A stretch of 64,000 nucleotides of DNA. It comes from Pseudochrobactrum sp. sp1633. GTDB lineage: Bacteria; Pseudomonadota; Alphaproteobacteria; Rhizobiales; Rhizobiaceae. Below, piece by piece: positions 1-64,000 of the stretch; the stretch's first letter is position 1; each line of letters starts with the position of its first letter. The position numbers and the translations under genes were made by a program. Below the pieces are notes generated by a model, which saw only the letters and a program-made list of their open reading frames with translations, was not told the DNA's origin and did not search any database. The stretch spans positions 1-64,000 of the forward strand of contig NZ_JARRAE010000007.1 of the NCBI RefSeq assembly GCF_030376605.1, in the 5' to 3' direction.

Positions 1-532
1 CACCCCTCTTTATCCCCTCACCCACCAACAAAAGAGCGCAAAACCACCCAAAACTCACCGCACATATATCAAAACACCACCACAAACCCTTGTTTCGACT
101 CACAAAAACAGAATCAAAACGTGGAATTTCATGAATCAGTACGATTTTTGGATGCGTTACGCTCCGAATCTGACAAGTCACCTCCTGCTTTGGGTATTCC
201 ACAGTCATCTCACCAGTCAATTTAACCCACTGCAAAGCGCTCAACTCACAGCGCTCTATATAATGCAGTTTTCAGCACTCAATTTTACCTTGATCACAAA
301 CACGCCCTATTCAGGTCTTACGCAAACATTGTCGAAACACACTTTGCTTCGACGCCAGCAGTTTCTACAGGATGAATAGTCGTGGAATGATTCCGCATAA
401 TTCATTTGTTTACCGTCATCACATTGACTTGGCCGGTGTGCACAGGCAAAACTTTGCTTCTCACCTGAGGCAATCGGATATTTCGCCGGTTTTTTCCGCC
501 AGCTTCTGGCATGCGGACAACATATATAAGGA
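1..532. other. Intergenic region before the M23 peptidase gene; no gene supported
   Basis: The first 530 bases are A- and C-rich on the plus strand and contain no convincing gene. The one open frame there (131-379) has no Shine-Dalgarno sequence, no recognisable motif and an unusual composition, so I treat it as chance. A short perfect dyad, GGAAT-G-ATTCC, lies near 384. The promoter of the peptidase gene is presumably in this stretch, but I cannot place it. Confidence 0.5.
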
Positions 533-2512
533 ATGGCACCGCACGGCATGAACCAGCAGATCGTGACCAACTCCAGCGACCCCGGCGACGAGCCGCCGCT
601 CATTACCGACGGGCGCCGCGGACCACCGGACCGGCGTGAAATTTCTGCGCGCTGGCTGGCCGGCACATTTCTGACAGGTATTACTGCTTCATTGTTAATC
701 GGTGTTGCGCTGTTTGCTGCGCTCGACGGACGTCAACAATTGGCGACCCCACCGGAACTTGCAACCAAAGAACCACATTCATCTAAAGCCGATGCTCAAG
801 AAATGGCAAAGGGCAGCCGTGTTATCGCGACTGTCACCAAACAGAAGAGCCGTGACCGTCGTCGCATGGATGTATCAACCATGCAAAAAATCGGTGAGCG
901 GGAAGTCATCCGCACGAAACCTTTTGAATATGTACGTATGGCATTGGCAGCTGATCATCCGGCAAGCCGCCAATATCCGGCATTCGATGCGATGTCTGTT
1001 TTTTCTGAGGGTGCAAAACAACAAGTGCAGCCCGTTAATACAGGGCAGATTTACGGCGCTAAAGTTGAAAGCGAAATCAGCCTGCGCACCATTGATTTTC
1101 CGGTAGGCGCCAGCACGTATGATTCAGCATCCGATCTGACCAGCGATGAAGTTGAAAAAGTTGTTCGCAGTACCGGCCAGTTGCTGACCGACGGTGATGT
1201 TCAGATTGCATCACTGCATTATGTTGACCCGCTGCGCTTTGGTAACAGCGACTCTTCTTATACGCTCACGCAACCGCTTGGGGTACGGATTACTCAGGAA
1301 AACGTCAGTGTCAGCAACCGCCTACTCGACGGTGAAACAAATACCGGCTTCTCCGAGGATATTATTCCGTTCCGGACAGATTCCAAAATCATCGATGCTC
1401 TGAATAAAAGCGGTTACGAAGGCGAAGATGCGGACAATATCGCTGAAGCGCTGGCTAAGCTGATGAATTCCCCGCGCCTCAAAGCCGGAAGCGTATTACG
1501 GGTGGGGGTCATGTCCTCTGAGGAAGAGGATCATATTGTCCGCGTTACACTCTATAACGGGACAACCCATATTGTAACGGTCGCGCTGGATGATCAGAAA
1601 CAATATGTCCCGTCTGATGAACCGGAAATGACCCCGCTTGTACAGACCGCTTTTGATGATTCTGCACCACCGCCAACGATCCGCGGTGAATTACCTTCTG
1701 TTTATGATGCTGTGTATAAAGCATCACTCGCCTATGGCATGACAAATGACATGGCGCGGCAGCTGGTTAAAATGCTGGCCAATGATGTTGATCTGCAATC
1801 AAAAATCGCACGCTCCGATGCGATTGAAGCATTCTTCTCGCTGCCGGAAGATTCTGACAGTGCAAATGAAGAATCGCAGCTGCTCTATGTCAGCGCCAAT
1901 ATGGGCGGGACCACGCGAAAATTCTATCGCTACCAGTCACCGGAAGGTGGCATTGAGTTTTTTGATGAAAACGGCCGTAGCGCGCAGCAGTTTCTGATCA
2001 GAAAACCGGTGCCGAATGGCGTGTTTGGTTCACCATTTGGTGGCCGCCGCCACCCGATTCTCGGTTATGTCCGCATGCATACCGGCGTTGACTGGCGTGC
2101 ACCGCGCGGTTCACCAATTCTGGCGGCCGGTAATGGCGTTGTTGAAAAAGCAGGGTGGGCAAACGGTTACGGCAACCAAACCATTATCCGCCACGGCAAT
2201 GGTTATCAGAGCAGTTACAACCACCAGAATGCAATTGCATCCGGCATCACCCCCGGCGCCCGTGTTCGTCAGGGGCAGCTGATCGGTTATGTCGGTTCAA
2301 CCGGCCTCTCGACTGGCCCGCACTTGCACTATGAAGTTATCGTCAACGGAGCAAAAGTTGATCCGATGCGTATCCGTATGCCGAATAGCCAGTCTTTAAG
2401 CGGAAAGCAGCTTGAAGTCTTTATACGTGAGCGCGACCGCATTGATCAGCTGCTTGATGGCAAGGGGGATGCGTCCGCCAAAGTTGCCAATACATCTCAG
2501 GCAAAAAGCTGA
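533..2512 (+). CDS. M23 family metallopeptidase (membrane-anchored murein endopeptidase)
   Basis: A 659-residue protein with a short cytoplasmic tail, one membrane segment at about residues 41-63, a long periplasmic middle part and a C-terminal LytM/M23 domain. The zinc ligands are visible as H516-x3-D520 and H597-L-H599, so a catalytically competent peptidoglycan endopeptidase is expected in the periplasm. The long middle portion resembles the coiled or LysM-containing spacers of rhizobial M23 proteins, but I recognise no named domain in it. The start is uncertain: AAGGA at 528-532 abuts the ATG at 533 and lies 15 bases before an in-frame ATG at 548. The gene converges with the L,D-transpeptidase gene, another wall-remodelling enzyme, and they share a terminator. 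Confidence 0.9.
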   Translation: MAPHGMNQQIVTNSSDPGDEPPLITDGRRGPPDRREISARWLAGTFLTGITASLLIGVALFAALDGRQQLATPPELATKEPHSSKADAQEMAKGSRVIATVTKQKSRDRRRMDVSTMQKIGEREVIRTKPFEYVRMALAADHPASRQYPAFDAMSVFSEGAKQQVQPVNTGQIYGAKVESEISLRTIDFPVGASTYDSASDLTSDEVEKVVRSTGQLLTDGDVQIASLHYVDPLRFGNSDSSYTLTQPLGVRITQENVSVSNRLLDGETNTGFSEDIIPFRTDSKIIDALNKSGYEGEDADNIAEALAKLMNSPRLKAGSVLRVGVMSSEEEDHIVRVTLYNGTTHIVTVALDDQKQYVPSDEPEMTPLVQTAFDDSAPPPTIRGELPSVYDAVYKASLAYGMTNDMARQLVKMLANDVDLQSKIARSDAIEAFFSLPEDSDSANEESQLLYVSANMGGTTRKFYRYQSPEGGIEFFDENGRSAQQFLIRKPVPNGVFGSPFGGRRHPILGYVRMHTGVDWRAPRGSPILAAGNGVVEKAGWANGYGNQTIIRHGNGYQSSYNHQNAIASGITPGARVRQGQLIGYVGSTGLSTGPHLHYEVIVNGAKVDPMRIRMPNSQSLSGKQLEVFIRERDRIDQLLDGKGDASAKVANTSQAKS

Positions 2513-2525
2513 TATTTTGCTCAAT

Positions 2526-2553
2526 AAAAAACGGCCGTTGAGGCCGTTTTTTT
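2526..2553. terminator. Bidirectional intrinsic terminator
   Basis: An ACGGCC/GGCCGT stem with a GTTGA loop is flanked by A-runs on the left and T-runs on the right. It can therefore end both the plus-strand peptidase transcript and the minus-strand L,D-transpeptidase transcript. Confidence 0.85.
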
Positions 2554-2558
2554 ATTTT

Positions 2559-4004
2559 CTACTCTGTAAACTCAACAGTCACACCCGGCTTTACGAGCTT
2601 TACCAGTTCTTCCGCATCCCAATTCGCAAGGCGGATACACCCGTGGCTGGCTGTTTTTCCGATACGGGACGGATCAGGTGTTCCGTGAATACCATAAGTC
2701 GGTTTTGACAGTGCGATCCATACGGTACCGACAGGCCCGTTCGGCCCCGGCGGCACGATGAGCACCTTGTCATTATTACCCTGTTTGAAATTGATCTTCG
2801 GATTATAGGTATAATTCGGATTGGTCGCGATCCGTTCGACCGTCACAATGCCGGATGGGGAAGGATTATCTGCCGACCCGATTGTCGACGGGTAAGCCAC
2901 AACCAGTTTGCCATTGGCATCATAACCGCGCACTTGCTTACGCGCTTTATCTGCAATGATTTTGGCAACCGGTGAGCGTTTTTGCTTTGCTAAATTTGGC
3001 ACACGGATCATCTCTCCCGGCTGGCGAAAGCTGATCCCCGGATTGATTTCCTGTAAATAGTTTTCATCAATATGGAATTTCTCTGCCAGCATTTCACGCG
3101 GGGAAACATAGGCCATTTCAGGCAGCTTGGCCTTCTCACTATAATCATTCGGAACGGAAGCGATATAAAAACGCCCGATATCCTCATTTGTAATTGTATA
3201 GTCTATGAAAGCGGGCCCGCCAGTTGCTTCCAGCTGCGCATTCACCTGCGCCTCATCCGCAGGATTAATGGTCAATCCGGTCACTTCAAAATATGAAGCT
3301 GCAGCCTTGTCGACATTGCTGCCTGCTTTACCGTCAATCACACCCGGCGAGGTTCCCGCACGATCAAGCAATATCTGATACGATGCCAGCTTGGTCTTGG
3401 CGCCCTGCCCTTTCGGCATTGTTACTGATGGTGTCTGCGTGTCAGCTGATGGCAAACCAGATGGGTTTCCGTAAGAACCTTCAATCGCCGGTTTAAAATC
3501 ATTGTTGTCGAGAGAGGCTGAACTGCCAACATCCGGCAAGGTAGAACGCTCTACACCTGCATTATTCACAACACCTCCGCGCCCTGAAGACGGCGGTGCA
3601 GGATAATAATCCACGCCGGCATTATCCGGCACATTTGCAAAGCCATCATAAGGAACACCACCATCAACCGGACCATTCAAAGTCCAGTTGTCATTATTAT
3701 CCGGCTGTGGCGCAGAACGCGGCTGATACCCGCCCGGTTGCTCCTGAATGCGTAAAATTTTGCCGTGACGATCCATCGTCACCTGTCGTCCCGACGGATC
3801 AATATAAACCCGCACATTATTATCTTGATAAATTTCTTCACCCGGATCATAAAGCTGCGCCATTAAAACAGGGCGTTCATCCGCAGGGGCAGAGCTTATC
3901 CTTGCTTGCGGAGAAGCAAAAACGGTTCCCGACGTCAGACCAGTCAGCACTGTCACGGACAGTCCGATATAAGTCTTCCAAAGAATTCCCCGCATTTTCT
4001 GCAT
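2559..4004 (-). CDS. L,D-transpeptidase (YkuD family) with LysM-like module
   Basis: A 481-residue exported enzyme expected to make 3-3 peptidoglycan crosslinks or to attach lipoproteins to the wall. A signal peptide spans roughly residues 1-30, ending near VFASP. A low-complexity P/G/N-rich stretch follows, then a peptidoglycan-binding-like segment, a LysM-like segment (YVSPREMLAEKF to IRVPNL), and the C-terminal YkuD domain. The domain carries H440-G and the catalytic S-H454-G-C456-I-R signature. The ATG at 4004 is chosen because AAAAGG lies six bases upstream; the ATG at 4025 has no ribosome-binding site and would spoil the signal peptide. The overall layout matches the Ldt proteins of Brucella and Agrobacterium. 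Confidence 0.92.
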   Translation of the reverse strand: MQKMRGILWKTYIGLSVTVLTGLTSGTVFASPQARISSAPADERPVLMAQLYDPGEEIYQDNNVRVYIDPSGRQVTMDRHGKILRIQEQPGGYQPRSAPQPDNNDNWTLNGPVDGGVPYDGFANVPDNAGVDYYPAPPSSGRGGVVNNAGVERSTLPDVGSSASLDNNDFKPAIEGSYGNPSGLPSADTQTPSVTMPKGQGAKTKLASYQILLDRAGTSPGVIDGKAGSNVDKAAASYFEVTGLTINPADEAQVNAQLEATGGPAFIDYTITNEDIGRFYIASVPNDYSEKAKLPEMAYVSPREMLAEKFHIDENYLQEINPGISFRQPGEMIRVPNLAKQKRSPVAKIIADKARKQVRGYDANGKLVVAYPSTIGSADNPSPSGIVTVERIATNPNYTYNPKINFKQGNNDKVLIVPPGPNGPVGTVWIALSKPTYGIHGTPDPSRIGKTASHGCIRLANWDAEELVKLVKPGVTVEFTE

Positions 4005-4145
4005 ACGACACCTTTTAATGCGCAAATCATCATTTCATCCGTCAGCCGACTGACAGATCATGCTCTAATTACAGATCAGGCCATTTTTATGGTTAATAAC
4101 TTAACTGCATATGAAGAAGATGCTCCGGCGCAGATATTTTTAATC

Positions 4146-4182
4146 AAATAAAAGGCGGCACCGTCTGACAACGGTGCCGCCT
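4146..4182 (-). terminator. clpB terminator
   Basis: Perfect 12-bp arms (AGGCGGCACCGT / ACGGTGCCGCCT) enclose a six-base loop. On the minus strand they are followed by TTTTATTTG, just past the clpB stop codon. Confidence 0.9.
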
Positions 4183-4191
4183 GCTGCTCAT

Positions 4192-6792
4192 TCAATCAGG
4201 TTTATCAAATCCTGATCTCTTTGGCTGGAAAACCAGCCGGTCAGACCCTGCCGAAATATCCACCACAGAGCCATCAAGGATTTCACCGCCGAGAATTTTC
4301 TCGGCCAGCGGATCCTGTACCTGTTTCTGGATCACCCGTTTCAGCGGACGGGCACCATAAGCAGGGTCATAGCCCTTATCGGCCAGCCAGTTACGGGCAT
4401 CTGCCTCAACATCCAGCGTGATCTTGCGGTCACTCAGCAGGTTCTGCAACCTTGCCAGCTGAATATCGACAATGGCTCCCATTTCGGAACGACGCAGACG
4501 ATGGAACAGAATGATCTCATCCACACGGTTGAGGAATTCCGGACGGAACGATGCACGCACGACGCCCATCACTTCATCACGCACACTGTCCACATCCTGA
4601 TCTTCATTCAGCGAAACAAGATATTCCGCGCCGAGATTGGACGTCATAATGATTAGCGTATTGCGGAAATCCACAGTACGTCCCTGACCATCGGTCAACC
4701 GGCCGTCATCAAGCACCTGCAACAGCACGTTGAAAACATCCGGATGCGCCTTTTCAATCTCGTCAAACAGGATCACCTGATACGGGCGACGACGCACCGC
4801 TTCGGTGAGCACGCCACCTTCCTCATAACCGACATAGCCCGGAGGCGCACCGATCAGACGGGATACGGAATGCTTTTCCATGAATTCGGACATATCAATC
4901 CGAACCATAGCCGTGTCATCCGAGAACAGGAAACTGGCCAAAGCCTTGGTCAATTCTGTTTTACCCACACCGGTCGGGCCTAAGAAGATAAACGAGCCGA
5001 TCGGGCGGTTCGGATCCTGCAATCCGGCACGCGCACGGCGAACCGCACGGGATACCGCCTGCACAGCCTCCCCCTGACCGATCACCCGTTTGCCGATCTC
5101 ATCTTCCATACGCAGCAGTTTTTCCCGTTCGCCTTCCAGCATCCGGTCTACCGGAATACCTGTCCAGCGGGAGATGATCTGCGCAATATGATCCGGCGAC
5201 ACAGTTTCTTCCAGCATTGTGCCGGTATTTTCCTGTGCTTCCGCATCACTCAGTTGCTTTTCCAGCTGCGGGATTGTGCCATAGGCCAGTTCACCGGCTT
5301 TCTGGAACTCACCATTACGCTGGGCAGCCGCCAAAGCATTACGCGCATCTTCAAGTTGCTTTTTCAGATCTGCTGCATGGCCGAGTTTCTGCTTTTCTGC
5401 CTGCCATTTGGCAGTCAGTTCAGCGGATTCCTCTTCCAGATCGGTCAGTTCTTTTTCAAGACGCTGTAACCGGTCTTTCGAGGCCGTATCAGTTTCCAGC
5501 TTCAGAGCTTCACGCTCGATCTTCAGCTGCATCACACGGCGATCCATTTCATCCAACTCTTCCGGCTTGGAATCCACCTGCATACGCAGGCGTGCAGCGG
5601 CTTCATCCACAAGATCAATCGCCTTATCCGGCAGAAAGCGATCCGTAATGTAACGGTTCGACAAACTTGCCGCCGAAACCAGAGCAGAATCCGAGATACG
5701 CACTTTATGATGCTGTTCGTATTTTTCTTTCAAGCCGCGTAAGATCGAGATCGTATCTTCAATGGTCGGCTCATTAACGAATACCGGCTGGAAACGACGG
5801 GCAAGCGCCGCATCTTTTTCAACATATTTGCGGTATTCTTCCAGTGTCGTTGCACCAACACAATGTAGCTCACCACGCGCAAGCGCAGGCTTGAGCAAGT
5901 TGGATGCATCCATTGCACCGTCCGACTTACCAGCACCGACCAGAGTGTGCATCTCATCAATGAACAAGATGATCTCACCGGCAGCGGCTTCAACTTCATT
6001 CAGCACAGACTTCAGACGTTCTTCAAATTCACCGCGATATTTCGCACCGGCAATCAGTGCGCCCATGTCCAGTGCCATCAAACGCTTGTCTTTCAGCGAT
6101 TCAGGCACGTCACCATTGACGATACGCAGTGCAAGACCTTCGGCAATCGCGGTTTTACCCACGCCCGGCTCACCGATCAGCACCGGATTATTCTTGGTAC
6201 GGCGTGACAGAACCTGAATGGTGCGGCGGATTTCATCATCGCGGCCAATCACCGGATCAAGCTTGCCGGAACGCGCATCCTCGGTCAGATCACGGGCATA
6301 TTTTTTCAGCGCTTCAAAATTGGCTTCAGCAGAAGCACTATCGGCAGTCCGGCCTTTACGCATCTGATTAATTACCTCATTCAGTGCTTTGGCTGTCACG
6401 CCTGCTTTCGTCAAAATGTCATAGGTTTTTGCGCTTTTTTCCAGCGTGAAAGCGGTGAGCAAACGCTCAACCGTGACATAGCTGTCACCGGCTTTCGTGG
6501 CCAGTTCTTCCGCAGTGGTCAAAATTTTTGCAAGCGCAGGTGCCAGATAAAGCTGACCGTTACCGCCGGTCACTTTTGGCAATGCAGCCAGAGCGCCCTG
6601 AAGGCCGATTTTAATATCGGTAAGACGACCGCCCGCACGTTCAATCAGGCCGGAAGCCAGACCTTCTTCATCATCCACCAGTACTTTGAGCAGGTGTTCA
6701 GGCGCGAATTGCTGATTATCAGAATTCAACGCAAAGCTCTGCGCAGACTGGATAAAACCCTGTACGCGTTCGCTGTATTTCTCAATATTCAT
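4192..6792 (-). CDS. clpB: ATP-dependent disaggregase ClpB
   Basis: The 866-residue length is standard for ClpB. Visible parts are the Clp N-terminal repeat domain (about 1-145), AAA-1 with Walker A GEPGVGKT at 207-214, a coiled-coil middle domain (about 400-530) that distinguishes ClpB from ClpA and ClpC, and AAA-2 with GPTGVGKT near 607. With DnaK it dissolves protein aggregates in the cytoplasm. The start at [10 protein letters not shown] is preferred because AAGGAG precedes it; the ATG at 6828 would add 12 residues. It has its own terminator and a predicted sigma-32 promoter far upstream, so it is probably monocistronic and heat-induced. Confidence 0.98.
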
Positions 6793-6815
6793 AGTGTCTC
6801 CTTTTCGCCTCCCGA

Positions 6816-6864
6816 CCCTTAAAGGCATCGAAAGATCATGGGTGACGGCTCCCCCTTAAAGGCA
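6816..6864 (-). repeat. Duplicated 12-mer in the clpB leader
   Basis: On the plus strand CCCTTAAAGGCA occurs at 6816-6827 and again at 6853-6864; on the clpB sense strand it reads TGCCTTTAAGGG. Each copy contains CCTTT, which could pair with the AAAGG part of the clpB ribosome-binding site. Alternative pairing that masks the start is possible, but this was judged only by eye. Confidence 0.5.
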
Positions 6865-6979
6865 GGAACCATTATTCAGCAGACTTTAGATAAACGGGAC
6901 AAAATATTTCCGACAAAAATCAGAACCAGTTTTACTGGAAATGCGTGGAATAAATTGCTCCGGCATCCTGTCTCAAGGG

Positions 6980-7008
6980 ATATGGGGCGATACCCCTCTC
7001 CCTGCAAG
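6980..7008 (-). promoter_or_regulatory. Predicted RpoH (sigma-32) promoter of clpB
   Basis: On the minus strand CTTGCA (7003-7008) is separated by 17 bases from CCATAT (6980-6985). This fits the alphaproteobacterial heat-shock promoter pattern of CTTG, then 16-18 bases past the hexamer, then CYTAT or CCATAT. It implies an untranslated leader of roughly 180 bases before the clpB start at 6792. Confidence 0.65.
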
Positions 7009-7101
7009 GGCTGAAAGCATGAAGGTGAAAAATTATTATCACAACAGGGTTTAAGCTCTTTCTCCACAAGGGAACGAAGGCAAACCGCACCTTACGGGCA
7101 T

Positions 7102-7132
7102 AAAAAAAACCGGCGGTTGAGCCGCCGGTTTC
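7102..7132 (-). terminator. Terminator of the DUF4167 gene
   Basis: AACCGGCGG and CCGCCGGTT arms form a hairpin. On the minus strand it runs into eight T residues, 20 bases past the stop codon. Confidence 0.88.
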
Positions 7133-7152
7133 TATAATCACAGAAGAACAGA

Positions 7153-8091
7153 TTACTCTGTTTCAGCCAAAGCTGTGTCCTGATCCTGTCCCTCGGAATC
7201 CGCTTTCGCAGTCCGCGTTGTCCGGCGCGGACGCAAAACACGGCGGGCACGCGGTGCCGGTGCATCTTCACCGCCAGCTGCATCTGAACCGGCATCCTGT
7301 TTCACTTCTGCAACCGGCGCATCATCCGCATCCTGCACAACAGGTGCTGCCGCACGCGGGCGACGACGTACAACCGGCGCTTCAGTCACTTCAGCCGCAA
7401 CAGGTTCTGCATAAGTTGATGTAACAACCGGTGCCGAAGCGATTACCGGCTGCTCTGCAGGCTGCTCATAAGGAACCTGCGATGCTGCGGCCGTTTCCTG
7501 ACCTTGTTCAGCAGCATATTCAGGGCGCTGATGACGGCGCGGACGCTGCATGCGACCCTGACGATCATTGTTACGGTCATTACGGTCATTACGATCGTTG
7601 CGATCATTACGGTCGCCGCGATCCTGACGATTATTCTGCTGGCGGTTATTACGGTTGGAAGAACGGGAATTTTCTTCACCATACATCACTTCAGCAGGCG
7701 TGCCTTCAATCACAGGCTGCGGGCCGCTGCCGTCATAGACTTCCTGATGCGCCATCTGACCGGAATGACCCTGCTCCATCGCATCATCATCGTCAAAATC
7801 ATCATCAAACGCTTCATCGCGCGCTACCGGCACAGGATTCTGAGCCTGAGCAGCCAGAATAATACGGTTGTAATGTTCAGCGTGCTGCAAATAATTTTCT
7901 GCAATAACCCGGTCGCCGGTCGCCTGCGCATCACGAGCCAAAGTCATATATTTTTCGGCGATATGCTGCGCATTGCCCCTGATTTTTACATCAGGTCCGT
8001 TACTTTCGTAATTACGGGAAAGAGGATTAGGGCCCTTACGGTTATTATTCCCCCGTCCACGCATGCGCCTGTTCTGCTGTCCTGGCCTCAT
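7153..8091 (-). CDS. DUF4167 domain protein, RN/NDR-repeat-rich, RNA-binding-like
   Basis: About 312 residues. The N-terminus is R/N/G-rich (MRPGQQNRRMRGRGN), followed by the DUF4167 helical domain (about 30-80), typical of Rhizobiales proteins found next to prmC and prfA. The middle is highly charged, with a tandem NDR tripeptide run at about 160-178, and the tail is Ala/Val/Pro-rich and basic, ending in an RRVLRPRRTTR-like patch. The composition suggests RNA or ribosome binding, by analogy with the arginine-rich tails of RNase E partners, but no function is proven. The start is either ATG 8091 or ATG 8097; GAAAAGAG precedes both. It lies downstream of prfA-prmC on the same strand, after a 460-base gap. 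Confidence 0.85.
   Translation of the reverse strand: MRPGQQNRRMRGRGNNNRKGPNPLSRNYESNGPDVKIRGNAQHIAEKYMTLARDAQATGDRVIAENYLQHAEHYNRIILAAQAQNPVPVARDEAFDDDFDDDDAMEQGHSGQMAHQEVYDGSGPQPVIEGTPAEVMYGEENSRSSNRNNRQQNNRQDRGDRNDRNDRNDRNDRNNDRQGRMQRPRRHQRPEYAAEQGQETAAASQVPYEQPAEQPVIASAPVVTSTYAEPVAAEVTEAPVVRRRPRAAAPVVQDADDAPVAEVKQDAGSDAAGGEDAPAPRARRVLRPRRTTRTAKADSEGQDQDTALAETE
7561..7617. repeat. Nine-base tandem repeat encoding NDR tripeptides
   Basis: Units close to ACGGTCATT repeat about six times in tandem with synonymous and near-synonymous changes. Read on the minus strand they encode N-D-R triplets inside the DUF4167 protein. Such an array can change length by slippage without shifting the frame. 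Confidence 0.8.
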
Positions 8092-8097
8092 ACTCAT

Positions 8098-8554
8098 CTC
8101 TTTTCAGATTAGGGGCGAAGAAATCATATCAGCTGAAAGGGCTGAGCGATTTCGCAACTACAATGACAGAAAGTGCGCCCCGCACCTTCAGCGTATAATT
8201 TTATTTAAGTTTTGCGCTGCCGTTTCAGCAACTCCGCAAAGGAGGTCGGTTAAAAAACCACCAGACAGCTCGCTGATCAAAATGTCTGAATGACAAAATA
8301 ATTCCGTATCATCCGATACGCATTTACATTGATCCGATTTCAAACATATGGTTTCAGGCTGACAAATCTGTCCGACTTACTATTGCATAACTCTTTAAAT
8401 CGCTGCCGGTTCAAAGATTGGGTTATGCATTAGTCCAAACTGTTACTGCATCTTTTACCTATCCTACAGGACGTGCGATGCAGCAGCGGTGACGGGAAAT
8501 TAGACGTGTTCGCTACAAATTCCAAGTCTTTTTTGGGCATATTAAACATTAAAG
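8098..8554. other. Intergenic region between the DUF4167 gene and prmC
   Basis: No gene is supported in this 457-base gap. It holds an inverted repeat TGCATAAC (8384-8391) / GTTATGCA (8422-8429) and must contain the promoter of the minus-strand DUF4167 gene. No prmC terminator with a T-run is obvious. Confidence 0.45.
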
Positions 8555-9430
8555 TCAACGCTGAAATGACAATGCCCGTTTATGACCAGCCAAATCCTCG
8601 GCCACACCAATCAGACGGAATGCATATTGTGCAAAGATTGTCTCTGTATCTTCCGCCTGTCCTGCCCCGATTTCCACGGCGATTATACCATTTTCATGTA
8701 GGTATGCACCACCATGTTTTGCAAGAGCACGATAAAAATTCAATCCGTCCTCGCCACCATCCAGAGCACGGTGCGGGTCGTAATCTTTAACTTCCCTGTC
8801 CAGTTTAAGCACTGTTTTTGCTGGAATATAAGGTGGATTTGAAACGATCAGATCGTATTTTCCGCGTACAGAACCAAACCAGTCACTTTGCAAAACGGCC
8901 AGTCTTGATGAAACACCAGCCTGCCTGGCGTTGATGCGCGCAGCTTGCAAAGCACCCGCCGCAACATCAACCGCGACACCGCGCGCCTCTTTGATTTCAT
9001 GAAGCAGCGTGACAGCAATTGCACCCGTTCCGGTGCCCATATCCAGAAAATCGGCAAAGCCTTTATCGGCAATTTTTTGCTCTAATAACGGGAGAACCAG
9101 CCCGATCAGGGCTTCCGTATCAGGGCGCGGCTCAAGCGTATCCGCATTTAATTTGAAATTAAGGCCATAAAATTCACGCTCACCAATGATTCGGTGAACA
9201 GGCTCACCGGCAAGTCTGCGCCGCATTGCACTTTGCAGATCGCGCACAATGTCCGGTGTGACAAGCGCATCCGGACGGGTCACAAAATCCGTCAGCGTAT
9301 AGCCGGTATATTTTTGAACCAACAGACGTGCATCCAGTTCCGCACTATCAATATCAGCCTCGCGCAATGCAAGACGTGCAAAGGCCAGCAACTGGCTGAG
9401 TGTGTTTATTGTGGTTTCCTGATTTGTCAT
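8555..9430 (-). CDS. prmC: Peptide chain release factor N5-glutamine methyltransferase
   Basis: A 291-residue SAM-dependent methyltransferase that modifies the glutamine of the GGQ motif in release factors. The N-terminal helical domain covers about 1-85. The SAM site shows DMGTGTGAIA at about 130-139, and the substrate-binding catalytic motif N198-P-P-Y201 is intact. It starts eight bases after the prfA stop codon, so enzyme and substrate are probably co-transcribed. No clear Shine-Dalgarno sequence precedes the ATG, which is consistent with coupling to prfA. Confidence 0.97.
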   Translation of the reverse strand: MTNQETTINTLSQLLAFARLALREADIDSAELDARLLVQKYTGYTLTDFVTRPDALVTPDIVRDLQSAMRRRLAGEPVHRIIGEREFYGLNFKLNADTLEPRPDTEALIGLVLPLLEQKIADKGFADFLDMGTGTGAIAVTLLHEIKEARGVAVDVAAGALQAARINARQAGVSSRLAVLQSDWFGSVRGKYDLIVSNPPYIPAKTVLKLDREVKDYDPHRALDGGEDGLNFYRALAKHGGAYLHENGIIAVEIGAGQAEDTETIFAQYAFRLIGVAEDLAGHKRALSFQR

Positions 9431-9438
9431 AATGGCTG

Positions 9439-10515
9439 TCAGTTATCACCCAATTCCGCCAGCAATGCGGTTTGGTGATCAGAAATCAGCGCATCCACCA
9501 GTTCATCAAGCTCACCCATCATCACACGATCAAGCTTATAGAGCGTGAGGTTGATACGGTGATCCGTCACGCGGCCTTGCGGAAAGTTATAGGTGCGGAT
9601 GCGCTCCGAACGGTCACCGGAACCAACCTGACTGCGCCGCGCCTCTGAACGCTCATTTTCAGCGCGCTGACGTTCTATGTCATAAAGACGGGCGCGCAAA
9701 ATCTGCATGGCACGCGCACGGTTCTGATGCTGCGATTTTTCTGCCTGCACCACCATAATCCCTGTCGGAATATGCGTGATACGCACCGCCGAGTCTGTAG
9801 TGTTAACATGCTGCCCGCCGGCACCCGATGCGCGCATCGTATCAATACGGATATCTTCATTGCGGATTTCAATATCAATATCTTCCGCTTCCGGCAGCAC
9901 GGCCACCGTTGCCGCAGACGTATGGATGCGGCCGCTGCCTTCTGTGTCAGGCACACGCTGCACACGATGCACGCCGGATTCAAATTTCAGCTTGGAGAAC
10001 ACGCCCTTGCCGGAAATCGTTGCGATAACTTCCTTAAAGCCGCCTGCATCACCTTCGCTGGTAGACATGACTTCAACGCGCCAGCCTTTATCGGCCGCAT
10101 AGCGCTCATACATGCGGAAGAGATCACCACCGAATAATGCAGCCTCGGAGCCACCGGTTCCGGCACGAATTTCCAGAATGGCGTTTTTCTCATCTGCTGC
10201 ATCTTTCGGCAGCAGTAAAATCTGAACCTCGGCCTCGAGATCCTCAATTTTGGTTTGGGTTTCCGGAATCTCCATTTCTGCCAGCGCACGCATTTCCGCG
10301 TCACCGGATGCGTCATCGCGCATTGAAACCAGATCATTCAGTTCCAGACGTGCAGCCTGCAATTCACGAATTTTCAGCGCTACATCTTCCAGCGATGAAT
10401 ATTCCGAAGCCAGTTTCACATAGGTTTCCGGCGAAGGATTATTGGCCATCTGCGCTTCAAGCATCATAAAATGCTTGAGCAACTGATCCATTCTGTCTTG
10501 CGGCAGCGCAACCAT
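9439..10515 (-). CDS. prfA: Peptide chain release factor 1
   Basis: The 358-residue class I release factor that reads UAA and UAG. The codon-recognition tripeptide is P189-D-T191 within [10 protein letters not shown], where PxT identifies RF1 rather than RF2. The peptidyl-hydrolysis motif G233-G-Q235 is present in [14 protein letters not shown] lies seven bases before the ATG. It precedes prmC in what appears to be a ptsP-prfA-prmC direction of transcription, although a 129-base gap with a strong hairpin separates it from ptsP. Confidence 0.98.
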
Positions 10516-10582
10516 CCGATAATCCTGATACTGAAATTACATGTCTGAAACAGAGTTTCTGGCTTTATGCAGGCACCCATAA

Positions 10583-10622
10583 AGCATTTCGCAATCAAAC
10601 GGAAACATTTGATTGCGAAATT
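10583..10622. repeat. Perfect 14-bp hairpin, AAGCATTTCGC-type dispersed element
   Basis: ATTTCGCAATCAAA (10586-10599) and its exact complement TTTGATTGCGAAAT (10608-10621) enclose eight bases in the ptsP-prfA gap. The leading AAAGCATTTCGCA recurs near 46648, so this looks like a member of a dispersed family. It could also attenuate read-through. Confidence 0.75.
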
Positions 10623-10644
10623 TTACACCATAAAAGCAAGGCCT

Positions 10645-12915
10645 TTACAGGGGGATTTCCTGTTCATTCGCAAAGCGAACCAGATGCTCCCGGATTGAGC
10701 CATTGGCACCGGATTTATGCACAAGCTCGCTCAAAACGGTGTTCAGTTTTGCTGCATCAAGCGAAAGCAGCATATTCTTCACCGGCCCGACTGCCGCCGC
10801 AGACATAGAGATCGAGCGAAAACCCAATCCGATCAGCATCATCGCCGTCAATGGCTTACCAGCCATCTCACCGCATAATGTTACCGGCTTGTCATGGCGC
10901 TTGCCCGCCTCTGCAATTTGCAGAAGTACGCGCAAAAATGCCGGAGACAGCTGGTCAAAACGATCCGCAATCTGTGCATTGCCGCGATCAACCGCCATGA
11001 TGAACTGGAACAGGTCATTGGAACCCACCGAAGCGAAGTCCACTTCCTGCATCAACTCATCCAGCTGCCAGAGCAGTGACGGCACTTCGATCATCGCCCC
11101 GATTTTTAATTTGCTCGGCGGCTGATAATCAAAACGCGTCAGATAGTTAACCTCCCGCTCGATAATCTCACGGGTAGCACGCACTTCGGCAACCTCTGTC
11201 ACCATCGGCAGCATAATGCGCAATTCACGCCCGCCCGCCGCTTTCAGCAGGGCACGCAACTGGGTGCGCATCAAACCTGGCCGGTCAAGCGCCAAGCGGA
11301 TTGCCCGCCAGCCCATCGCCGGATTTTCCTCATGGGCGTTGGAACGAAAATAAGGCAGCACCTTATCACCGCCGATATCCAGCGTACGGAAAGTCACAGG
11401 CTTATCACCGGCGGCTTCCAGAACCGCGCGGTAGAGTTTTTCCTGCTGACCGGAACGCGGGAAGGTGGATGCCACCATAAACTGCAATTCTGTGCGGAAC
11501 AGACCAACGCCGTCTGCACCGGATTCTTTGAGCTGCGGCAGATCAACAATCAGCCCGCCATTCATCAGCAATGCAACAGGCTGGCCATCTTTGGTAACAC
11601 ACGGCTTATCCCGCAATTCACGATACAGCGCCTGCCGCTTGGCACGGAACCGCACCTTCTCGGCATAGGCAGCCTCCACATCAGACTGCGGCCGCAAATG
11701 AACGCGCCCGTCCTCACCGTCAATGATGATGGCGTCACTGTTTTCAGCCAGCGCGACCACGCCCTTGGCCTGACCGACAACAGGAATCCCCATAGCACGT
11801 GCTACAATAACAACATGGCTTGTGGTGGCGCCGTCTTCCAGCACCAGCCCGCGTACACGTTCGCGCGGATAATCCAGCAATTCCGCAGCACCCATCGAAC
11901 GGGCAACGATAATCGAATCCTTGGCCATCACTTCGGCTGCGGTTTTCGGGTCATACCCCATCAGCTGCCGCATCAGACGGTTGGCAAGATCATCAAAATC
12001 ACTGAGGCGCTCGCGCATGTAAGGATCGCTCAGATGCATCATCCGTGCACGCGTATCACTCTGCACTTTTTCGACTGCTGCTTCTGCAGTCAGACCATTG
12101 CGGATGGCCTCTTCTAAGCGCCGCATCCAGCCACGATCATGGGCAAACATGCGGTAAGCCTCGAGCACATCCCGATGCTCACCTTCTACGGCCACATCAC
12201 GGCGCGATAGCATGTCGTCAATCGAAAGACGCAGCGATCCCATCGCTTCATCAAGCCGCGTGATTTCATGCTCGATATCTTCATTAAAAAGATTGGTCAC
12301 CACGATGCGCGGTTCATGCAGCAGAACATGCCCCAGCCCCACGCCCTCATTATAGGCATGACCGTTAAAGCTGACGGAACGACCATTGGTCAGCTCCACG
12401 CCCGGGCGTGCAAGACGTGTCAGATTGCCGGAGGCCACCATTTCCGCCAGCACCATCGCCGTTGTTTCCAGCGCTTCCAGCTCATCTTCGCGATAGGCAC
12501 GTTTGGTGCGGTTCTGCACCACAAGCACACCCATCGTGCGTCCCGCCCGTAAAACCGGCACACCAAGGAATGAGTTGTAAATTTCTTCGCCTGTTTCCGG
12601 CAGATAGGTAAAGGCCGGATGGCTCTGCGCATCAGTCAGGTTGAGCGGACGTGCGGTTGCAGCAATCGTGCCGACAAGCCCCTGCCCCAGACGCAATTGC
12701 GCCAGATGCACAGCCTGCGGGTTCAGACCTTCGGTCGCATAGAGTTCGAGAATTTCGTCGGAGCGAAGTACATAAAAAGAACAGACCTCCGCCACCATAT
12801 TTTGCGCGATTTCGCGCACGATACGGTCAAGACGTTCCTGCGGTTCGAGCGCTTCCGCCATTAAAGCGCGAAGACGCTTGAGCAAAATCCGGGGTCCGGC
12901 TGCAAGCTCACGCAT
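10645..12915 (-). CDS. ptsP: Phosphoenolpyruvate-protein phosphotransferase, nitrogen PTS EI
   Basis: The 756-residue EI-Ntr of the nitrogen-related phosphotransferase system, which passes phosphate from PEP to NPr and on to EIIA-Ntr. An N-terminal GAF domain (about 20-160) marks it as PtsP rather than sugar EI. The phosphorylated histidine is H367 in DGATTSHVVI, and the C-terminal PEP-binding barrel has the VTLCGEMAG cysteine motif. GGAGGAG lies 13 bases before the ATG, rather far, but the N-terminus MRELAAGPR matches Brucella-type homologues as I recall them. It lies between lysC and prfA, the usual order in this family of bacteria. Confidence 0.97.
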   Translation of the reverse strand: MRELAAGPRILLKRLRALMAEALEPQERLDRIVREIAQNMVAEVCSFYVLRSDEILELYATEGLNPQAVHLAQLRLGQGLVGTIAATARPLNLTDAQSHPAFTYLPETGEEIYNSFLGVPVLRAGRTMGVLVVQNRTKRAYREDELEALETTAMVLAEMVASGNLTRLARPGVELTNGRSVSFNGHAYNEGVGLGHVLLHEPRIVVTNLFNEDIEHEITRLDEAMGSLRLSIDDMLSRRDVAVEGEHRDVLEAYRMFAHDRGWMRRLEEAIRNGLTAEAAVEKVQSDTRARMMHLSDPYMRERLSDFDDLANRLMRQLMGYDPKTAAEVMAKDSIIVARSMGAAELLDYPRERVRGLVLEDGATTSHVVIVARAMGIPVVGQAKGVVALAENSDAIIIDGEDGRVHLRPQSDVEAAYAEKVRFRAKRQALYRELRDKPCVTKDGQPVALLMNGGLIVDLPQLKESGADGVGLFRTELQFMVASTFPRSGQQEKLYRAVLEAAGDKPVTFRTLDIGGDKVLPYFRSNAHEENPAMGWRAIRLALDRPGLMRTQLRALLKAAGGRELRIMLPMVTEVAEVRATREIIEREVNYLTRFDYQPPSKLKIGAMIEVPSLLWQLDELMQEVDFASVGSNDLFQFIMAVDRGNAQIADRFDQLSPAFLRVLLQIAEAGKRHDKPVTLCGEMAGKPLTAMMLIGLGFRSISMSAAAVGPVKNMLLSLDAAKLNTVLSELVHKSGANGSIREHLVRFANEQEIPL

Positions 12916-13558
12916 AGGGTCTCAATGCTCCTCCAGATACCTCACACCAATGATCACACCACAATACTTATCTTGCACATGCTCTGCTCAATGGCCTTAA
13001 CTGCTTATCTGATCAGTCTCAGCCCGGCATTGTTTGGTCTTTTATAATACACGACCAGCCTGATCACGAATCACACCACTGTGTGCATAGCTCAGTTTGT
13101 TTTGCTTGTGAGCATTTTTCTCACAATCGTCTAGGGTGAAACCATTAAAATCTTATAGTTTATGCCGCCCTTATGCCGGTTCAGGTGCTCAAAATAAGGC
13201 ATAAACCGATTAAAGTGCCTTCATCAACAAAGATATTCAAATCGCCCCTACCACATTATATTCATTGAATAAGAATAATTGCACCCGAAGAATTATCCTA
13301 AAGCTATGCATTCAGCGCATAGCTCAACCAGCAAAGCACCAACATCAAAAGACTATCATACTGTTTTGCTTCGGTATGAAATTAATTTGCGGCATGCGCC
13401 TATGGTAGCAGACCCGTTTCAGACGGCTGGACTATGCGTCCGGACACAGATCGCAAAGCGAACACTGCGGTTAGACTGAAGCCTGCATTTTGATACAAAA
13501 CAAAAAAGGCAGCGCCGCGAAGCACTGCCTTTCTGAAACTTTATAATTCACGCGACTG
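12916..13558. other. 643-base gap between ptsP and lysC
   Basis: No credible gene is seen. A small frame at 13279-13479 lacks a ribosome-binding site and conserved features. The gap contains the lysC terminator at its right end, a GTTTATGCC (13158-13166) / GGCATAAAC (13198-13206) inverted repeat, and a GTGAG/CTCAC hairpin near 13110. The ptsP promoter should be here but I could not assign it. Confidence 0.5.
13500..13534 (-). terminator. lysC terminator
   Basis: On the minus strand GGCAG..CTGCC arms, with an inner GC pairing, are followed by TTTTTTGTTTTG, about 25 bases past the lysC stop codon. Confidence 0.85.
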
Positions 13559-14812
13559 TTAGTGCTTATCCAGCCCGTAAACAGAATGCAGGGTTCGTAC
13601 CGCCAGTTCCGTATAGGCACTGTCGATCAGGATCGAGATCTTAATCTCAGATGTCGTGATCGCACGGATATTGATGCCTTTTTCAGCCAGTGCTTTGAAA
13701 GCTGTAGCCGCAACACCTGCATGCGAACGCATACCGGTGCCGATCACAGAAATCTTGGCAAGGCCGGTTTCCGACTGAATGGAGTCACAGCCGATTTCAG
13801 CCTTAACCTTATCCAGCGCGTGTACGGCCTTATCCATATCACCGGAAGGAACGGTGAAAGTCATATCGGTTTTCGAGCCGTCTTCAGAAACATTCTGAAC
13901 GATCATATCGACATTGATATGCTCTTCAGCCAGCGGAACGAAAATCGCCGCTGAAACGCCCGGGCGGTCAGCCACACGGCGCAATGAAATCTGAGCTTCG
14001 TCTCGGGCGAAAGCAATACCTGTTACGACCTGTTGTTCCACGATTTCTTCCTCATCGCAAATCAGCGTTCCGGGAGGGTTAAGCGGATCGCCCATGCCCG
14101 GTGCATGCGGATCTTCAAAGCTTGAGCGTACAAATGTACGCACTTTATGCACCATTGCCAGCTCAACAGAGCGAACCTGCAGCACTTTGGCGCCAAGGGA
14201 TGCCATTTCCAGCATCTCTTCGAATGAAATTTTCGCCATACGGCGGGCTTTAGGCTCTACACGCGGGTCGGTCGTATAAACGCCGTCCACATCCGTATAA
14301 ATATCACAGCGATCAGCTTTAACCGAAGCGGCAATCGCCACAGCCGATGTGTCAGAACCGCCACGACCCAGTGTCGAAATACGGTTATCCGGGCTGATAC
14401 CCTGAAAACCGGCGATAACTGCAACCTGACCTTCGCCGAAGCGCTTGATCAGGAAAGAACCGTCGATATCGGTAATACGCGCCGCACCATGCGTCATGTC
14501 GGTTTTAATCGGAATTTGCCAGCCCTGCCATGAGCGCGCATTCACGCCCATAGACTGCAGAACAATTGCCAGAAGACCAGCTGTTACCTGCTCGCCTGAT
14601 GCTACAATCGCATCATATTCACGCGCATCATGCATCGGCGATGCTTCACGCGTCCAGCCAACCAGTTCATTGGTTTTACCGGCCATAGCCGAAACCACAA
14701 CTGCCACTTCATTACCGGAATCGACTTCACGTTTGACGTGACGCGCCACATTCCGGATCCGTTCAAGATCGGCCACAGAAGTACCGCCGAATTTCATCAC
14801 AATGCGCGCCAT
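13559..14812 (-). CDS. lysC: Aspartate kinase
   Basis: A 417-residue monofunctional aspartokinase, first step of the lysine/threonine/methionine/DAP pathway. The N-terminal kinase domain opens with KFGGTSV, and RGGSDTSAVA forms part of the active site. Two ACT domains follow from about residue 265 and probably mediate lysine and threonine feedback. The start at MARIVMKFGG is chosen by family N-terminus; AGGA sits 12 bases upstream. A four-codon mini-frame, ATG TCG ACA TAA, lies in that spacer and its stop overlaps the lysC ATG, which may couple initiation. It is divergent from ubiG, as in Brucella. Confidence 0.97.
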   Translation of the reverse strand: MARIVMKFGGTSVADLERIRNVARHVKREVDSGNEVAVVVSAMAGKTNELVGWTREASPMHDAREYDAIVASGEQVTAGLLAIVLQSMGVNARSWQGWQIPIKTDMTHGAARITDIDGSFLIKRFGEGQVAVIAGFQGISPDNRISTLGRGGSDTSAVAIAASVKADRCDIYTDVDGVYTTDPRVEPKARRMAKISFEEMLEMASLGAKVLQVRSVELAMVHKVRTFVRSSFEDPHAPGMGDPLNPPGTLICDEEEIVEQQVVTGIAFARDEAQISLRRVADRPGVSAAIFVPLAEEHINVDMIVQNVSEDGSKTDMTFTVPSGDMDKAVHALDKVKAEIGCDSIQSETGLAKISVIGTGMRSHAGVAATAFKALAEKGINIRAITTSEIKISILIDSAYTELAVRTLHSVYGLDKH

Positions 14813-14998
14813 TATGTCGACATATCCTAAATGAAAATGAGAACCAACGGAACCTGCCATCGTACTGATAGGTACTCCCGACAGGTAAGTGATGCTGACA
14901 TACCGAAATTATGACCACTTCGCAAGCGCAACAGGCGAAAAGATACTTGACTTTCATCAATGAACAGACAAGTCCATTGATGACAAATGGAGAAAGCT

Positions 14999-15790
14999 AT
15001 GTCCGACACGTCCAAACAGACAGATACTGGCTCACAACAGCCACAGGAAGCCGTATCCGGCCGTACAACAATTGACCCTGCTGAAGTTGCGCATTTCTCG
15101 CGCATTGCCAGCGAATGGTGGAATCCACAGGGTAAATTCCGCCCGCTCCATAAGTTTAACCCGACCCGTCTTGAATATCTGAAAGAGCAGATTTGCAAGC
15201 ATTTCAACCGTGATCCGCTGGCTGCGAAACCTCTGGAAGGTCTGCGCATTCTGGATATCGGTTGTGGCGGCGGATTGCTATGCGAGCCAATGGCACGCCT
15301 TGGTGCAATCGTCATCGGTGCAGATGCCTCAGCAACAAATATTGAAGTCGCCAAAATCCATGCGGCTGAGATGGGTATTGAGATTGATTACCGTGCCACA
15401 ACTGCGGAAGCACTTGCCGATGCCGGTGAGCAGTTCGATATCGTGCTGAATATGGAAGTGGTTGAGCATGTCTCCGACGTCGATCTGTTCATGTCTGCTA
15501 CGGCGAAAATGGTCAAGCCGCAGGGACTGATGTTTGTTGCCACCATCAACCGCACACTGAAAGCATGGGGTCTGGCGATTATCGGCGCGGAATATGTGTT
15601 GCGCTGGCTGCCAAAAGGCACACATCAATATGAAAAGCTGGTACGCCCTGAAGAGCTGGAAAAACCGCTGAATGCTGCTGGTCTGACAGTACTGGAAAAA
15701 ACCGGCGTCAGCTATAATCCGCTGAATGACAGTTGGAGCCGTTCACGCGATCTCGACGTGAATTATATGGTTCTTGCGCAACGTCGCTAA
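14999..15790 (+). CDS. ubiG: Ubiquinone biosynthesis O-methyltransferase
   Basis: A 263-residue SAM-dependent enzyme performing both O-methylations in ubiquinone synthesis. The motif I sequence [15 protein letters not shown] and the conserved [17 protein letters not shown] block near the N-terminus identify UbiG. GGAG six bases before ATG 14999 decides against the upstream ATG at 14987. It is transcribed away from lysC and followed by a long nested palindrome rather than a classical terminator. Confidence 0.97.
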
Positions 15791-15805
15791 ATCAGATTTT
15801 GAGAT

Positions 15806-15934
15806 AACTGATCCGTCCGAGCATTTCCAGCAAAAGTGGGAACCGGTTTTGCGATAGGAAATGCGGAAAACAAAAATATAAAGCATTTCCACCATCAAAC
15901 ACATGATTGGAAATGCTTTATTCGCGGATCAGTT
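15806..15934. repeat. Nested palindromic intergenic element (129 bp)
   Basis: Outer arms AACTGATCCG (15806-15815) and CGGATCAGTT (15925-15934) are perfect complements. They enclose two further hairpins: GCATTTCC...GGAAATGC (15821-15864) and AAAGCATTTCC...GGAAATGCTTT (15880-15919). The first contains the AAAGTGGGAACCGGTTTTGC core also seen in diverged form at 60783. It sits between convergent genes, so it may act as a bidirectional transcript end. Confidence 0.85.
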
Positions 15935-15961
15935 ATAATCCTCAATTTAGATTGGAGAGGA

Positions 15962-16387
15962 TTAATTATAATCCTCTGGCAACACCGGCAGCGGCATGAT
16001 TTCAACGCCGTCTTCAACAAGTGATGTCACTTCATCACGCGTCGCCTCACCATAAATACCACGCTCGGCAACTTCGCCATTATGGATTTTGCGCGCCTCT
16101 TCCGCAAAGCGATCACCGACATAATCGGCATTTTCTTTCACTTTACGGCTGATTTCGCGCATTTCATCCAGCAATTTACGCTGAGCTTCGCCCATTGTTG
16201 CAGCGATTTTTTCTTTTGTGCGCCCCGTGCTCACAGAGGGCGCCATCAGTGTTTTACTCACCTTGGGTGAATGGCAAACAGGGCATTGCACCAGACCGCG
16301 TGCGATCTGGCTGTCGAAATCCTCATTATTGCGAAACCAGCCCTCAAACTCATGGGACTGGTCGCAGTGCAGAGAAAACCGCATCAT
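15962..16387 (-). CDS. DUF1178 family zinc-ribbon-like protein
   Basis: About 141 residues. The N-terminal signature HCDQSHEFEGWF followed by CPVCHSPKVSKTLM gives C and C-x2-C positions that could bind zinc, as in DUF1178 proteins of Alphaproteobacteria. The rest is charged and helical. Function is unknown. Its ATG overlaps the stop codon of the upstream nitrilase-family gene (ATGA), so the two are translationally coupled; a second in-frame ATG follows immediately at 16384. Confidence 0.9.
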   Translation of the reverse strand: MMRFSLHCDQSHEFEGWFRNNEDFDSQIARGLVQCPVCHSPKVSKTLMAPSVSTGRTKEKIAATMGEAQRKLLDEMREISRKVKENADYVGDRFAEEARKIHNGEVAERGIYGEATRDEVTSLVEDGVEIMPLPVLPEDYN

Positions 16388-17235
16388 GCCTCTGCCACCT
16401 CGCCTCCGGCAAAAATGGTTTCCAGTTTAAACGCACGCGCATTTTTCAAATTCGGAATTTTAGCGCGGGCAGCAGCACTGTCTGCCACATTAATATCCGC
16501 ATAAATCACGGTCGGATCATCATGATCTGCTTCGGCCAGAATCTTGCCCCACGGCGATACAATGATTGTATGGCCATAGGTTTCGCGATTGCCGTTGTGT
16601 AAGCCGCCCTGCGCTGCCGAGATCAAAAATGCGCCGTTTTCAATCGCCCGTGCGCGCTGCAAAATATGCCAGTGTGCTTCACCGGTCTGACGGGTAAAGG
16701 CAGCAGGAGCGGAAATCACATTGGCACCAGCATTAGCCTGCGCCTGAAATAGTTGCGGGAAGCGGATATCATAGCAGATCGCCAGACCGAGTTTCATAAA
16801 CGGCAATTCCGCAACCACAGCGCGATCACCGGCTGAAATTGTATCAGACTCACGCCAGCTCTCGCCATTATCCAGATCCACATCAAACATATGGATCTTG
16901 TCATAGGTTGTCAGTTTCGAACCATCCGGCGCAAAAACAAAAGCACGATTGGCAATCAGCCCGTTTTCAAGCTTAATCGGCGTGGAGCCAATATGCAGGT
17001 AAATGCCATGCTGCTTCGCCAGAGCGCTTGCCGCACGCACCACAGGATCATCCTGCTCGCCATGCAGACTTGCACGGTAAAGCGCACGGTCATTCTGAAT
17101 AATCCCGGTATTTTCAGGTGTCTGCACATAGCGCGCACCATGAGCGGCGGCCTCACCAACCATGCGCTCAAGAGCTGCAATATTGGCGGACATATCACCA
17201 TCGGAGCGCATCTGAATCGCTGCCACCTTAATCAT
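16384..17235 (-). CDS. Carbon-nitrogen hydrolase (Nit/omega-amidase-like)
   Basis: A 283-residue nitrilase-superfamily enzyme with the full catalytic triad E41, K113 (YDKIHMFDVDL) and C154 (GLAICYDIRFP). The KIHMFDVDL and CYDIRFPQLF blocks match the Nit1/Nit2 group, which hydrolyses deaminated glutathione or alpha-ketoglutaramate. The exact substrate cannot be decided here. GGAG lies nine bases before the ATG. It sits between grxC and the DUF1178 gene on the same strand; the glutaredoxin neighbour suits a role in glutathione-related repair (inference). Confidence 0.94.
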   Translation of the reverse strand: MIKVAAIQMRSDGDMSANIAALERMVGEAAAHGARYVQTPENTGIIQNDRALYRASLHGEQDDPVVRAASALAKQHGIYLHIGSTPIKLENGLIANRAFVFAPDGSKLTTYDKIHMFDVDLDNGESWRESDTISAGDRAVVAELPFMKLGLAICYDIRFPQLFQAQANAGANVISAPAAFTRQTGEAHWHILQRARAIENGAFLISAAQGGLHNGNRETYGHTIIVSPWGKILAEADHDDPTVIYADINVADSAAARAKIPNLKNARAFKLETIFAGGEVAEA

Positions 17236-17308
17236 CGGATTATTCTCCCATTTCCGTTTGATAATTGTCTGCCGGAACGATTATTCCGGCAGAGACCGGC
17301 TCTATCAA

Positions 17309-17572
17309 TTAACCCAGTTTACCAGTTTCCAGCAGAACTTGCAGCTTGCCTTCACGATCCATCGCATGAAGATCGTCACAACCACCGACATGCACATCAC
17401 CGACAAAAACCTGCGGGAATGTTGTGCCGCCGGAACGGGTCATCATTTCTTCGCGGTATTTCGGATCAACGGTCGCATTAAATTCCGTGTAGCCGGGCGC
17501 ACGCACATCAAGAAGTTTCTTTGCACGATCACAATAGCCACAGCCGTTACGGGTATAAATTTCAACATTCAT
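17309..17572 (-). CDS. grxC: Glutaredoxin 3
   Basis: An 87-residue dithiol glutaredoxin with active site C11-G-Y-C14 and the conserved TFPQVFVGDVHVGGCDD segment that binds glutathione. It reduces disulfides with glutathione in the cytoplasm. GGAG lies nine bases before the ATG. It is probably first in an operon with the nitrilase and DUF1178 genes, with a 73-base gap to the nitrilase gene. Confidence 0.96.
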   Translation of the reverse strand: MNVEIYTRNGCGYCDRAKKLLDVRAPGYTEFNATVDPKYREEMMTRSGGTTFPQVFVGDVHVGGCDDLHAMDREGKLQVLLETGKLG

Positions 17573-17667
17573 TTCAAGAGTCTCCAGATTTCCTGGCCTT
17601 ATATAAACATGCCCGCACCATCATCCAAGCTCTGATGAAACTGTTTGTTGATGCGGCAGGCGGATAA

Positions 17668-18468
17668 TTATTTTTGGGTAAAGGGCAAAACCCTGCTGAA
17701 TGTCAGAACATCCACCTCGCTCGCACCAGCCTTGATAAGCGACCGGCACGCAGCCTTTACCGTTGCACCGGTGGTGTAAACATCATCAATCAGTAGAACA
17801 GAGCGCCCTTGCACCAGCGCCTGATCTTTATCCGCAACGTGAAAAGCCCCCGCCACATTGCGCAGGCGCTCTGACTGACTGAGTTCCGCTTGCTGACGTG
17901 TATCCTTGATGCGTTTAAGCACAGCTGGCTCATAGACCTTATCACTGATTTTTGCCAGAACCCGCGCCAGTTCTGCGGCCTGATTATAGCGACGCTTCCA
18001 CAGGCGTTTGCGGTGCAGCGGCACCGGAATAATCACCGTGCAATCATTGAGCAATTCATGCCCTGCACGCTGCATCCAGCGTGCCATCCACGGCACCAGA
18101 TCAAGCCGGTCATAATATTTAAGCGAAATACCAGCATGCCGTACAGGGCCGTCATGGCAAGCAACCGAACGCAAGCGGCGAAAAGGCGGCGGATCGGCAA
18201 TGGCTTCTGCGGAGAGAAAATGCGTACCAAAATCATGTGCAAAGGGCGTTCCCATCACCGGACAAAGCGGAGCCTCCAAAAACCGGACATCGCGCCAGCA
18301 CGCACCGCATAAACAGCCAGCCTGCGAAACAGGGCTGTCGCAACCTGCACACATTGCGGGGAAAATCCGGTCAGGCAAGGTTTTTAAACACAATGCCGCC
18401 GCCTGCATGAGACGGTTGTTCCGCCACCTGCTCACAACAGTTTCATGAGAAAGCGATAAATCTCCCAT
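17668..18468 (-). CDS. comF: ComF family phosphoribosyltransferase-like protein
   Basis: About 266 residues from ATG 18468. The N-terminal double zinc-finger CAGC...CLCGACW and the C-terminal PRPP-binding motif VLLIDDVYTTGATVKAA identify ComF/GntX-type proteins, which in other bacteria assist DNA uptake. The open frame extends to 18660, but that part overlaps the divergent methyltransferase gene and looks non-coding. An in-frame ATG at 18408 is another possible start; neither has a strong ribosome-binding site (CGGGGG precedes 18468). Confidence 0.88.
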   Translation of the reverse strand: MGDLSLSHETVVSRWRNNRLMQAAALCLKTLPDRIFPAMCAGCDSPVSQAGCLCGACWRDVRFLEAPLCPVMGTPFAHDFGTHFLSAEAIADPPPFRRLRSVACHDGPVRHAGISLKYYDRLDLVPWMARWMQRAGHELLNDCTVIIPVPLHRKRLWKRRYNQAAELARVLAKISDKVYEPAVLKRIKDTRQQAELSQSERLRNVAGAFHVADKDQALVQGRSVLLIDDVYTTGATVKAACRSLIKAGASEVDVLTFSRVLPFTQK

Positions 18469-18606
18469 TGCATTCGCCCCCGATTGAACGCATTTACAGC
18501 ACCATGCCAGATGCACCGGCACTGTCCAGAGAAATGTCGGCCAGAAAATACCGGCCAGCAATAAACCGGACAAGTGAGCGGCGCCTGATATCGGGATTGC
18601 GAAATT

Positions 18607-19482
18607 ATGCCAGCGACAGAAACCACACCGAACAGTATTTTTGACAGTGCATTGCTGCAATTGCGCTTGAAACGCACGTCACAACGCGCAGTACATGGTG
18701 CGGATTTTCTGCTGGAACGCTCTGTGCAAGATCTGGAAGATCGTCTCTCAACGGTTGAGCGCCAGTTTGACCGTGCGGTTATAATCAATCCCTATACCGG
18801 TTCCGCAGCAGCAAGTTTGCAGCACTCCGGTAAAACCAAAAGCATTGAGACGGTTGACTATCAGCCAAAAGACAACACGGAATTTCTGCCGCTTGAGCCG
18901 CAGAGCACCGATCTGATTATCTCGCTGCAGACTCTGCAATTTACCAATGATACGCCGGGCTTAATGATGCAGATCAAACAGGCGCTGAAACCGGACGGAT
19001 TGTTTCTTGGCTGCATGACAGGCGCAGGCACACTCGGAGAGTTGCGCGAATCGCTGCTGCAAGCCGAGTCTGAGCTAACAGGCGGCGTCAGCCCGCGTGT
19101 AGCGCCTTTTGCCGATGTGCGGGATGCAGGCGGCTTGCTACAGCGCGCAGGTTTCGCACTGCCTGTAACCGACATTGAAAATGTCACTGTGCGTTATGAT
19201 AATATGTTTGCGCTGATGGCAGATATACGCGCTATGGGCATGGCCAATATTCTGACCGGCCGTTCGCGCAAACCGGTAAGCCGCCGTTTCTTTATCCGTG
19301 CGGCAGAAATTTACGCCGAGCGCTTCAGTGATCCTGACGGGCGCATTCGGGCGAGTTTCTCATTCATCTGGATGTCCGGTTGGGCGCCGCACGTATCGCA
19401 GCAACAACCACTAAAGCCCGGTTCAGCCAAGGCTTCACTGGCAGAAGCCTTGCTCGCTACGGAAAAGAAGCCGCAAGAGTAA
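18607..19482 (+). CDS. Methyltransferase-domain protein (BioC/NDUFAF5-like)
   Basis: A 291-residue protein. It starts NSIFDSALLQLRLKRT, followed by a Rossmann-like methyltransferase region; the SAM-binding loop is degenerate (AVIINPYTGSAAASL rather than a GxGxG motif), while the motif around STDLIISLQTLQFTND is clear. Alphaproteobacterial homologues next to comF are annotated as SAM-dependent methyltransferases resembling mitochondrial NDUFAF5. It diverges from comF with about 140 bases between starts. Activity is uncertain because of the weak SAM loop. Confidence 0.85.
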   Translation: MPATETTPNSIFDSALLQLRLKRTSQRAVHGADFLLERSVQDLEDRLSTVERQFDRAVIINPYTGSAAASLQHSGKTKSIETVDYQPKDNTEFLPLEPQSTDLIISLQTLQFTNDTPGLMMQIKQALKPDGLFLGCMTGAGTLGELRESLLQAESELTGGVSPRVAPFADVRDAGGLLQRAGFALPVTDIENVTVRYDNMFALMADIRAMGMANILTGRSRKPVSRRFFIRAAEIYAERFSDPDGRIRASFSFIWMSGWAPHVSQQQPLKPGSAKASLAEALLATEKKPQE

Positions 19483-19839
19483 TCAGCAATCGCCCTGCTG
19501 AGTGCCGTCACTGGCGATCAGGCAGACAGATTGTGGTGAGGATTGCAGCAGGCTTTTGCGTTCGACATAGGATTTTTCGCTGTTGCCGCGCTGAATAGAT
19601 CCGGTGGACATCATATCCACACCGGCAGGAAACAGCGATTGTGCGGTCTGCTTATTGGCTTTTTCATTTAAGATCGGCACGATAACCAGCGTCAATGCCA
19701 GTACAGCGGAACCGAATAGCAGCACACAGCGTACAAATCCGCTTTTGGCAACCGGCATAAAGCCTGATTTTGTCTCTTCATCATCTTTAAAAAAGTCTGT
19801 CAGAAACTCAGACTGATACTGACTGCGATTACTGCTCAT
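19483..19839 (-). CDS. Small single-span membrane protein of unknown function
   Basis: 118 residues from ATG 19839, with GGAG seven bases upstream. The N-terminal 45 residues are polar and probably cytoplasmic, one membrane segment lies at about 38-58 (CVLLFGSAVLALTLVIVPIL), and the C-terminal part is periplasmic and contains two cysteines near the end. I do not recognise the family. Its stop codon abuts that of the plus-strand methyltransferase gene, so the genes converge with no spacer. Confidence 0.75.
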   Translation of the reverse strand: MSSNRSQYQSEFLTDFFKDDEETKSGFMPVAKSGFVRCVLLFGSAVLALTLVIVPILNEKANKQTAQSLFPAGVDMMSTGSIQRGNSEKSYVERKSLLQSSPQSVCLIASDGTQQGDC

Positions 19840-19983
19840 CGTCATACTCCGGCGCGATAATCCTACCATGCGGTATGTCAGTGAATCATCCCTTAACAAA
19901 ATCGTAAAAATTGCCCTGACGACTGAAAATAACCCGCAATAATGAAGAATACGCCGGAGTCCTATAGGTGTTTTACAGAGGCC

Positions 19984-20394
19984 TTATAAAAGGTCCATCA
20001 GGAAAGGGATCAGCGGCTCGTCAGCAGGCGGCATCGGATAGGAGCGCAGGTCTTTAGGTTTCACCCATTTCAGCGCCTGCCCTTCCATAGAGCGGGCAAT
20101 GCCCTCATAGCGCCGGCAGATATAAAGTGGCATCAGCAGATGAAATTTATCGTAAGAATAACTGGCAAAAGTCAGCGGTGCGAGACAGGCATGTTTGGTC
20201 ACAATGCCCAGTTCTTCCTGCAACTCACGGATCAGTGCATCTTCCGGCGTTTCACCGGCTTCAACCTTGCCGCCCGGAAATTCCCACAAACCAGCCAGAT
20301 TTTTACCCTCAGGGCGTTGTGCCAGCAAAATACGGCCATCCGTATCAATCAGCGCACAGGCTGCCACCAGCACAATCTTTTTGCCCTCAGTCAT
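19984..20394 (-). CDS. mutT: 8-oxo-dGTP diphosphatase, Nudix family
   Basis: A 136-residue Nudix hydrolase. The Nudix box is complete: G-x5-E-x7-R-E-x2-E-E-x-G within the [14 protein letters not shown] and [10 protein letters not shown] stretches. Length and the [20 protein letters not shown] preamble fit MutT, which removes oxidised guanine nucleotides. It starts 10 bases after the stop codon of the GNAT gene, downstream of argJ, so argJ-GNAT-mutT form one operon. This grouping is common in Rhizobiales. Confidence 0.95.
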
Positions 20395-20403
20395 AGATAC
20401 TAC

Positions 20404-21165
20404 CTATCTGCAATAATAAATATAATCATAGACAGTGCTGAAGCCTAAACCCTGATACAAAGCGCGTGCTGCTGCATTCGCACTTTCCACCTGCAACCAG
20501 AATTTATGATCGCCGCGGGATAAAGCCTGCCCCATCTCATTCAGAACCAGCGCTTTTGCAAAACCGCGCCGTCTAAACGCTTCACCAATACACAAATCAA
20601 GCAGACCGGTATAGCCGTCCTCACTCACGCAAAGCAGAGTTGCGGCAGGCTCAGCGCCTGCAAAACCGGCAATGATAAACTTTTGCGGTTTGATGGAGCG
20701 CAAGACTTCCGCCAATCCCTCGACCAGCGGCTCAGGGCGGTTATGAAAATCGGCAGATATCCGGCTATAGCCGCTCTCCTGCCCCTCGCGGAAATGCACA
20801 AGCCGCAACGGCAAACGCGGTTGCCGGATTTTCAGCGCTGTGTTGTCACGCAAATCGCAAGTCATCACAGACGATGCGCCGGAAGATGTATAACCACGCG
20901 CGATCAGATAATCTGCCAAAGCAGGCGGCGCCAGCGGCGTCAGCCGGAAAACCGGTTGTTTGCTCTGAGCAATAAACAGCGCCTCACAGGCTTCCACCCG
21001 CTGCTCCAGATCCGTATCATCGGACGGGTCCAGCAGATTGACCGAATTGCCGCGTTTTGACGGATAGTAAGGCGTCAGTTGAACAGCCCAGCTGCCAAAA
21101 TGCGTGACCTGCGCTGCAGGCCATGCATGAAAACCAAGCTCTTCAAACTGACGGATTTCAGACAT
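20404..21165 (-). CDS. GNAT family N-acetyltransferase
   Basis: A 253-residue protein whose C-terminal half is a GNAT fold: LDLCIGEAFRRRGFAKALVLNEM contains the acetyl-CoA-binding RRxGxA-type motif A. The N-terminal half (about 1-120) is a diverged second GNAT-like domain. The ATG overlaps the argJ stop by one base (TGATG), so translation is coupled. Substrate is unknown. Confidence 0.9.
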   Translation of the reverse strand: MSEIRQFEELGFHAWPAAQVTHFGSWAVQLTPYYPSKRGNSVNLLDPSDDTDLEQRVEACEALFIAQSKQPVFRLTPLAPPALADYLIARGYTSSGASSVMTCDLRDNTALKIRQPRLPLRLVHFREGQESGYSRISADFHNRPEPLVEGLAEVLRSIKPQKFIIAGFAGAEPAATLLCVSEDGYTGLLDLCIGEAFRRRGFAKALVLNEMGQALSRGDHKFWLQVESANAAARALYQGLGFSTVYDYIYYCR

Positions 21166-22406
21166 CACGACCGGTAATCACCATTAATGGCCACATATTC
21201 CTTGGTCAGATCACAGGTCCAGACAGTCGCCGTCCCTTCACCCATACCAAGCTCAACCGTGATGAGAATATCCTCACCCTTCATATAATCAGAAGCCGCA
21301 GCTTCCGAATAAGCAGGATCGCGTTCACCATCCACAGCTACGCGGATCGTACCGAAGCTGATGGCCAAACGATCACGATCAGCAGGCTCACCGGCCTTAC
21401 CGACTGCCATGACCACACGTCCCCAATTGGCATCCTCACCGGCAGCTGCGGTTTTCACCAACGGGGAATTGGCAATCGACAGACCAATGCGTTTGGCAGA
21501 AACATCGGAAACCGCACCTTTCACAGTGATTTCCAACATTTTGCGGGCGCCTTCACCATCGCGCACCACTTGCAGGGCAAGGTTTTTCAGAAGCTTGCGC
21601 AAACCACGGTCAAACTCTGCAAGACGCTCATCATCAGACGATGTGACTGCTACAGCACCACGTTCAGCAGCCGTGCCAGTGGCAAACAGCATCAGCGTAT
21701 CAGAGGTGGATGTATCGCTGTCAACGGTTACCGCATTGAAGCTGGAATCCACCGCTTTGGAAAGCAGCCCCTGCAAAACGTCAGAGGCAATCGGCGCATC
21801 AGTCACCACAAAGGACAGCATTGTCGCCATATCCGGCGCAATCATGCCTGCACCTTTGGCAATGCCGTTGATTGTTACCGGCACACCGCCGAGCAATACG
21901 GTTTCTGTTGCCACTTTCGGATAAGTATCGGTGGTCATGATGGCTTTGGCCGCTTCCAGCCAGCCGTTATTCTCGGCACGCGCATTCATATCACCGAAGA
22001 GATGCGCGAATTTACCGGCATCCAGCGGCTCACCGATGACACCGGTTGAGGCGAGAAAGATTTCATTACTTTCACAGCCCAGCGCCTCACAGGCAGCTTT
22101 GGCAGTGGCCGTCGTTGTTTCACGACCCTTTTTACCGGTAAAGGCATTGGCATTACCGGAATTCACAATCACCGCTTTGGCTGTGCCGTGCTTGAGGCTC
22201 TCGCGGCAAAAATCCACCGGCGCAGAAGGGCACTTGGAACGGGTAAAAACACCGGCAACCGAAGCAGGCTTGTCAAAAACCATCATCAGTACATCTGTTC
22301 GGTTTTTATATTTAATCCCCGCTTCGGCTGTCGCCATTCGCACACCGGCAATCACCGGCATGGCAGGATAATGTTTTGGTGCAAGCGGAGAAACAGAAGA
22401 AGACAT
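21165..22406 (-). CDS. argJ: Bifunctional ornithine acetyltransferase / N-acetylglutamate synthase
   Basis: A 413-residue ArgJ precursor for arginine synthesis, recycling acetyl groups between acetylornithine and glutamate. The self-cleavage site A194-T195 in [14 protein letters not shown] splits it into alpha and beta chains, with T195 as the nucleophile. GAGG lies five bases before the ATG. It heads the argJ-GNAT-mutT operon. Confidence 0.97.
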
Positions 22407-22607
22407 GCGAGCCTCAAGAATAAGAGCATTACCGGCAAAACCGAAAAATGATTTTGCGTCAGGGTCATGCGGCTAAATACCAATGAATTTTAACCGAAAT
22501 AAAACAGCTCGTATCTTGCGTGCCATTCAAATGCTGTCAGCACATCAAATCACCCGCCGCTTCACCTCAGGTCGAGGCCAATAAATGACGGATAGGCATA
22601 AAATGCA

Positions 22608-22648
22608 ATCACCTGCCCGAAATAATCAAGGCAGGTGATCATTTTTAT
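22608..22648. terminator. Hairpin behind the parvulin gene
   Basis: Perfect ATCACCTGCC / GGCAGGTGAT arms with a 12-base loop lie 58 bases beyond the parvulin stop codon. T-rich sequence lies on both sides, so a weak bidirectional terminator is plausible. Confidence 0.55.
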
Positions 22649-22705
22649 CAAAATTTGCTCTCAACCTACCAAATTGGTAATCACATCGAAGCAAAATGAG
22701 AAGTA

Positions 22706-23632
22706 TTACTGTGCGGCTTTCGCTGCTGCATCCTGCGCGTCAGCGGCTTCTTTCATCGCTTTGGCAACAGCTTCGTCTTCATAAGTGATTTTCGAACCGT
22801 CACGCAGCTTCTTGACCATTTCGATATATTTTTCACGAATGAGGATCGAGCGAACCTGATCTTTCACTTCTTCAAATGCCGGTGGCTGCTGCTGGCGCTT
22901 ATCTTCCAGCTTGATGATGTGATAGCCGAACTGCGACTTAACAGGCTCTTTGGTATAACCGCCAACTTCAAGTGCAAAGGCAGCTTTTTCAAATTCAGGC
23001 ACCATCATGCCTTCGCTGAAATAACCAAGATCACCACCCTGTGCGGCAGAACCGTCAGTTGAGCTTTCTTTAGCCAGATCTTCAAACTTAGCGCCGCCTT
23101 CGAGCTTCTTGATGATCGCTTTGGCTTCGTCTTCTGTTTTCACCAGAATATGACGGGCACGCACTTCGTTCTTCGCAGGCATTGCTGCGATTTCCTTGTC
23201 GTAACGGCCACGCACTTCTGCATCAGTGATCTTGTCCACGATTGCAGTCTGGAAATATTCATTATGCAATGCACGGTCTTTCAAAAACTCGATGCGCTGT
23301 TTGAATTCTTCACTGTCATCCAGCTTTTCAGCTTTCGCAGCAACTGCCAGCACTTTGATATCAACCAAAGCGGCCAATGCAGCGAGACGACGCTGATCGT
23401 CCGGCAGGCGGGAGAACTGCGGGTCCAGATCGCTCGACGCCTGATCAACTTCACCCTGTGTCAGCTTCACGCCGTTCACAGTGGCAAGCACCTTATTCGG
23501 ATCAGCTTTTTCAGCTGGCTTTGCTGCGGTTTCAGTCTTCGCAGCGGCGTCCTGTGCATAGGCAGAGCCTGCAGCAGTGGTCAAAAGCAGACCGGCTGCC
23601 AGTTGAATCAGGACTTTACGGGTACGGGTCAT
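22706..23632 (-). CDS. Parvulin-type peptidyl-prolyl isomerase, exported
   Basis: 308 residues. A signal peptide (about 1-26, ending SAYA) is followed by a K/A-rich linker, a SurA-like N-terminal chaperone region and a parvulin rotamase domain at about 155-250 (RARHILVKTEDEA ... FGYHIIKLED). The tail is Ala-rich. It should help fold outer-membrane proteins in the periplasm. GGAGAAAATCACTG precedes the ATG. It diverges from secA, linking two secretion functions. Confidence 0.93.
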   Translation of the reverse strand: MTRTRKVLIQLAAGLLLTTAAGSAYAQDAAAKTETAAKPAEKADPNKVLATVNGVKLTQGEVDQASSDLDPQFSRLPDDQRRLAALAALVDIKVLAVAAKAEKLDDSEEFKQRIEFLKDRALHNEYFQTAIVDKITDAEVRGRYDKEIAAMPAKNEVRARHILVKTEDEAKAIIKKLEGGAKFEDLAKESSTDGSAAQGGDLGYFSEGMMVPEFEKAAFALEVGGYTKEPVKSQFGYHIIKLEDKRQQQPPAFEEVKDQVRSILIREKYIEMVKKLRDGSKITYEDEAVAKAMKEAADAQDAAAKAAQ

Positions 23633-24023
23633 CAGTGATTTTCTCCTTCAGGACGAGTACCGTCCCATGAATAAGGCAGAATTTTGCTGCTCTCGCTGAA
23701 CTTAGCCAAAGCAGAATAGTTTTTAGGCGATATGGCAATTTCTGCACAATATATATTCTTCACCAGTAACAATCCTCGCTGCACTGCGCATATATTCGCT
23801 TTGCTGAGGGGTATCCCTGCTGTCAAATCATTGACATCGCCGCCCTCCCCTCTTATCTGTCCATCGGCTTTGCGTCCAGAGAGCTGTCAGAGAGAAATTA
23901 CGCGAAATGTCTTTTCGAGTGCGTGATTTCTTGCCATAAGTCTCGCATAAACAAATAAAGCCGGTGACAGAGCGCCACAAAGGCGGCGACATCTTTGGCG
24001 GAAAATTTAAGAAAGGACCAGCG
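23633..24023. other. Divergent promoter region between the parvulin gene and secA
   Basis: This 391-base region has no supported gene. It should carry promoters for both flanking genes, but no clear minus-35/minus-10 pair stood out. Confidence 0.4.
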
Positions 24024-26744
24024 ATGGTCAGCTTTGGCGGTCTCGCCCGTATGATTTTCGGCTCATCCAATGAGCGCCGTATCAAGGGTCTTCGTCCTCG
24101 CGCAGCAGAAATTACCGCGCTTGAGAAACAATATGAAGCCCTGAGCGATGCTCAGTTACAGGCCAAGACCGATGAATTCCGCGCTCTGCTTCAAGGCGGA
24201 AAAACGCTGGATGATATTCTGCCTGACGCTTTTGCAACTGTTCGCGAAGCCGCAAAACGTGCACTTGGTATGCGACCGTTTGATGTGCAGCTGATCGGCG
24301 GCATGGTGCTGCATGAGCGCACAATCGCGGAAATGCGCACCGGTGAAGGTAAAACCCTCATGGCAACCCTGCCGGTTTACCTTAATGCGCTGGAAGGCAA
24401 AGGCGTGCATGTCGTTACCGTCAACGACTATCTCGCCACCCGCGATGCGCAGACAATGGGCGTGCTTTACAACTTCCTTGGTCTGACAGTCGGCGTGATT
24501 GCGCATGGTCTGGATGATGACCAGCGCCGTGAGGCCTATGCCTGCGATATTACCTACGCAACCAATAACGAACTCGGCTTCGATTATCTGCGTGATAACA
24601 TGAAATATGAGCGCGCCCAGATGGTGCAGCGCGAACATAACTACGCCATCGTCGATGAAGTTGATTCGATCCTGATCGACGAAGCGCGTACCCCGCTGAT
24701 CATTTCCGGCCCGCTGGAAGATCGTTCGGACTTCTATTCGCTGATCGATACTTTCATTCCGCAATTGCAAGCGGAAGATTACGAAGTCGACGAAAAGCAG
24801 AAAACCGCGATCTTTACTGAAGTCGGTACAGAAAAAATCGAAAGGCTGCTGGAAGCTGCGGGCCATCTGAAAGGCGAAAGCCTTTACGATATTGAGAATG
24901 TGGCTGTTGTCCACCACCTCAACAATGCGCTGCGTGCACACAAACTGTTCCAGCTCGATAAAGATTATATCGTCCGCAATGATGAACTGGTCATCATCGA
25001 CGAGTTTACCGGACGTATGATGCCGGGTCGCCGTTATTCGGAAGGCCTGCATCAGGCGCTGGAAGCCAAAGAAAAAGTAACAATCCAGCCGGAAAACCAG
25101 ACACTGGCTTCGATCACATTCCAGAACTATTTCCGTATGTATAACAAGCTGGCCGGTATGACCGGTACTGCGGCAACGGAAGCGGAAGAATTCGGCAATA
25201 TTTATGGTCTTGATGTTGCAATCATCCCGACCAATCTGCCGGTTGCCCGTATTGATGCTGATGATGAAGTTTACCGTACCGTTGATGAGAAATACAAAGC
25301 CATCATCCGTGATATCCGTGATGCCCATGAAAAGGGTCAGCCGGTACTGGTGGGTACGACTTCCATCGAAAAATCCGAACTTCTGGCCGAACGCCTGAAA
25401 AAAGACGGCGTGCAGAATATTCAGGTTCTGAATGCCCGTTATCACGAGCAGGAAGCCTATATTGTTTCGCAGGCCGGTGTGGCAGGTGCCATTACCATCG
25501 CAACCAATATGGCCGGTCGCGGTACGGATATTCAGCTCGGCGGCAATCTGGAAATGCGCGTGAAGGTAGAGCTGGCAGATGTGCCTGCTGGTCCTGAACG
25601 CGATGCAAAAATTCAGGAAATCAAAGCGGATATCGCCCGTAACAAAGAACAGGCACTGGCTGCCGGTGGTCTTTATGTTCTGGCGACAGAGCGTCACGAA
25701 AGCCGCCGTATCGACAACCAGCTGCGCGGTCGTTCCGGTCGTCAGGGTGATCCGGGCAAGTCGAAATTCTTCCTGTCCTTGCAGGATGATCTGATGCGCA
25801 TCTTCGGTTCCGACCGTATGGACAGCATGCTTCAAAAGCTCGGCCTCAAAGAAGACGAATCCATTGTGCATCCGTGGATCAACAAGGCGCTGGAAAAGGC
25901 TCAGAAAAAAGTCGAAGCCCGCAACTTTGAGATCCGCAAAAACCTGCTCAAATATGACGATGTAATGAATGATCAGCGTAAGGTGATCTTTGAACAGCGT
26001 CTGGAAATGATGGATGCGGAAGACCTGACCGAAACGGTCAATGAAATGCGCCATGAAGTGGTTGAGGATATGGTTCGCTCCCATATTCCTGAAAACGCCT
26101 ATGCTGAACAGTGGAAAGTTCCGGAACTCAAGGAAGAGGTCATCAAAGTCCTCAATCTTGATCTGCCGATTGAAGCCTGGGCAGCAGAAGAAGGCATCGC
26201 AGAAGAGCAGATTGAAGAACGCATTAAAGAAGCGGCTGACAAAGCCGCCAATGAACGCGCAGAGCGCTTCGGCCCGCAGATCATGGCCTATGTGCAGAAA
26301 TCCGTTATCCTGCAGTCACTCGACAATCTGTGGCGTGAGCATCTGGTCAATCTTGACCATCTGCGTTCCGTTGTCGGTTTCCGCGGTTATGCCCAGCGCG
26401 ACCCGCTGAACGAATATAAGACTGAAGGTTTTGAACTGTTTCAGGCCATGCTGTCGAACCTGCGTGAAGTTGTGACCTCGCAGCTGATGCGTGTGGAAAT
26501 CATGCGTGAAGAACCACAGCCGCAACTGCCGGAAATGCACGGTCATCATATTGACGGCACCACCGGTGAAGACGATTTCGGTGAAGGTTCTGAAGCCCCG
26601 CGCCTTGCAGACAGCGACCGCTTTGTTGAACCGGAAAACCGCGACCCGAACGATCCGTCCACTTGGGGCCGCATCGCGCGCAATGAAGCCTGCCCTTGCG
26701 GATCAGGCAAGAAGTTCAAACATTGCCACGGCGCTTTCGCATAA
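24024..26744 (+). CDS. secA: Preprotein translocase ATPase SecA
   Basis: 906 residues. Walker A is at 104-112 (MRTGEGKTL), the DEAD motif reads [17 protein letters not shown], and the preprotein-crosslinking, helical-wing and C-linker regions follow in order. The C-terminal zinc motif [14 protein letters not shown], which binds SecB and phospholipid, is intact. The start at [10 protein letters not shown] has AGGA six bases upstream; the upstream ATG at 23964 would add 20 residues of atypical sequence. Confidence 0.98.
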
Positions 26745-26765
26745 CAAACTATCCGTTCTGAATAA

Positions 26766-26800
26766 AAAACACCGCCTGTACATTACAGGCGGTGTTTTAT
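26766..26800. terminator. secA terminator
   Basis: AAAACACCGCCTGT and ACAGGCGGTGTTTT arms, followed by ATTTTA, lie about 20 bases past secA. Confidence 0.9.
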
Positions 26801-26888
26801 TTTATACATTGCCGGATGTGTATAAGATGACTTGTAAACTATTCCGTGCCAGAACATTTATCCGTGACAAGCATTTCCGAGAGACAAA

Positions 26889-28301
26889 TTGCCTGCAAAA
26901 TTTCAGATCACATCACTGGCTGAAAGGTTCCTGCCTGCAAAACAGGCAGAGCAATTGCGTCCGTGGTTGCTGCGGGCAGAGCGCATGTTTTCCGGTGATG
27001 ATGAACAGGCACAAGCCAAACGCTCATCGCTGATCGCCCTTGCCATCCGCATTGTCGGCGCCGCGCTGGCGCTGCTCAGTCAGGTTGTGCTGGCGCGTCT
27101 GCTGGGCAGCTTCGAGTTCGTTATTTATGTTCTTGTCTGGACAGTGACACTCATTCTCGGCGACCTCGCCTGTTTCGGTTTCCACACCACAATCATCCGT
27201 TATGTGCCGCAATATATGCAGCATAATCAAACGGCGGATGCGCGGGGTATTCTGCGCACAGGTCCCGTCTTTGCTCTCGTCAGTGCCGCAACCATTACTT
27301 TGATCAGTATTCTTCTGCTCAACGGCCTGAGCTCACGGTTTGAATCCTATTACTGGGCAGCATTTGTGATCGGGATATGTTGTATTCCTGCCATTGCCAT
27401 CAGCAATATTTTTGACGGCACTGCACGGTCACAAGGCTGGATACTGGCAGCGCTCAGCCCGGGCTATATTCTGCGTCCGCTGATGATGCTGCTGATCTTC
27501 ATAATACTGCTTTTCTCCGGCTGGGAGCCGCAAGCCACAACCGCCCTGCTTGCAGCTTTTTCAGGCACAGCACTCACAGTCATCGGCCAGCAACTGTTTT
27601 TACGCAGGCGTATTGCCAAAGTCCTGCCAAAAGGCGCGGGAAATTATCATTTACGCGAATGGTTGCGCGTTTCTCTGCCGATTTTCTTCATTGAAGGCTT
27701 CTTCTTCCTGCTCATCAATATTGATGTTCTGATGGTAGGCCGCATGATGGAGCCGGACAGCGTTGCCATGTATTTTGCCGTGACAAAAGTACTGGCGCTG
27801 GCGCATTTCGTTTATTTTGCTGTCAAATCCAGCGTGGCACAACGCTATTCCCAGCTGCTGCACGGCGGAGACAAGCAAGAGTTCAGTGATTTTGCACGCA
27901 ACTCCGCCCGCTGGACATTCTGGCCGACTTTATTGCTGGGCGCATTGCTGCTGGCCGCAGGCTGGCCATTGCTCGCCCTGTTCGGCAATGACTTCACGCA
28001 TGGCTATCCGCTCTTATTCATTCTGATTTTCGGGGTAATTGCCCGCGCCAGTGTCGGTCCATGCGAGAGCCTGCTTTCGATGTCCGGCAATCAGAATATC
28101 TGTGCCCTGCTCTACGCACTGGCACTGATCGTCAATATCACACTTAATCTGGCACTCATTCCGCTTTTAGGTTTAAGCGGAGCAGCCATTGCCACAGCCT
28201 GCGCAATGGCCACAGAAGCTGCCACACTCTCCTATGCGGTACGTAAACGCTTAGGGATCACCATGTTCGTTTTTGCCCCTTCAGCCAAGCCAGCAGGATA
28301 A
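26889..28301 (+). CDS. Oligosaccharide flippase family protein (Wzx/MATE-like)
   Basis: A 470-residue integral membrane protein with about 12-14 hydrophobic segments starting near residue 55 (ALAIRIVGAALALLSQVVLA). The pattern fits the MOP-exporter superfamily members that flip lipid-linked saccharide units. The start codon is TTG with GAGAG five bases upstream; a first ATG lies only inside the N-terminal tail (MFSGDDEQ). It is followed after eight bases by a CelD-type acyltransferase gene, so the pair probably serve export of a surface or exopolysaccharide. Confidence 0.85.
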   Translation: MPAKFQITSLAERFLPAKQAEQLRPWLLRAERMFSGDDEQAQAKRSSLIALAIRIVGAALALLSQVVLARLLGSFEFVIYVLVWTVTLILGDLACFGFHTTIIRYVPQYMQHNQTADARGILRTGPVFALVSAATITLISILLLNGLSSRFESYYWAAFVIGICCIPAIAISNIFDGTARSQGWILAALSPGYILRPLMMLLIFIILLFSGWEPQATTALLAAFSGTALTVIGQQLFLRRRIAKVLPKGAGNYHLREWLRVSLPIFFIEGFFFLLINIDVLMVGRMMEPDSVAMYFAVTKVLALAHFVYFAVKSSVAQRYSQLLHGGDKQEFSDFARNSARWTFWPTLLLGALLLAAGWPLLALFGNDFTHGYPLLFILIFGVIARASVGPCESLLSMSGNQNICALLYALALIVNITLNLALIPLLGLSGAAIATACAMATEAATLSYAVRKRLGITMFVFAPSAKPAG

Positions 28302-28309
28302 TATCTCAT

Positions 28310-29431
28310 ATGCTGCATATTTACCGGAAAGCCAAAGCAATTGAGCATCTGCACAATGCGCAGGCTCCGGTTCTGGCTGAACACAATATCTTCAACCATC
28401 CGGATTTTCTGCGTCCTGCTTTTACACATTTCGCCAGCGATGACTGCGGGCTGATCCTGAACACCAATCCGGAAACCGCTTTTCTGATGCCTTTTGAGGA
28501 GGCCAGAGCGGGTTTAGGATTTAAAAAAGTAATTTGCGGCTGGAGCAATATATATACCACGCAAGGCACACCGCTGCTCAGTGCCGAAGCCGCTTCAGCA
28601 GCACTGGAAACAGTCCTGTCCGAGCTGTGCAAGCCGGAATACAAGCTGCCGGATGTGTTAATCCTGCCGGACATCAGTCTCAATGCCCCGTTCGCAATTG
28701 CCTTGCATGAAATAGCGCACCGTAAAGGGCTGCCCTTGCACGTCATCCGGCAGGAAGAACGGCCGGTTTTGCGTTCCAATGAAGATCCCGAGACTTATCT
28801 GACCAATGCGATCGGCAAAAATCACCGCCGTGAATATCGCCGTCAGTGGCGCCGCCTGTCCGAAACCGGCCAGCTGGAATATCGTGTCATTTCAGACAAG
28901 ACACTGGCTATCAGCGCCTTTGAAGACTTTCTGACGCTGGAGGCCGCAGGCTGGAAAGGAACACGCGGCACTGCTTTTCTGAGCAAGCAATCCGATGCAG
29001 ATTTTGCCCGTGAGGCTGTGCGTGCATTGGCAGAACGTGATCTGGTGCGTATTCACATATTAGAGCTGAATAACAAGGTAATCGCGAGCCTTGTGGTCTT
29101 TGTTCAGGGTGATCAGGCATGGACATGGAAAACAGCCTATGATGAAGCTCTGCGCGCCTATTCCCCCGGTGTGCTGCTGATGATTGAAGTCCTGAAAAAT
29201 CATCTGGAAAATCCGGCTTTGCGCATCACCGATTCCTGTGCCATTCCCGATCATCCGGTGATGTCACGCCTGTTTCATGAACGGGAAAGTTTCGGCACAA
29301 TCATTCTCGGACTATCCGGTCAAAGCCAGCAGGCGGTAAACACGATTATCCGTCAGTTCCGCCGTTACGACCGGTTGCGCACACTCTTGCGCAATCTCAG
29401 ATCGCGCCTGCAAAAACTGCTCAAGCGTTGA
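28310..29431 (+). CDS. CelD/BcsL-like GNAT acyltransferase
   Basis: 373 residues with a C-terminal acetyltransferase-6 (FemAB/CelD-type) domain: GKNHRREYRRQWRRL, then ILELNNKVIASLVVF and KTAYDEALRAYSPGVLLM. These proteins act in cellulose or exopolysaccharide production in rhizobia, perhaps adding acyl groups. It is adjacent to and co-directional with the flippase gene. Specific substrate unknown. Confidence 0.87.
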   Translation: MLHIYRKAKAIEHLHNAQAPVLAEHNIFNHPDFLRPAFTHFASDDCGLILNTNPETAFLMPFEEARAGLGFKKVICGWSNIYTTQGTPLLSAEAASAALETVLSELCKPEYKLPDVLILPDISLNAPFAIALHEIAHRKGLPLHVIRQEERPVLRSNEDPETYLTNAIGKNHRREYRRQWRRLSETGQLEYRVISDKTLAISAFEDFLTLEAAGWKGTRGTAFLSKQSDADFAREAVRALAERDLVRIHILELNNKVIASLVVFVQGDQAWTWKTAYDEALRAYSPGVLLMIEVLKNHLENPALRITDSCAIPDHPVMSRLFHERESFGTIILGLSGQSQQAVNTIIRQFRRYDRLRTLLRNLRSRLQKLLKR

Positions 29432-29434
29432 GCC

Positions 29435-30292
29435 TTATGCTTTACGTGTCTGCACACGCTGGCCGAGCCATACGCTGAACAGCACAATCAGCATGCCGCA
29501 CATCTGCAAAAGGTTCAGCTGCTGCCCCAGCAATACCCAGCCCAGAATAACAGCTGTCAGCGGGCTTAAAAAACCAAGAGAGGCCGCAACAGAGGATTCC
29601 AGCCGTGCCAGCCCGCGGAACCATAAAAGATAGGTCAGCGCACCACCGATCAGCCCGAGATAGATAAAACCAAGCCAGTTTGTCAGCGTCAGCACCGGCA
29701 AGGCTGGTTCCATCCAGAAAGCCACCGGCACCAGAAGCAGGCCGCCAGCTGTCAGCTGCCATGCGGTAAAAGTCAGTGGTGGCACAGGCGGTTGCCAATA
29801 GCGGCTGAGTACTGTTCCGGCCGCCATCGAAAACGCACCGGCCAGCGCTGCAATAATCCCTGTCTGATCCAGCACGCCATTGGGTTTCAAAACGAGGAGC
29901 GCCACACCGGCAATCCCTGCAAGGGCTGCCAGCACCGCAGCAGCGCGCAAACGGGTACCAAGCACCGCACGCGCCAGAAACACAACGATAAGCGGCTGTA
30001 CCGCTCCCACAGTGGCTGCAACGCCACCGGGCAAACGATAGGCAGCGACAAACAGCATCGCCCAGAAAAATGAGAAATTCAGCGCGCCGAGAATGAACAC
30101 CCGCAACCACCAGATGCCATGCGGCAATTGCCGGACAAGAAGCAGAAGCAACAGACCGGCAGGCAAAGCACGGAGCATGGCAACGGTCATCGGATAACCG
30201 GCAGGCAGCATTTGTGTGGTGACAATATAGGTACTGCCCCAGACTGCCGGTGCCAGTGCGGTCAGCAGCAAATCTGTCCGTAACGATGTCAT
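29435..30292 (-). CDS. EamA/DMT family transporter
   Basis: A 285-residue protein with ten predicted membrane helices arranged as two EamA repeats; the first opens LLLTALAPAVWGSTYIVTTQ and the second lies around LAGAFSMAAGTVLSRYWQ. Likely an amino-acid or metabolite exporter. GGAG seven bases before the ATG. It converges with the CelD-like gene with a three-base gap. Confidence 0.92.
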   Translation of the reverse strand: MTSLRTDLLLTALAPAVWGSTYIVTTQMLPAGYPMTVAMLRALPAGLLLLLLVRQLPHGIWWLRVFILGALNFSFFWAMLFVAAYRLPGGVAATVGAVQPLIVVFLARAVLGTRLRAAAVLAALAGIAGVALLVLKPNGVLDQTGIIAALAGAFSMAAGTVLSRYWQPPVPPLTFTAWQLTAGGLLLVPVAFWMEPALPVLTLTNWLGFIYLGLIGGALTYLLWFRGLARLESSVAASLGFLSPLTAVILGWVLLGQQLNLLQMCGMLIVLFSVWLGQRVQTRKA

Positions 30293-30360
30293 AGCCCGTC
30301 TCCGCCTGATTTATTTAAGAGCACCCGACAAACACCTGAACCACAGACACATGAACAGTG

Positions 30361-31116
30361 TCAGTGATTCAAAATATCCCGCAGCGGGCACTGCGCCGGA
30401 ATCTCTTTACCCTTAAGTGCTGAATTATATAAATGAATAAGCTGTGTACGCGGTGTGATCAGGTCATTGAGATGCAGAGCCGGCTCAAACAGCAAGGGCG
30501 TATGTCCGAGATGTAAAGGAGAGTAAATATCGATCGCCTGCGCCTGATGCGCCAGTTCCAGCTTGTTCACCATATAGGTCAGCAAAGACGGGCCCAGTGT
30601 TTCCAGCCGGCAATGAGACACATGGCGCGGCAACCCCAATCTCTTGCGCAACTGCTGAAACCCGTATTTAGCCGGCGAATACCATAGCGGAATAAAATAC
30701 GAATCATCGGCAGCCTCCAGCATCAAAGCCAGCAGCTCACTATTTTGCGGAAGTTTCAAAACAGCATTATTGATACTGCCCTGCATTTCCCACCCGAACA
30801 TATAGTCCGTAAATTTGACAGGCCTGACGCAATAAACATCGCAATCGACGTAAAGCCCCATGCCCTCGCGCTGCATCCGGTAGCGGTAAATATCGGCGGC
30901 CATTGCCAGACTGCCTGTCCGCTTGTTCCTGAATATCTGTTCGCGCGGCATCAGCTTTGCCGCATCAAAGAGCCTGACCCCATCCGGCAGATCAACCGGA
31001 CTTTCATAACAATGCAGCACGACATCATAGCCATGCCGAACAAATGAACGCAGGCAGGCAGCGTGAACGGGACCGAGCTCATTGCCGATCCAAACTGAAT
31101 TAATGATCTCACTCAC
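30361..31116 (-). CDS. GT32-type glycosyltransferase (DXD), copy A
   Basis: About 251 residues from GTG 31116, chosen because AAGG lies eight bases upstream and because it aligns with the paralogue's start; a TTG two codons earlier is the alternative. The sugar-nucleotide/metal site is YVDCDVYCV, preceded by the LAMAADIYRYRMQREGMG helix typical of Och1-like GT32 enzymes. No signal or membrane segment, so it acts in the cytoplasm on a lipid-linked or nucleotide sugar. The next gene upstream is a close paralogue. Confidence 0.88.
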   Translation of the reverse strand: MSEIINSVWIGNELGPVHAACLRSFVRHGYDVVLHCYESPVDLPDGVRLFDAAKLMPREQIFRNKRTGSLAMAADIYRYRMQREGMGLYVDCDVYCVRPVKFTDYMFGWEMQGSINNAVLKLPQNSELLALMLEAADDSYFIPLWYSPAKYGFQQLRKRLGLPRHVSHCRLETLGPSLLTYMVNKLELAHQAQAIDIYSPLHLGHTPLLFEPALHLNDLITPRTQLIHLYNSALKGKEIPAQCPLRDILNH

Positions 31117-31141
31117 TGCCAATACCTTAAGGACAAAATTC

Positions 31142-31897
31142 TTATGAATGAACTATTTCATAGATTGGTGTGCCGGGTTCAATCGCTCTGTTTTTTAAAT
31201 TGGAATTGTAAAGATGCATAGCAACAGAGCGGGAAGTTGTCAGATCTTCCAGTGTCAGTCCTTTTTCAAACAGCAAATTTGAAAGCGGCGCATACAGAGG
31301 AGAATAGATATCAGCCGGAGCAACTCTTTCTTCAAGCTTAAGCGCTCTGACATAATGTGTAATCAGAACAGGCCCGATGGTGCCCCATGACTGATTGGCC
31401 ACCAGCTTAGGCATGCCAAGAGCTTTGCGCAGCTGATAAAATCTTTGCCTGTTTTTCGAACGCCACGGCGGAATAAAGGCCGGATTTTCCGAGGCAGAAA
31501 GCACAGCCTCAAGCAATGGGCTACTTGCAGGGCATTTAATAATCGCATTCGAAACGAGATCATTACTTTCCCAACTTAAGATATAATCCGCATCCGCAAA
31601 CGGCTTGAGACAAAAGACATCGCAATCGACATAGATGCCCATACCTTCGCGTAAAATACGATACCGATAAATATCGGCGGCCAAAGTAAGGCTGCTGGTT
31701 TTCTTATGCCGGACAATTTCATCAGGCCGCATCAAACGATTGGCATCAAAAAGCTTTACGCCATCTGGCAGGTCGACCGGACGCTCATAACAATGCAGCA
31801 CGACATCATAGCCATGCCGTACAAATGAGCGCAGGCAAGCTGCATGCACAGGGCCAAGCTCTTTGCCGATCCAGATGGAATTAATTGTCGAGGTCAT
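31142..31897 (-). CDS. GT32-type glycosyltransferase (DXD), copy B
   Basis: About 251 residues from ATG 31897. The N-terminal 110 residues match copy A closely (for example GPVHAACLRSFVRHGYDVVL is identical), with DXD in YVDCDVFCL, while the C-terminal half diverges strongly. This suggests tandem duplication followed by specialisation of the acceptor-binding part. Only a weak GAAAG ribosome-binding site is seen. The gap to copy A is 25 bases. Confidence 0.88.
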   Translation of the reverse strand: MTSTINSIWIGKELGPVHAACLRSFVRHGYDVVLHCYERPVDLPDGVKLFDANRLMRPDEIVRHKKTSSLTLAADIYRYRILREGMGIYVDCDVFCLKPFADADYILSWESNDLVSNAIIKCPASSPLLEAVLSASENPAFIPPWRSKNRQRFYQLRKALGMPKLVANQSWGTIGPVLITHYVRALKLEERVAPADIYSPLYAPLSNLLFEKGLTLEDLTTSRSVAMHLYNSNLKNRAIEPGTPIYEIVHS

Positions 31898-32003
31898 GGC
31901 TTTTCTTTCAGCAAAGTCTTTTGCTCTTATCACCGCAACAACCGGCGCAAATAGTAATAATTTCGGACAGAATTACTCTGGTAACCAAAGCACAAGACAG
32001 TGC

Positions 32004-32783
32004 TTATTTGTGTGCGACCGGAATTCGTCCCCAGCGTTTTCTGGTAAAGAGATTGATATAAATGCCCCATAAGCCAGTGCGGCTGCGACGTACCAGTCTT
32101 TTCATTTCGCGCAAAAATTTCTGCATCTTAGCCGGACACTGATACTGCAATGAGCGCTCAGGGCTCAGAGTGCTTTCCAGCCCTGCCTGCATACAGATTG
32201 CCGGACTAACCTGATAAACGGTCATCTGCGGGAAGAAACCGCAGGATGGTGTAAAGAGCAGATGGTCAATCGGCGATGCCGCATCATTCATGCAGCACAG
32301 AAGCGCCCGCGCACGGTCACGCGAGATAATATAGCCTGCAGCAAGAATGTGCTGGCTGCGCAATTGTGCCACTGTGTAACAGCCGGAAACGGTGACGACC
32401 GGCCGGTCCGTCAGCACCTTTTTTCCCTGACTTTCAATTTTGATCAGATCCGCATTCTCAGGAATCCAATCATCTGTGGTAAAAAATTTGTGCGCGTCCG
32501 CTGACAGGCTGACGTCATCTTCAAAAATCGCCGCGTATTTGTCTTCACCCTCAGCAATAAGCTCCAGACATTTACGGTGACTGAGAAAACAGCCAATCTC
32601 GGTTCTGGTTAGCGGTTGTGCCCAGGCAGGTGTACGCACAATAGCGGAAATTTCCTGATCGCTGAGATTTTTGCCATCAACTGCCGCAACACGCTCAAAA
32701 GGAATAGACGCTTTAGCAAATTGCTCCTGCATACGCACTAAGCGTTCAGGAGAGCGATCGAGATTAATCAAATAGGCTTTCAC
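32004..32783 (-). CDS. Glycosyltransferase family 25 protein
   Basis: About 259 residues starting with GTG (MKAYLINLDRSPERLVRMQ), the standard GT25 opening. Further motifs are GEIGCFLSHRKCLE-like TRTEIGCFLSHRKCLE and the AIFEDDVSLSAD metal-binding segment. CGGA lies seven bases before the GTG; the longer frame to 32837 has no ribosome-binding site. GT25 enzymes add galactose or related sugars to lipopolysaccharide. It is first in a minus-strand run with the two GT32 genes. Confidence 0.88.
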   Translation of the reverse strand: MKAYLINLDRSPERLVRMQEQFAKASIPFERVAAVDGKNLSDQEISAIVRTPAWAQPLTRTEIGCFLSHRKCLELIAEGEDKYAAIFEDDVSLSADAHKFFTTDDWIPENADLIKIESQGKKVLTDRPVVTVSGCYTVAQLRSQHILAAGYIISRDRARALLCCMNDAASPIDHLLFTPSCGFFPQMTVYQVSPAICMQAGLESTLSPERSLQYQCPAKMQKFLREMKRLVRRSRTGLWGIYINLFTRKRWGRIPVAHK

Positions 32784-32948
32784 TGCAATTTCCGCCCTAA
32801 AGAATATTTTCTTTCGGTAAAATATTTCGCTCTTCACTCAAGAGAGCCTACTCATACTAAAAGGACGATACGAAGACAATCCATACGCCCTGCAGTTATC
32901 ACCGGAATTAACCGTAAATGCGAACCGCAAAAAACTAAGGGAAAAAAG

Positions 32949-33033
32949 TGGTGCGGGTGGTCGGAATCGAACCGACACTCCTTTCGGAACTGGATTTTGA
33001 ATCCAGCGCGTCTACCAGTTCCACCACACCCGC
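32949..33033 (-). tRNA. tRNA-Leu (anticodon CAA)
   Basis: The minus strand folds as a class II tRNA: acceptor GCGGGTG/CACCCGC, D arm with GGTAGACGC, anticodon stem CTGGA/TCCAG around loop TTCAAAA giving anticodon CAA (codon UUG), a long variable arm TTCC-GAAA-GGAG, T arm GTCGG-TTCGATT-CCGAC, discriminator A and an encoded CCA. It borders the glycan gene block. Confidence 0.97.
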
Positions 33034-33451
33034 ACATTTGCAGGCACTTCTTTGCGAAGCGCTGCCCTGGTGCGCCGAAATATAGTGAGAACCACCCTCC
33101 CGTCAACTGGCAAAACTCATTTGTATCAATAATATTTCAACAAAATTCGTCATCGCAAACTGCACAGCAGCTATTTGCGTTTATACAGTTTTTAAATCCG
33201 CCATAACATTCTTTACGCGCATTGCCCTGCAAAGCATTTCGTTTTACACAAAACACCAAATTTCCAAGTGGCTTTTGCCGTATCTACCATCGCTAAAACA
33301 GTTTCGGGATAAGTTAGAGCACCTTAATGGAAAGATCATTCCGCCGGTTTGATTTCCAATCCTGCTTTGATACGCCCGCAATACCGTCAAAATACAAAGC
33401 AGCGCTTTTCTCTTCGAAGAGAAAATGCGCAGATACCCGACAGAGGCCATT
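33034..33451. other. Gap between tRNA-Leu and the DedA-family gene
   Basis: This 418-base stretch has no gene I can support. It contains a fragment of the dispersed AAGCATTTCG element near 33231. I see no duplicated tRNA 3' end that would mark an integration site in it. Confidence 0.4.
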
Positions 33452-34042
33452 ATGCTGCGTAAACTTTATGACTGGACCATTTCACTTGCGGCGCGTAAAT
33501 CCGCGGCAACATGGTTGGCCGTCATCGCTTTTCTTGAAAGCTCGGTTTTTCTGATTCCGGCCGACGTGCTGTTTGTGCCGATGGGCATCGCCCGCCCGAA
33601 AAAAGTCTGGCATTACGCGCTGATCGCGACGGTCATGTCTGTACTCGGCGGTATTCTCGGCTGGTATATCGGCCATTATGCCTATGAAGCTGTGGCAAAG
33701 CCTGTTCTGGAATTTTACGGCAAGCTCGATACATTTGAGAGACTGCGCGGCAGCACCAGCGCCGATATGATCCTGCTTCTGCTGATTACATCCGGCTTGT
33801 CTCACCTGCCCCCGATGAAGGTCGTCACAATCCTATCCGGTGCGGCAGGCATCAATATCTGGCTGTTTATCCTATCCGCAATCATCACCCGCGGAGCACG
33901 GTTCCTGCTGCTGGCATGGCTCTTGCAGCGCTATGGTGAGCCAATCCGGGATTTCATTGAAAAACGCCTCGGAACAATAGCCATTTTTGTCGCTATTGTA
34001 CTGATTTTGCTTTTCATAGCCGTCAAATACAGCCACGCATGA
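33452..34042 (+). CDS. DedA family inner-membrane protein (YqaA-type)
   Basis: 196 residues, four to five membrane segments. The FLESSVFLIPADVLFVPMGIARP block and the later GILGWYIGHYAYEA segment match the short YqaA branch of the DedA/SNARE-associated superfamily, which carry out lipid scrambling or proton-coupled transport. AGAGG lies five bases before ATG 33452. The dsbB-like gene follows on the same strand. Confidence 0.92.
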   Translation: MLRKLYDWTISLAARKSAATWLAVIAFLESSVFLIPADVLFVPMGIARPKKVWHYALIATVMSVLGGILGWYIGHYAYEAVAKPVLEFYGKLDTFERLRGSTSADMILLLLITSGLSHLPPMKVVTILSGAAGINIWLFILSAIITRGARFLLLAWLLQRYGEPIRDFIEKRLGTIAIFVAIVLILLFIAVKYSHA

Positions 34043-34125
34043 AAAACCGGCATACCGGCCATGTTTATGCCACAACAACATGGCTGTGCTGAGTTCAAAC
34101 TGATCTCAATAACAAGGATTTCCCT

Positions 34126-34656
34126 GTGTCTTCAGCCAGCACACCCTCTCAAGTCCGCTCACAACATGCACTCGTATCCGGGTTTCTTGCTCTGGCAATG
34201 GCAGGGGTCGTGGGATCAGCTCTGGCCTTTCAGTATATCGGCGGTTATCTGCCTTGCAAATTATGCATGGAAGAGCGCATTCCCTATTATGTCGGCGTAC
34301 CGCTGATGCTGCTGAGCGCATTACTGGCTGCTCTTGGAAAATCTGAAAAACTGACCCGCATCCTGCTGTTCATTGCCGGTCTGCTCATGACTTACGGTCT
34401 GATTCTTTCAGTCTACCATTCCGGTGTTGAGTGGAAATTCTGGGAAGGGCCTGCCGATTGCGCAACCGCCGCTGTCTCGATCACAACCAGTGCAGGCAAC
34501 CTGCTTGGTGACCTCAATGCCGTTAAACCCGCAGCATGCGATGTTGCTGCCGGACGTTTTCTCGGCATTTCTTTTGCCGGATGGAACGGCGTTGCCTCAC
34601 TGTTCCTCGGAATTATTGCGTTTTACGGCGCATCGCTGAAAACCACCCGTTCGTAA
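34126..34656 (+). CDS. Disulfide bond formation protein, DsbB family
   Basis: 176 residues with four membrane helices. The first redox pair is CKLC (after IGGYLP), followed by EERIPYY; a second periplasmic pair is C...C in PADCATAA and AACDVAAG. This matches DsbB, which reoxidises DsbA with quinone. Start is GTG with AAGGA seven bases upstream. The first pair is CKLC, like the CxxC of other DsbB proteins. Confidence 0.92.
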   Translation: MSSASTPSQVRSQHALVSGFLALAMAGVVGSALAFQYIGGYLPCKLCMEERIPYYVGVPLMLLSALLAALGKSEKLTRILLFIAGLLMTYGLILSVYHSGVEWKFWEGPADCATAAVSITTSAGNLLGDLNAVKPAACDVAAGRFLGISFAGWNGVASLFLGIIAFYGASLKTTRS

Positions 34657-34660
34657 TTCC

Positions 34661-34700
34661 TGAAAATAAAAAACTGGAGTCATTGATCATGGCTCCAGTT
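34661..34700 (-). terminator. HNH gene terminator overlapping its stop codon
   Basis: On the minus strand AACTGGAG (the last HNH codons) pairs with CTCCAGTT, which is followed by TTTTATTTTC. The stem therefore begins within the coding sequence. Confidence 0.8.
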
Positions 34701-35244
34701 CAACATCCCAATATAAATAATCCATCCAGCTTTCATGCAGATGGTTCGGCGGAAACCGCCTGCCATTCTTATGCAAATCAAAAACACTAGGCATATAGGG
34801 TTTTTGTCTCGGCCACATCTGCGCTTTGGCAGGCATCATTCCACCTTTACGCAAATTACACGGGGAACAGGCCGCAACCACATTTTCCCAGGTTGTTTCC
34901 CCGCCGTTACAGCGCGGCACCACATGATCAAACGTCAGCTCATGATGCGCGCCGCAATACTGGCACTCAAAACGGTCGCGCAGAAACAAATTAAATCGGG
35001 TAAAAGCCGGATATGTCGGCGGCGCGATATAAGTTTTCAGACTAATCACACTCGGCAAACGCATGGAAAATGTCGGGGAACTGACCTCTGCATCATATTC
35101 CGCAACAATATTGACGCGGTTGAGAAACACAGCCTTGATCGCGTCCTGCCACGACCACAGAGATAAGGGATAATAGCTGAGCGGACGGAAATCCGCATTC
35201 AGTACCAGCGCCGGCAACCTGCCGGCAAATGCGCTAACGTTCAA
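34687..35244 (-). CDS. HNH endonuclease family protein
   Basis: A 185-residue protein. The HNH fold is visible as FECQYCGAHHELTFDHVVPRCNGGETTWENVVAACSPCN taken in parts: C-x2-C zinc pair, DHVVPR, ENVVAAC and C-x2-C. The N-terminal part (LNADFRPLSYYPLSLW) is conserved in the common Rhizobiales HNH family, whose cellular role is not established; it is not linked to a restriction or phage module here. Start is TTG behind a strong AAGGAGGT. Confidence 0.93.
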   Translation of the reverse strand: MNVSAFAGRLPALVLNADFRPLSYYPLSLWSWQDAIKAVFLNRVNIVAEYDAEVSSPTFSMRLPSVISLKTYIAPPTYPAFTRFNLFLRDRFECQYCGAHHELTFDHVVPRCNGGETTWENVVAACSPCNLRKGGMMPAKAQMWPRQKPYMPSVFDLHKNGRRFPPNHLHESWMDYLYWDVELEP

Positions 35245-35797
35245 GAAACACCTCCTTGTGCATCTTGCAATTTAGTCACGCATCCATTGCAATCTGCGGC
35301 TTAAAGAGACAAAACAAGCACTCCGGCTTGCTCTGCATGCATTTCGTCCCGTCCTGCCAAAGCAGTTTGAGGAAAAAGAAAAATGCTTCGTTCTGTTCAG
35401 TATAGCAGTCGTTTCTTCAATGTACCTGATAGAATGATACGTAAAAAACGAATGCTTTTACCGGTCACAATATGAAAGCAGGACATGTCATTATTGTGAA
35501 GCCAGACGGATTATCAGTCAATTTCAATTCATCATTCCGTCAGAAAATCCGTCGACAAAATTACGCAGATTTCCATATTTCAATACATTTACCTGAAAGC
35601 TGCTGTTTCACAGTACAAACCCGCTGTTCAAGTTTCTATAAATACACTTTCAATATTGTATACAATTATGTAAACATGAATTGACAGCTTTGACAAAACA
35701 CAGCTGTAACAGCACTTTCCTTTTGTATTGCGTTCAGACTAAGCTGCAACAAAAGGACAAGCCGGTTAATACCGAAATCAGACAGGGAGCCCTATTG
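35245..35797. other. Regulatory gap between the HNH gene and glcB
   Basis: No gene is supported in this 553-base divergent region. It is AT-rich near 35560-35700 and contains a 12-bp perfect palindrome listed separately. A possible minus-35 TTGACA lies at 35681, with only a weak CTGTAA 17 bases further on. Confidence 0.45.
35655..35666. promoter_or_regulatory. Perfect palindrome, possible GntR-family operator
   Basis: ATTGTATACAAT is fully self-complementary and of the TTGTATACAA type often bound by FadR/VanR-like GntR regulators. It lies 131 bases before the glcB start codon. The regulator is not in this window. Confidence 0.5.
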
Positions 35798-37981
35798 ATG
35801 AGTGGTCGTATTGAACATGCAGGTCTGCAAGTTGATCAGGAACTGAGCACGTTTCTGGAAAAGGAAGTCCTGCCGGATACCGGCATTACTGCCGCCGCCT
35901 TCTGGTCCGGTCTTGCAGGCATGGTCAAAGAGCTTGCACCACGCAATAAGGCACTGCTTGCCAAACGCGACGACATACAAGCCAAACTCGACGCATGGTA
36001 TAAAGCCAACCGCAATTACAACATGGCAGAATATCAGGCTTATTTGCGCGAAATCGGCTACCTTCTGCCGGAGGGTGAAGATTTTCAGGTTACCACAGCC
36101 AATGTAGACAGTGAAATCACCAGCCTTGCAGGCCCGCAGCTTGTTGTGCCTGTCATGAATGCCCGTTATGCGCTTAATGCTGCCAATGCGCGCTGGGGTT
36201 CGCTTTACGATGCGCTCTATGGCACAGATGCCATCAGCGAAGAAAACGGCGCGGAGAAAGGCAAAGCCTATAATCCCGTACGCGGCGCAAAAGTGATCGC
36301 ATGGGCAAAAGCATTTCTCGATGAGGCAACCCCGCTGTCAGAGGGTCGCTGGGACGAAATCGCCGGTTTTGCAGTGACAGATAGCCAGCTTGTTCTCACG
36401 CTCAGCAACGGCAAATCCGTCAATCTGAAAAATCCGCAGAGCTTTGCAGGCTATCAGGGTGATGCGTCTTCCCCTACCCTTGTACTGTTGAAAAATAACG
36501 GCCTGCATATTGAAATTCGCCGCAATGCCGCGCACGTCATTGGTAAAGATGATCCGGCACAGATTGCTGATATCACACTAGAATCTGCACTCAGCACCAT
36601 TCAGGACTGCGAAGATTCCGTTGCAGCGGTTGATGCTGCGGATAAGGTATTGGCCTATCGCAATATTCTCGGCCTGTTCAAAGGCACCTTGTCTGAAAGC
36701 TTTGACAAGGGCGGCAAAACCATTACCCGTAAGCTCAACGCCGACCGCAGCTACACAGCACCGGACGGATCAACGCTGACCTTGTCCGGCCGCTCGCTGC
36801 TGCTTTTCCGCAATGTCGGCCACCTGATGACCAATCCGGCCATTCTCGACAGTGAAGGCCATGAGATTCCGGAAGGTATTCTTGACGCAGCCTTTACCGC
36901 AGTCATCGCACTGCATGATATCGGCACACAGGACGGCAAGCTCAAAGGCACGCATCTCAATTCCCGTACCGGTTCGGTCTATATTGTAAAACCGAAAATG
37001 CACGGGCCGGAAGAAGTGGCCTTTGCTGCGGAGATATTTGCGCGTGCTGAACAGCTGGCAGGCCTCAAACCAAATACCCTGAAAATGGGTATTATGGATG
37101 AGGAACGCCGCATGACGGTGAACCTTAAAGAGGCCATCCGCGCTGCTAAAGAGCGGGTCTTCTTCATCAATACCGGCTTCCTTGACCGTACCGGCGATGA
37201 AATTCACACCTCGATGGAAGCAGGACCTGTTATCCGCAAAGGCGAGATGAAACAGGCCGCATGGATTGCCGCTTACGAAAACTGGAATGTCGATACCGGC
37301 CTCGCCTGCGGCCTAACCGGCCATGCGCAGATCGGTAAGGGCATGTGGGCAATGCCGGATTTGATGGCTGCAATGCTGGAGCAGAAAATCGCCCATCCGA
37401 AAGCTGGCGCCAATACCGCATGGGTGCCGTCACCAACTGCGGCTACGCTCCACGCCACGCATTATCACAAGATTGATGTGGCAGAAGTTCAGAACCAGCT
37501 CAAAAGCCGCACCAAAGCCAAGCTTGAAAATATTCTGACCATTCCTGTTGCCCGCGATACCAATTGGGCACCAGAAGATGTACAGGCAGAAATCGACAAT
37601 AATGCGCAGGGCATTCTCGGCTATGTGGTACGCTGGATTGATCAGGGTGTCGGCTGCTCCAAAGTGCCGGACATCAACAATGTCGGCCTGATGGAAGACC
37701 GTGCAACACTGCGTATTTCCGCACAGCATATCGCCAACTGGCTGCATCACGGCATCGTCAGCGAAGCACAGGTCATGGAAACCATGAAGCGCATGGCAGC
37801 GGTGGTTGATGCGCAGAATGCCGGTGATGAGGCCTATGTGCCAATGGCGGCAGATTTCGCAAACTCTATCGCATTTCAGGCAGCCTGTGAGCTGGTATTT
37901 AAAGGCCGTGAGCAGCCGAACGGCTATACCGAGCCAGTTCTCCATGCCCACCGCTTGCAATTTAAATCTGCCCAGAAATAA
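35798..37981 (+). CDS. glcB: Malate synthase G
   Basis: A 727-residue enzyme condensing glyoxylate and acetyl-CoA to malate, completing the glyoxylate bypass. Hallmarks of the G isoform are its length, the [10 protein letters not shown] segment, [18 protein letters not shown] with catalytic acidic residues, [22 protein letters not shown] and the C-terminal [22 protein letters not shown] lies eight bases before ATG 35798; the frame extends to 35681 but the extra 39 residues look non-coding. Monocistronic with its own terminator. Confidence 0.98.
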
Positions 37982-38008
37982 AATCTTGACGCTTTTCACA
38001 AGCGGCAT

Positions 38009-38055
38009 AAAAGTGGCGGACAGGAACAATCCTGCCCGCCACTTTTATTTTTGTT
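38009..38055 (+). terminator. glcB terminator
   Basis: AAAAGTGGCGGACAGG and CCTGCCCGCCACTTTT form a long stem followed by ATTTTTG, about 30 bases after glcB. Confidence 0.88.
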
Positions 38056-38155
38056 TTTGCGCATTATCCTACGCATCGGAGCGGGAAAAGAAATCAGTCC
38101 GGCGAACTGATTTCCCTGCGAAGACGCTTCACACTTTTGCTGGAAATACTTTGAG
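38047..38155. repeat. Dispersed palindromic repeat, copy related to 42183-42332
   Basis: TTTGTTTTTGCGCAT, then GAGCGGG, then AGAAATCAGTCC with its inverted mate GACTGATTT-like AACTGATTTCCC, then GCGAAGACGCTT, align along their length with the right half of the unit at 42183-42332. It abuts the ribosome-binding site of the next gene, so it lies in that gene's leader. Confidence 0.8.
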
Positions 38156-38162
38156 GCCGATC

Positions 38163-38654
38163 ATGCTGACCATACGGCACGCTGACACCACCCACCTGCC
38201 CGCAATCCTTGATATTTATAATGATGCAATTGCCAATACGACCGCCGTTTTCATCAGCCAGCCGGTGGATCTGCAAAATCGCGCAGAGTGGCTCCTGTCG
38301 CGACAGAATGCGGGCTTTCCTGTGCTGGTTTTAACCGATGGAGATCAGCTGCTCGGCTATGCCAGCTACGGCGCTTTTCGTGCTTTTGAATGTTATAAAC
38401 ATACGGCAGAACTCTCGATTTATATTGCCGGTCACGCACGCGGCAAAGGCGCCGGTAACAGGCTGATGCAGGCTTTACTGGAACATGCAGCCACGAATAA
38501 TATTCATGTGCTGCTTGGCGCAATTGAAGCGCAGAATACTGCTTCTCTGCGCCTGCATGAAAAACACGGCTTCTCCCAAACAGGATTACTCCCGCAGGTC
38601 GGGCGCAAATTTGACCGCTGGCTTGATCTGGTGCTGATGCAGCGCATTCTTTGA
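38163..38654 (+). CDS. GNAT acetyltransferase, phosphinothricin/methionine-sulfoximine type
   Basis: 163 residues from ATG 38163, with GAGG six bases upstream; the longer open frame runs back into glcB and the repeat. The family pattern is clear: IRHADTTHLPAILDIYNDAI, GYASYGAFRAF, HTAELSIYIAGHARGKGAGNRLM (acetyl-CoA loop) and FSQTGLLPQVGRKFDRWLDLVLMQ. Such Pat/MddA-like enzymes N-acetylate phosphinothricin, methionine sulfoximine or related amino acids; natural substrate uncertain. Confidence 0.93.
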   Translation: MLTIRHADTTHLPAILDIYNDAIANTTAVFISQPVDLQNRAEWLLSRQNAGFPVLVLTDGDQLLGYASYGAFRAFECYKHTAELSIYIAGHARGKGAGNRLMQALLEHAATNNIHVLLGAIEAQNTASLRLHEKHGFSQTGLLPQVGRKFDRWLDLVLMQRIL

Positions 38655-38690
38655 ATGCCGGCTTATAGTTTCTGTCAAAAGAAACTTGAT

Positions 38691-38732
38691 TTTAGAATTA
38701 CTCTAAACTATTAAATTTAGAATAATTCTAAA
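38691..38732. promoter_or_regulatory. Two Irr/ICE-type boxes in front of mbfA
   Basis: TTTAGAATAATTCTAAA (38716-38732) is a perfect 7-3-7 inverted repeat and TTTAGAATTACTCTAAA (38691-38707) is the same with one mismatch. Centre spacing is 25 bp. The pattern matches the iron-control element bound by Irr in Rhizobiales, and mbfA is a known Irr target. The nearer box ends 11 bases before the start codon. Confidence 0.85.
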
Positions 38733-38743
38733 AAGAGGCAATC

Positions 38744-39727
38744 ATGTTCTCCTCACTCTTCTCACCATCACGCCGCTCCTTTGACAGCCTTTCAGAACAG
38801 GAAATGCTGGCACTCGCCATTTCATCTGAAGAAGACGATGCACGCATCTATCTCAGCTATGCGGATGGTCTGCGGGAAAGCTATCCGCAATCAGCCAAAA
38901 TCTTTGAGACAATGGCGGAGGAAGAACACAATCATCGCTCCCGCCTGATTGATCTGCACCGGCAGCGCTTTGGTGAAACGATACCGCTGATCCGGCGCGA
39001 GCATGTGCGCGGCTATTATGAGCGCAAGCCCGACTGGCTGGTGCGCCCCTTAGGCATCGACAAAGTTCGGGCTATGGCCGGACAAATGGAGGAACAGGCG
39101 GCACGTTTTTATGAACAGGCTGCCAAGCGCGTTTCTGATGCCGCAACCCGCAAACTGCTCGGCGATCTGGCGCTTGAAGAAAAGCACCATGAACAGCGCG
39201 CCCATCATCTGGAAGAAAAACTGACACCGGACGATGTGCAGGATCAGGAACGCGCCGGTGAGCGCAAGCAGATGATCCTCACCTATATCCAGCCCGGCCT
39301 TGCAGGGCTGATGGACGGTTCGGTTTCCACACTGGCGCCGATTTTCGCTGCGGCGTTCGCCACGCAGGATACATGGCAGACTTTTCTGGTGGGTATGTCT
39401 GCGTCCGTTGGTGCCGGTATTTCTATGGGCTTCACAGAGGCCGCCCATGATGACGGTCATTTGTCAGGGCGCGGTTCACCGGTCAAACGCGGACTTGCCA
39501 GCGGTATCATGACCACCATTGGTGGTCTTGGCCATGCCCTTCCCTATCTGATTACCGATTTCTGGACTGCGACAACGATCGCCGTGCTCGTTGTTTTTGT
39601 CGAGCTCTGGGCGATTGCCTATATCCAGAACCGCTTTATGGAAACACCATTTATGCGTGCGGCCTTTCAGGTCGTGCTCGGCGGCGCACTGGTACTGGCC
39701 GCCGGTATTCTCATCGGCAATGCCTGA
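38744..39727 (+). CDS. mbfA: Membrane-bound ferritin / iron exporter MbfA
   Basis: 327 residues. The N-terminal ferritin-like (erythrin) domain (about 15-165) shows EEEHNH at 59-64 and LEEKHHEQR near 148, the di-iron ligands. The C-terminal VIT1/CCC1-type domain has about five helices (LMDGSVSTLAPIFAAAFA, then the MGFTEAAHDDG loop). In Bradyrhizobium and Agrobacterium this protein exports iron and protects against peroxide. The start has AGAGG upstream and sits directly behind twin Irr boxes, so it should be repressed under iron limitation. Confidence 0.95.
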   Translation: MFSSLFSPSRRSFDSLSEQEMLALAISSEEDDARIYLSYADGLRESYPQSAKIFETMAEEEHNHRSRLIDLHRQRFGETIPLIRREHVRGYYERKPDWLVRPLGIDKVRAMAGQMEEQAARFYEQAAKRVSDAATRKLLGDLALEEKHHEQRAHHLEEKLTPDDVQDQERAGERKQMILTYIQPGLAGLMDGSVSTLAPIFAAAFATQDTWQTFLVGMSASVGAGISMGFTEAAHDDGHLSGRGSPVKRGLASGIMTTIGGLGHALPYLITDFWTATTIAVLVVFVELWAIAYIQNRFMETPFMRAAFQVVLGGALVLAAGILIGNA

Positions 39728-39734
39728 TAAAACT

Positions 39735-40559
39735 TCAGCCCGCAACCGCTACTAATGAGGTAGCGGGCTGAGCAATAACTCGCTCATCCATAAACGGCTC
39801 AATGCAGATATGGTTTGGCTTGTTGATCGTGACAAAGCTGTTGCGCGGCACAGCCATCCAGTTCTCCGCAACACCGTCCAGCGGTTCGGAAACCACGCAG
39901 ACCCCCGTTGAGGATGCCATTTTCGCTGTATAGAGCGTCGGCGCATGCGCATCACTCGCATAGCGCACCGCAAACAGCGAATGGCCGTCTGAAAATGCTG
40001 CTGTCAGCCGGATAAAAGGCGGCACATGAGCGGCCTCCGCCGTTTCATAAATCGCTTCAACAGTGCGCTTCAAAGCAGCCGCCGGATCATTATCCAACCC
40101 GAAATGCAGCATCAGCAGGAAAAACAGTTCTGAATCCGTTGAGCCGGACTTATGCGCATAAAGCGTGTCCGGCAGCAGGCTTTCCAAACGGCGGCGCAGA
40201 CGGTCAAAATTGCCGATCTGACCATTATGCATAAAGCTCCAGCGCTGAAAAACAAACGGATGACAATTGGCACGGCTGGTTTCACCGCCTGTCGATGCAC
40301 GCACATGCGCCAAAAACAGGCGGGAATTGATCTGGCGGGCAAGACTGCGCAAATTCTGATCAGACCAGGCAGGCAGAAGATCACGGTATAATCCCGGCTC
40401 CTCCCGCGTTCCGTACCAGGCCACCCCGAAACCATCGCCATTGGTCGCGGTTTTCGCCTCAGTCGCATGATGGCTCTGTGCGATCAGCGAATGACAAGGC
40501 GAAGTGATGATGTCTTCAAGATAAAGATCTGATCCGAAATACGCAGCCCAGCGGCACAT
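39735..40559 (-). CDS. Class II glutamine amidotransferase (YafJ/EgtC-like)
   Basis: 274 residues from ATG 40559, giving the N-terminal M-C-R-W in which Cys2 is the Ntn nucleophile after methionine removal; upstream codons to 40601 would bury this cysteine, so they are rejected. GDGFGVAWYG, LFLAHVRASTGG and MHNGQIGNFDRLRR are the classic GATase II blocks. It lacks a synthase domain, so it would need a partner or act as a hydrolase. No EgtB or EgtD gene is nearby, so a role in ergothioneine synthesis is not supported. It converges with mbfA. Confidence 0.93.
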   Translation of the reverse strand: MCRWAAYFGSDLYLEDIITSPCHSLIAQSHHATEAKTATNGDGFGVAWYGTREEPGLYRDLLPAWSDQNLRSLARQINSRLFLAHVRASTGGETSRANCHPFVFQRWSFMHNGQIGNFDRLRRRLESLLPDTLYAHKSGSTDSELFFLLMLHFGLDNDPAAALKRTVEAIYETAEAAHVPPFIRLTAAFSDGHSLFAVRYASDAHAPTLYTAKMASSTGVCVVSEPLDGVAENWMAVPRNSFVTINKPNHICIEPFMDERVIAQPATSLVAVAG

Positions 40560-40655
40560 GAAAAACACTCTGACAAGTGAGTGAAAAACCGTGACCAGCA
40601 ACCATCAGACTGCCGCTCACAAACACCGATCTTTCACCAACATAGTTAATAATTC

Positions 40656-40874
40656 CTATTCAGCCGCGCGCTTATGGGTTTTAGCATAGAGCTTTGCGAC
40701 AATAGTGCTGGCTGTTTTGTCAAATAAAAATGGCAAAATTGCATGAACCAAAGCCGCAAAAGCAGCAGCAAAAAGTGTGAATGAAAATTTGCCTGCAAAG
40801 GCCATATGCTGAAAATAGGTTTCGTTCACAGAAGCAGGATGCTCGGTAAACAGGCGTGAAATTTTGGTTTGCAT
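40656..40874 (-). CDS. DUF6356 family small membrane protein
   Basis: 72 residues from ATG 40874 with GGGGA five bases upstream. RLFTEHPASVNETYFQHMAFAGKFSF followed by one hydrophobic segment (about 32-52, ALVHAILPFLF) matches the small alphaproteobacterial family I know as DUF6356. Function unknown. It diverges from the Lrp-type regulator gene, 129 bases away, which might control it. Confidence 0.85.
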   Translation of the reverse strand: MQTKISRLFTEHPASVNETYFQHMAFAGKFSFTLFAAAFAALVHAILPFLFDKTASTIVAKLYAKTHKRAAE

Positions 40875-41003
40875 GAGATTCCCCGTTATAAAATTTAAAA
40901 AATGCAGCACTCTGCAATCAGATAAGAATAATAACACTGCCCAATGCGCAATTCGTCTCAAAAAATCCTTGATAATAGTTACCTTTGAGACAAATATCCC
41001 ATC

Positions 41004-41468
41004 ATGACCCATAATATAGACGAAACAGACCGCCGCATCCTTCAGGAACTGCAGAAAGATGCCACCCTCTCGGTTGATGCACTCTCCGCACGCATTCACC
41101 TGTCACGCAATGCGTGCTGGCGGCGGTTGAAGCGACTGGAAGATGACGGCATTCTCAAGGGACGGGTGGCACTGGTCGATGCGGATAAGCTCGGCCTCGG
41201 CCTCACTGTGTTCATGCTGATCAGAACCAGCAACCATGACCCCAAATGGCTGGAGCAATTTCGCGCAGCCGTTACCTCGCTGACAGAGGTTGTCGGTGTC
41301 TACCGTATGAGCGGTGATCTGGACTATATTATCCGCGCCCGTATTGAGGATATGAAAGCCTATGACAGGCTTTATCAGAAACTGATAACCCGAGTACCGC
41401 TATCTGATGTGTCTGCATCATTCGTGATGGAGGAAATCAAGGATACAACAGAAATTCCGCTTTTCTGA
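41004..41468 (+). CDS. Lrp/AsnC family transcriptional regulator
   Basis: 154 residues: N-terminal winged helix (IDETDRRILQELQKDATLSVDAL, then SRNACWRRLKRLEDDGIL) and C-terminal RAM ligand-binding domain ending SFVMEEIKDTTEIPLF. Such proteins sense amino acids. No strong ribosome-binding site is visible before the ATG. Divergent from the DUF6356 gene; possible targets not evident. Confidence 0.94.
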   Translation: MTHNIDETDRRILQELQKDATLSVDALSARIHLSRNACWRRLKRLEDDGILKGRVALVDADKLGLGLTVFMLIRTSNHDPKWLEQFRAAVTSLTEVVGVYRMSGDLDYIIRARIEDMKAYDRLYQKLITRVPLSDVSASFVMEEIKDTTEIPLF

Positions 41469-41587
41469 TTTGCAGAACTGCCGATCTGAACAATTAAATT
41501 TCCTTCGTGAAACTATGCTCTCTTTCAAAATCGCCCTCAATATGTTTAGTGCTCATCAAATCATTATATGTTTGAAAAGGGTTCATC

Positions 41588-42070
41588 ATGTCAGCCAATT
41601 CCTCTTCATCATCCAGCCATCCGAAGCTCGGAATTGTCCGTCTTGACCATGCTGAAGGGCTTGACCTTCCGGCCTATGAAACCTCAGGCTCGGCAGGCAT
41701 TGATCTGCGCGCAGCTGTGCCGGAAGACCGCCAGATCGTTCTGTTGCCGGGTCGCCGCACTCTGGTGCCGACCGGTCTGATCTTTGAACTGGAAGAAGGT
41801 TATGAAGCGCAGATCCGTCCGCGCTCTGGTCTGGCTTTTAAAAACGGCATCACCTGCCTGAATACACCGGGTACAATCGACAGCGACTATCGCGGCGAAG
41901 TTAAAGTGCTGCTGATCAATCTGGGTGATGATGATTTCCGCATTGAGCGCGGTATGCGCATTGCACAGGCAGTGATTTCTCCTGTTGTGCAGGTCAAAAT
42001 CGAAGAACGGTCAGAAGTCGGCGAAACCGAGCGCGGTGCCGGTGGTTTTGGCTCAACCGGCCATAAATAA
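41588..42070 (+). CDS. dut: Deoxyuridine 5'-triphosphate nucleotidohydrolase
   Basis: A 160-residue trimeric dUTPase. The five motifs are present: [48 protein letters not shown] and the C-terminal [11 protein letters not shown]-loop-like arm. It keeps uracil out of DNA. AAGGG lies seven bases before the ATG. Followed by a strong terminator. Confidence 0.98.
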
Positions 42071-42091
42071 GATTGCTGTAAAGCTGAAATT

Positions 42092-42126
42092 AAAAAGCCC
42101 CGCATGATCATCATGCGGGGCTTTTT
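42092..42126. terminator. dut terminator
   Basis: AAAAAGCCCCGCATGA and TCATGCGGGGCTTTTT are perfect 16-base arms with a three-base loop; active on either strand. Confidence 0.93.
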
Positions 42127-42182
42127 ATATGATCAGAGCATTTTGAGTTAACCGCATCAGCCCACATCGAAGGCGATAGCTC

Positions 42183-42332
42183 TAGAGCATTTCCAGTATA
42201 TCTTGGATCATAGGAAATGCTTTATCTATTTGTTTTTACGCATATCTTATCTGATCGAAGCGGGATTTAGAAATCAGTCCTGTGGACTGATTTCCCCGCG
42301 AAGGCGGTTCCCGCTTTTCGGGATATGCTCTA
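42183..42332. repeat. Dispersed palindromic repeat, 150-bp unit
   Basis: TAGAGCAT at the left and ATGCTCTA at the right are inverted ends. Inside are GCATTTCC...GGAAATGC and AGAAATCAGTCC...GGACTGATTT hairpins and a GCGGG..CCCGC pair. The right two thirds align with 38047-38155, and the AGAGCATTTCC end resembles the element at 15806. It lies between dut and tonB. Confidence 0.85.
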
Positions 42333-43259
42333 ATTGAATCTAAACGGCACCTGAAACGGAATACGTGCCGCAGCCATTGCAGGTGGCGGCGCAGGAACCG
42401 GAGAGGCCGCCTTAACGGCACTCAAAGCAGCCTGATCGACCTGCGAATTTCCTGATGTTCCTGAAATACGGGCAGACAGCACATTTCCTGAAGCATCAAT
42501 AACAAACGCAATCTGCACAATGCCTTTATCCGCGCGGCCAAGCTTGCGTTGAGCCGTACGCTTCTTGCGTTCAAGATGCGCCTGAACTTTCGACTGCCAT
42601 TTCGCAGAGCTGACACCGGCAGAAGCCGAGCTTTGACGATTGGCATTTGCTGCAACGCGGGAGGAATTCTGCGCATTAATCTGCGGCGCAGAGGCTGCCT
42701 GTGTCTGCTCTGCCTTCACAGTCTTTTTTGACTTCTCTTTAGGCTTCGGCTTTTCTATCGGCTTCTCAGGCTTAGGTTCTTTTTTCTCGATCTTTGGCTT
42801 TTCAACAACCTTCGGCAATACCACCTCAGGTTTCGGCGCTTCCGCCACTTCAGGCACGATCTCTTCTATCGGCTCAGCCTCGGCAACCTCTTCAGGTTCC
42901 TCCACTGGCTCTTCCGGCTTAACCTCTTCAACCTGCTCCACCGGTTTTTCCGGCTCAACTTCCGCTTCATCAGGGGTCTGTGAGGCTTCCGCTGACGGAG
43001 CAACAGAATCCTGCTCCACTTCCGGTGCCTGTGGCATCGGGTCGAGTTCCATCATGATCGCCGCAGGCGGTTCACCATCCGGCACCTGTTCCGGCACTGC
43101 CGCATGCAGTGCATAGGCACCGGCTGCATGCACCATCAAAACAGCCGCACCGGCACCAAGCCAGCGCACCATATCTTTCCAGACACCGGAGGACGGCTCA
43201 ACTGCGGAACCGTTTTTCATGCCCCGAACCGGAGGGTGATCAATCGGTAAGTTTTTCAC
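42330..43259 (-). CDS. tonB: Energy transducer TonB
   Basis: 309 residues: one N-terminal membrane segment (about 30-52, WLGAGAAVLMVHAAGAYAL), a long periplasmic P/E/K-rich spacer, and a C-terminal TonB domain (GIVQIAFVIDASGNVLSARISG ... FQVPFRFN). It passes proton-motive energy from ExbBD to outer-membrane receptors, mainly for iron chelates. GTG start with AGGAG eight bases upstream, three bases after exbD. Last gene of exbB-exbD-tonB. Confidence 0.95.
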   Translation of the reverse strand: MKNLPIDHPPVRGMKNGSAVEPSSGVWKDMVRWLGAGAAVLMVHAAGAYALHAAVPEQVPDGEPPAAIMMELDPMPQAPEVEQDSVAPSAEASQTPDEAEVEPEKPVEQVEEVKPEEPVEEPEEVAEAEPIEEIVPEVAEAPKPEVVLPKVVEKPKIEKKEPKPEKPIEKPKPKEKSKKTVKAEQTQAASAPQINAQNSSRVAANANRQSSASAGVSSAKWQSKVQAHLERKKRTAQRKLGRADKGIVQIAFVIDASGNVLSARISGTSGNSQVDQAALSAVKAASPVPAPPPAMAAARIPFQVPFRFN

Positions 43260-43262
43260 GCC

Positions 43263-43769
43263 TCAGTCTCCTGATCCCGCAGGCTGCCCCGATGCCGGTG
43301 GCATCGTTGCGGGAGCACCGCTTGTATCAATGCCGGTTGCGCCATTCGCGCCGAGTGTTTCCAGCCCGACCAGAGCAATTTTGAGATAACCTGCCTCACG
43401 CAGCAGGTTCATCACATTCATCAACTCGCCATAACCGACAGTCTTGTCAGCACGCAGAAAAATGCGTGTATCTTTATTGCCTTGCGCCAGACGATCCAGC
43501 GTTGGTGCCAGCAAATCACGGTTCACCGCATCATTGCCAAGGCTGATACTGAGATCATCTTTTAGCGTCAGATAAACCGGTTTATCCGGGCGTGGCTGCG
43601 GGGTTGCACTTGCCGCAGGTAAATCAACATTAATATCAACAGTCGCCAGAGGGGCTGCCACCATGAAGATAATCAAAAGCACCAGCATAACGTCGATAAA
43701 CGGCGTTACGTTGATTTCATGGCTTTCCTGTAGTTCATCACCGGCATCTTCACGCAAACGGCTGCCCAT
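43263..43769 (-). CDS. exbD: Biopolymer transport protein ExbD
   Basis: 168 residues with a single N-terminal membrane segment (INVTPFIDVMLVLLIIFMVAAP) holding the essential Asp of the proton path, then a periplasmic domain. The C-terminus is a Gly/Ala/Pro-rich tail. GGAG of its ribosome-binding site overlaps the exbB stop codon, so expression is coupled. Confidence 0.96.
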   Translation of the reverse strand: MGSRLREDAGDELQESHEINVTPFIDVMLVLLIIFMVAAPLATVDINVDLPAASATPQPRPDKPVYLTLKDDLSISLGNDAVNRDLLAPTLDRLAQGNKDTRIFLRADKTVGYGELMNVMNLLREAGYLKIALVGLETLGANGATGIDTSGAPATMPPASGQPAGSGD

Positions 43770-43774
43770 ATCGC

Positions 43775-44938
43775 TTACTCCGCTGCTTTTGTCACTGAAA
43801 CAGTCTGAGCCGGATTTTGACGGGCAGCCTGTTTCTGAACGAGGTCACGCGCAGCGCGGATATCAAGATCGCGGCTGACAAGACGCTCAACACCGGCACC
43901 CACATCGGCCAGCAGATGGCGATAGGATGTAACCGAGCGTGCAAAGATGTTATAGATAATAACGGCAGGAATAGCGGCAACAAGGCCGATAGCGGTTGCC
44001 AGCAGCGCCTCGGCGATACCAGGTGCCACAACGGCAAGATTGGTTGTCTGCGCTTCAGAAATCCCGATAAAGGAATTCATAATCCCCCAGACGGTTCCGA
44101 ACAGACCAACAAACGGGGCAACCGAACCGATGGTTGCAAGAATACCGGTGCCTTTGGCAAGACGGCGTCCTGCACCGGCTTCAATACGGCTGAGACGCGA
44201 GGAAACACGCTCTTTGAGCCCTTCCCCGCCGACATAAGCGGCAGCAGAGGCAGACTGCGAAACTTCTTCCTGAGCCGCCCGAACGAGATGCGCTCCGGGA
44301 CCACGGGTTTTCTCCAGAGCCTGCACAGCGGTAGCCAGATTGTCGGCATGCGACACTTCTTTCAGCGCGCGGCGGGCACGGCTGCGTGCACCGGCAATTT
44401 CAAGCGACTTTGCCAGCCATACTGTCCATGTTGCCAAGGAGGCAATGGCAAGGCCGATCATCACAGCTTTAACAACCCAGTCCGCCGCCATGAACATGCC
44501 CCACGGGGAAAGGTCATGCGGAATCTGCAAGCCGTTGTCAGCCGTGCGCATCGGTGTGGCAGCAGCAGGTTGTGACTGGTCGTTCTTCGGCGCAAGCGTA
44601 ACAGGCTGCGCTTCGGATGGTGTTTGTGAAGGCTGTGCGACCGGAGCAGGCTGAGTTGTCTGCGGTGTCTGAACCGGCTGTGACGGTGTGGTAGTGGCAG
44701 GCGCTGTCTGCGGTGCAGTTGGCTGCGTTACCGGAGCCTGCGTTTCCTGTGTTGGTTGTACCGCTTGCGGAGCAGGTTGTTGCGGCTGCGCTTCCTGTGC
44801 CATCGCTGGTGCAAAAGGCATCAATACACTATTACCAGCCAGAATTGCTGCAACTATGAATGCTGACAATCCCGCTTTAAAAGGGTTTGCTGACTTTGAT
44901 ACTGCCTTAACCACCGCTACGACCTCACTGCATTTCAT
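43775..44938 (-). CDS. exbB: Biopolymer transport protein ExbB with Q/P/T-rich extension
   Basis: About 387 residues. A signal-peptide-like segment (ending MPFAPAMAQ) is followed by a roughly 90-residue Q/P/T/A-rich stretch, then the MotA/TolQ/ExbB core with three membrane helices; [25 protein letters not shown] is the conserved part of helix 2. The start is uncertain: ATG 44938 lacks a ribosome-binding site, whereas GTG 44914 has GAGG eight bases upstream and still leaves a full signal peptide. Longer frames to 45061 are unlikely because they lack a site. Leads the iron-uptake energising operon. Confidence 0.92.
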
Positions 44939-45059
44939 TATCAGGGACAGTGCGGCCAATGCTTTTCCAGCCTGTGCAGAGTAAAATCTGCCCCACGATT
45001 GCGTGGTTTTGCTGAAATGACCCAGCGACTGCCTTTTCGGGTTCTGCAATACAACCATC

Positions 45060-45084
45060 AAACATGACTACGCAAGTCATGTTT
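45060..45084. promoter_or_regulatory. Perfect inverted repeat in the exbB leader
   Basis: AAACATGACT and AGTCATGTTT are 10-bp arms around ACGCA. The inner part fits TGA-N9-TCA, the loose pattern of the RirA iron-responsive operator, but a hairpin in the leader mRNA is an equally good reading. Confidence 0.55.
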
Positions 45085-45241
45085 TTAAAAAACCCGTCAT
45101 TCTGGTGTTATTTGGCCGGAAACCGGAACTTATTCACCAAAAGAAGTATTCCATACAGCGGCAAAACAATAATCGCGGCCATAATATACTTGTGAGCGCG
45201 GCTACAGCTCCGGTGAGTCGCCCCCAACCAATGCAGTTATG

Positions 45242-45270
45242 ATTATAAGCATAAAATCATAACATGACAA
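45242..45270 (-). promoter_or_regulatory. Sigma-70 promoter of exbB with overlapping dyad
   Basis: On the minus strand TTGTCA (45265-45270), 17 bases, TATAAT (45242-45247): close to consensus. A dyad TTATGATT (45237-45244) / AATCATAA (45255-45262) covers the minus-10 and spacer, a natural place for an iron-dependent repressor. Confidence 0.75.
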
Positions 45271-45327
45271 TTTTAAACAAGTTTGTCAGTTTTATCCGGC
45301 TTTTGCCCATTATAACAAGACTGACAA

Positions 45328-45352
45328 GGAACAATCATAAACCTGACGCATT
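45328..45352 (+). promoter_or_regulatory. Possible EcfG promoter, degenerate minus-10
   Basis: GGAAC (45328-45332), 17 bases, ATT (45350-45352). Same geometry as the three good EcfG promoters of this window but with ATT in place of GTT. It lies 69 bases before the small gene at 45421. Confidence 0.4.
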
Positions 45353-45420
45353 AAAGCCGCATAGAGTAGCGCATATCATTATTGACCGATGACAATGTCA
45401 TAATGCTCCGGAGACAGTAG

Positions 45421-45579
45421 ATGATGCACAAAGATATGCAGACCATTGAAACTGCCGCCCACACTGCCGTAGCGGGTGCCTACGAACCGGCACAACAGGA
45501 AACAGCTGTTTTACGCGCCGGTTTCTATGTGACCGCGGGTTGCATCATGATTGCAGCACTCATTCTGATGATTGCCTGA
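45421..45579 (+). CDS. 52-residue single-span membrane protein
   Basis: A short gene with a good GGAG seven bases before ATGATG. The product has a polar N-terminal half (about 1-32) and one C-terminal membrane helix (about 33-52, VTAGCIMIAALILMIA), the layout of a tail-anchored small protein. I do not recognise the family. Its position upstream of the EcfG-controlled DUF883 gene and a degenerate EcfG promoter suggest a stress-linked envelope protein (inference). Confidence 0.65.
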   Translation: MMHKDMQTIETAAHTAVAGAYEPAQQETAVLRAGFYVTAGCIMIAALILMIA

Positions 45580-45730
45580 CTAACGAGCACCTTCACATAT
45601 ATTCAATAACAGACGGCACAAACCCGCTCTGCCTGTCATCTTTGCACTTTTTGCACAGATCCGGCCACGAATTAACCTTGGCTGACGAATATCCGCGTGC
45701 GCCGCAATGCAGCTCTGGCGATAGTTTTGC

Positions 45731-45755
45731 GGAACCATTACCCTGAAGAGACGTT
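45731..45755 (+). promoter_or_regulatory. EcfG promoter of the DUF883 gene
   Basis: GGAAC (45731-45735), 17 bases, GTT (45753-45755), with C before the GTT: exact general-stress promoter of Alphaproteobacteria. The start codon lies 58 bases further on. Confidence 0.85.
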
Positions 45756-45813
45756 ACATTTCTGTACCGACATCAAATCTATGATTTACTGAACCAAGCT
45801 TCCGGAGGCATTA

Positions 45814-46143
45814 ATGGCTCGTGATACTAAAATCGTAAATGACGCTCAGGATGACAGCACGGCAGAATTGCAGGCGCAAATTGCTCAGCTCAAGGAAGAT
45901 ATTGCATCCATTGCGGCAACGCTGACAGAAATGGGCTCACGAAAAATCAATCAGGTCAAACAAGACGCTGCTGATGCCTATAATGATGTTTATGAGCAAG
46001 GTGAGGATGTTTTCAGCTCGCTCAAAGACAATGCATGTTCGCTCGAAGAGCAGGTTACAGATTATGTATATGAGCGTCCGATTACCTCGCTCGCTCTGGC
46101 GGCCGCCTTTGGCTACCTTGCCGCAGCCCTGACACGGCGCTGA
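45814..46143 (+). CDS. DUF883 / ElaB-YqjD family protein
   Basis: 109 residues: a long coiled-coil-prone N-terminal part (about 18-85) and a C-terminal membrane helix with ERPITSLALAAAFGYLAA, the DUF883 signature. E. coli relatives ElaB and YqjD anchor ribosomes to the membrane in stationary phase. GGAGG precedes the ATG. Behind an EcfG promoter and overlapping in organisation with the next gene, as yqjD-yqjE are in E. coli. Confidence 0.92.
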   Translation: MARDTKIVNDAQDDSTAELQAQIAQLKEDIASIAATLTEMGSRKINQVKQDAADAYNDVYEQGEDVFSSLKDNACSLEEQVTDYVYERPITSLALAAAFGYLAAALTRR

Positions 46144-46144
46144 T

Positions 46145-46609
46145 ATGCTGAAACTTTTCACACCAGTCATATCCGCCATTGTCGGCAGTGAAGTGCAGGC
46201 CGTAACGCAGCGTGCCAAACGCAGCGCCATTCTCTACACGATTATGGCGCTGGCATTGCTCACAGGTGCGTTTTTTCTGCTCATTGCAGTCTTTTTCTTT
46301 CTGATGATGAAGTTTGGCCTGATCATCAGCGCTTTGATTATAACGACTGCCTGTGTGGCGGTGGCAATCATTGCCTATATCGTCAACCGCATCATGGACA
46401 AAGCTGAAAAGCGCCGTCTGGAGCAAAGACGCGCCGCAATTGATACCAATGCAGCGCTGAGTGCCGCAGCGGTAGCGGCAGTACCGGTGCTTCTAAAAAA
46501 ACCACTCCTGACTATTGCGGTGCCGCTTGCCGGACTGATCGCCGTATCTTTGCTGTCACAGAAGAAAAAGCCTGAAGGCCCAAAAGGGAATACCAAAAAA
46601 CAAGACTAA
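46145..46609 (+). CDS. YqjE/holin-X-like small membrane protein
   Basis: 154 residues with two adjacent long membrane helices (about 30-57 and 60-83) and a third hydrophobic stretch near 118-140, ending in a Lys/Gly/Pro-rich tail. Resembles the Actinobacterial holin-X/YqjE proteins that accompany DUF883 genes. It starts one base past the preceding stop codon with no Shine-Dalgarno sequence, so it depends on coupling. The 'phage holin' label often given is misleading; there is no prophage here. Confidence 0.8.
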   Translation: MLKLFTPVISAIVGSEVQAVTQRAKRSAILYTIMALALLTGAFFLLIAVFFFLMMKFGLIISALIITTACVAVAIIAYIVNRIMDKAEKRRLEQRRAAIDTNAALSAAAVAAVPVLLKKPLLTIAVPLAGLIAVSLLSQKKKPEGPKGNTKKQD

Positions 46610-46647
46610 ATCTGACCGCTCTGCAAAGTTCAGTTCAACCAAAGCCC

Positions 46648-46708
46648 TAAAGCATTTCGCAGTCAAATTGCCTCATTTGACGAGCACGATAATGCAAAAC
46701 GCTCTAAG
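46648..46708. repeat. Dispersed AAAGCATTTCGC element
   Basis: TAAAGCATTTCGC followed by TCAAAT...ATTTGA arms and a right end ACGCTCTA; related to 10583-10622. It lies in the leader of the next gene, a few bases before its ribosome-binding site. Confidence 0.6.
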
Positions 46709-46718
46709 GAGAACATCA

Positions 46719-46955
46719 ATGACCAGCGCGACAAAAGCACAACTCGCAGAAATCCTCGCAGATATGTCTCTGACCAATCTGGATAAATCTGCTGCTGTAC
46801 TGAAACTTCAGGAAGATGCGCGCGATCTTCAGCGCGCTGCAACTGAAGGCGGCATGGATCCTGATGACGGACTCAATAAGGATCTGCGAGAAATAGAGCT
46901 TGCATTGGAAAAGCTCGGCGTCACCCCGGATCATACCGGCGCAGCCACATTGTAA
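46719..46955 (+). CDS. 78-residue hypothetical protein
   Basis: Starts at ATG 46719 behind AAGGAG; longer readings run into the repeat. Soluble, acidic and helical (MTSATKAQLAEILADMSL), with no cysteines and no membrane segment. Not recognised. Its neighbours are stress-related, but no EcfG promoter is visible directly upstream. Confidence 0.8.
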   Translation: MTSATKAQLAEILADMSLTNLDKSAAVLKLQEDARDLQRAATEGGMDPDDGLNKDLREIELALEKLGVTPDHTGAATL

Positions 46956-46959
46956 TCCT

Positions 46960-46997
46960 GCCCAACACCGTGCGGAAAAATCCGTGCGGTGTTTTCT
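46960..46997 (+). terminator. Terminator after the 78-residue protein gene
   Basis: AACACCG...CGGTGTT arms with G-U and inner CGGA/TCCG pairs around AAAA, followed by TTTTC. Confidence 0.75.
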
Positions 46998-47920
46998 CAG
47001 ACCGGACTGATATCCGTGTCTTTTCTTAAAGGCGCGAGCACTTTGAGGGCTGCCGGATGAATGCGGATATCAAGCTCCTTGGGCAAAGGCAGCAACTCTC
47101 CATCGAGCGACATATATTTATGCGGTTTATGATTGAGCATCTTCAGCTGCACTGAACGGGCATGTTCCTCTGCAATCGCCAGATTACTGCGCCATTGCCC
47201 GCGCAAAATATCCCAGAACAATTTGATCATACCGCTGACAGGTAAAGGCTTTGCCAGATAAAAACCCAGATGACCGGTCTGCACATCCGGCGCCACAGGC
47301 AGTGCACTATCTCCATAGGGATTATTGGAAACGGCGATGGCTGAAAAAACGCCTCGTATCTGTTTACCGTCAATAATCGCTTCCGCTTTTATACGCGGTA
47401 CATTTGTAAGCAATTGTCCCATAGCGCGAAAATTGGCCCAGATTTTACCTAAGCGTGATGCGTAGCTGTATTTTTCCCGATGTTTTACCAGCATCGGATG
47501 CAGCCCCACCGCCACCTGATGCACAAAAGCCTGCCCGTTACAGGTGCCGATATCAACGGCATGGATTTCAGCCTGAGCCAAGGCCTCAGCGGCTGCTGTA
47601 ATATTTTGCGGAATATTCAGGGAGCGGGCAAACAGGTTCATTGTACCGGCCGGCAAAACACCCAAAACCCTGTTATTTTGCCAGGCGAATGCGGCAGCTG
47701 TGGAAATTGTGCCGTCACCGCCGCCAGCCAGCAGCACATCACAAGAACTGTCTTCAGCGGCTTCCTGCAAAGCTGCAACAATACCATCACCATCCGTCAA
47801 AACATATTTCAGACTATGTCCGCGGGCTTCAAAAGCCGTTGTTGCGTCAGCAATAAACGCATCCATATCAGTTGTACGTAAAGTACCGCTCTGGCTGTTT
47901 AAGACGGCAATAATCCGCAA
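46997..47920 (-). CDS. Diacylglycerol kinase family lipid kinase
   Basis: 307 residues with the DAGK catalytic motif GGGDGTISTAA (about 66-76) and the downstream GTMNLFARSLNIP block, as in YegS/BmrU-type lipid kinases. Likely phosphorylates a membrane lipid. TTG start with GGAG six bases upstream. It follows ecfG on the same strand after 25 bases, so it may be co-transcribed with nepR-ecfG. Confidence 0.9.
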   Translation of the reverse strand: MRIIAVLNSQSGTLRTTDMDAFIADATTAFEARGHSLKYVLTDGDGIVAALQEAAEDSSCDVLLAGGGDGTISTAAAFAWQNNRVLGVLPAGTMNLFARSLNIPQNITAAAEALAQAEIHAVDIGTCNGQAFVHQVAVGLHPMLVKHREKYSYASRLGKIWANFRAMGQLLTNVPRIKAEAIIDGKQIRGVFSAIAVSNNPYGDSALPVAPDVQTGHLGFYLAKPLPVSGMIKLFWDILRGQWRSNLAIAEEHARSVQLKMLNHKPHKYMSLDGELLPLPKELDIRIHPAALKVLAPLRKDTDISPV

Positions 47921-47945
47921 AGAGATCTCCGCAAGCGTAAATTCA

Positions 47946-48494
47946 CTAAAATGACCGCAGGGTCACCTGCGAGGATTCTCCGTCAGGACCGTAATCAGAG
48001 TTCCCTTTAACATCCAGCAATTCCTGCAACCGCACGCGTGCACGGCTGACACGACTTTTAATGGTGCCCACCGCACATTCACAAATCTCCGCAGCCTCTT
48101 CATAGGAGAAACCGGATGCGCCGATCAGAATAATGGCTTCGCGCTGGTCATCAGGCAGCTCATTGAGTGCCTTGCGAAAATCCTGCAAATCGAGTGATCC
48201 GTATTGTGACGGATGTACCGCAAGACGTTCGGTGTAAAATCCGTCAGAATCCTGAATTTCACGGCCGCGCTTGCGCATCTGGCTGTAAAATTCATTGCGC
48301 AGAATGGTGAACAACCATGCTTTGATATTGGTACCCATTTCAAAGCTGTCGCGCTTGCCCCACGCTTTCATAATCGTGTCCTGCACCAGATCATCAGCTT
48401 TATCCTGCTGACCTGATAAAGACACCGCAAAAGCCCGCAGACCCGGTAAGGCCGCAAGCATCAGACGCTTGAATTCGTCCCTCTCCTCCGCCAT
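47946..48494 (-). CDS. ecfG: General stress response ECF sigma factor EcfG
   Basis: 182 residues of the ECF15 type: sigma region 2 at about 12-80 (QQDKADDLVQDTIMKAW) and region 4 at about 108-165 (ALNELPDDQREAIILIGASGFSYEEAAEICECAVGTIKSRVSRAR). It directs RNA polymerase to GGAAC-N16/17-GTT promoters, several of which surround it. It is held by NepR until PhyR is phosphorylated. It starts five bases after nepR, the family's canonical arrangement; called rpoE1 in Brucella. Confidence 0.96.
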   Translation of the reverse strand: MAEERDEFKRLMLAALPGLRAFAVSLSGQQDKADDLVQDTIMKAWGKRDSFEMGTNIKAWLFTILRNEFYSQMRKRGREIQDSDGFYTERLAVHPSQYGSLDLQDFRKALNELPDDQREAIILIGASGFSYEEAAEICECAVGTIKSRVSRARVRLQELLDVKGNSDYGPDGESSQVTLRSF

Positions 48495-48499
48495 TCCTC

Positions 48500-48757
48500 T
48501 TAATTCCTTGAACGAGAAGCAGATTGACGTTCAGCCTGATCCAATTTCTCTAAAAGATCAAGAAAACGATCAGGTATCGTCTCATCCTGAATGCTGGAAT
48601 AAAGAGCACGCAATTTAGAACCGATTTCCGTATTGGGTCCCAGTTCATCCCCTTTATTTAAACCGCCGGATCGCGGGCTGTTTTGCGCGTACTGATCGCG
48701 CGGTAATGAGGTCATGGCGTTATCTTGATCCTGAAGAGGTTTATTATTTTTCGTCAT
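48500..48757 (-). CDS. nepR: Anti-sigma factor NepR
   Basis: 85 residues. The conserved NepR core is IGSKLRALYSSIQDETIPDRFLDLLEKLD (given here as a signature at about 45-73), with variable flexible ends. NepR sequesters EcfG and is itself captured by phosphorylated PhyR. First gene of the nepR-ecfG pair, divergent from phyR. Confidence 0.94.
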   Translation of the reverse strand: MTKNNKPLQDQDNAMTSLPRDQYAQNSPRSGGLNKGDELGPNTEIGSKLRALYSSIQDETIPDRFLDLLEKLDQAERQSASRSRN

Positions 48758-48857
48758 CTCAATCGAATTCCGGTTATCGCAAGCGCCCGAGTTTCATCTG
48801 GTTGTTATACGGATTTATAAAACCCAGCCCGAATGAGACGTTCTATCGGTTTCATAA

Positions 48858-48880
48858 TGCAGGAGCGAATAATTAGTTCC
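48858..48880 (-). promoter_or_regulatory. Possible EcfG promoter of nepR-ecfG, degenerate
   Basis: On the minus strand GGAAC (48876-48880) is followed after 17 bases by ATT (around 48856-48858) instead of GTT. It would let EcfG amplify its own operon. Confidence 0.4.
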
Positions 48881-48888
48881 CAAACTCA

Positions 48889-48913
48889 GGAACAATTTTT
48901 ATAGTCAGCCGTT
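48889..48913 (+). promoter_or_regulatory. EcfG promoter of phyR
   Basis: GGAAC (48889-48893), 17 bases, GTT (48911-48913), 52 bases before the phyR start codon. Confidence 0.85.
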
Positions 48914-48964
48914 AGAACCATAAACAGGCTGTAATCCTATCGGCCCATATACATGGAGCATTCA

Positions 48965-49759
48965 ATGTCATTGTCCACGCGCATTGCACCTCATTTGCCT
49001 TATCTGCGTCGTTTCTCACGCGCAGTGACCGGCTCACAATCTGCCGGAGATGCATATGTTGCCGCAATTCTCGAAGCACTGATTGATGACATCTCGGTCT
49101 TTCCTGACTGCTCATCTGATAAGACAGCGCTCTACCGTCTTTATTCCAGTATCTTCGACCGCACTTCCATAGAAATTCCGGATACGGATTCAGATCTTTC
49201 ATGGGAAAAGCGGGCAGCCAATAATCTTGCATTGCTGACACCGCGCTCCCGTCAGGCTTTTCTGCTCGTATCCGTTGAGGGTTTTAACGAAAAAGAAGCG
49301 GCAGAAATTCTGAAAGAAGATGATGCCGGTTTCTCTGCCCTGCTATCAGAAGCTTCAGAGCAGATTTCCCGCCATGTCGCCACCCGCATCCTTATCATCG
49401 AAGATGAGCCGCTGATTGCGATGGACATTGAACAGATGGTGGAAACTCTGGGACATGAGGTTGTTGGCATTGCCCGCACGCACAAAGAGGCGCTCACGCT
49501 CTATCAGGCCGAAAAACCGTCAATGGTACTGGCAGATATCCAGCTGGCCGATGGTAGTTCAGGCATCGATGCCGTGAATGATATCCTCAAAACCGATACT
49601 ATCCCCGTTATTTTCATCACCGCATTTCCGGAGCGTCTTCTCACGGGAGAGCGCTCAGAGCCGACCTTCCTTGTCACCAAACCGTTCAATCCGGATATGG
49701 TGAAAGCCCTCATCAGTCAGGCGCTGTTTTTTGAAGAAGGCTCCCTCGCGCGGACATAA
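48965..49759 (+). CDS. phyR: Stress response anti-anti-sigma regulator PhyR
   Basis: 264 residues. An N-terminal sigma-like domain (about 1-130, including LTPRSRQAFLLVSVEGFNEKEAAEIL as the sigma-4-like part) mimics EcfG; a C-terminal receiver (about 140-255) carries the acidic E146-D147 pair, phosphorylation site D191 and the K of VTKPFN. Phosphorylation frees the mimic to take NepR from EcfG. GGAG six bases before ATG 48965; the ATG at 48953 is too close to it. Confidence 0.97.
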   Translation: MSLSTRIAPHLPYLRRFSRAVTGSQSAGDAYVAAILEALIDDISVFPDCSSDKTALYRLYSSIFDRTSIEIPDTDSDLSWEKRAANNLALLTPRSRQAFLLVSVEGFNEKEAAEILKEDDAGFSALLSEASEQISRHVATRILIIEDEPLIAMDIEQMVETLGHEVVGIARTHKEALTLYQAEKPSMVLADIQLADGSSGIDAVNDILKTDTIPVIFITAFPERLLTGERSEPTFLVTKPFNPDMVKALISQALFFEEGSLART

Positions 49760-49806
49760 ATCCCCCTCACAACAATCAGAATACCAGCCGTATCTGTGAA
49801 GCCACA

Positions 49807-49831
49807 GGAACCAAAACGCGGCCTGAGCGTT
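49807..49831 (+). promoter_or_regulatory. EcfG promoter of the DUF1328 gene
   Basis: GGAAC (49807-49811), 17 bases, GTT (49829-49831) with C before GTT; 85 bases before the start codon. Confidence 0.85.
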
Positions 49832-49915
49832 ACTTTTACAGGGAATGGCCTGAACACATACGGTCATTTTCTAAAGGCAGGAAACCATACCACCTGCCTG
49901 TAAGAGGAGGTTAAC

Positions 49916-50080
49916 ATGTTATACTATGCAGTCGTTTTTCTGATCGTAGCGATTATAGCCGGTGCGCTGGGTTTTGGTGGAATTGCCGGTGCATCTGCGG
50001 GTATTGCCCAGATTCTGTTTTATATTTTTCTGGGACTGCTGCTCTTGTCGCTTATCGCCAGCTTCATAAGGAAAGCATAA
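49916..50080 (+). CDS. DUF1328 (UPF0391) small membrane protein
   Basis: 54 residues with two hydrophobic helices, about 4-24 and 31-50, joined by [37 protein letters not shown] is the hallmark of the YtjA/UPF0391 family, widely under general stress control. GAGGAGG lies five bases before the ATG. Directly behind an EcfG promoter, between phyR and the HWE kinase gene. Confidence 0.93.
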
Positions 50081-50188
50081 ATGAAGCGTAACGACACGGA
50101 TAAACACCATCTTTCCGGGACGCGTGCTACGCGTCCCGCGCGTGTCTTCTACCGAACTATGTTTGCCCCTGATATTTTCCAGAGCTGA
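50081..50188 (+). CDS. Possible 35-residue peptide gene
   Basis: An ATG immediately after the DUF1328 stop codon opens a frame for a basic peptide (MKRNDTDKHHLSG, ending APDIFQS). AAGGA lies eight bases upstream. It spans the perfect hairpin at 50117-50137. It may be a coupled small gene or chance; no family is recognised. Confidence 0.3.
   Translation: MKRNDTDKHHLSGTRATRPARVFYRTMFAPDIFQS
50117..50137. terminator. Perfect hairpin after the DUF1328 gene
   Basis: GGGACGCGT-GCT-ACGCGTCCC: nine-base GC-rich arms without a following T-run. It may pause polymerase or protect the short mRNA's 3' end. Confidence 0.5.
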
Positions 50189-50208
50189 AGCAGAGAAAGC
50201 GCGCCCAT

Positions 50209-51282
50209 ATGGCTCCGACACCATCCATTTCAGGATATAGCAGCACCGGCCAGATCCGGTTACGCTCGATGTTGCGCGCCATCAGAAACAGCAATGTCTC
50301 CGTGTTTTATCAAATGCCGGATCTCAGCTATACATGGGCGGAGAACGTACCGGAATTCTGGCATCTGCCGTGGCAGGCAGGTATCAGCGAAGACGCATTG
50401 ATGCCTAAAGACATCGCCCAAAAGCTAACCGCTGCAAAAAACCAGTTGCTGACCACCGGGGATGCCCAGCGTCTGGAACTCTCGTTTCCGGACAAGAACA
50501 CCCCCCGCTGGTATGAGTTTTTTATCGACAGTGACAAAGACGAAAACGGCGGAATGATTGGTGTCGTTACCACGGCCGTTGAAATCAGCGAACTGAAGCA
50601 CCGTGAGCAGGTTTTGAAAATACTGCTGCGCGAGGTCAGTCACCGCTCGAAGAACCTGCTGGCGATTATTCAGAGCATTGCCATGCAGACCGCACGATAT
50701 TCCGGCTCGGTTGAGCAATTCCTGCAAAAATTTCGCGGGCGCATCTATTCCCTTTCCCATTCGCAGGATCTGGTTACAGATTCAAACTGGCATGGCGCAG
50801 ACTTTCGTGAGTTGCTGTGCTCACAACTGGAAAAATACATCCATCCGAAAGACCCGCGCCTGACCATTGAGGGCAAGGACGTCTATCTGTTTCCGGGTGC
50901 CGCTTTGCATGTCGGCCTTGCGTTCCACGAGTTGATTGTCAATTCCGCATCCTATGGCGCGCTTGCCTGTGAAAATGGCAGCCTGACAGTCTCGGCAGAT
51001 CTAGAGCCGGACGGCGAAGGGGAAATGGATTTGATTATTCATTGGAAGGAAGCACAATCCGGCAACGGCTCCGGCTGTCCGCCGGACGATACACCTGCCC
51101 ATGTCCTGAAAGATGAAGAAACATCAGATATCAAAACGAAAACGCATGAGACATCACGCTTTGGCAGCGCAGTTCTGCTGCGCATTGTTCCTCAGGCGGT
51201 CAGCGGCACAGCCTGCTACACGATCCATGATAAGAGTGTAGAGTACTTTCTGCGCATACCGCACCGGCACTTCGATTATTAA
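50209..51282 (+). CDS. HWE/HisKA_2-type sensor histidine kinase
   Basis: 357 residues, apparently cytoplasmic. A PAS-like sensor domain (about 20-130) precedes the dimerisation helix with phospho-acceptor H145 in LREVSHRSKNLLAIIQ. The N box is HELIVNSASYGAL and the W-x-E motif is IHWKEA, both typical of HWE kinases. After it, about 40 residues of acidic, charged sequence interrupt the region where a GGP loop is expected, before RFGSAVL. Position beside phyR suggests it phosphorylates PhyR (inference; PhyK/LovhK-type kinases do so in relatives). Confidence 0.88.
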   Translation: MAPTPSISGYSSTGQIRLRSMLRAIRNSNVSVFYQMPDLSYTWAENVPEFWHLPWQAGISEDALMPKDIAQKLTAAKNQLLTTGDAQRLELSFPDKNTPRWYEFFIDSDKDENGGMIGVVTTAVEISELKHREQVLKILLREVSHRSKNLLAIIQSIAMQTARYSGSVEQFLQKFRGRIYSLSHSQDLVTDSNWHGADFRELLCSQLEKYIHPKDPRLTIEGKDVYLFPGAALHVGLAFHELIVNSASYGALACENGSLTVSADLEPDGEGEMDLIIHWKEAQSGNGSGCPPDDTPAHVLKDEETSDIKTKTHETSRFGSAVLLRIVPQAVSGTACYTIHDKSVEYFLRIPHRHFDY

Positions 51283-51356
51283 GAGCCCTGTCGCATCACA
51301 ACCTCTGCCGCAACCTGCCGCAGAGCGCTTTGTTTGATGCATTTCAAATCATTAGA

Positions 51357-51480
51357 CATAAAAATAGCGCGCCCCGGAACCTGAGCTCCGTGAGCGCGCG
51401 GACCGTGGAATAGGGGGCGTACCCGCGGTCGGTGAAAGGCCGAACTGTGAGGGGGCGGAAAGTCAGCCTTTCACAAGGTT
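51357..51480 (-). ncRNA. Candidate small RNA with two C-rich hairpin loops
   Basis: Minus strand, ending at TATTTTTATG. Hairpin 1 has perfect GTGAAAGGC/GCCTTTCAC arms (51432-51474) and exposes CCGCCCCCTCAC. Hairpin 2 has GACCG/CGGTC arms (51401-51430) and exposes ACGCCCCCTATT. A terminator stem GCGCGC...GCGCGC (51367-51399) with inner CGGA/TCCG follows. The architecture recalls the C-rich-loop sRNAs of Alphaproteobacteria that bind Shine-Dalgarno sequences (alpha-r14/CcsR types). The 5' end is not defined. It could instead be the 3' UTR of the fur-like mRNA. Confidence 0.6.
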
Positions 51481-51554
51481 CATAACGTGCATGTCAAAAA
51501 AAAGTTTCACACGAAATCGCATTATTTGAAAATAAATTCTGTATGCCCGTGCAG

Positions 51555-51965
51555 TTATTTTTTAATTTTGCGGCCGTAGAGCTCAAACCGGTGATGAATG
51601 ATTTCATATCCCAGTGAGCGGGCAATTTCTTCCTGCAATTTCTCGATCATTTCCGAGTGAAACTCAATCACATCACCGGTTTCCATATCTATGAGATGAT
51701 CATGGTGCTGATTGCCTGCCTGCTCAAAGCGGGATGGTCCGCCGTCAAAGGCATGACGGTGAATAGCGCCCTGCTCTTCAAGCAGTTTCATTGTCCGGTA
51801 CACAGTCGATAAGGAAATACTGTTGTCGATCTCCACCGAGCGGCGGAAAATCTCCAGCGCATCGGGATGGCCGTCAGTCTGGGAAAGAATGTCGAGAATC
51901 ACCCGCCTCGGCCGCGTAATCCGCACGCCCGCGTCCCGAAGCTGTTTTTCGTAATCATTTTTCAT
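51555..51965 (-). CDS. Fur family transcriptional regulator (Mur/Fur-like)
   Basis: About 136 residues from ATG 51965 with GGGGA seven bases upstream; the frame extends further but without family sequence. Winged helix [29 protein letters not shown] and [18 protein letters not shown], then the metal-sensing [23 protein letters not shown]. The last block and the ending [11 protein letters not shown] match rhizobial Mur/Fur, which in this order mostly senses manganese. A C-x2-C zinc site is absent, as usual for that branch. Confidence 0.9.
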
Positions 51966-52350
51966 TATTAATTCCCCATAGAGCCTAACACTGTGCCCTA
52001 AACACAGCGCCAAACGCAATTGCGGGTGAAACACATATAATAAAGTCAGCACCATCATCCGGTGCCGACCTATGATGACTTCAGAGATACGTTGTCAGCA
52101 CTTTTGCAAAAGTTCTGACACAGGTCAAATACAAGCCGAAATGAAGAATCTCTGCTATCTGCAATTTATAAATGAATAACGGTCAGGCAAAGCCCTGATC
52201 CGGCCAGACTATCGCTATGTCACAGTTTATCCCGTACTTATATAAGTTCGGAGATAAACCCTGAGAGAAGCTTGGATATATATCACCTGAATAACAAAAA
52301 GCTCCGCACCGGCCACAACCGGATGCGGAGCTTTTTAATAAAACCGAGAC
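51966..52350. other. Gap between the Fur-like gene and the DUF6476-like gene
   Basis: No gene is supported in this 385-base stretch. It contains the terminator at 52296-52336 and presumably the promoter of the Fur-like gene near 52030-52060, where TTTATTATATG occurs on the minus strand without a clear minus-35. Confidence 0.45.
52296..52336. terminator. Terminator of the DUF6476-like gene
   Basis: AAAAAGCTCCGCA and TGCGGAGCTTTTT arms with an inner CCGG/CCGG pair; on the minus strand it follows the gene by 15 bases. Confidence 0.9.
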
Positions 52351-52833
52351 CTATTCCAGATTGCCCAGACGCATCCGTCCGACAAACCGCGACTGGCGAT
52401 AATCATAAATCATGATTTCTGTGCCGCCATCCGGCAGCAATGTTTCCAGTGACACCAGATTACCGGAAAGGCTCTGGGAAAGCAGGCGGGTACCGGGAGC
52501 CAGTTCCAGCTGCGATTCAACCAGCGCCAGCGGCTCAGCAGTTTTACCTTCGGCACCTTGTCCTGGAACAGCAGGTGCCTGACCTGGACTTTGTCCGGGA
52601 ATATCCGATTGAGCTGTTTCAGTTTCTGCTGTATCGGGTGCTTTGTTAATTTTATAGACAACCGCAGCAAGCACCGCCATAAGACCAATTACCATAATGG
52701 CAATTGATACAGCTAGCAGACGAACCATTTTACGACGCACACGTTCCATAGCCGGATCGAGCGGAGGCTCCTGATGTTGCTGAGCAGCATAGTGTTGCTG
52801 CTCCGGGTGCTCTTGATAATAATGGTCCTGCAT
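52351..52833 (-). CDS. DUF6476-like single-span membrane protein
   Basis: 160 residues: a Q/H/Y-rich N-terminus (MQDHYYQEHPEQQHY), one membrane helix at about 40-62 (LLAVSIAIMVIGLMAVLAAVV), a P/G/Q-rich linker and a C-terminal domain LLSQSLSGNLVSLETLLPDGGTEIMIYD that recurs in alphaproteobacterial proteins sometimes named DUF6476. Function unknown. Divergent from the pseudouridine synthase gene, as is usual for the family. Confidence 0.82.
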   Translation of the reverse strand: MQDHYYQEHPEQQHYAAQQHQEPPLDPAMERVRRKMVRLLAVSIAIMVIGLMAVLAAVVYKINKAPDTAETETAQSDIPGQSPGQAPAVPGQGAEGKTAEPLALVESQLELAPGTRLLSQSLSGNLVSLETLLPDGGTEIMIYDYRQSRFVGRMRLGNLE

Positions 52834-52886
52834 TAAGGTCTCCGATTACTGATATCGCGAGGCGTGATAACGAAGGGAAGAGACGA

Positions 52887-53900
52887 TTGAAAGAGCTAAT
52901 TGCCGACGCAAATGCCGCAGGGAAGCGGCTTGATCAGTGGCTTGCTTCTCAACTCACGCCTGATCTTTCACGAAACCGCATCCAATCACTCATAAGTGCC
53001 GGCCATGTACTGGTTGACAACCGGCCTGTGAGCGAGCCTAAACACAAATTGCGCGAAGGTTCAACGATTGTACTGCACATACCGGAAGCCGAACCAGCTG
53101 AACCACAGCCGGAAGACATTCCGCTTGATCTCCTTTATGAAGATAATGACATAATTGTGGTCAACAAGCCTGCCGGACTGGTTGTACACCCGGGAAATGG
53201 CAACTGGACCGGAACCTTGGTTAACGCTTTGATACATCATTGCGGCGACAGCCTCTCCGGTATCGGCGGCGTTAAGCGTCCGGGCATTGTGCATCGTCTG
53301 GATAAAGACACGTCCGGCGTACTGGTCGTGGCCAAACATGACAAGGCGCACCAGAATCTAAGCGCGCAATTTGCCGATCACGGACGCAACGGTGCATTGG
53401 AGCGTGCCTATCAGGCTCTGGTCTGGGGTATGCCTGAGCGCCCTGCCGGTACGATTGATGCACATCTTGGCCGCTCCCACCGGGACCGGACAAAGCAGGC
53501 AGTGGTGCGTGAAGACCGTGAAGACGCCCGCCACGCGGTCACCCATTATGTGATTGAAGAGCGTTTTTGCGAAAACAATGACGCGACAGCGCTTGCTTCA
53601 CTCGTTGAGTGCCGCCTTGAAACCGGCCGCACACATCAGATTCGTGTGCATATGGCGCATATTGGTCATCCGCTGATCGGCGACAATGAATATGGCGGTG
53701 CCTATAAAACCAAGGCCAACCGTCTGACCGATGAGCTGAGAAACACAGTGAAGAGCTTTCAGCGGCAGGCGCTGCATGCCCGTTTGCTCGCTTTTGAACA
53801 CCCGATGACCGGCGAACTTATGGAATTCACTGCCGATATGCCGGACGATATGCAGAATCTGCTGGAAGCATTCCGCAACGGCGGCCTGAAAGCGGAATAA
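52887..53900 (+). CDS. RluA family pseudouridine synthase (RluD-like)
   Basis: 337 residues with an N-terminal S4 RNA-binding domain (about 1-62) and the catalytic signature H136-R-L-D139-K-D-T-S-G; D139 is the nucleophile. The S4 domain and length favour RluD (23S rRNA positions 1911/1915/1917) or RluC. TTG start with AGAG upstream. Precedes rpoH on the same strand, an order seen in Brucella. Confidence 0.94.
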   Translation: MKELIADANAAGKRLDQWLASQLTPDLSRNRIQSLISAGHVLVDNRPVSEPKHKLREGSTIVLHIPEAEPAEPQPEDIPLDLLYEDNDIIVVNKPAGLVVHPGNGNWTGTLVNALIHHCGDSLSGIGGVKRPGIVHRLDKDTSGVLVVAKHDKAHQNLSAQFADHGRNGALERAYQALVWGMPERPAGTIDAHLGRSHRDRTKQAVVREDREDARHAVTHYVIEERFCENNDATALASLVECRLETGRTHQIRVHMAHIGHPLIGDNEYGGAYKTKANRLTDELRNTVKSFQRQALHARLLAFEHPMTGELMEFTADMPDDMQNLLEAFRNGGLKAE

Positions 53901-54205
53901 AGACGTCTGAGAACATTAAAAGAATGTAATAATCGGGAGGGAGAGCTGTTTCCCTCCCGATTATTTTTTAATATTTTATTTTTAATTAAATTATATTCAT
54001 ATTTTTCAATACGTTAAAAGAAAATATCTTTAGCATTATAATTCTGTAGTCATTTTGATAAAATTCACGTGTTTTGTCACTTTGACCGTGTTTTCGCCTA
54101 AATTCTTCCTATATACTCACATTATGCGACGAACTGTCTGAAATGGTTATCATACAGACGCGGGTTCGCCTCAATGGGAACCTGTCAAAAAAAGGAGGGT
54201 GCTTT
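53901..54205. other. AT-rich region upstream of rpoH
   Basis: After a terminator at 53931-53970 (AATCGGGAGGGA and TCCCTCCCGATT arms, then ATTTTTT), about 90 bases are almost pure A/T, an UP-element-like composition. TATAAT at 54037-54042 with a poor minus-35, and CTATAT at 54109-54114 with TTTGAC 22 bases upstream, are possible housekeeping and heat-shock promoters. No gene is seen. Confidence 0.45.
53931..53970 (+). terminator. Terminator of the pseudouridine synthase gene
   Basis: AATCGGGAGGGA and TCCCTCCCGATT arms followed by ATTTTTTAA, 30 bases past the stop codon. Confidence 0.92.
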
Positions 54206-55081
54206 ATGGCCCGTGCAACTTTACCGGCTATCACCGCAGGTGATGGTGGTCTGACACGATATCTCGATGAAATCCGCCGCTTCCCGATGCTTCAGCCGCA
54301 GGAGGAATATATGCTCGCCAAACGCTATAGCGAGCATGCTGATCCGGAAGCCGCGCATAAGCTTGTTACCAGTCACCTGCGTCTCGTGGCGAAAATCGCT
54401 ATGGGCTATCGCGGCTACGGCCTGCCGATCGGCGAAGTGATCTCCGAGGGCAATGTCGGCCTGATGCAGGCGGTGAAACGTTTTGAACCGGAACGCGGTT
54501 TCCGCCTCGCGACCTATGCGATGTGGTGGATCAAGGCTTCCATTCAGGAATATGTGCTGCGGTCGTGGAGCCTCGTTAAAATGGGCACCACCGCCAACCA
54601 GAAACGCCTGTTCTTTAACCTGCGTAAGGCCAAGAACCGTATTCAGGCACTGGATGACGGCGATCTGAACCCTGAACAGGTCAAGGAAATTGCCCATCGC
54701 CTGAGTGTATCGGAAGAAGAAGTCGTATCCATGAACCGCCGTATGAGCGGCGATGCTTCGCTCAATGCACCGATCCGTGCATCTGAAGGCGAAAGCGGCG
54801 AATGGCAGGACTGGCTGGTCGATGACAGCGCGTCTCAGGAACAGGTTCTGATCGATGCGGATGAGCTGAACAGCCGCCGCACCATGCTTGAAACAGCAAT
54901 GTCCAAGCTCAATGATCGTGAACGCCGGATTTTTGAAGCCCGCCGTCTGGCTGAAGATCCGATTACACTGGAAGATCTTTCAACCGAGTTTGGCATCAGC
55001 CGCGAGCGTGTCCGTCAGATTGAAGTGCGTGCATTTGAAAAGGTACAGGAGGCTGTTATGGCCTCCGCTCAGGCTGCATAA
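54206..55081 (+). CDS. rpoH: RNA polymerase sigma factor RpoH (sigma-32)
   Basis: 291 residues starting MARATLPAITAGDGGLTRY, with AAGGAGG seven bases upstream. Region 2 contains ATYAMWWIKASIQEYVLRSWSLVK; the RpoH box appears as QKRLFFNLRKAKN; region 4 ends FGISRERVRQIEVRAFEKVQ. It should recognise heat-shock promoters such as that proposed for clpB at 6980-7008. Rhizobiales often have two rpoH genes; this one looks like the main RpoH1 type, but that is not certain. Confidence 0.97.
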   Translation: MARATLPAITAGDGGLTRYLDEIRRFPMLQPQEEYMLAKRYSEHADPEAAHKLVTSHLRLVAKIAMGYRGYGLPIGEVISEGNVGLMQAVKRFEPERGFRLATYAMWWIKASIQEYVLRSWSLVKMGTTANQKRLFFNLRKAKNRIQALDDGDLNPEQVKEIAHRLSVSEEEVVSMNRRMSGDASLNAPIRASEGESGEWQDWLVDDSASQEQVLIDADELNSRRTMLETAMSKLNDRERRIFEARRLAEDPITLEDLSTEFGISRERVRQIEVRAFEKVQEAVMASAQAA

Positions 55082-55106
55082 GTCTGAAAACTATATCAGT
55101 TCAAAT

Positions 55107-55146
55107 AAAAACCGCCTTTTGCATCACGCAACAGGCGGTTTTTTAT
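55107..55146 (+). terminator. rpoH terminator
   Basis: AAAAACCGCCT and AGGCGGTTTTTT arms with inner TTGC/GCAA pairing, 25 bases after rpoH. Confidence 0.9.
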
Positions 55147-55163
55147 TCCGGTAAACGCTGTTA

Positions 55164-56633
55164 TCAGTTTGCAGCCGGTGCAGTATTTCCCCAGCTTTTC
55201 AGCACTTCATCGAATACTTTTTCGCCAGGTACGCCCTTTTCAATGCTGAGCAGAGCACGGCGACCATTACGGTAGGTAATCGGGATATCAATCCATTGCT
55301 GGCGACGCATCAGCGACAGGTTCATATCCACTGCCGTGCGGGCATCATTGAGCGCCACAAGGAAGAAGTTATCCGCGATCTTCATCGGAATAGCTGCCAG
55401 CGGATTGCCTGCTGCCTGTTCTGAATCCTTGAAGGTCACACGCTGTACATTTTCAATCACACCGCCATCGAAGTCCTCAGGCACCGTATAGATCATTTCG
55501 ATCAGGTGGCTTGCAGGGATCGACTGGTCAGCATTACGGCGCAATGTCATGCGCAGGCTGATTTTTTTATCCGGAAAATTGACATCCGCGCGAATGGCCG
55601 GTTCATCCGGCACACCTTCACCCGGTGAATCCTGCACCACCGACCAGACAACATTGCCTTTCACGGCTGCAGATGTTTCACCGCCGCGCTGCTCCTCATA
55701 GAAGAACGCCCGCTGGCCGACAGGAACAGTCTGTGCCTGAGTAGCCGTATTACCGGCAGGCTGCCCGTTCGTTGCAGGTGCTGTGCCCGTAACCGGAGCG
55801 TTGGATGTACCCTCGCCCACAGTCGGCTTATCGGCAGATGCACCCTCATCCACTTCGCTGCCGTCAGGTAACAAGCGCTGGGTCAGCTTCTGCTCACCTT
55901 CCGGTTTGGTTTCTGCCGGTGGAGTTGCATTGCCGCTCTCACCGCTGGTGGCAGGTGGCGGTGCAGTTTCCGGTGCAGTTGTTCCGTCAGGACCGGTTTC
56001 CGAAGTATCATCCTCGCCTGTGTCAGTTCCCTCGCCGCTGTCCGTTGTATTACCGGTCAGGGAAGAAACATAATCTTTGATCTGATCCTGATAGGTCCAT
56101 CCGGCATAACCGGCACCACTCAGCGCCAAAAGCGCAATCAGACCAACAATCAGACCTTTGGAACGGTTGCCGCGCGGCTCGTCATCATAATCATGATCCT
56201 GATAGGCAGGACGGTCATCAAAACCGGATACGCCTGTGCGCTCACTCTGCCACTCATCCTGCGTGTCTCTGTGGGCTGCACCATCCTGATCATCATCCGA
56301 CAGCACTGAAGGCGCAGCAACTGTGTTCTGCTCGTCAGCAACACCGGCCTCCTGAACAGCTTTCAGAAAATCTTCCAGAGGGTCTGTAACCTGCTCCGGC
56401 TGCGCAGCCTCTTCTGCTGCGCGCTCAGCGGCGCGGTAATCTGCTTCAACCTCTTCAACGGCGGCCTCAAGCATCTGGCGCTGGCGTTGTGCCACCGGCT
56501 CAGGTGCGCTGGCTGCCGCCAGTTTTTGCTCAATCGTGGAACGGGCCTTCGCATAGACACGCTGGCGTAGCGCCTGATCAGGATTAGCCTGAGCATCAAT
56601 TGTCTTTTTCAGTACCGCTGCGAAATCTGCCAT
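55164..56633 (-). CDS. Conserved hypothetical membrane protein
   Basis: 489 residues. An N-terminal cytoplasmic, Ala/Glu-rich coiled-coil-prone region (about 1-90), an acidic linker with many D/Q, one membrane helix at about 163-183 (GLIVGLIALLALSGAGYAGW), a long low-complexity T/P/G/E-rich periplasmic stretch, and a conserved C-terminal domain of about 150 residues (AFFYEEQRGG ... VFDEVLKSWG). It occurs widely in Rhizobiales but I know no function. The layout, membrane anchor plus long flexible arm plus globular domain, suggests reaching across the periplasm. Confidence 0.85.
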   Translation of the reverse strand: MADFAAVLKKTIDAQANPDQALRQRVYAKARSTIEQKLAAASAPEPVAQRQRQMLEAAVEEVEADYRAAERAAEEAAQPEQVTDPLEDFLKAVQEAGVADEQNTVAAPSVLSDDDQDGAAHRDTQDEWQSERTGVSGFDDRPAYQDHDYDDEPRGNRSKGLIVGLIALLALSGAGYAGWTYQDQIKDYVSSLTGNTTDSGEGTDTGEDDTSETGPDGTTAPETAPPPATSGESGNATPPAETKPEGEQKLTQRLLPDGSEVDEGASADKPTVGEGTSNAPVTGTAPATNGQPAGNTATQAQTVPVGQRAFFYEEQRGGETSAAVKGNVVWSVVQDSPGEGVPDEPAIRADVNFPDKKISLRMTLRRNADQSIPASHLIEMIYTVPEDFDGGVIENVQRVTFKDSEQAAGNPLAAIPMKIADNFFLVALNDARTAVDMNLSLMRRQQWIDIPITYRNGRRALLSIEKGVPGEKVFDEVLKSWGNTAPAAN

Positions 56634-56951
56634 ACTCTTCCAAACCCGTTGCTGACGACTGAATCTGCTGTTTCAAACCTTCCGCCGGAAGGTCTGACAG
56701 CATATTCATAAAAAAATCAGATGAAACCTGATCGTTTTATTAAACATAAGTCTTAACGAATGCAAAGTTTACTGTGAAATTCAACACCTTAGATGCGGCG
56801 AAAAATCAACTATTTTAGCAAAAAAGCGCCGGATCACCGGAAAAATCCCCGCCAGCAAGATGGAACACTCCGCTGGCGCAATCAAGAGGGTATAAACAGA
56901 AAAGGCGGGATCAGAAATCCCGCCTCTCTAATCTGTCACGATGACCTGATT
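56634..56951. other. Gap between the hypothetical gene and purA
   Basis: No gene is supported in these 318 bases. They contain the purA terminator and should contain the promoter of the minus-strand hypothetical gene. Confidence 0.45.
56900..56930 (-). terminator. purA terminator
   Basis: AGGCGGGAT and ATCCCGCCT arms with a five-base loop; on the minus strand TTTTCTG follows. Confidence 0.85.
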
Positions 56952-58241
56952 TTAATCCTGAAACGGATCGGTTACCAGAATAGTATCTTCACGCTCAGGG
57001 CTGGTGGAGAGCATGGAAACCGGCGTACCGATCAGCTCTTCAATATAACGAACATATTTGACAGCCTGTGCTGGCAGCTCATTCCATGAACGGGCACCGG
57101 CAGTGGTATCTTTCCAGCCTTCCAGTGTTTCATAGATCGGCTTGACGCGTGCCTGTGCATCCATAGATGCAGGCAGATAATCAATACGCTTGCCATCCAG
57201 CTCGTAAGCCACGCAAACTTTGATCTCGTCCAGACCATCCAGAACATCGAGCTTGGTCAGCGCGATACCGGTAATACCGGAAGTGCGTACAGTCTGCTTC
57301 ACCAGAACCGCATCGAACCAGCCGCAGCGGCGTGAACGGCCGGTGTTAACACCAACTTCACGGCCAACGGTTGAAAGATGCTGACCGATCTCATCATCCA
57401 GCTCGCACGGGAACGGACCTTCACCAACGCGGGTGGTGTAAGCTTTGGTAATACCCAGCACATAACCGATTGCTGTAGGACCAAGACCCGAACCGGCAGC
57501 AGCCTGACCGGCAACTGTGTTGGACGAGGTTACAAACGGATAAGTACCGTGGTCGTTATCAAGCAGCGCACCCTGCGCGCCTTCAAACAGAATGCGGGCA
57601 CCGGCTTTGCGCTTGTCGTCGAGAATTTTCCAGACCTGATCCACATAAGGCAGGATCTTGTCTGCAACTTCGATCAGCTCGTTGTGAATAGTATCAACGG
57701 AAATCTCGGCCAGTCCCATACCGCGACGCAGCGCATTGTGGTGGGTCAGCAGGCGTTCAATTTTCGGACGCAGGCTTTCAGGCTCTGCCAGATCAATCAC
57801 GCGGATTGCACGACGGCCAACCTTGTCTTCATAAGCAGGACCGATACCGCGCTTGGTGGTGCCGATTTTCAGACCAGCGGAACCATCTTCACGAATGGCA
57901 TCCAGTTCGCGGTGCAGAGACAGGATCAGCGGAGCATTTTCAGCAATACGCAGCACATCAGGTGTAATTGTAACACCCTGCGCGCGCAGCTTTTCAACTT
58001 CTGCTACAAAATGATGAGGATCGACAACAACACCGTTACCAATAACGGAAAGTTTGCCGCGTACGAGGCCTGAAGGCAGCAGTGCCAGCTTGTAGCTTAC
58101 ACCGTCAATAACCAGAGTATGACCGGCATTATGGCCACCCTGATAGCGCACGATCACATCAGCGCGCTCTGACAGCCAGTCAACGATCTTACCTTTACCT
58201 TCGTCGCCCCATTGCGAGCCGACGACGATCACATTAGCCAT
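56952..58241 (-). CDS. purA: Adenylosuccinate synthetase
   Basis: The 429-residue enzyme that joins IMP and aspartate with GTP in AMP synthesis. The N-terminal nucleotide loop G12-D-E-G-K-G17 is present, with [20 protein letters not shown] and the C-terminal base-recognition motif TKLDVLDG all intact. Single gene with its own terminator. Confidence 0.98.
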
Positions 58242-58390
58242 GAAGAAAACTCCTCAGTACAAAATGTACAGCTTGTTTGGAATTTGAATCGAGCCTGTGA
58301 CACATGCCGAATTAGGCCCGCTCTTTTTAAAACGCGTACTTATATAAGCCCGTATTTTTTTACAGAACGTGAGCTTCTATACAGCGTCAC

Positions 58391-58430
58391 AACAAAAAGT
58401 GCGACTCCCGATTGTCGGAAATCGCACCTC
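58391..58430 (-). terminator. Terminator of the GNAT gene at 58448
   Basis: On the minus strand GTGCGA...TCGCAC with inner TCCGA/TCGGGA is followed by TTTTTGTTG. Confidence 0.8.
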
Positions 58431-58447
58431 ATCCTGCAAAAACTGGC

Positions 58448-58969
58448 TTATTTTACCAGATTGCGTATCATAAACCGCGCATCCTCGGAATAGCTCAGCA
58501 ATTTTTCCTGCAAATGCGGAACATCCTGCACGGAGAATCCCTGTTTTTCCCAATAAGGCTGCGATCCGTTCACTGCCACCAGAGACAGTGAGTCGAAACC
58601 ATGCGCCTCAGCCGTTTCCACGAGCAGTGCCACCAGCTTGCGTGCGGCACCCAATGCGCGTGCCTCCGGCAACAGCGCCACATCATGCATATAGAAACTG
58701 TCTGCACCTTCGGGCACCTGATGTAAAAGCGTGTTCAGCGCCGGTGCGGAAAAACGCACCCACGGATGGCTGAAACTATAGCCGAGCAGCTGTTTATCGC
58801 CCTGCAACACAAAAGCACCGGGAGCAAAAACATTAAGCCGGTCTGCAAAGATCGCCGGATCTTCCGGAAAATCCGGGTGCACCACGCAGCTCATATCATG
58901 CACTTCCGCAAGATCTGCCGGCTGCATGTGCCGCCAATCGGCTGTCAGCGGTGTTTTATTCTCAGACAT
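58448..58969 (-). CDS. GNAT family N-acetyltransferase
   Basis: 173 residues from ATG 58969 with AAAGG seven bases upstream. MQPADLAEVHDMS at the N-terminus, FYMHDVALLPEARALGAARKLVALL holding the acetyl-CoA loop, and LVAVNGSQPYWEKQGF at the C-terminus fit the RimI-like fold. Substrate unknown. Downstream of serA on the same strand, beyond a hairpin. Confidence 0.9.
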   Translation of the reverse strand: MSENKTPLTADWRHMQPADLAEVHDMSCVVHPDFPEDPAIFADRLNVFAPGAFVLQGDKQLLGYSFSHPWVRFSAPALNTLLHQVPEGADSFYMHDVALLPEARALGAARKLVALLVETAEAHGFDSLSLVAVNGSQPYWEKQGFSVQDVPHLQEKLLSYSEDARFMIRNLVK

Positions 58970-59030
58970 AATCATTGCCTTTATTCATATGACGGACTGT
59001 CTCATAAATTTCCCGTCAGTTGATAAAGCA

Positions 59031-59063
59031 CATCCCGAAAAGCGCAAAACGCTTTCGGGATGC
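59031..59063. terminator. Hairpin between serA and the GNAT gene
   Basis: ATCCCGAAAAGCG and CGCTTTCGGGAT pair around AAAA-type loop bases. No T-run follows on either strand. The CCCGAAAAG core resembles the 60783 repeat, so it may be a repeat fragment rather than a true terminator. Confidence 0.5.
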
Positions 59064-59098
59064 ATGTTGTTTCTAAGTATGAAGGCTTAATGCCTTAA

Positions 59099-60700
59099 TC
59101 AATCCGCGGCCACGTCAAAGACCAGCGGGCGCGCCTGCACGATAGCTTCATTGGCACGCAACACCTCAAGCACGGCATCCGGAATACGCTCATCCAGATA
59201 GAGAAGCGCAATCGCATCGCCGCCCATACGCTCACGGCCAAGGGAGAAGTTCGCAATATTCACACCGTGATTACCGCAAACTGTACCCAGCCAGCCGATC
59301 ATGCCCGGCGTGTCATTATTGGTCGTATAGAGCATGTGCTGACCAACTTCCGCATCCAGATTAATACCCTTGATCTGGATAAAGCGCGGTTTGCCATCAG
59401 AGAAGCAGGTTCCGGCAATCGAGCGCGTGCGGGTTGTCGTGCGCACAGTGATCTTGATGTAGCCGTCGAAAACGCCGGATTTATCGCGCTTCACCTCTGA
59501 TACGATAATACCGCGTTCTTTCACCATCACCGGTGCAGAAACCATATTTACGTCCGATACCTGCGGGCGGATCAGACCGGCAAGAGCGGCACTCATCAAA
59601 GCGCGGGTATTCATGGCAGCGGTGGAACCGTCAAACAGGATTTCCACTTCCTGAATAGGCTCGTCTGTCACCTGACCGATAAAAGCACCCAGAACTTCTG
59701 CCAGTTTTACAAACGGCTTGAGGCGCGGTGCTTCTTCCGCGGTGATCGACGGCATGTTGATCGCATTGGTCACAGCACCCTTGATCAGATAGTCGGCCAT
59801 CTGCTCGGCAACCTGCAGCGCAACATTTTCCTGCGCTTCCGAAGTCGAAGCGCCAAGATGCGGTGTGCAAACCACATTCGGCAGATCAAACAATTCGGAT
59901 TCCGTTGCCGGCTCCACTTCAAAAACGTCAATACCGGCACCGGCAACCTTGCCGGATTTCAGTGCTGCAACCAGATCAGCTTCAACAATCAGACCACCAC
60001 GGGCGCAATTGATGATGCGCACGCCGTCTTTCATCTTTGCAATGTTTTCAGCATTGATGATGTTGCGGGTCTTATCGGTCATCGGCGTATGCAGACTGAT
60101 GAAATCGGCACGGGCGAGCAAATCGTCCAGCTCAACCTTCTCAACGCCCAGCTCTTCCGCACGACCCTCCGAGAGGAACGGATCAAAAGCCACAACATGC
60201 ATTTTGAGGCCGATCGCACGGATCGCAACAATCGAACCAATATTACCGCAGCCGATAATACCCAGCGTCTTGCCAGTGATTTCCACGCCCATGAAGCGGT
60301 TCTTTTCCCACTTACCGGCGCGGGTTGACTGGTCGGCTTCCGGCAGCTGGCGTGCAACGGCAAACATCAGCGCAACTGCATGTTCCGCAGTGGTGATCGA
60401 ATTGCCAAAAGGCGTATTCATCACGATGATACCGCGGCGCGATGCAGCCGGAATGTCAACATTGTCCACGCCGATACCGGCACGACCGATAACTTTAAGA
60501 TTGGTCGCCGCAGCAATCAGCTTTTCAGTGGCTTTGGTCGCCGAGCGGATGGCCAGACCATCATACTGGCCGATAACTTCGAGCAGCTTGTCTTTGTCTT
60601 TGCCGAGATCCGGCAGGTAATCCACTTCAACGCCGCGATCTTTGAAGATCTGCACTGCGGTTGGCGACAATTTATCCGAAACGAGAACGCGAGGTGCCAT
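59099..60700 (-). CDS. serA: D-3-phosphoglycerate dehydrogenase
   Basis: 533 residues, the long form of SerA: substrate- and NAD-binding domains with GIIGCGNIGSIVA, an intervening allosteric-substrate-binding domain and a C-terminal ACT domain (HMLYTTNNDTPGMIGWLGTVC) for serine feedback. The start MAPRVLVSDK has GGAGG five bases upstream; the frame extends 45 codons further without support. It follows serC on the same strand across a 215-base gap that contains a repeat. Confidence 0.97.
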   Translation of the reverse strand: MAPRVLVSDKLSPTAVQIFKDRGVEVDYLPDLGKDKDKLLEVIGQYDGLAIRSATKATEKLIAAATNLKVIGRAGIGVDNVDIPAASRRGIIVMNTPFGNSITTAEHAVALMFAVARQLPEADQSTRAGKWEKNRFMGVEITGKTLGIIGCGNIGSIVAIRAIGLKMHVVAFDPFLSEGRAEELGVEKVELDDLLARADFISLHTPMTDKTRNIINAENIAKMKDGVRIINCARGGLIVEADLVAALKSGKVAGAGIDVFEVEPATESELFDLPNVVCTPHLGASTSEAQENVALQVAEQMADYLIKGAVTNAINMPSITAEEAPRLKPFVKLAEVLGAFIGQVTDEPIQEVEILFDGSTAAMNTRALMSAALAGLIRPQVSDVNMVSAPVMVKERGIIVSEVKRDKSGVFDGYIKITVRTTTRTRSIAGTCFSDGKPRFIQIKGINLDAEVGQHMLYTTNNDTPGMIGWLGTVCGNHGVNIANFSLGRERMGGDAIALLYLDERIPDAVLEVLRANEAIVQARPLVFDVAAD

Positions 60701-60782
60701 AACGGCCTCCGTAATTGTGTGATAGAAGAAAAATAAGAGTGGTGTGCCGCAACCGTCCCAACACAGTTGCAGCGGGTACTCA

Positions 60783-60827
60783 GCATGATCCCGAAAAGTG
60801 GAAACCGGTTTTCGGATAAGATCATGC
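60783..60827. repeat. Rhizobial GCATGATCCCGAAAAGTGG-type palindrome
   Basis: GCATGATC and CCGAAAA pair with TTTTCGG and GATCATGC; the loop GTGGAAACCGG completes the palindrome known from many Rhizobiales genomes. It sits between serC and serA. A further diverged palindrome (TTAGAGCGGGAT ... CGCTCTAA) follows to about 60882. Confidence 0.85.
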
Positions 60828-60915
60828 GCAATCAAAAGATTAGAGCGGGATAACTATTCAGCTAAAGACATCACGCTCTAACAATTTTCGTAGCCTTGCG
60901 GCCGTATGGATAGTT

Positions 60916-62082
60916 TTAGGAAAGCTGCGCTTTTTGCGTCTGGAATGCCCAGTCAAGCCAAGGCAGCAATGCCTGCAAGTCTGATGCTTCAACCGTTGCT
61001 CCGGCCCAGATCCGCAGGCCTGATGGTGCATCGCGATAAGCGCCGATATCAAAGGCAACGCCTTCTTTTTCCAGAAGTGTCACAATGCCTTTAGCAAAAG
61101 CAGCCTGATCATCGGCAGACAATGCAGCAATCTGAGCATCTGTAATTGTCAGACATACAGACGTATTAGAGCGGGTGGCCGGATTTTTAGCCAGATTGGC
61201 AATCCAGTCACGGCTTTCAACAAAGTCGTTCAACACGGCAAAGTTCTTATCCGCACGCGCCATCAGACCCTGAAGACCACCGATCGACTGCGCCCATTGC
61301 AGCGCATCCAGATAATCTTCAACGCAGAGCATTGAAGGTGTGTTGATGGTTTCGCCGGTGAAGATCCCTTCAATCAGCTTGCCGCCTTTGGTCATGCGGA
61401 AGATTTTTGGCAACGGCCATTGAGGCTTATAGCTCTCAAGACGCTCAACTGCACGAGGGCTCAGGATCAGCATACCATGTGCGCCCTCACCGCCGAGTAC
61501 TTTCTGCCATGAGAAAGTTACGACATCGAGTTTGCTGTAATCCATATCCTGCGCAAAAGCCGAAGAAGTGGCATCGCAGATGGTCAGACCTTTACGATCC
61601 GCCGGAATGAAATCCGCATTCGGCACACGAACGCCGGAAGTCGTACCGTTCCATGTGAAAACCACATCGCGGTCGAAATCCACTTTGGCAAAATCTACGA
61701 TTTCACCATAAGGTGCATCAAATGTGCGGACATCTTTAAGCTGAAGCTGTTTTACAACATCGGTGACCCAACCGGCACCGAAGCTTTCCCACGCGACCAT
61801 ATCAATGCCGCGCTCGCCAAGCAGCGACCACAAAGCCATTTCAACGGCACCGGTATCCGATGCCGGCACAATGCCGATGCGGTAATCTGCTGGAATTTGA
61901 AGTATTTCACGGGTCAGGTCAATCGCTGCTTTGAGCTTTGTCTTGCCGATTTTAGCGCGGTGCGACCGGCCAAGCGGTGCATCTGCCAGCGCCTCCAATG
62001 TCCAACCCGGACGTTTGGTGCAAGGACCTGAAGAAAATTGTGCATTAAGCGGACGGATGTCCGGCTTTGGAAAAGTCGTCAT
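60916..62082 (-). CDS. serC: Phosphoserine aminotransferase
   Basis: 388 residues, the second step of serine synthesis. The PLP lysine is in [19 protein letters not shown] (SWQK-V-LGGE) and the N-terminus [22 protein letters not shown] matches the alphaproteobacterial SerC group. AAAGGG lies before the ATG. First gene of serC-serA, behind a structured leader. Confidence 0.97.
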
Positions 62083-62134
62083 TTTGTATCTACCCTTTCA
62101 GATAGCACGCTTCCCGTTGGGGAGAAGTGGCCCA
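62083..62134 (-). ncRNA. serC RNA motif (putative cis-regulatory leader)
   Basis: The leader reads GGGCCACTTC-TCCCCAAC-GGGAAG as a first hairpin with CAAC loop, and TATCT-GAAAGGG-TAGATA as a second whose loop holds the serC ribosome-binding site. This matches the two-hairpin serC motif described upstream of serC in Alphaproteobacteria, as I recall it. Its effector is unknown. Confidence 0.65.
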
Positions 62135-62140
62135 CTGACC

Positions 62141-62169
62141 GAGATATAGAAAATCAGGGCTTTGCGCAA
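62141..62169 (-). promoter_or_regulatory. Predicted serC promoter
   Basis: On the minus strand TTGCGC (62164-62169), 17 bases, TATCTC (62141-62146). Transcription would begin at about 62134, exactly at the structured leader. Confidence 0.6.
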
Positions 62170-62225
62170 GTGATCTTTAAATGGAAGCGTTCGATTTTTA
62201 ACGCGCTGCGACAATGGTGCTCAAC

Positions 62226-62255
62226 TTGACATATAGTTAGGCGCCATATTATATT
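62226..62255 (+). promoter_or_regulatory. Predicted promoter of the MarR gene, leaderless
   Basis: TTGACA (62226-62231), 18 bases, TATATT (62250-62255). The first base of the start codon at 62263 is about where transcription should begin, and no ribosome-binding site exists. Confidence 0.6.
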
Positions 62256-62262
62256 GTGATGT

Positions 62263-62775
62263 ATGGATATATTAGACACAAAACATCATACCCTTATTGC
62301 ACAGGCAGAACGCAACAATGCGCAGCCTGAAAATCTGCGTCTGTGCTTTGAATTGCTCAGCACCGCCAGAATGATCGACCTGAGCTGCGCTCAGCGACTG
62401 GCACCCTACCAGCTCTCCGAGAGCCGTTTTGTGATTCTGTTTTTGCTGCACCATGAGAGCGCTGGGCTTGCTCCTCACTTGCTCGCAGAGCGCGCTGGCA
62501 TTACCCGCGCTACGCTCACCGGCCTGCTCGACGGGCTGGAGCGCGATGGTTTTCTCAACCGAAATCACGGACAGGCAGATCGCCGTTCAATCCTGATAAC
62601 CCTCACGGAAAAGGGTGCACAGACTGCCGCATCCCTGTCAAAAGACCATACGCAATGGATCAGCTCCCTGATGACTCCTCTGGACGCACAGGAAAAACAA
62701 ATATTGAGCGCATTACTGGCAAAAATCCGGACAGCAGCACAGGAGCCATCAGACCATGACCAAAGCCCCCGTTAA
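62263..62775 (+). CDS. MarR family transcriptional regulator
   Basis: 170 residues with a MarR winged helix: LSESRFVILFLLHHE, LAERAGITRATLTGLLDGLERDGFL and the wing NHGQADRRSILITLTEKG. No Shine-Dalgarno sequence precedes the ATG, and the promoter position implies a leaderless mRNA. Its end overlaps the next gene by 20 bases, so the two are co-expressed; the HEAT-repeat neighbour may be part of its response. Confidence 0.93.
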   Translation: MDILDTKHHTLIAQAERNNAQPENLRLCFELLSTARMIDLSCAQRLAPYQLSESRFVILFLLHHESAGLAPHLLAERAGITRATLTGLLDGLERDGFLNRNHGQADRRSILITLTEKGAQTAASLSKDHTQWISSLMTPLDAQEKQILSALLAKIRTAAQEPSDHDQSPR

Positions 62776-63526
62776 ATCTGTGCGCCGCATGAGCGACATC
62801 ACGCCGGAGCGACTAGCCGATCTCAATAGCGGTATAGCTGAAACAACGGTTTTGACAGAATGTCTCGCAATTGATTTTGCACAGCTGATGAAGACTGCGT
62901 TTCCTGATACCCCTGCGCAAATGCATCAGGAAATGGCTGCTCCGGCAACCGGATTCACCGCACGTATGGCACTGGCGGCACAACTGCTGCATGACCACGG
63001 CAAAACCAATCTGAGCGACCTGAATACCCATAGCTCCGACACTATACGCGGATGGGCCTGCTATTTCATCGCTCAGCAACAGCATTTTTCGCTCCATGAG
63101 AAGCTGGAACAAATTCGTCCCCTTGCAGATGATCATCATTTTGGGGTGCGGGAATGGGCATGGCTGGCACTGCGCAATGATCTGATTGCTGAGCCGGAGC
63201 TGAGCTTTACCCTGTTGCAGCCGTGGACAAACGATCCGTCCTATAAAATCCGGCGCTATGCCTGTGAGGCTGTCCGCCCGCGCGGCGTATGGTGTGCCCA
63301 TTTTAATCTGCTGAAAACACAACCAGAACTGGCTCTGACGATACTTGAAGCACTGCGCAGCGATCCGGAAATTTATGTCCAGGATTCTGTTGCCAACTGG
63401 CTCAATGACGCCTCCAAAACCACACCGGACTGGGTGCAAAGCCTATGCAACCGCTGGCAGCAGGAAAGTTCGTCGCCAGCCACTACCCGCATTTGCAAAC
63501 GGGCGTTGCGCACCATCAACAAATAA
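62756..63526 (+). CDS. HEAT-repeat protein, DNA alkylation repair (AlkD)-like
   Basis: 256 residues, almost wholly helical with repeated HEAT units (for example WACYFIAQQQHFSLHEKLEQI, then FGVREWAWLALRNDLI and YKIRRYACEAVRPRG). The REWAW...RYACEAVRPRG pattern matches AlkD/AlkC-type DNA glycosylases, which excise alkylated bases without flipping them. Catalytic residues cannot be confirmed by eye. GGAG ten bases before the ATG. Confidence 0.82.
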   Translation: MTKAPVKSVRRMSDITPERLADLNSGIAETTVLTECLAIDFAQLMKTAFPDTPAQMHQEMAAPATGFTARMALAAQLLHDHGKTNLSDLNTHSSDTIRGWACYFIAQQQHFSLHEKLEQIRPLADDHHFGVREWAWLALRNDLIAEPELSFTLLQPWTNDPSYKIRRYACEAVRPRGVWCAHFNLLKTQPELALTILEALRSDPEIYVQDSVANWLNDASKTTPDWVQSLCNRWQQESSSPATTRICKRALRTINK

Positions 63527-63549
63527 TCCCCCTCAAGAATGAGACTGAT

Positions 63550-63888
63550 ATGACCCATTATCTCGCGGAGCTTTACAGCCCGAAACCTGCATGGCTTGCT
63601 TTGGCTATGGAAGAAAGACAGGCGTTTTTCGCCACAATCGGTGCAGGCATGGGCAGCCTGTCAGAATTCGGTATTGAACCTCTGGCTTTTGGCCAGACAG
63701 ATCCGTCTCAGTTGCATCCGGCACAACAACAGTTTTTCGCAATCTGGAAATTCACGGATAAAGCGGCCGTCACAGCCCTGCTTGAGGCAATTGCTGCCAC
63801 CGGCTGGCATGATTATTTTGAGACCATCAATGCCGCAGGCGAAGCCTCAGACATGAGCACACATCTGGCGCAACTGGCTGCCTGCTAA
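63550..63888 (+). CDS. Small conserved protein (DUF6616-like)
   Basis: 112 residues from ATG 63550. MTHYLAELYSPKPAWLALAMEERQAFFATIGAGM and WHDYFETINAAGEA suggest a ferredoxin-like/dimeric alpha-beta barrel fold. I associate the opening with DUF6616, tentatively. Third gene of the MarR operon; only a weak ribosome-binding site. Confidence 0.75.
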   Translation: MTHYLAELYSPKPAWLALAMEERQAFFATIGAGMGSLSEFGIEPLAFGQTDPSQLHPAQQQFFAIWKFTDKAAVTALLEAIAATGWHDYFETINAAGEASDMSTHLAQLAAC

Positions 63889-63893
63889 AAACA

Positions 63894-63926
63894 AAAATGC
63901 CGCGTTTTCATAAACGCGGCATTTTA
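63894..63926. terminator. Bidirectional terminator at the right end
   Basis: AAAATGCCGCGTTT and AAACGCGGCATTTT arms with a four-base loop; serves the MarR operon and the minus-strand gene entering from the right. Confidence 0.92.
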
Positions 63927-63927
63927 A

Positions 63928-64000
63928 TTATGGCAGGAATTTCAGCCAGATCACCAGGTTGTCATGCGCAAACCTGCGCGAATCTGATGCGATTCCAGAC
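63928..64000 (-). CDS. C-terminal end of a minus-strand gene, cut by the window edge
   Basis: Reading the minus strand into the TAA at 63928-63930 gives a continuous frame ending FAHDNLVIWLKFLP. Only about 23 residues are visible, so the protein cannot be named. The terminator directly behind the stop supports a real gene. Confidence 0.55.
   Translation of the reverse strand, partial: SGIASDSRRFAHDNLVIWLKFLP

Follow-up and report, generated by a model that had tools for sequence, protein, structure and literature searches.

The window analysed here, 64,000 nucleotides of a Pseudochrobactrum genome, carries what we judge, with a probability of about 0.85, to be the canonical PhyR-NepR-EcfG general-stress-response switch of Pseudochrobactrum, with EcfG-type promoters on local genes. 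It is a locus of an already-known kind, and does not differ in kind from those described. Its two divergent units, phyR and nepR-ecfG, are preceded by predicted promoters arranged back to back, the -35 boxes 8 bp apart (48881..48888) and the -10 boxes outside, and a gap of about this size recurs at the same place in many bacteria that are distant relatives.

Genes of the locus

On the plus strand, phyR (48953..49759) encodes the anti-anti-sigma factor, with sigma-like domains and a receiver; PF22029, PF22233 and PF00072 all score above cut-off, and the PhyR family PRK09191 matches at 377 bits (vs 240). Divergent from it on the minus strand is nepR (48500..48757), which encodes the anti-sigma factor and is the sole match in the genome to the Pfam NepR model (PF18557, 61.2 bits against a cut-off of 25.7), the NCBIfam NepR model scoring its product below cut-off (25.7 vs 100). 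The ECF sigma factor gene ecfG (47946..48494, minus strand) is so assigned because its product matches sigma regions 2 and 4 above the Pfam cut-off, together with PRK12516 and PRK12547 (also above cut-off, both models being titled merely sigma factors), and because it lies beside nepR; the next-best ECF match in its own genome is 37% identical.

Around this core lie a YegS/diacylglycerol-kinase-like lipid kinase gene (46997..47920, minus strand; PF00781, E 3.9e-22) and, on the plus strand, genes for a DUF1328 small membrane protein (49916..50080; PF07043, E 4.2e-15) and an HWE-family sensor kinase (50209..51282; PF07536, 87.2 bits vs 22.8), in whose translation the HRxxN motif reads HRSKN and which is a probable input to PhyR. 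The genes with predicted promoters lie together with nepR-ecfG and an HWE kinase, as the sequence-only reading had it, and this neighbourhood is conserved. That reading also saw a DUF883 pair, which is partly borne out: the small protein encoded at 45814..46143 (plus strand) has no Pfam DUF883 match and is called DUF883-like after that reading, and the next gene on the same strand (46145..46609) encodes a membrane protein with a sub-threshold, holin-superfamily-III-like match. Two further plus-strand genes match no family, one for a 78-aa protein (46719..46955) kept across the genus and the other an ORF of 52 codons (45421..45579) with a hydrophobic C-terminus, whose product is 75-85% identical in five genus relatives and 42% in a Mesorhizobium-labelled locus. 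Rfam at gathering scores gave no match between 44900 and 52100.

Predicted EcfG promoters

The motif GGAAC-N17-GTT is present, as originally reported, at 45731, 48889 and 49807, on the plus strand and each time facing a gene, and all three copies read GGAAC-N16-CGTT. These exact sites precede the DUF883-like gene (45731..45755), phyR (48889..48913) and the DUF1328 gene (49807..49831), with motif-to-start distances of 58, 39 and 84 bases rather than the 50-85 first given. The phyR site is identical at 25 of 25 bases in six of six genus genomes.

Judged from placement and conservation, and not from the bare motif, the three exact sites are very probably EcfG promoters. Among 80 named loci (the counts cover all of them; places are printed for 37 of the 80), an exact site lies within 300 bp upstream of phyR in 71 of 79, of the DUF1328 gene in 46 of 48 and of the DUF883-like gene in 38 of 60, as against none of 106 for five neighbouring control genes, and the reversed-string control finds an exact upstream site for no gene. 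EcfG thus very probably controls its own activator gene phyR, as had been proposed, and the DUF1328 and DUF883-like genes appear to have conserved EcfG promoters of their own. In Brucella/Ochrobactrum-group loci no exact site lies within 300 bp upstream of the DUF883-like gene, one locus having a one-change site there.

The argument that such sites are hard to explain by chance holds for their placement and conservation and is weak for the pattern itself. The window contains two further GGAAC-N17-GTT matches, at 9317 and 52723 on the minus strand and ending GGTT, and the bare pattern is just mildly unusual there because five matches stand against 1.37 expected, with at least five in 4 of 100 shuffles. 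The whole-genome scan suggested by the sequence-only reading found no excess of the exact motif (36 sites vs 48 for the pattern read backwards), nor is there one in five genus relatives (exact/reversed 34/51, 37/49, 41/39, 42/65 and 36/43). Three of 36 random sites would fall within 4,101 bp anywhere with a simulated probability of 0.023. For three of the 13 sites judged plausible, and picked after the fact, the probability is 0.0008. By a greedy ORF rule the 36 real sites divide into 9 intergenic before a gene, 24 within an ORF and 3 neither, vs 1, 28 and 0 for 29 reversed-control sites (30 of the 48 places were taken, one of which was not found again in its locus). An origin of the sites in random matches to so short a motif is compatible with the genome-wide counts and with the 24 sites inside ORFs, but the reading is highly improbable given their retention across the genus and their upstream frequencies against the controls, and for the phyR and DUF1328 sites position and conservation refute it.

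The exact motif also stands before unlinked genes of this genome, among them ferritin/Dps-like, rpoH-type, lipocalin-like, DUF892 and a second DUF883-like gene, several being of families expected in a stress regulon, so the idea of a self-contained island does not survive. Three further site loci without a clear gene gave no Rfam match at gathering scores, and one of them (L006) later gave a DUF982 match.

Two sites with a variant -10 box, GGAAC-N16-CATT, had been overlooked, as had the back-to-back geometry. One of these sites (48856..48880, minus strand), a single change from the CGTT form, faces nepR-ecfG, and because of it EcfG probably also drives its own gene and that of its anti-sigma factor NepR. 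Both units thus have a GGAAC-N16/17-CGTT-type promoter, exact before phyR and CATT on the nepR side. The other variant site (45328..45352, plus strand) is a candidate EcfG-like promoter before the 52-codon ORF; a one-change site is found upstream in five of six loci having the ORF vs one of six for the reversed string, and this site is supported within the genus only. Both boxes of all five sites are intact in six of six aligned Pseudochrobactrum genomes, where 23-55% of the surrounding intergenic columns are invariant. With one change allowed, the reversed string, too, yields sites in the 80 named loci, for example upstream of NepR in 5 of 79 (real motif, 50 of 79) and of the HWE kinase in 8 of 64 (real motif, 25 of 64), some of the sites before the HWE kinase possibly belonging to the DUF1328 gene. 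At the same tolerance, a scan of 44000-52000 found no EcfG-type site before the HWE kinase or the lipid kinase.

In a survey of 81 loci, CATT occupies the nepR side in 70 of the 72 with both promoters. In a second, order-wide survey of 83 loci CGTT on both sides is commonest (39 of 83), and CGTT on the nepR side only occurs in 10. We considered a class-wide rule of CATT/CGTT asymmetry and rejected it because of this order-wide distribution and because the exact pattern occurs in 3 of 289 class genomes, namely the window and two others with gaps of 16 and 18, which we take to be chance.

Spacing of the divergent promoters

PhyR was found in 149 of 249 genomes of the order, from which 130 upstream regions (30 + 100) were read down the list with mostly close relatives omitted, a chosen and not a random sample; adding 17 family relatives, five of the window's genus, made 147. 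Pairs were counted, here and outside the order, if both GGAAC boxes were exact, neither -10 box had more than one change and the gap was at least -5, looser pairs being left uncounted; gap played no part in choosing pairs among the 83 loci. By this count the phyR and nepR-ecfG -35 boxes are 7-10 bp apart in 57 of 83 same-order loci with a recognised pair, or 52 of 78 once the five relatives from the genus are set aside, whereas permuting the leader lengths gives such a gap in a mean of 3.3% and a maximum of 15%. The preferred gap is found in 35 of 43 pattern matches at phyR vs 8 of 63 at other places in those genomes, a comparison that is not independent of the 83; chance dyads elsewhere have no preferred gap, and the leaders of the surveyed loci vary. 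Outside the order, the 28 of 44 PhyR genomes available as loci were read, 21 with a divergent NepR, and 7 of the 10 with a countable pair have a gap of 6-8 bp; one locus with a pair (gap 107) was excluded for having no divergent NepR, and 4 of the 11 without a countable pair have overlapping ones.

The geometry is not universal. Other gaps occur in 26 of the 83 loci, and 47 of 130 nepR-divergent loci have no pair of the required form, some having overlapping pairs. Gaps of 19-21 bp account for 16 of 72 loci in the earlier survey (which took gaps of 0-150, resolved ties to the smaller gap and so leans towards small gaps), mostly in one clade of Brucella/Ochrobactrum/Falsochrobactrum-labelled loci. 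For the larger gaps, of about 20 and about 30, Rayleigh values for helical phasing run from 0.02 to 0.15 by assumed period and range, and we claim no significance. A second, overlapping class at -27/-28 bp (8 of 105 pairs) was likewise considered and is not claimed because GTT followed by CC occurs about 1 time in 16 by chance, making such overlap near-automatic and the count close to that rate. Overlap is seen in two of two genomes in each of the families f40 (-32/-33) and f55 (-27).

Several explanations of the gap can be weighed. It may be merely inherited and functionless, a reading that is plausible though rather doubtful: the loci look orthologous, and the gap agrees within 1 bp in 65% of within-family pairs vs 38% between families, but leaders agree within 1 bp far less often (phyR 15% and nepR 3% in the same family, 5% and 1% between families), the sequence in the gap is not conserved, and the gap recurs outside the order. 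Shared descent may nonetheless account for part of the fixed gap. That a dimeric regulator uses the dyad GTTCC-N8-GGAAC as its operator, in place of two promoters, is quite improbable; although it is an inverted repeat, listed as a stem, with near-constant half-site spacing, each half retains a CGTT/CATT-type box at 16-17 bp, and gaps of 7, 8, 9, 10, about 20 and about 30 are unlike a rigid dimer site. A separate proposal concerns the CATT box before nepR-ecfG, which might shield the core operon against a second EcfG. Its near-constancy in the 72-locus survey would fit, as would reporter results from R. etli, where EcfG2 acts on the phyR promoter and not on that of ecfG1 (PMC3892343); yet CATT is kept in the present genome, which has one clear EcfG, and we regard insulation as unlikely.

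A more novel reading, to which we give somewhat less than even odds, is that in much of the Alphaproteobacteria the two promoters form one composite, an EcfG pair about 8 bp apart (some 1-2 helical turns more in some lineages) on which EcfG-polymerase would not be free to act on both sides. Competition or contact between polymerases would then set the PhyR : NepR/EcfG ratio, and perhaps its noise, and unequal -10 boxes (CGTT vs CATT) would adjust the bias in some lineages.

Discussion

In the known mechanism, kinase(s) phosphorylate PhyR under stress, and PhyR then binds NepR and frees EcfG. Freed EcfG would direct RNA polymerase to GGAAC-N16-CGTT/CATT promoters. Going by sequence and conservation, the three exact ones would serve phyR, the DUF1328 gene, and the DUF883-like gene together with the holin-like gene that follows it; the CATT ones, probably weaker, would serve nepR-ecfG and possibly also the ORF of 52 codons. 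EcfG of Sphingopyxis transcribes from a CATT promoter, and changing CGTT to CATT lowers in vitro transcription (PMC7083833). Polymerase at one back-to-back promoter would hinder or influence the other, and the pair would set the output ratio of PhyR to NepR/EcfG. This last step, far less certain than the rest, is suggested because a near-fixed distance is kept in many families while the leaders change.

The Sinorhizobium rsiB1/rsiA1-rpoE2 and R. etli phyR/nepR-ecfG1 loci share the proteins and the divergent arrangement of the present one, and there too both units have sigma-dependent promoters and an HWE-type kinase is nearby. EcfG promoters on both units are general (excerpts of PMC4814048 and PMC8103513), and in S. 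meliloti a start site lies behind an RpoE2 promoter for each of rsiA1 and rsiB1 (PMC3616915, in part). By comparison with PhyR-NepR-EcfG loci, the present one includes, within 4 kb, two units with predicted promoters of their own, the DUF883-like gene together with the holin-like gene next to it and the DUF1328 gene; among the ten literature matches listed of 58, none joined DUF1328 to EcfG as well as to 'general stress response'. The portions consulted of the open-access literature contain no description of a near-fixed phyR/nepR promoter gap, and those on the Sinorhizobium and R. etli loci no mention of one.

Divergent promoters of unequal strength, spaced near enough for polymerase interference, are also found in PR/PRM of phage lambda. 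The overlapping Pc/Pr promoters of plasmid pLS20 resemble the present pair in the same respects, as far as the available text goes (PMC4207663). Both those systems have a dedicated DNA-binding regulator (PMC4207663 for pLS20, in part), whereas here one sigma factor, encoded by one of the units, would serve both promoters. In the bidirectional promoters of E. coli, as set out in the accessible parts of Warman et al. (PMC12825309), opposed promoters may compete for polymerase, as here, but they share part of the -10 element; the present pair is not a shared-core bidirectional promoter, its cores being separate and its -35 boxes facing.

To specialists the local regulon will come as no surprise. 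The conservation of the predicted DUF1328 and DUF883-like promoters makes these genes testable members of a core stress regulon. If functional, the spacing would bear on a point that the positive-feedback model does not settle, namely how the inhibitor and the activator of a sigma factor, both transcribed under its control, are kept in a usable ratio.

EcfG-type sites within the locus

The sequence-only reading placed three exact GGAAC-N17-GTT motifs at 45731, 48889 and 49807, and all three are present, each pointing at a gene; the observation is correct. The distance to the gene start, put at 50-85 bases, holds for the DUF883-like and DUF1328 genes (58 and 84 bases, measured from the motif) but not for phyR (39 bases). 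Pfam and NCBIfam models identify NepR, PhyR, an ECF sigma factor, an HWE kinase, a YegS-like lipid kinase and DUF1328 at the locus, but the supposed DUF883 pair is less secure, with no Pfam DUF883 match for 45814-46143 and a sub-threshold, holin-like Pfam match for the neighbouring protein.

A scan of 44000-52000 for EcfG-type sites, allowing a spacer of N16 or N17 and up to one change, recovers the three exact sites and six others, of which two are well placed: GGAAC-N16-CATT at 45328-45352, ahead of a 52-codon ORF, and the same form on the minus strand at 48880-48856, ahead of nepR-ecfG. The other four, all on the minus strand (44112, 50545, 51166 and 51484), are within ORFs or have no gene start ahead of them. 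There are five well-placed sites, rather than the three noted.

The motif by itself is weak evidence. GGAAC-N17-GTT occurs five times in the window against 1.37 expected, exact GGAAC-N16-CGTT occurs 36 times in the 3.89 Mb genome against 48 for the reversed pattern, and no overall excess is found in five relatives from the genus; the sites have therefore to be judged by where they lie and how well they are conserved. When six Pseudochrobactrum genomes, including that of the window, are aligned, both boxes and the spacing of all five sites are retained, while only 23-55% of columns in the surrounding intergenic stretches are invariant.

At the phyR site (48889-48913) all 25 bases are the same in the six genomes, and this invariance of the spacer is more than EcfG would be expected to require. 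The promoter is overlapped at 48877-48905 by a weak sigma-70-like match (TTCCCA-17-TATAGT, 9/12), perhaps a basal promoter. A near-consensus sigma-70 promoter (11/12) faces the ExbB-like gene on the minus strand at 45270-45242. The interval from the DUF1328 gene to the kinase contains, at 50116-50138, a GC-rich inverted repeat whose arms are kept and whose loop is changed in 6/6 genomes of the genus; it has no run of T and no entry in the terminator scan. It might end the DUF1328 transcript, so separating the kinase from the DUF1328 promoter.

Conservation beyond the genus

The PhyR of the window is 91-94% identical to those of P. saccharolyticum, P. kiredjianiae and P. asaccharolyticum among named genomes; the order of the organism we take to be Hyphomicrobiales. 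Its genome holds one NepR by the searches made, one clear EcfG, with the next-best ECF at 37% identity, and a single PhyR match with an E-value no higher than 1e-45. A record titled Bacillus subtilis SK6B4 (L063) has a PhyR 91% identical to that of the window in the same synteny, and by this sequence evidence is evidently a mislabelled Pseudochrobactrum. In three genomes of the same family that are at least 96% complete (G010, G013 and G018), PhyR matches are weak (best E 4e-5 to 2e-7, against 1e-77 or better in relatives); the switch appears to have been lost from them or to have diverged strongly.

Among 37 loci listed of 80 named ones, the neighbourhood is retained in those labelled Brucella, Ochrobactrum and Falsochrobactrum and, in part, in those labelled Devosia and Mesorhizobium; the lipid kinase is present in 29 of the 80. 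Exact sites within 300 bp upstream were found for phyR in 71/79 loci, for DUF1328 in 46/48 and for the DUF883-like gene in 38/60, and for the HWE kinase, lipid kinase and 78-aa protein in 21/64, 7/29 and 4/10. Control genes (Fur, an unnamed 160-aa protein, RluD, ExbB and ExbD) have none in 106 together, and an exact match to the reversed string lies within that reach of none of the genes surveyed. The proposal that the activator gene phyR has an EcfG-type promoter is borne out by this comparison, and at the level of sequence it is strong evidence for function of the sites before phyR, DUF1328 and the DUF883-like gene. There are nonetheless counterpoints: Brucella/Ochrobactrum-group loci lack an exact site in the 300 bp ahead of the DUF883-like gene, and on the nepR side only 50/79 loci have a site within 300 bp when up to one change is allowed, a setting at which the control also yields sites (5/79). 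Five Devosia-labelled loci (L079, L080, L084, L088 and L099) have no nepR-side EcfG-type promoter, at up to one change, in the 450 bp ahead of phyR; NepR and EcfG are present in L079, L080 and L084 among the loci listed, and the anti-sigma factor is possibly under different control in this group.

A scattered regulon

By position and product, about 13 of the 36 exact sites look genuine, in our reading rather than as a computed count. These are the three at the locus and sites ahead of genes for DUF892, MgtC-like, ferritin/Dps-like, lipocalin-like, transglycosylase-associated-like and DUF982 proteins, a second DUF883-like protein, two unnamed proteins and an RpoH-type sigma factor (NCBIfam PRK07500 sigma-32, 472 bits against a cut-off of 315). 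Pfam assignments of the scattered targets come from N-terminal pieces, and the MgtC-like and transglycosylase-associated-like matches are below curated cut-offs. The genome-wide scan gives no motif excess but does give local clustering: the chance of three sites within 4.1 kb anywhere is 0.0008 for 13 random sites and 0.023 for 36, and the cluster is therefore probably real. With some ten further genuine-looking exact sites spread elsewhere in the genome the island is not self-contained, contrary to what had been suggested; it forms the hub of a regulon whose members are scattered.

Another exact site in this genome (L010, G000:C7:65753-65777) has all 25 bases, spacer included, the same in at least four genus relatives. 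No convincing gene follows it and Rfam gives no match; it possibly serves a stress-induced small RNA or ORF that lacks annotation.

Back-to-back promoters of phyR and nepR-ecfG

The promoters of phyR and nepR-ecfG are arranged back to back, their GGAAC boxes separated by 8 bp (48881-48888). In 81 loci (80 named and the window; ties between candidate pairs were decided for the smaller gap) both promoters are found in 72; their gap measures 6-10 bp in 55 loci, 19-21 bp in 16 and 98 bp in the remaining one. The -10 box is CGTT on the phyR side in 68/72 and CATT on the nepR side in 70/72. A wider survey covered 147 PhyR loci, of which 130 have a divergent NepR and 83 a qualifying promoter pair. 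Gaps of 7-10 bp account for 57 of these 83, and for 52/78 once the five genus relatives are excluded, and no gap falls at 11-18 bp; a 7-10 bp gap occurs in one or more members of 16 of the 20 families.

The gap is far more constant than the leaders, with a median absolute deviation of 1, against 14 from box to phyR and 37 from box to the NepR match. When leaders are permuted among loci a 7-10 bp gap arises in 3.3% on average and 15% at most, against 68.7% observed. When whole genomes were searched for the pattern with the gap left free from 0 to 30 bp, 35/43 matches at phyR fell at 7-10 bp, against 8/63 elsewhere in the same genomes, the latter close to the 4 in 31 that a uniform distribution would give. 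Of 21 loci with divergent NepR from outside the order, 10 yield a countable pair, with a gap of exactly 8 bp in six, of 6 in one, and of 22, 28 and 40 in the others. In two families there, the promoters overlap face to face in both genomes read (G292 and G194 in f40; G303 and G077 in f55). With overlapping pairs counted, a member at 6-10 bp occurs in 21 of the 33 families of the two surveys combined.

Control of both units by EcfG is already known (PMC4814048; PMC8103513), and in S. meliloti start sites lie behind RpoE2 promoters for both (PMC3616915); in the parts of the open-access literature consulted we found no description of a fixed spacing. Going by polymerase footprints, an 8-bp gap would bring each -35 box into the region covered by the upstream part of the opposing polymerase, and the two predicted start sites would be separated by about 70 bp. 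Strong activity on one side of E. coli bidirectional promoters represses the other and lowers noise, with no competition observed at basal activity (PMC12825309), and changing CGTT to CATT reduces EcfG-directed transcription in vitro (PMC7083833). Taken together, these suggest that the pair may favour phyR over nepR-ecfG in Pseudochrobactrum. Such a bias is not general, because CGTT is on both sides in 39 of the 83 pairs and on the nepR side only in 10 (the phyR side only in 26). R. etli EcfG2 is described as working on the phyR promoter and not on the ecfG1 promoter (PMC3892343), a preference that could reflect a comparable -10 box difference.

The predicted EcfG promoters are very probably real, and the locus is an ordinary, well-conserved stress-response hub. 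The part worth following is the back-to-back spacing, which is widely conserved as a pattern and from which we infer a function.
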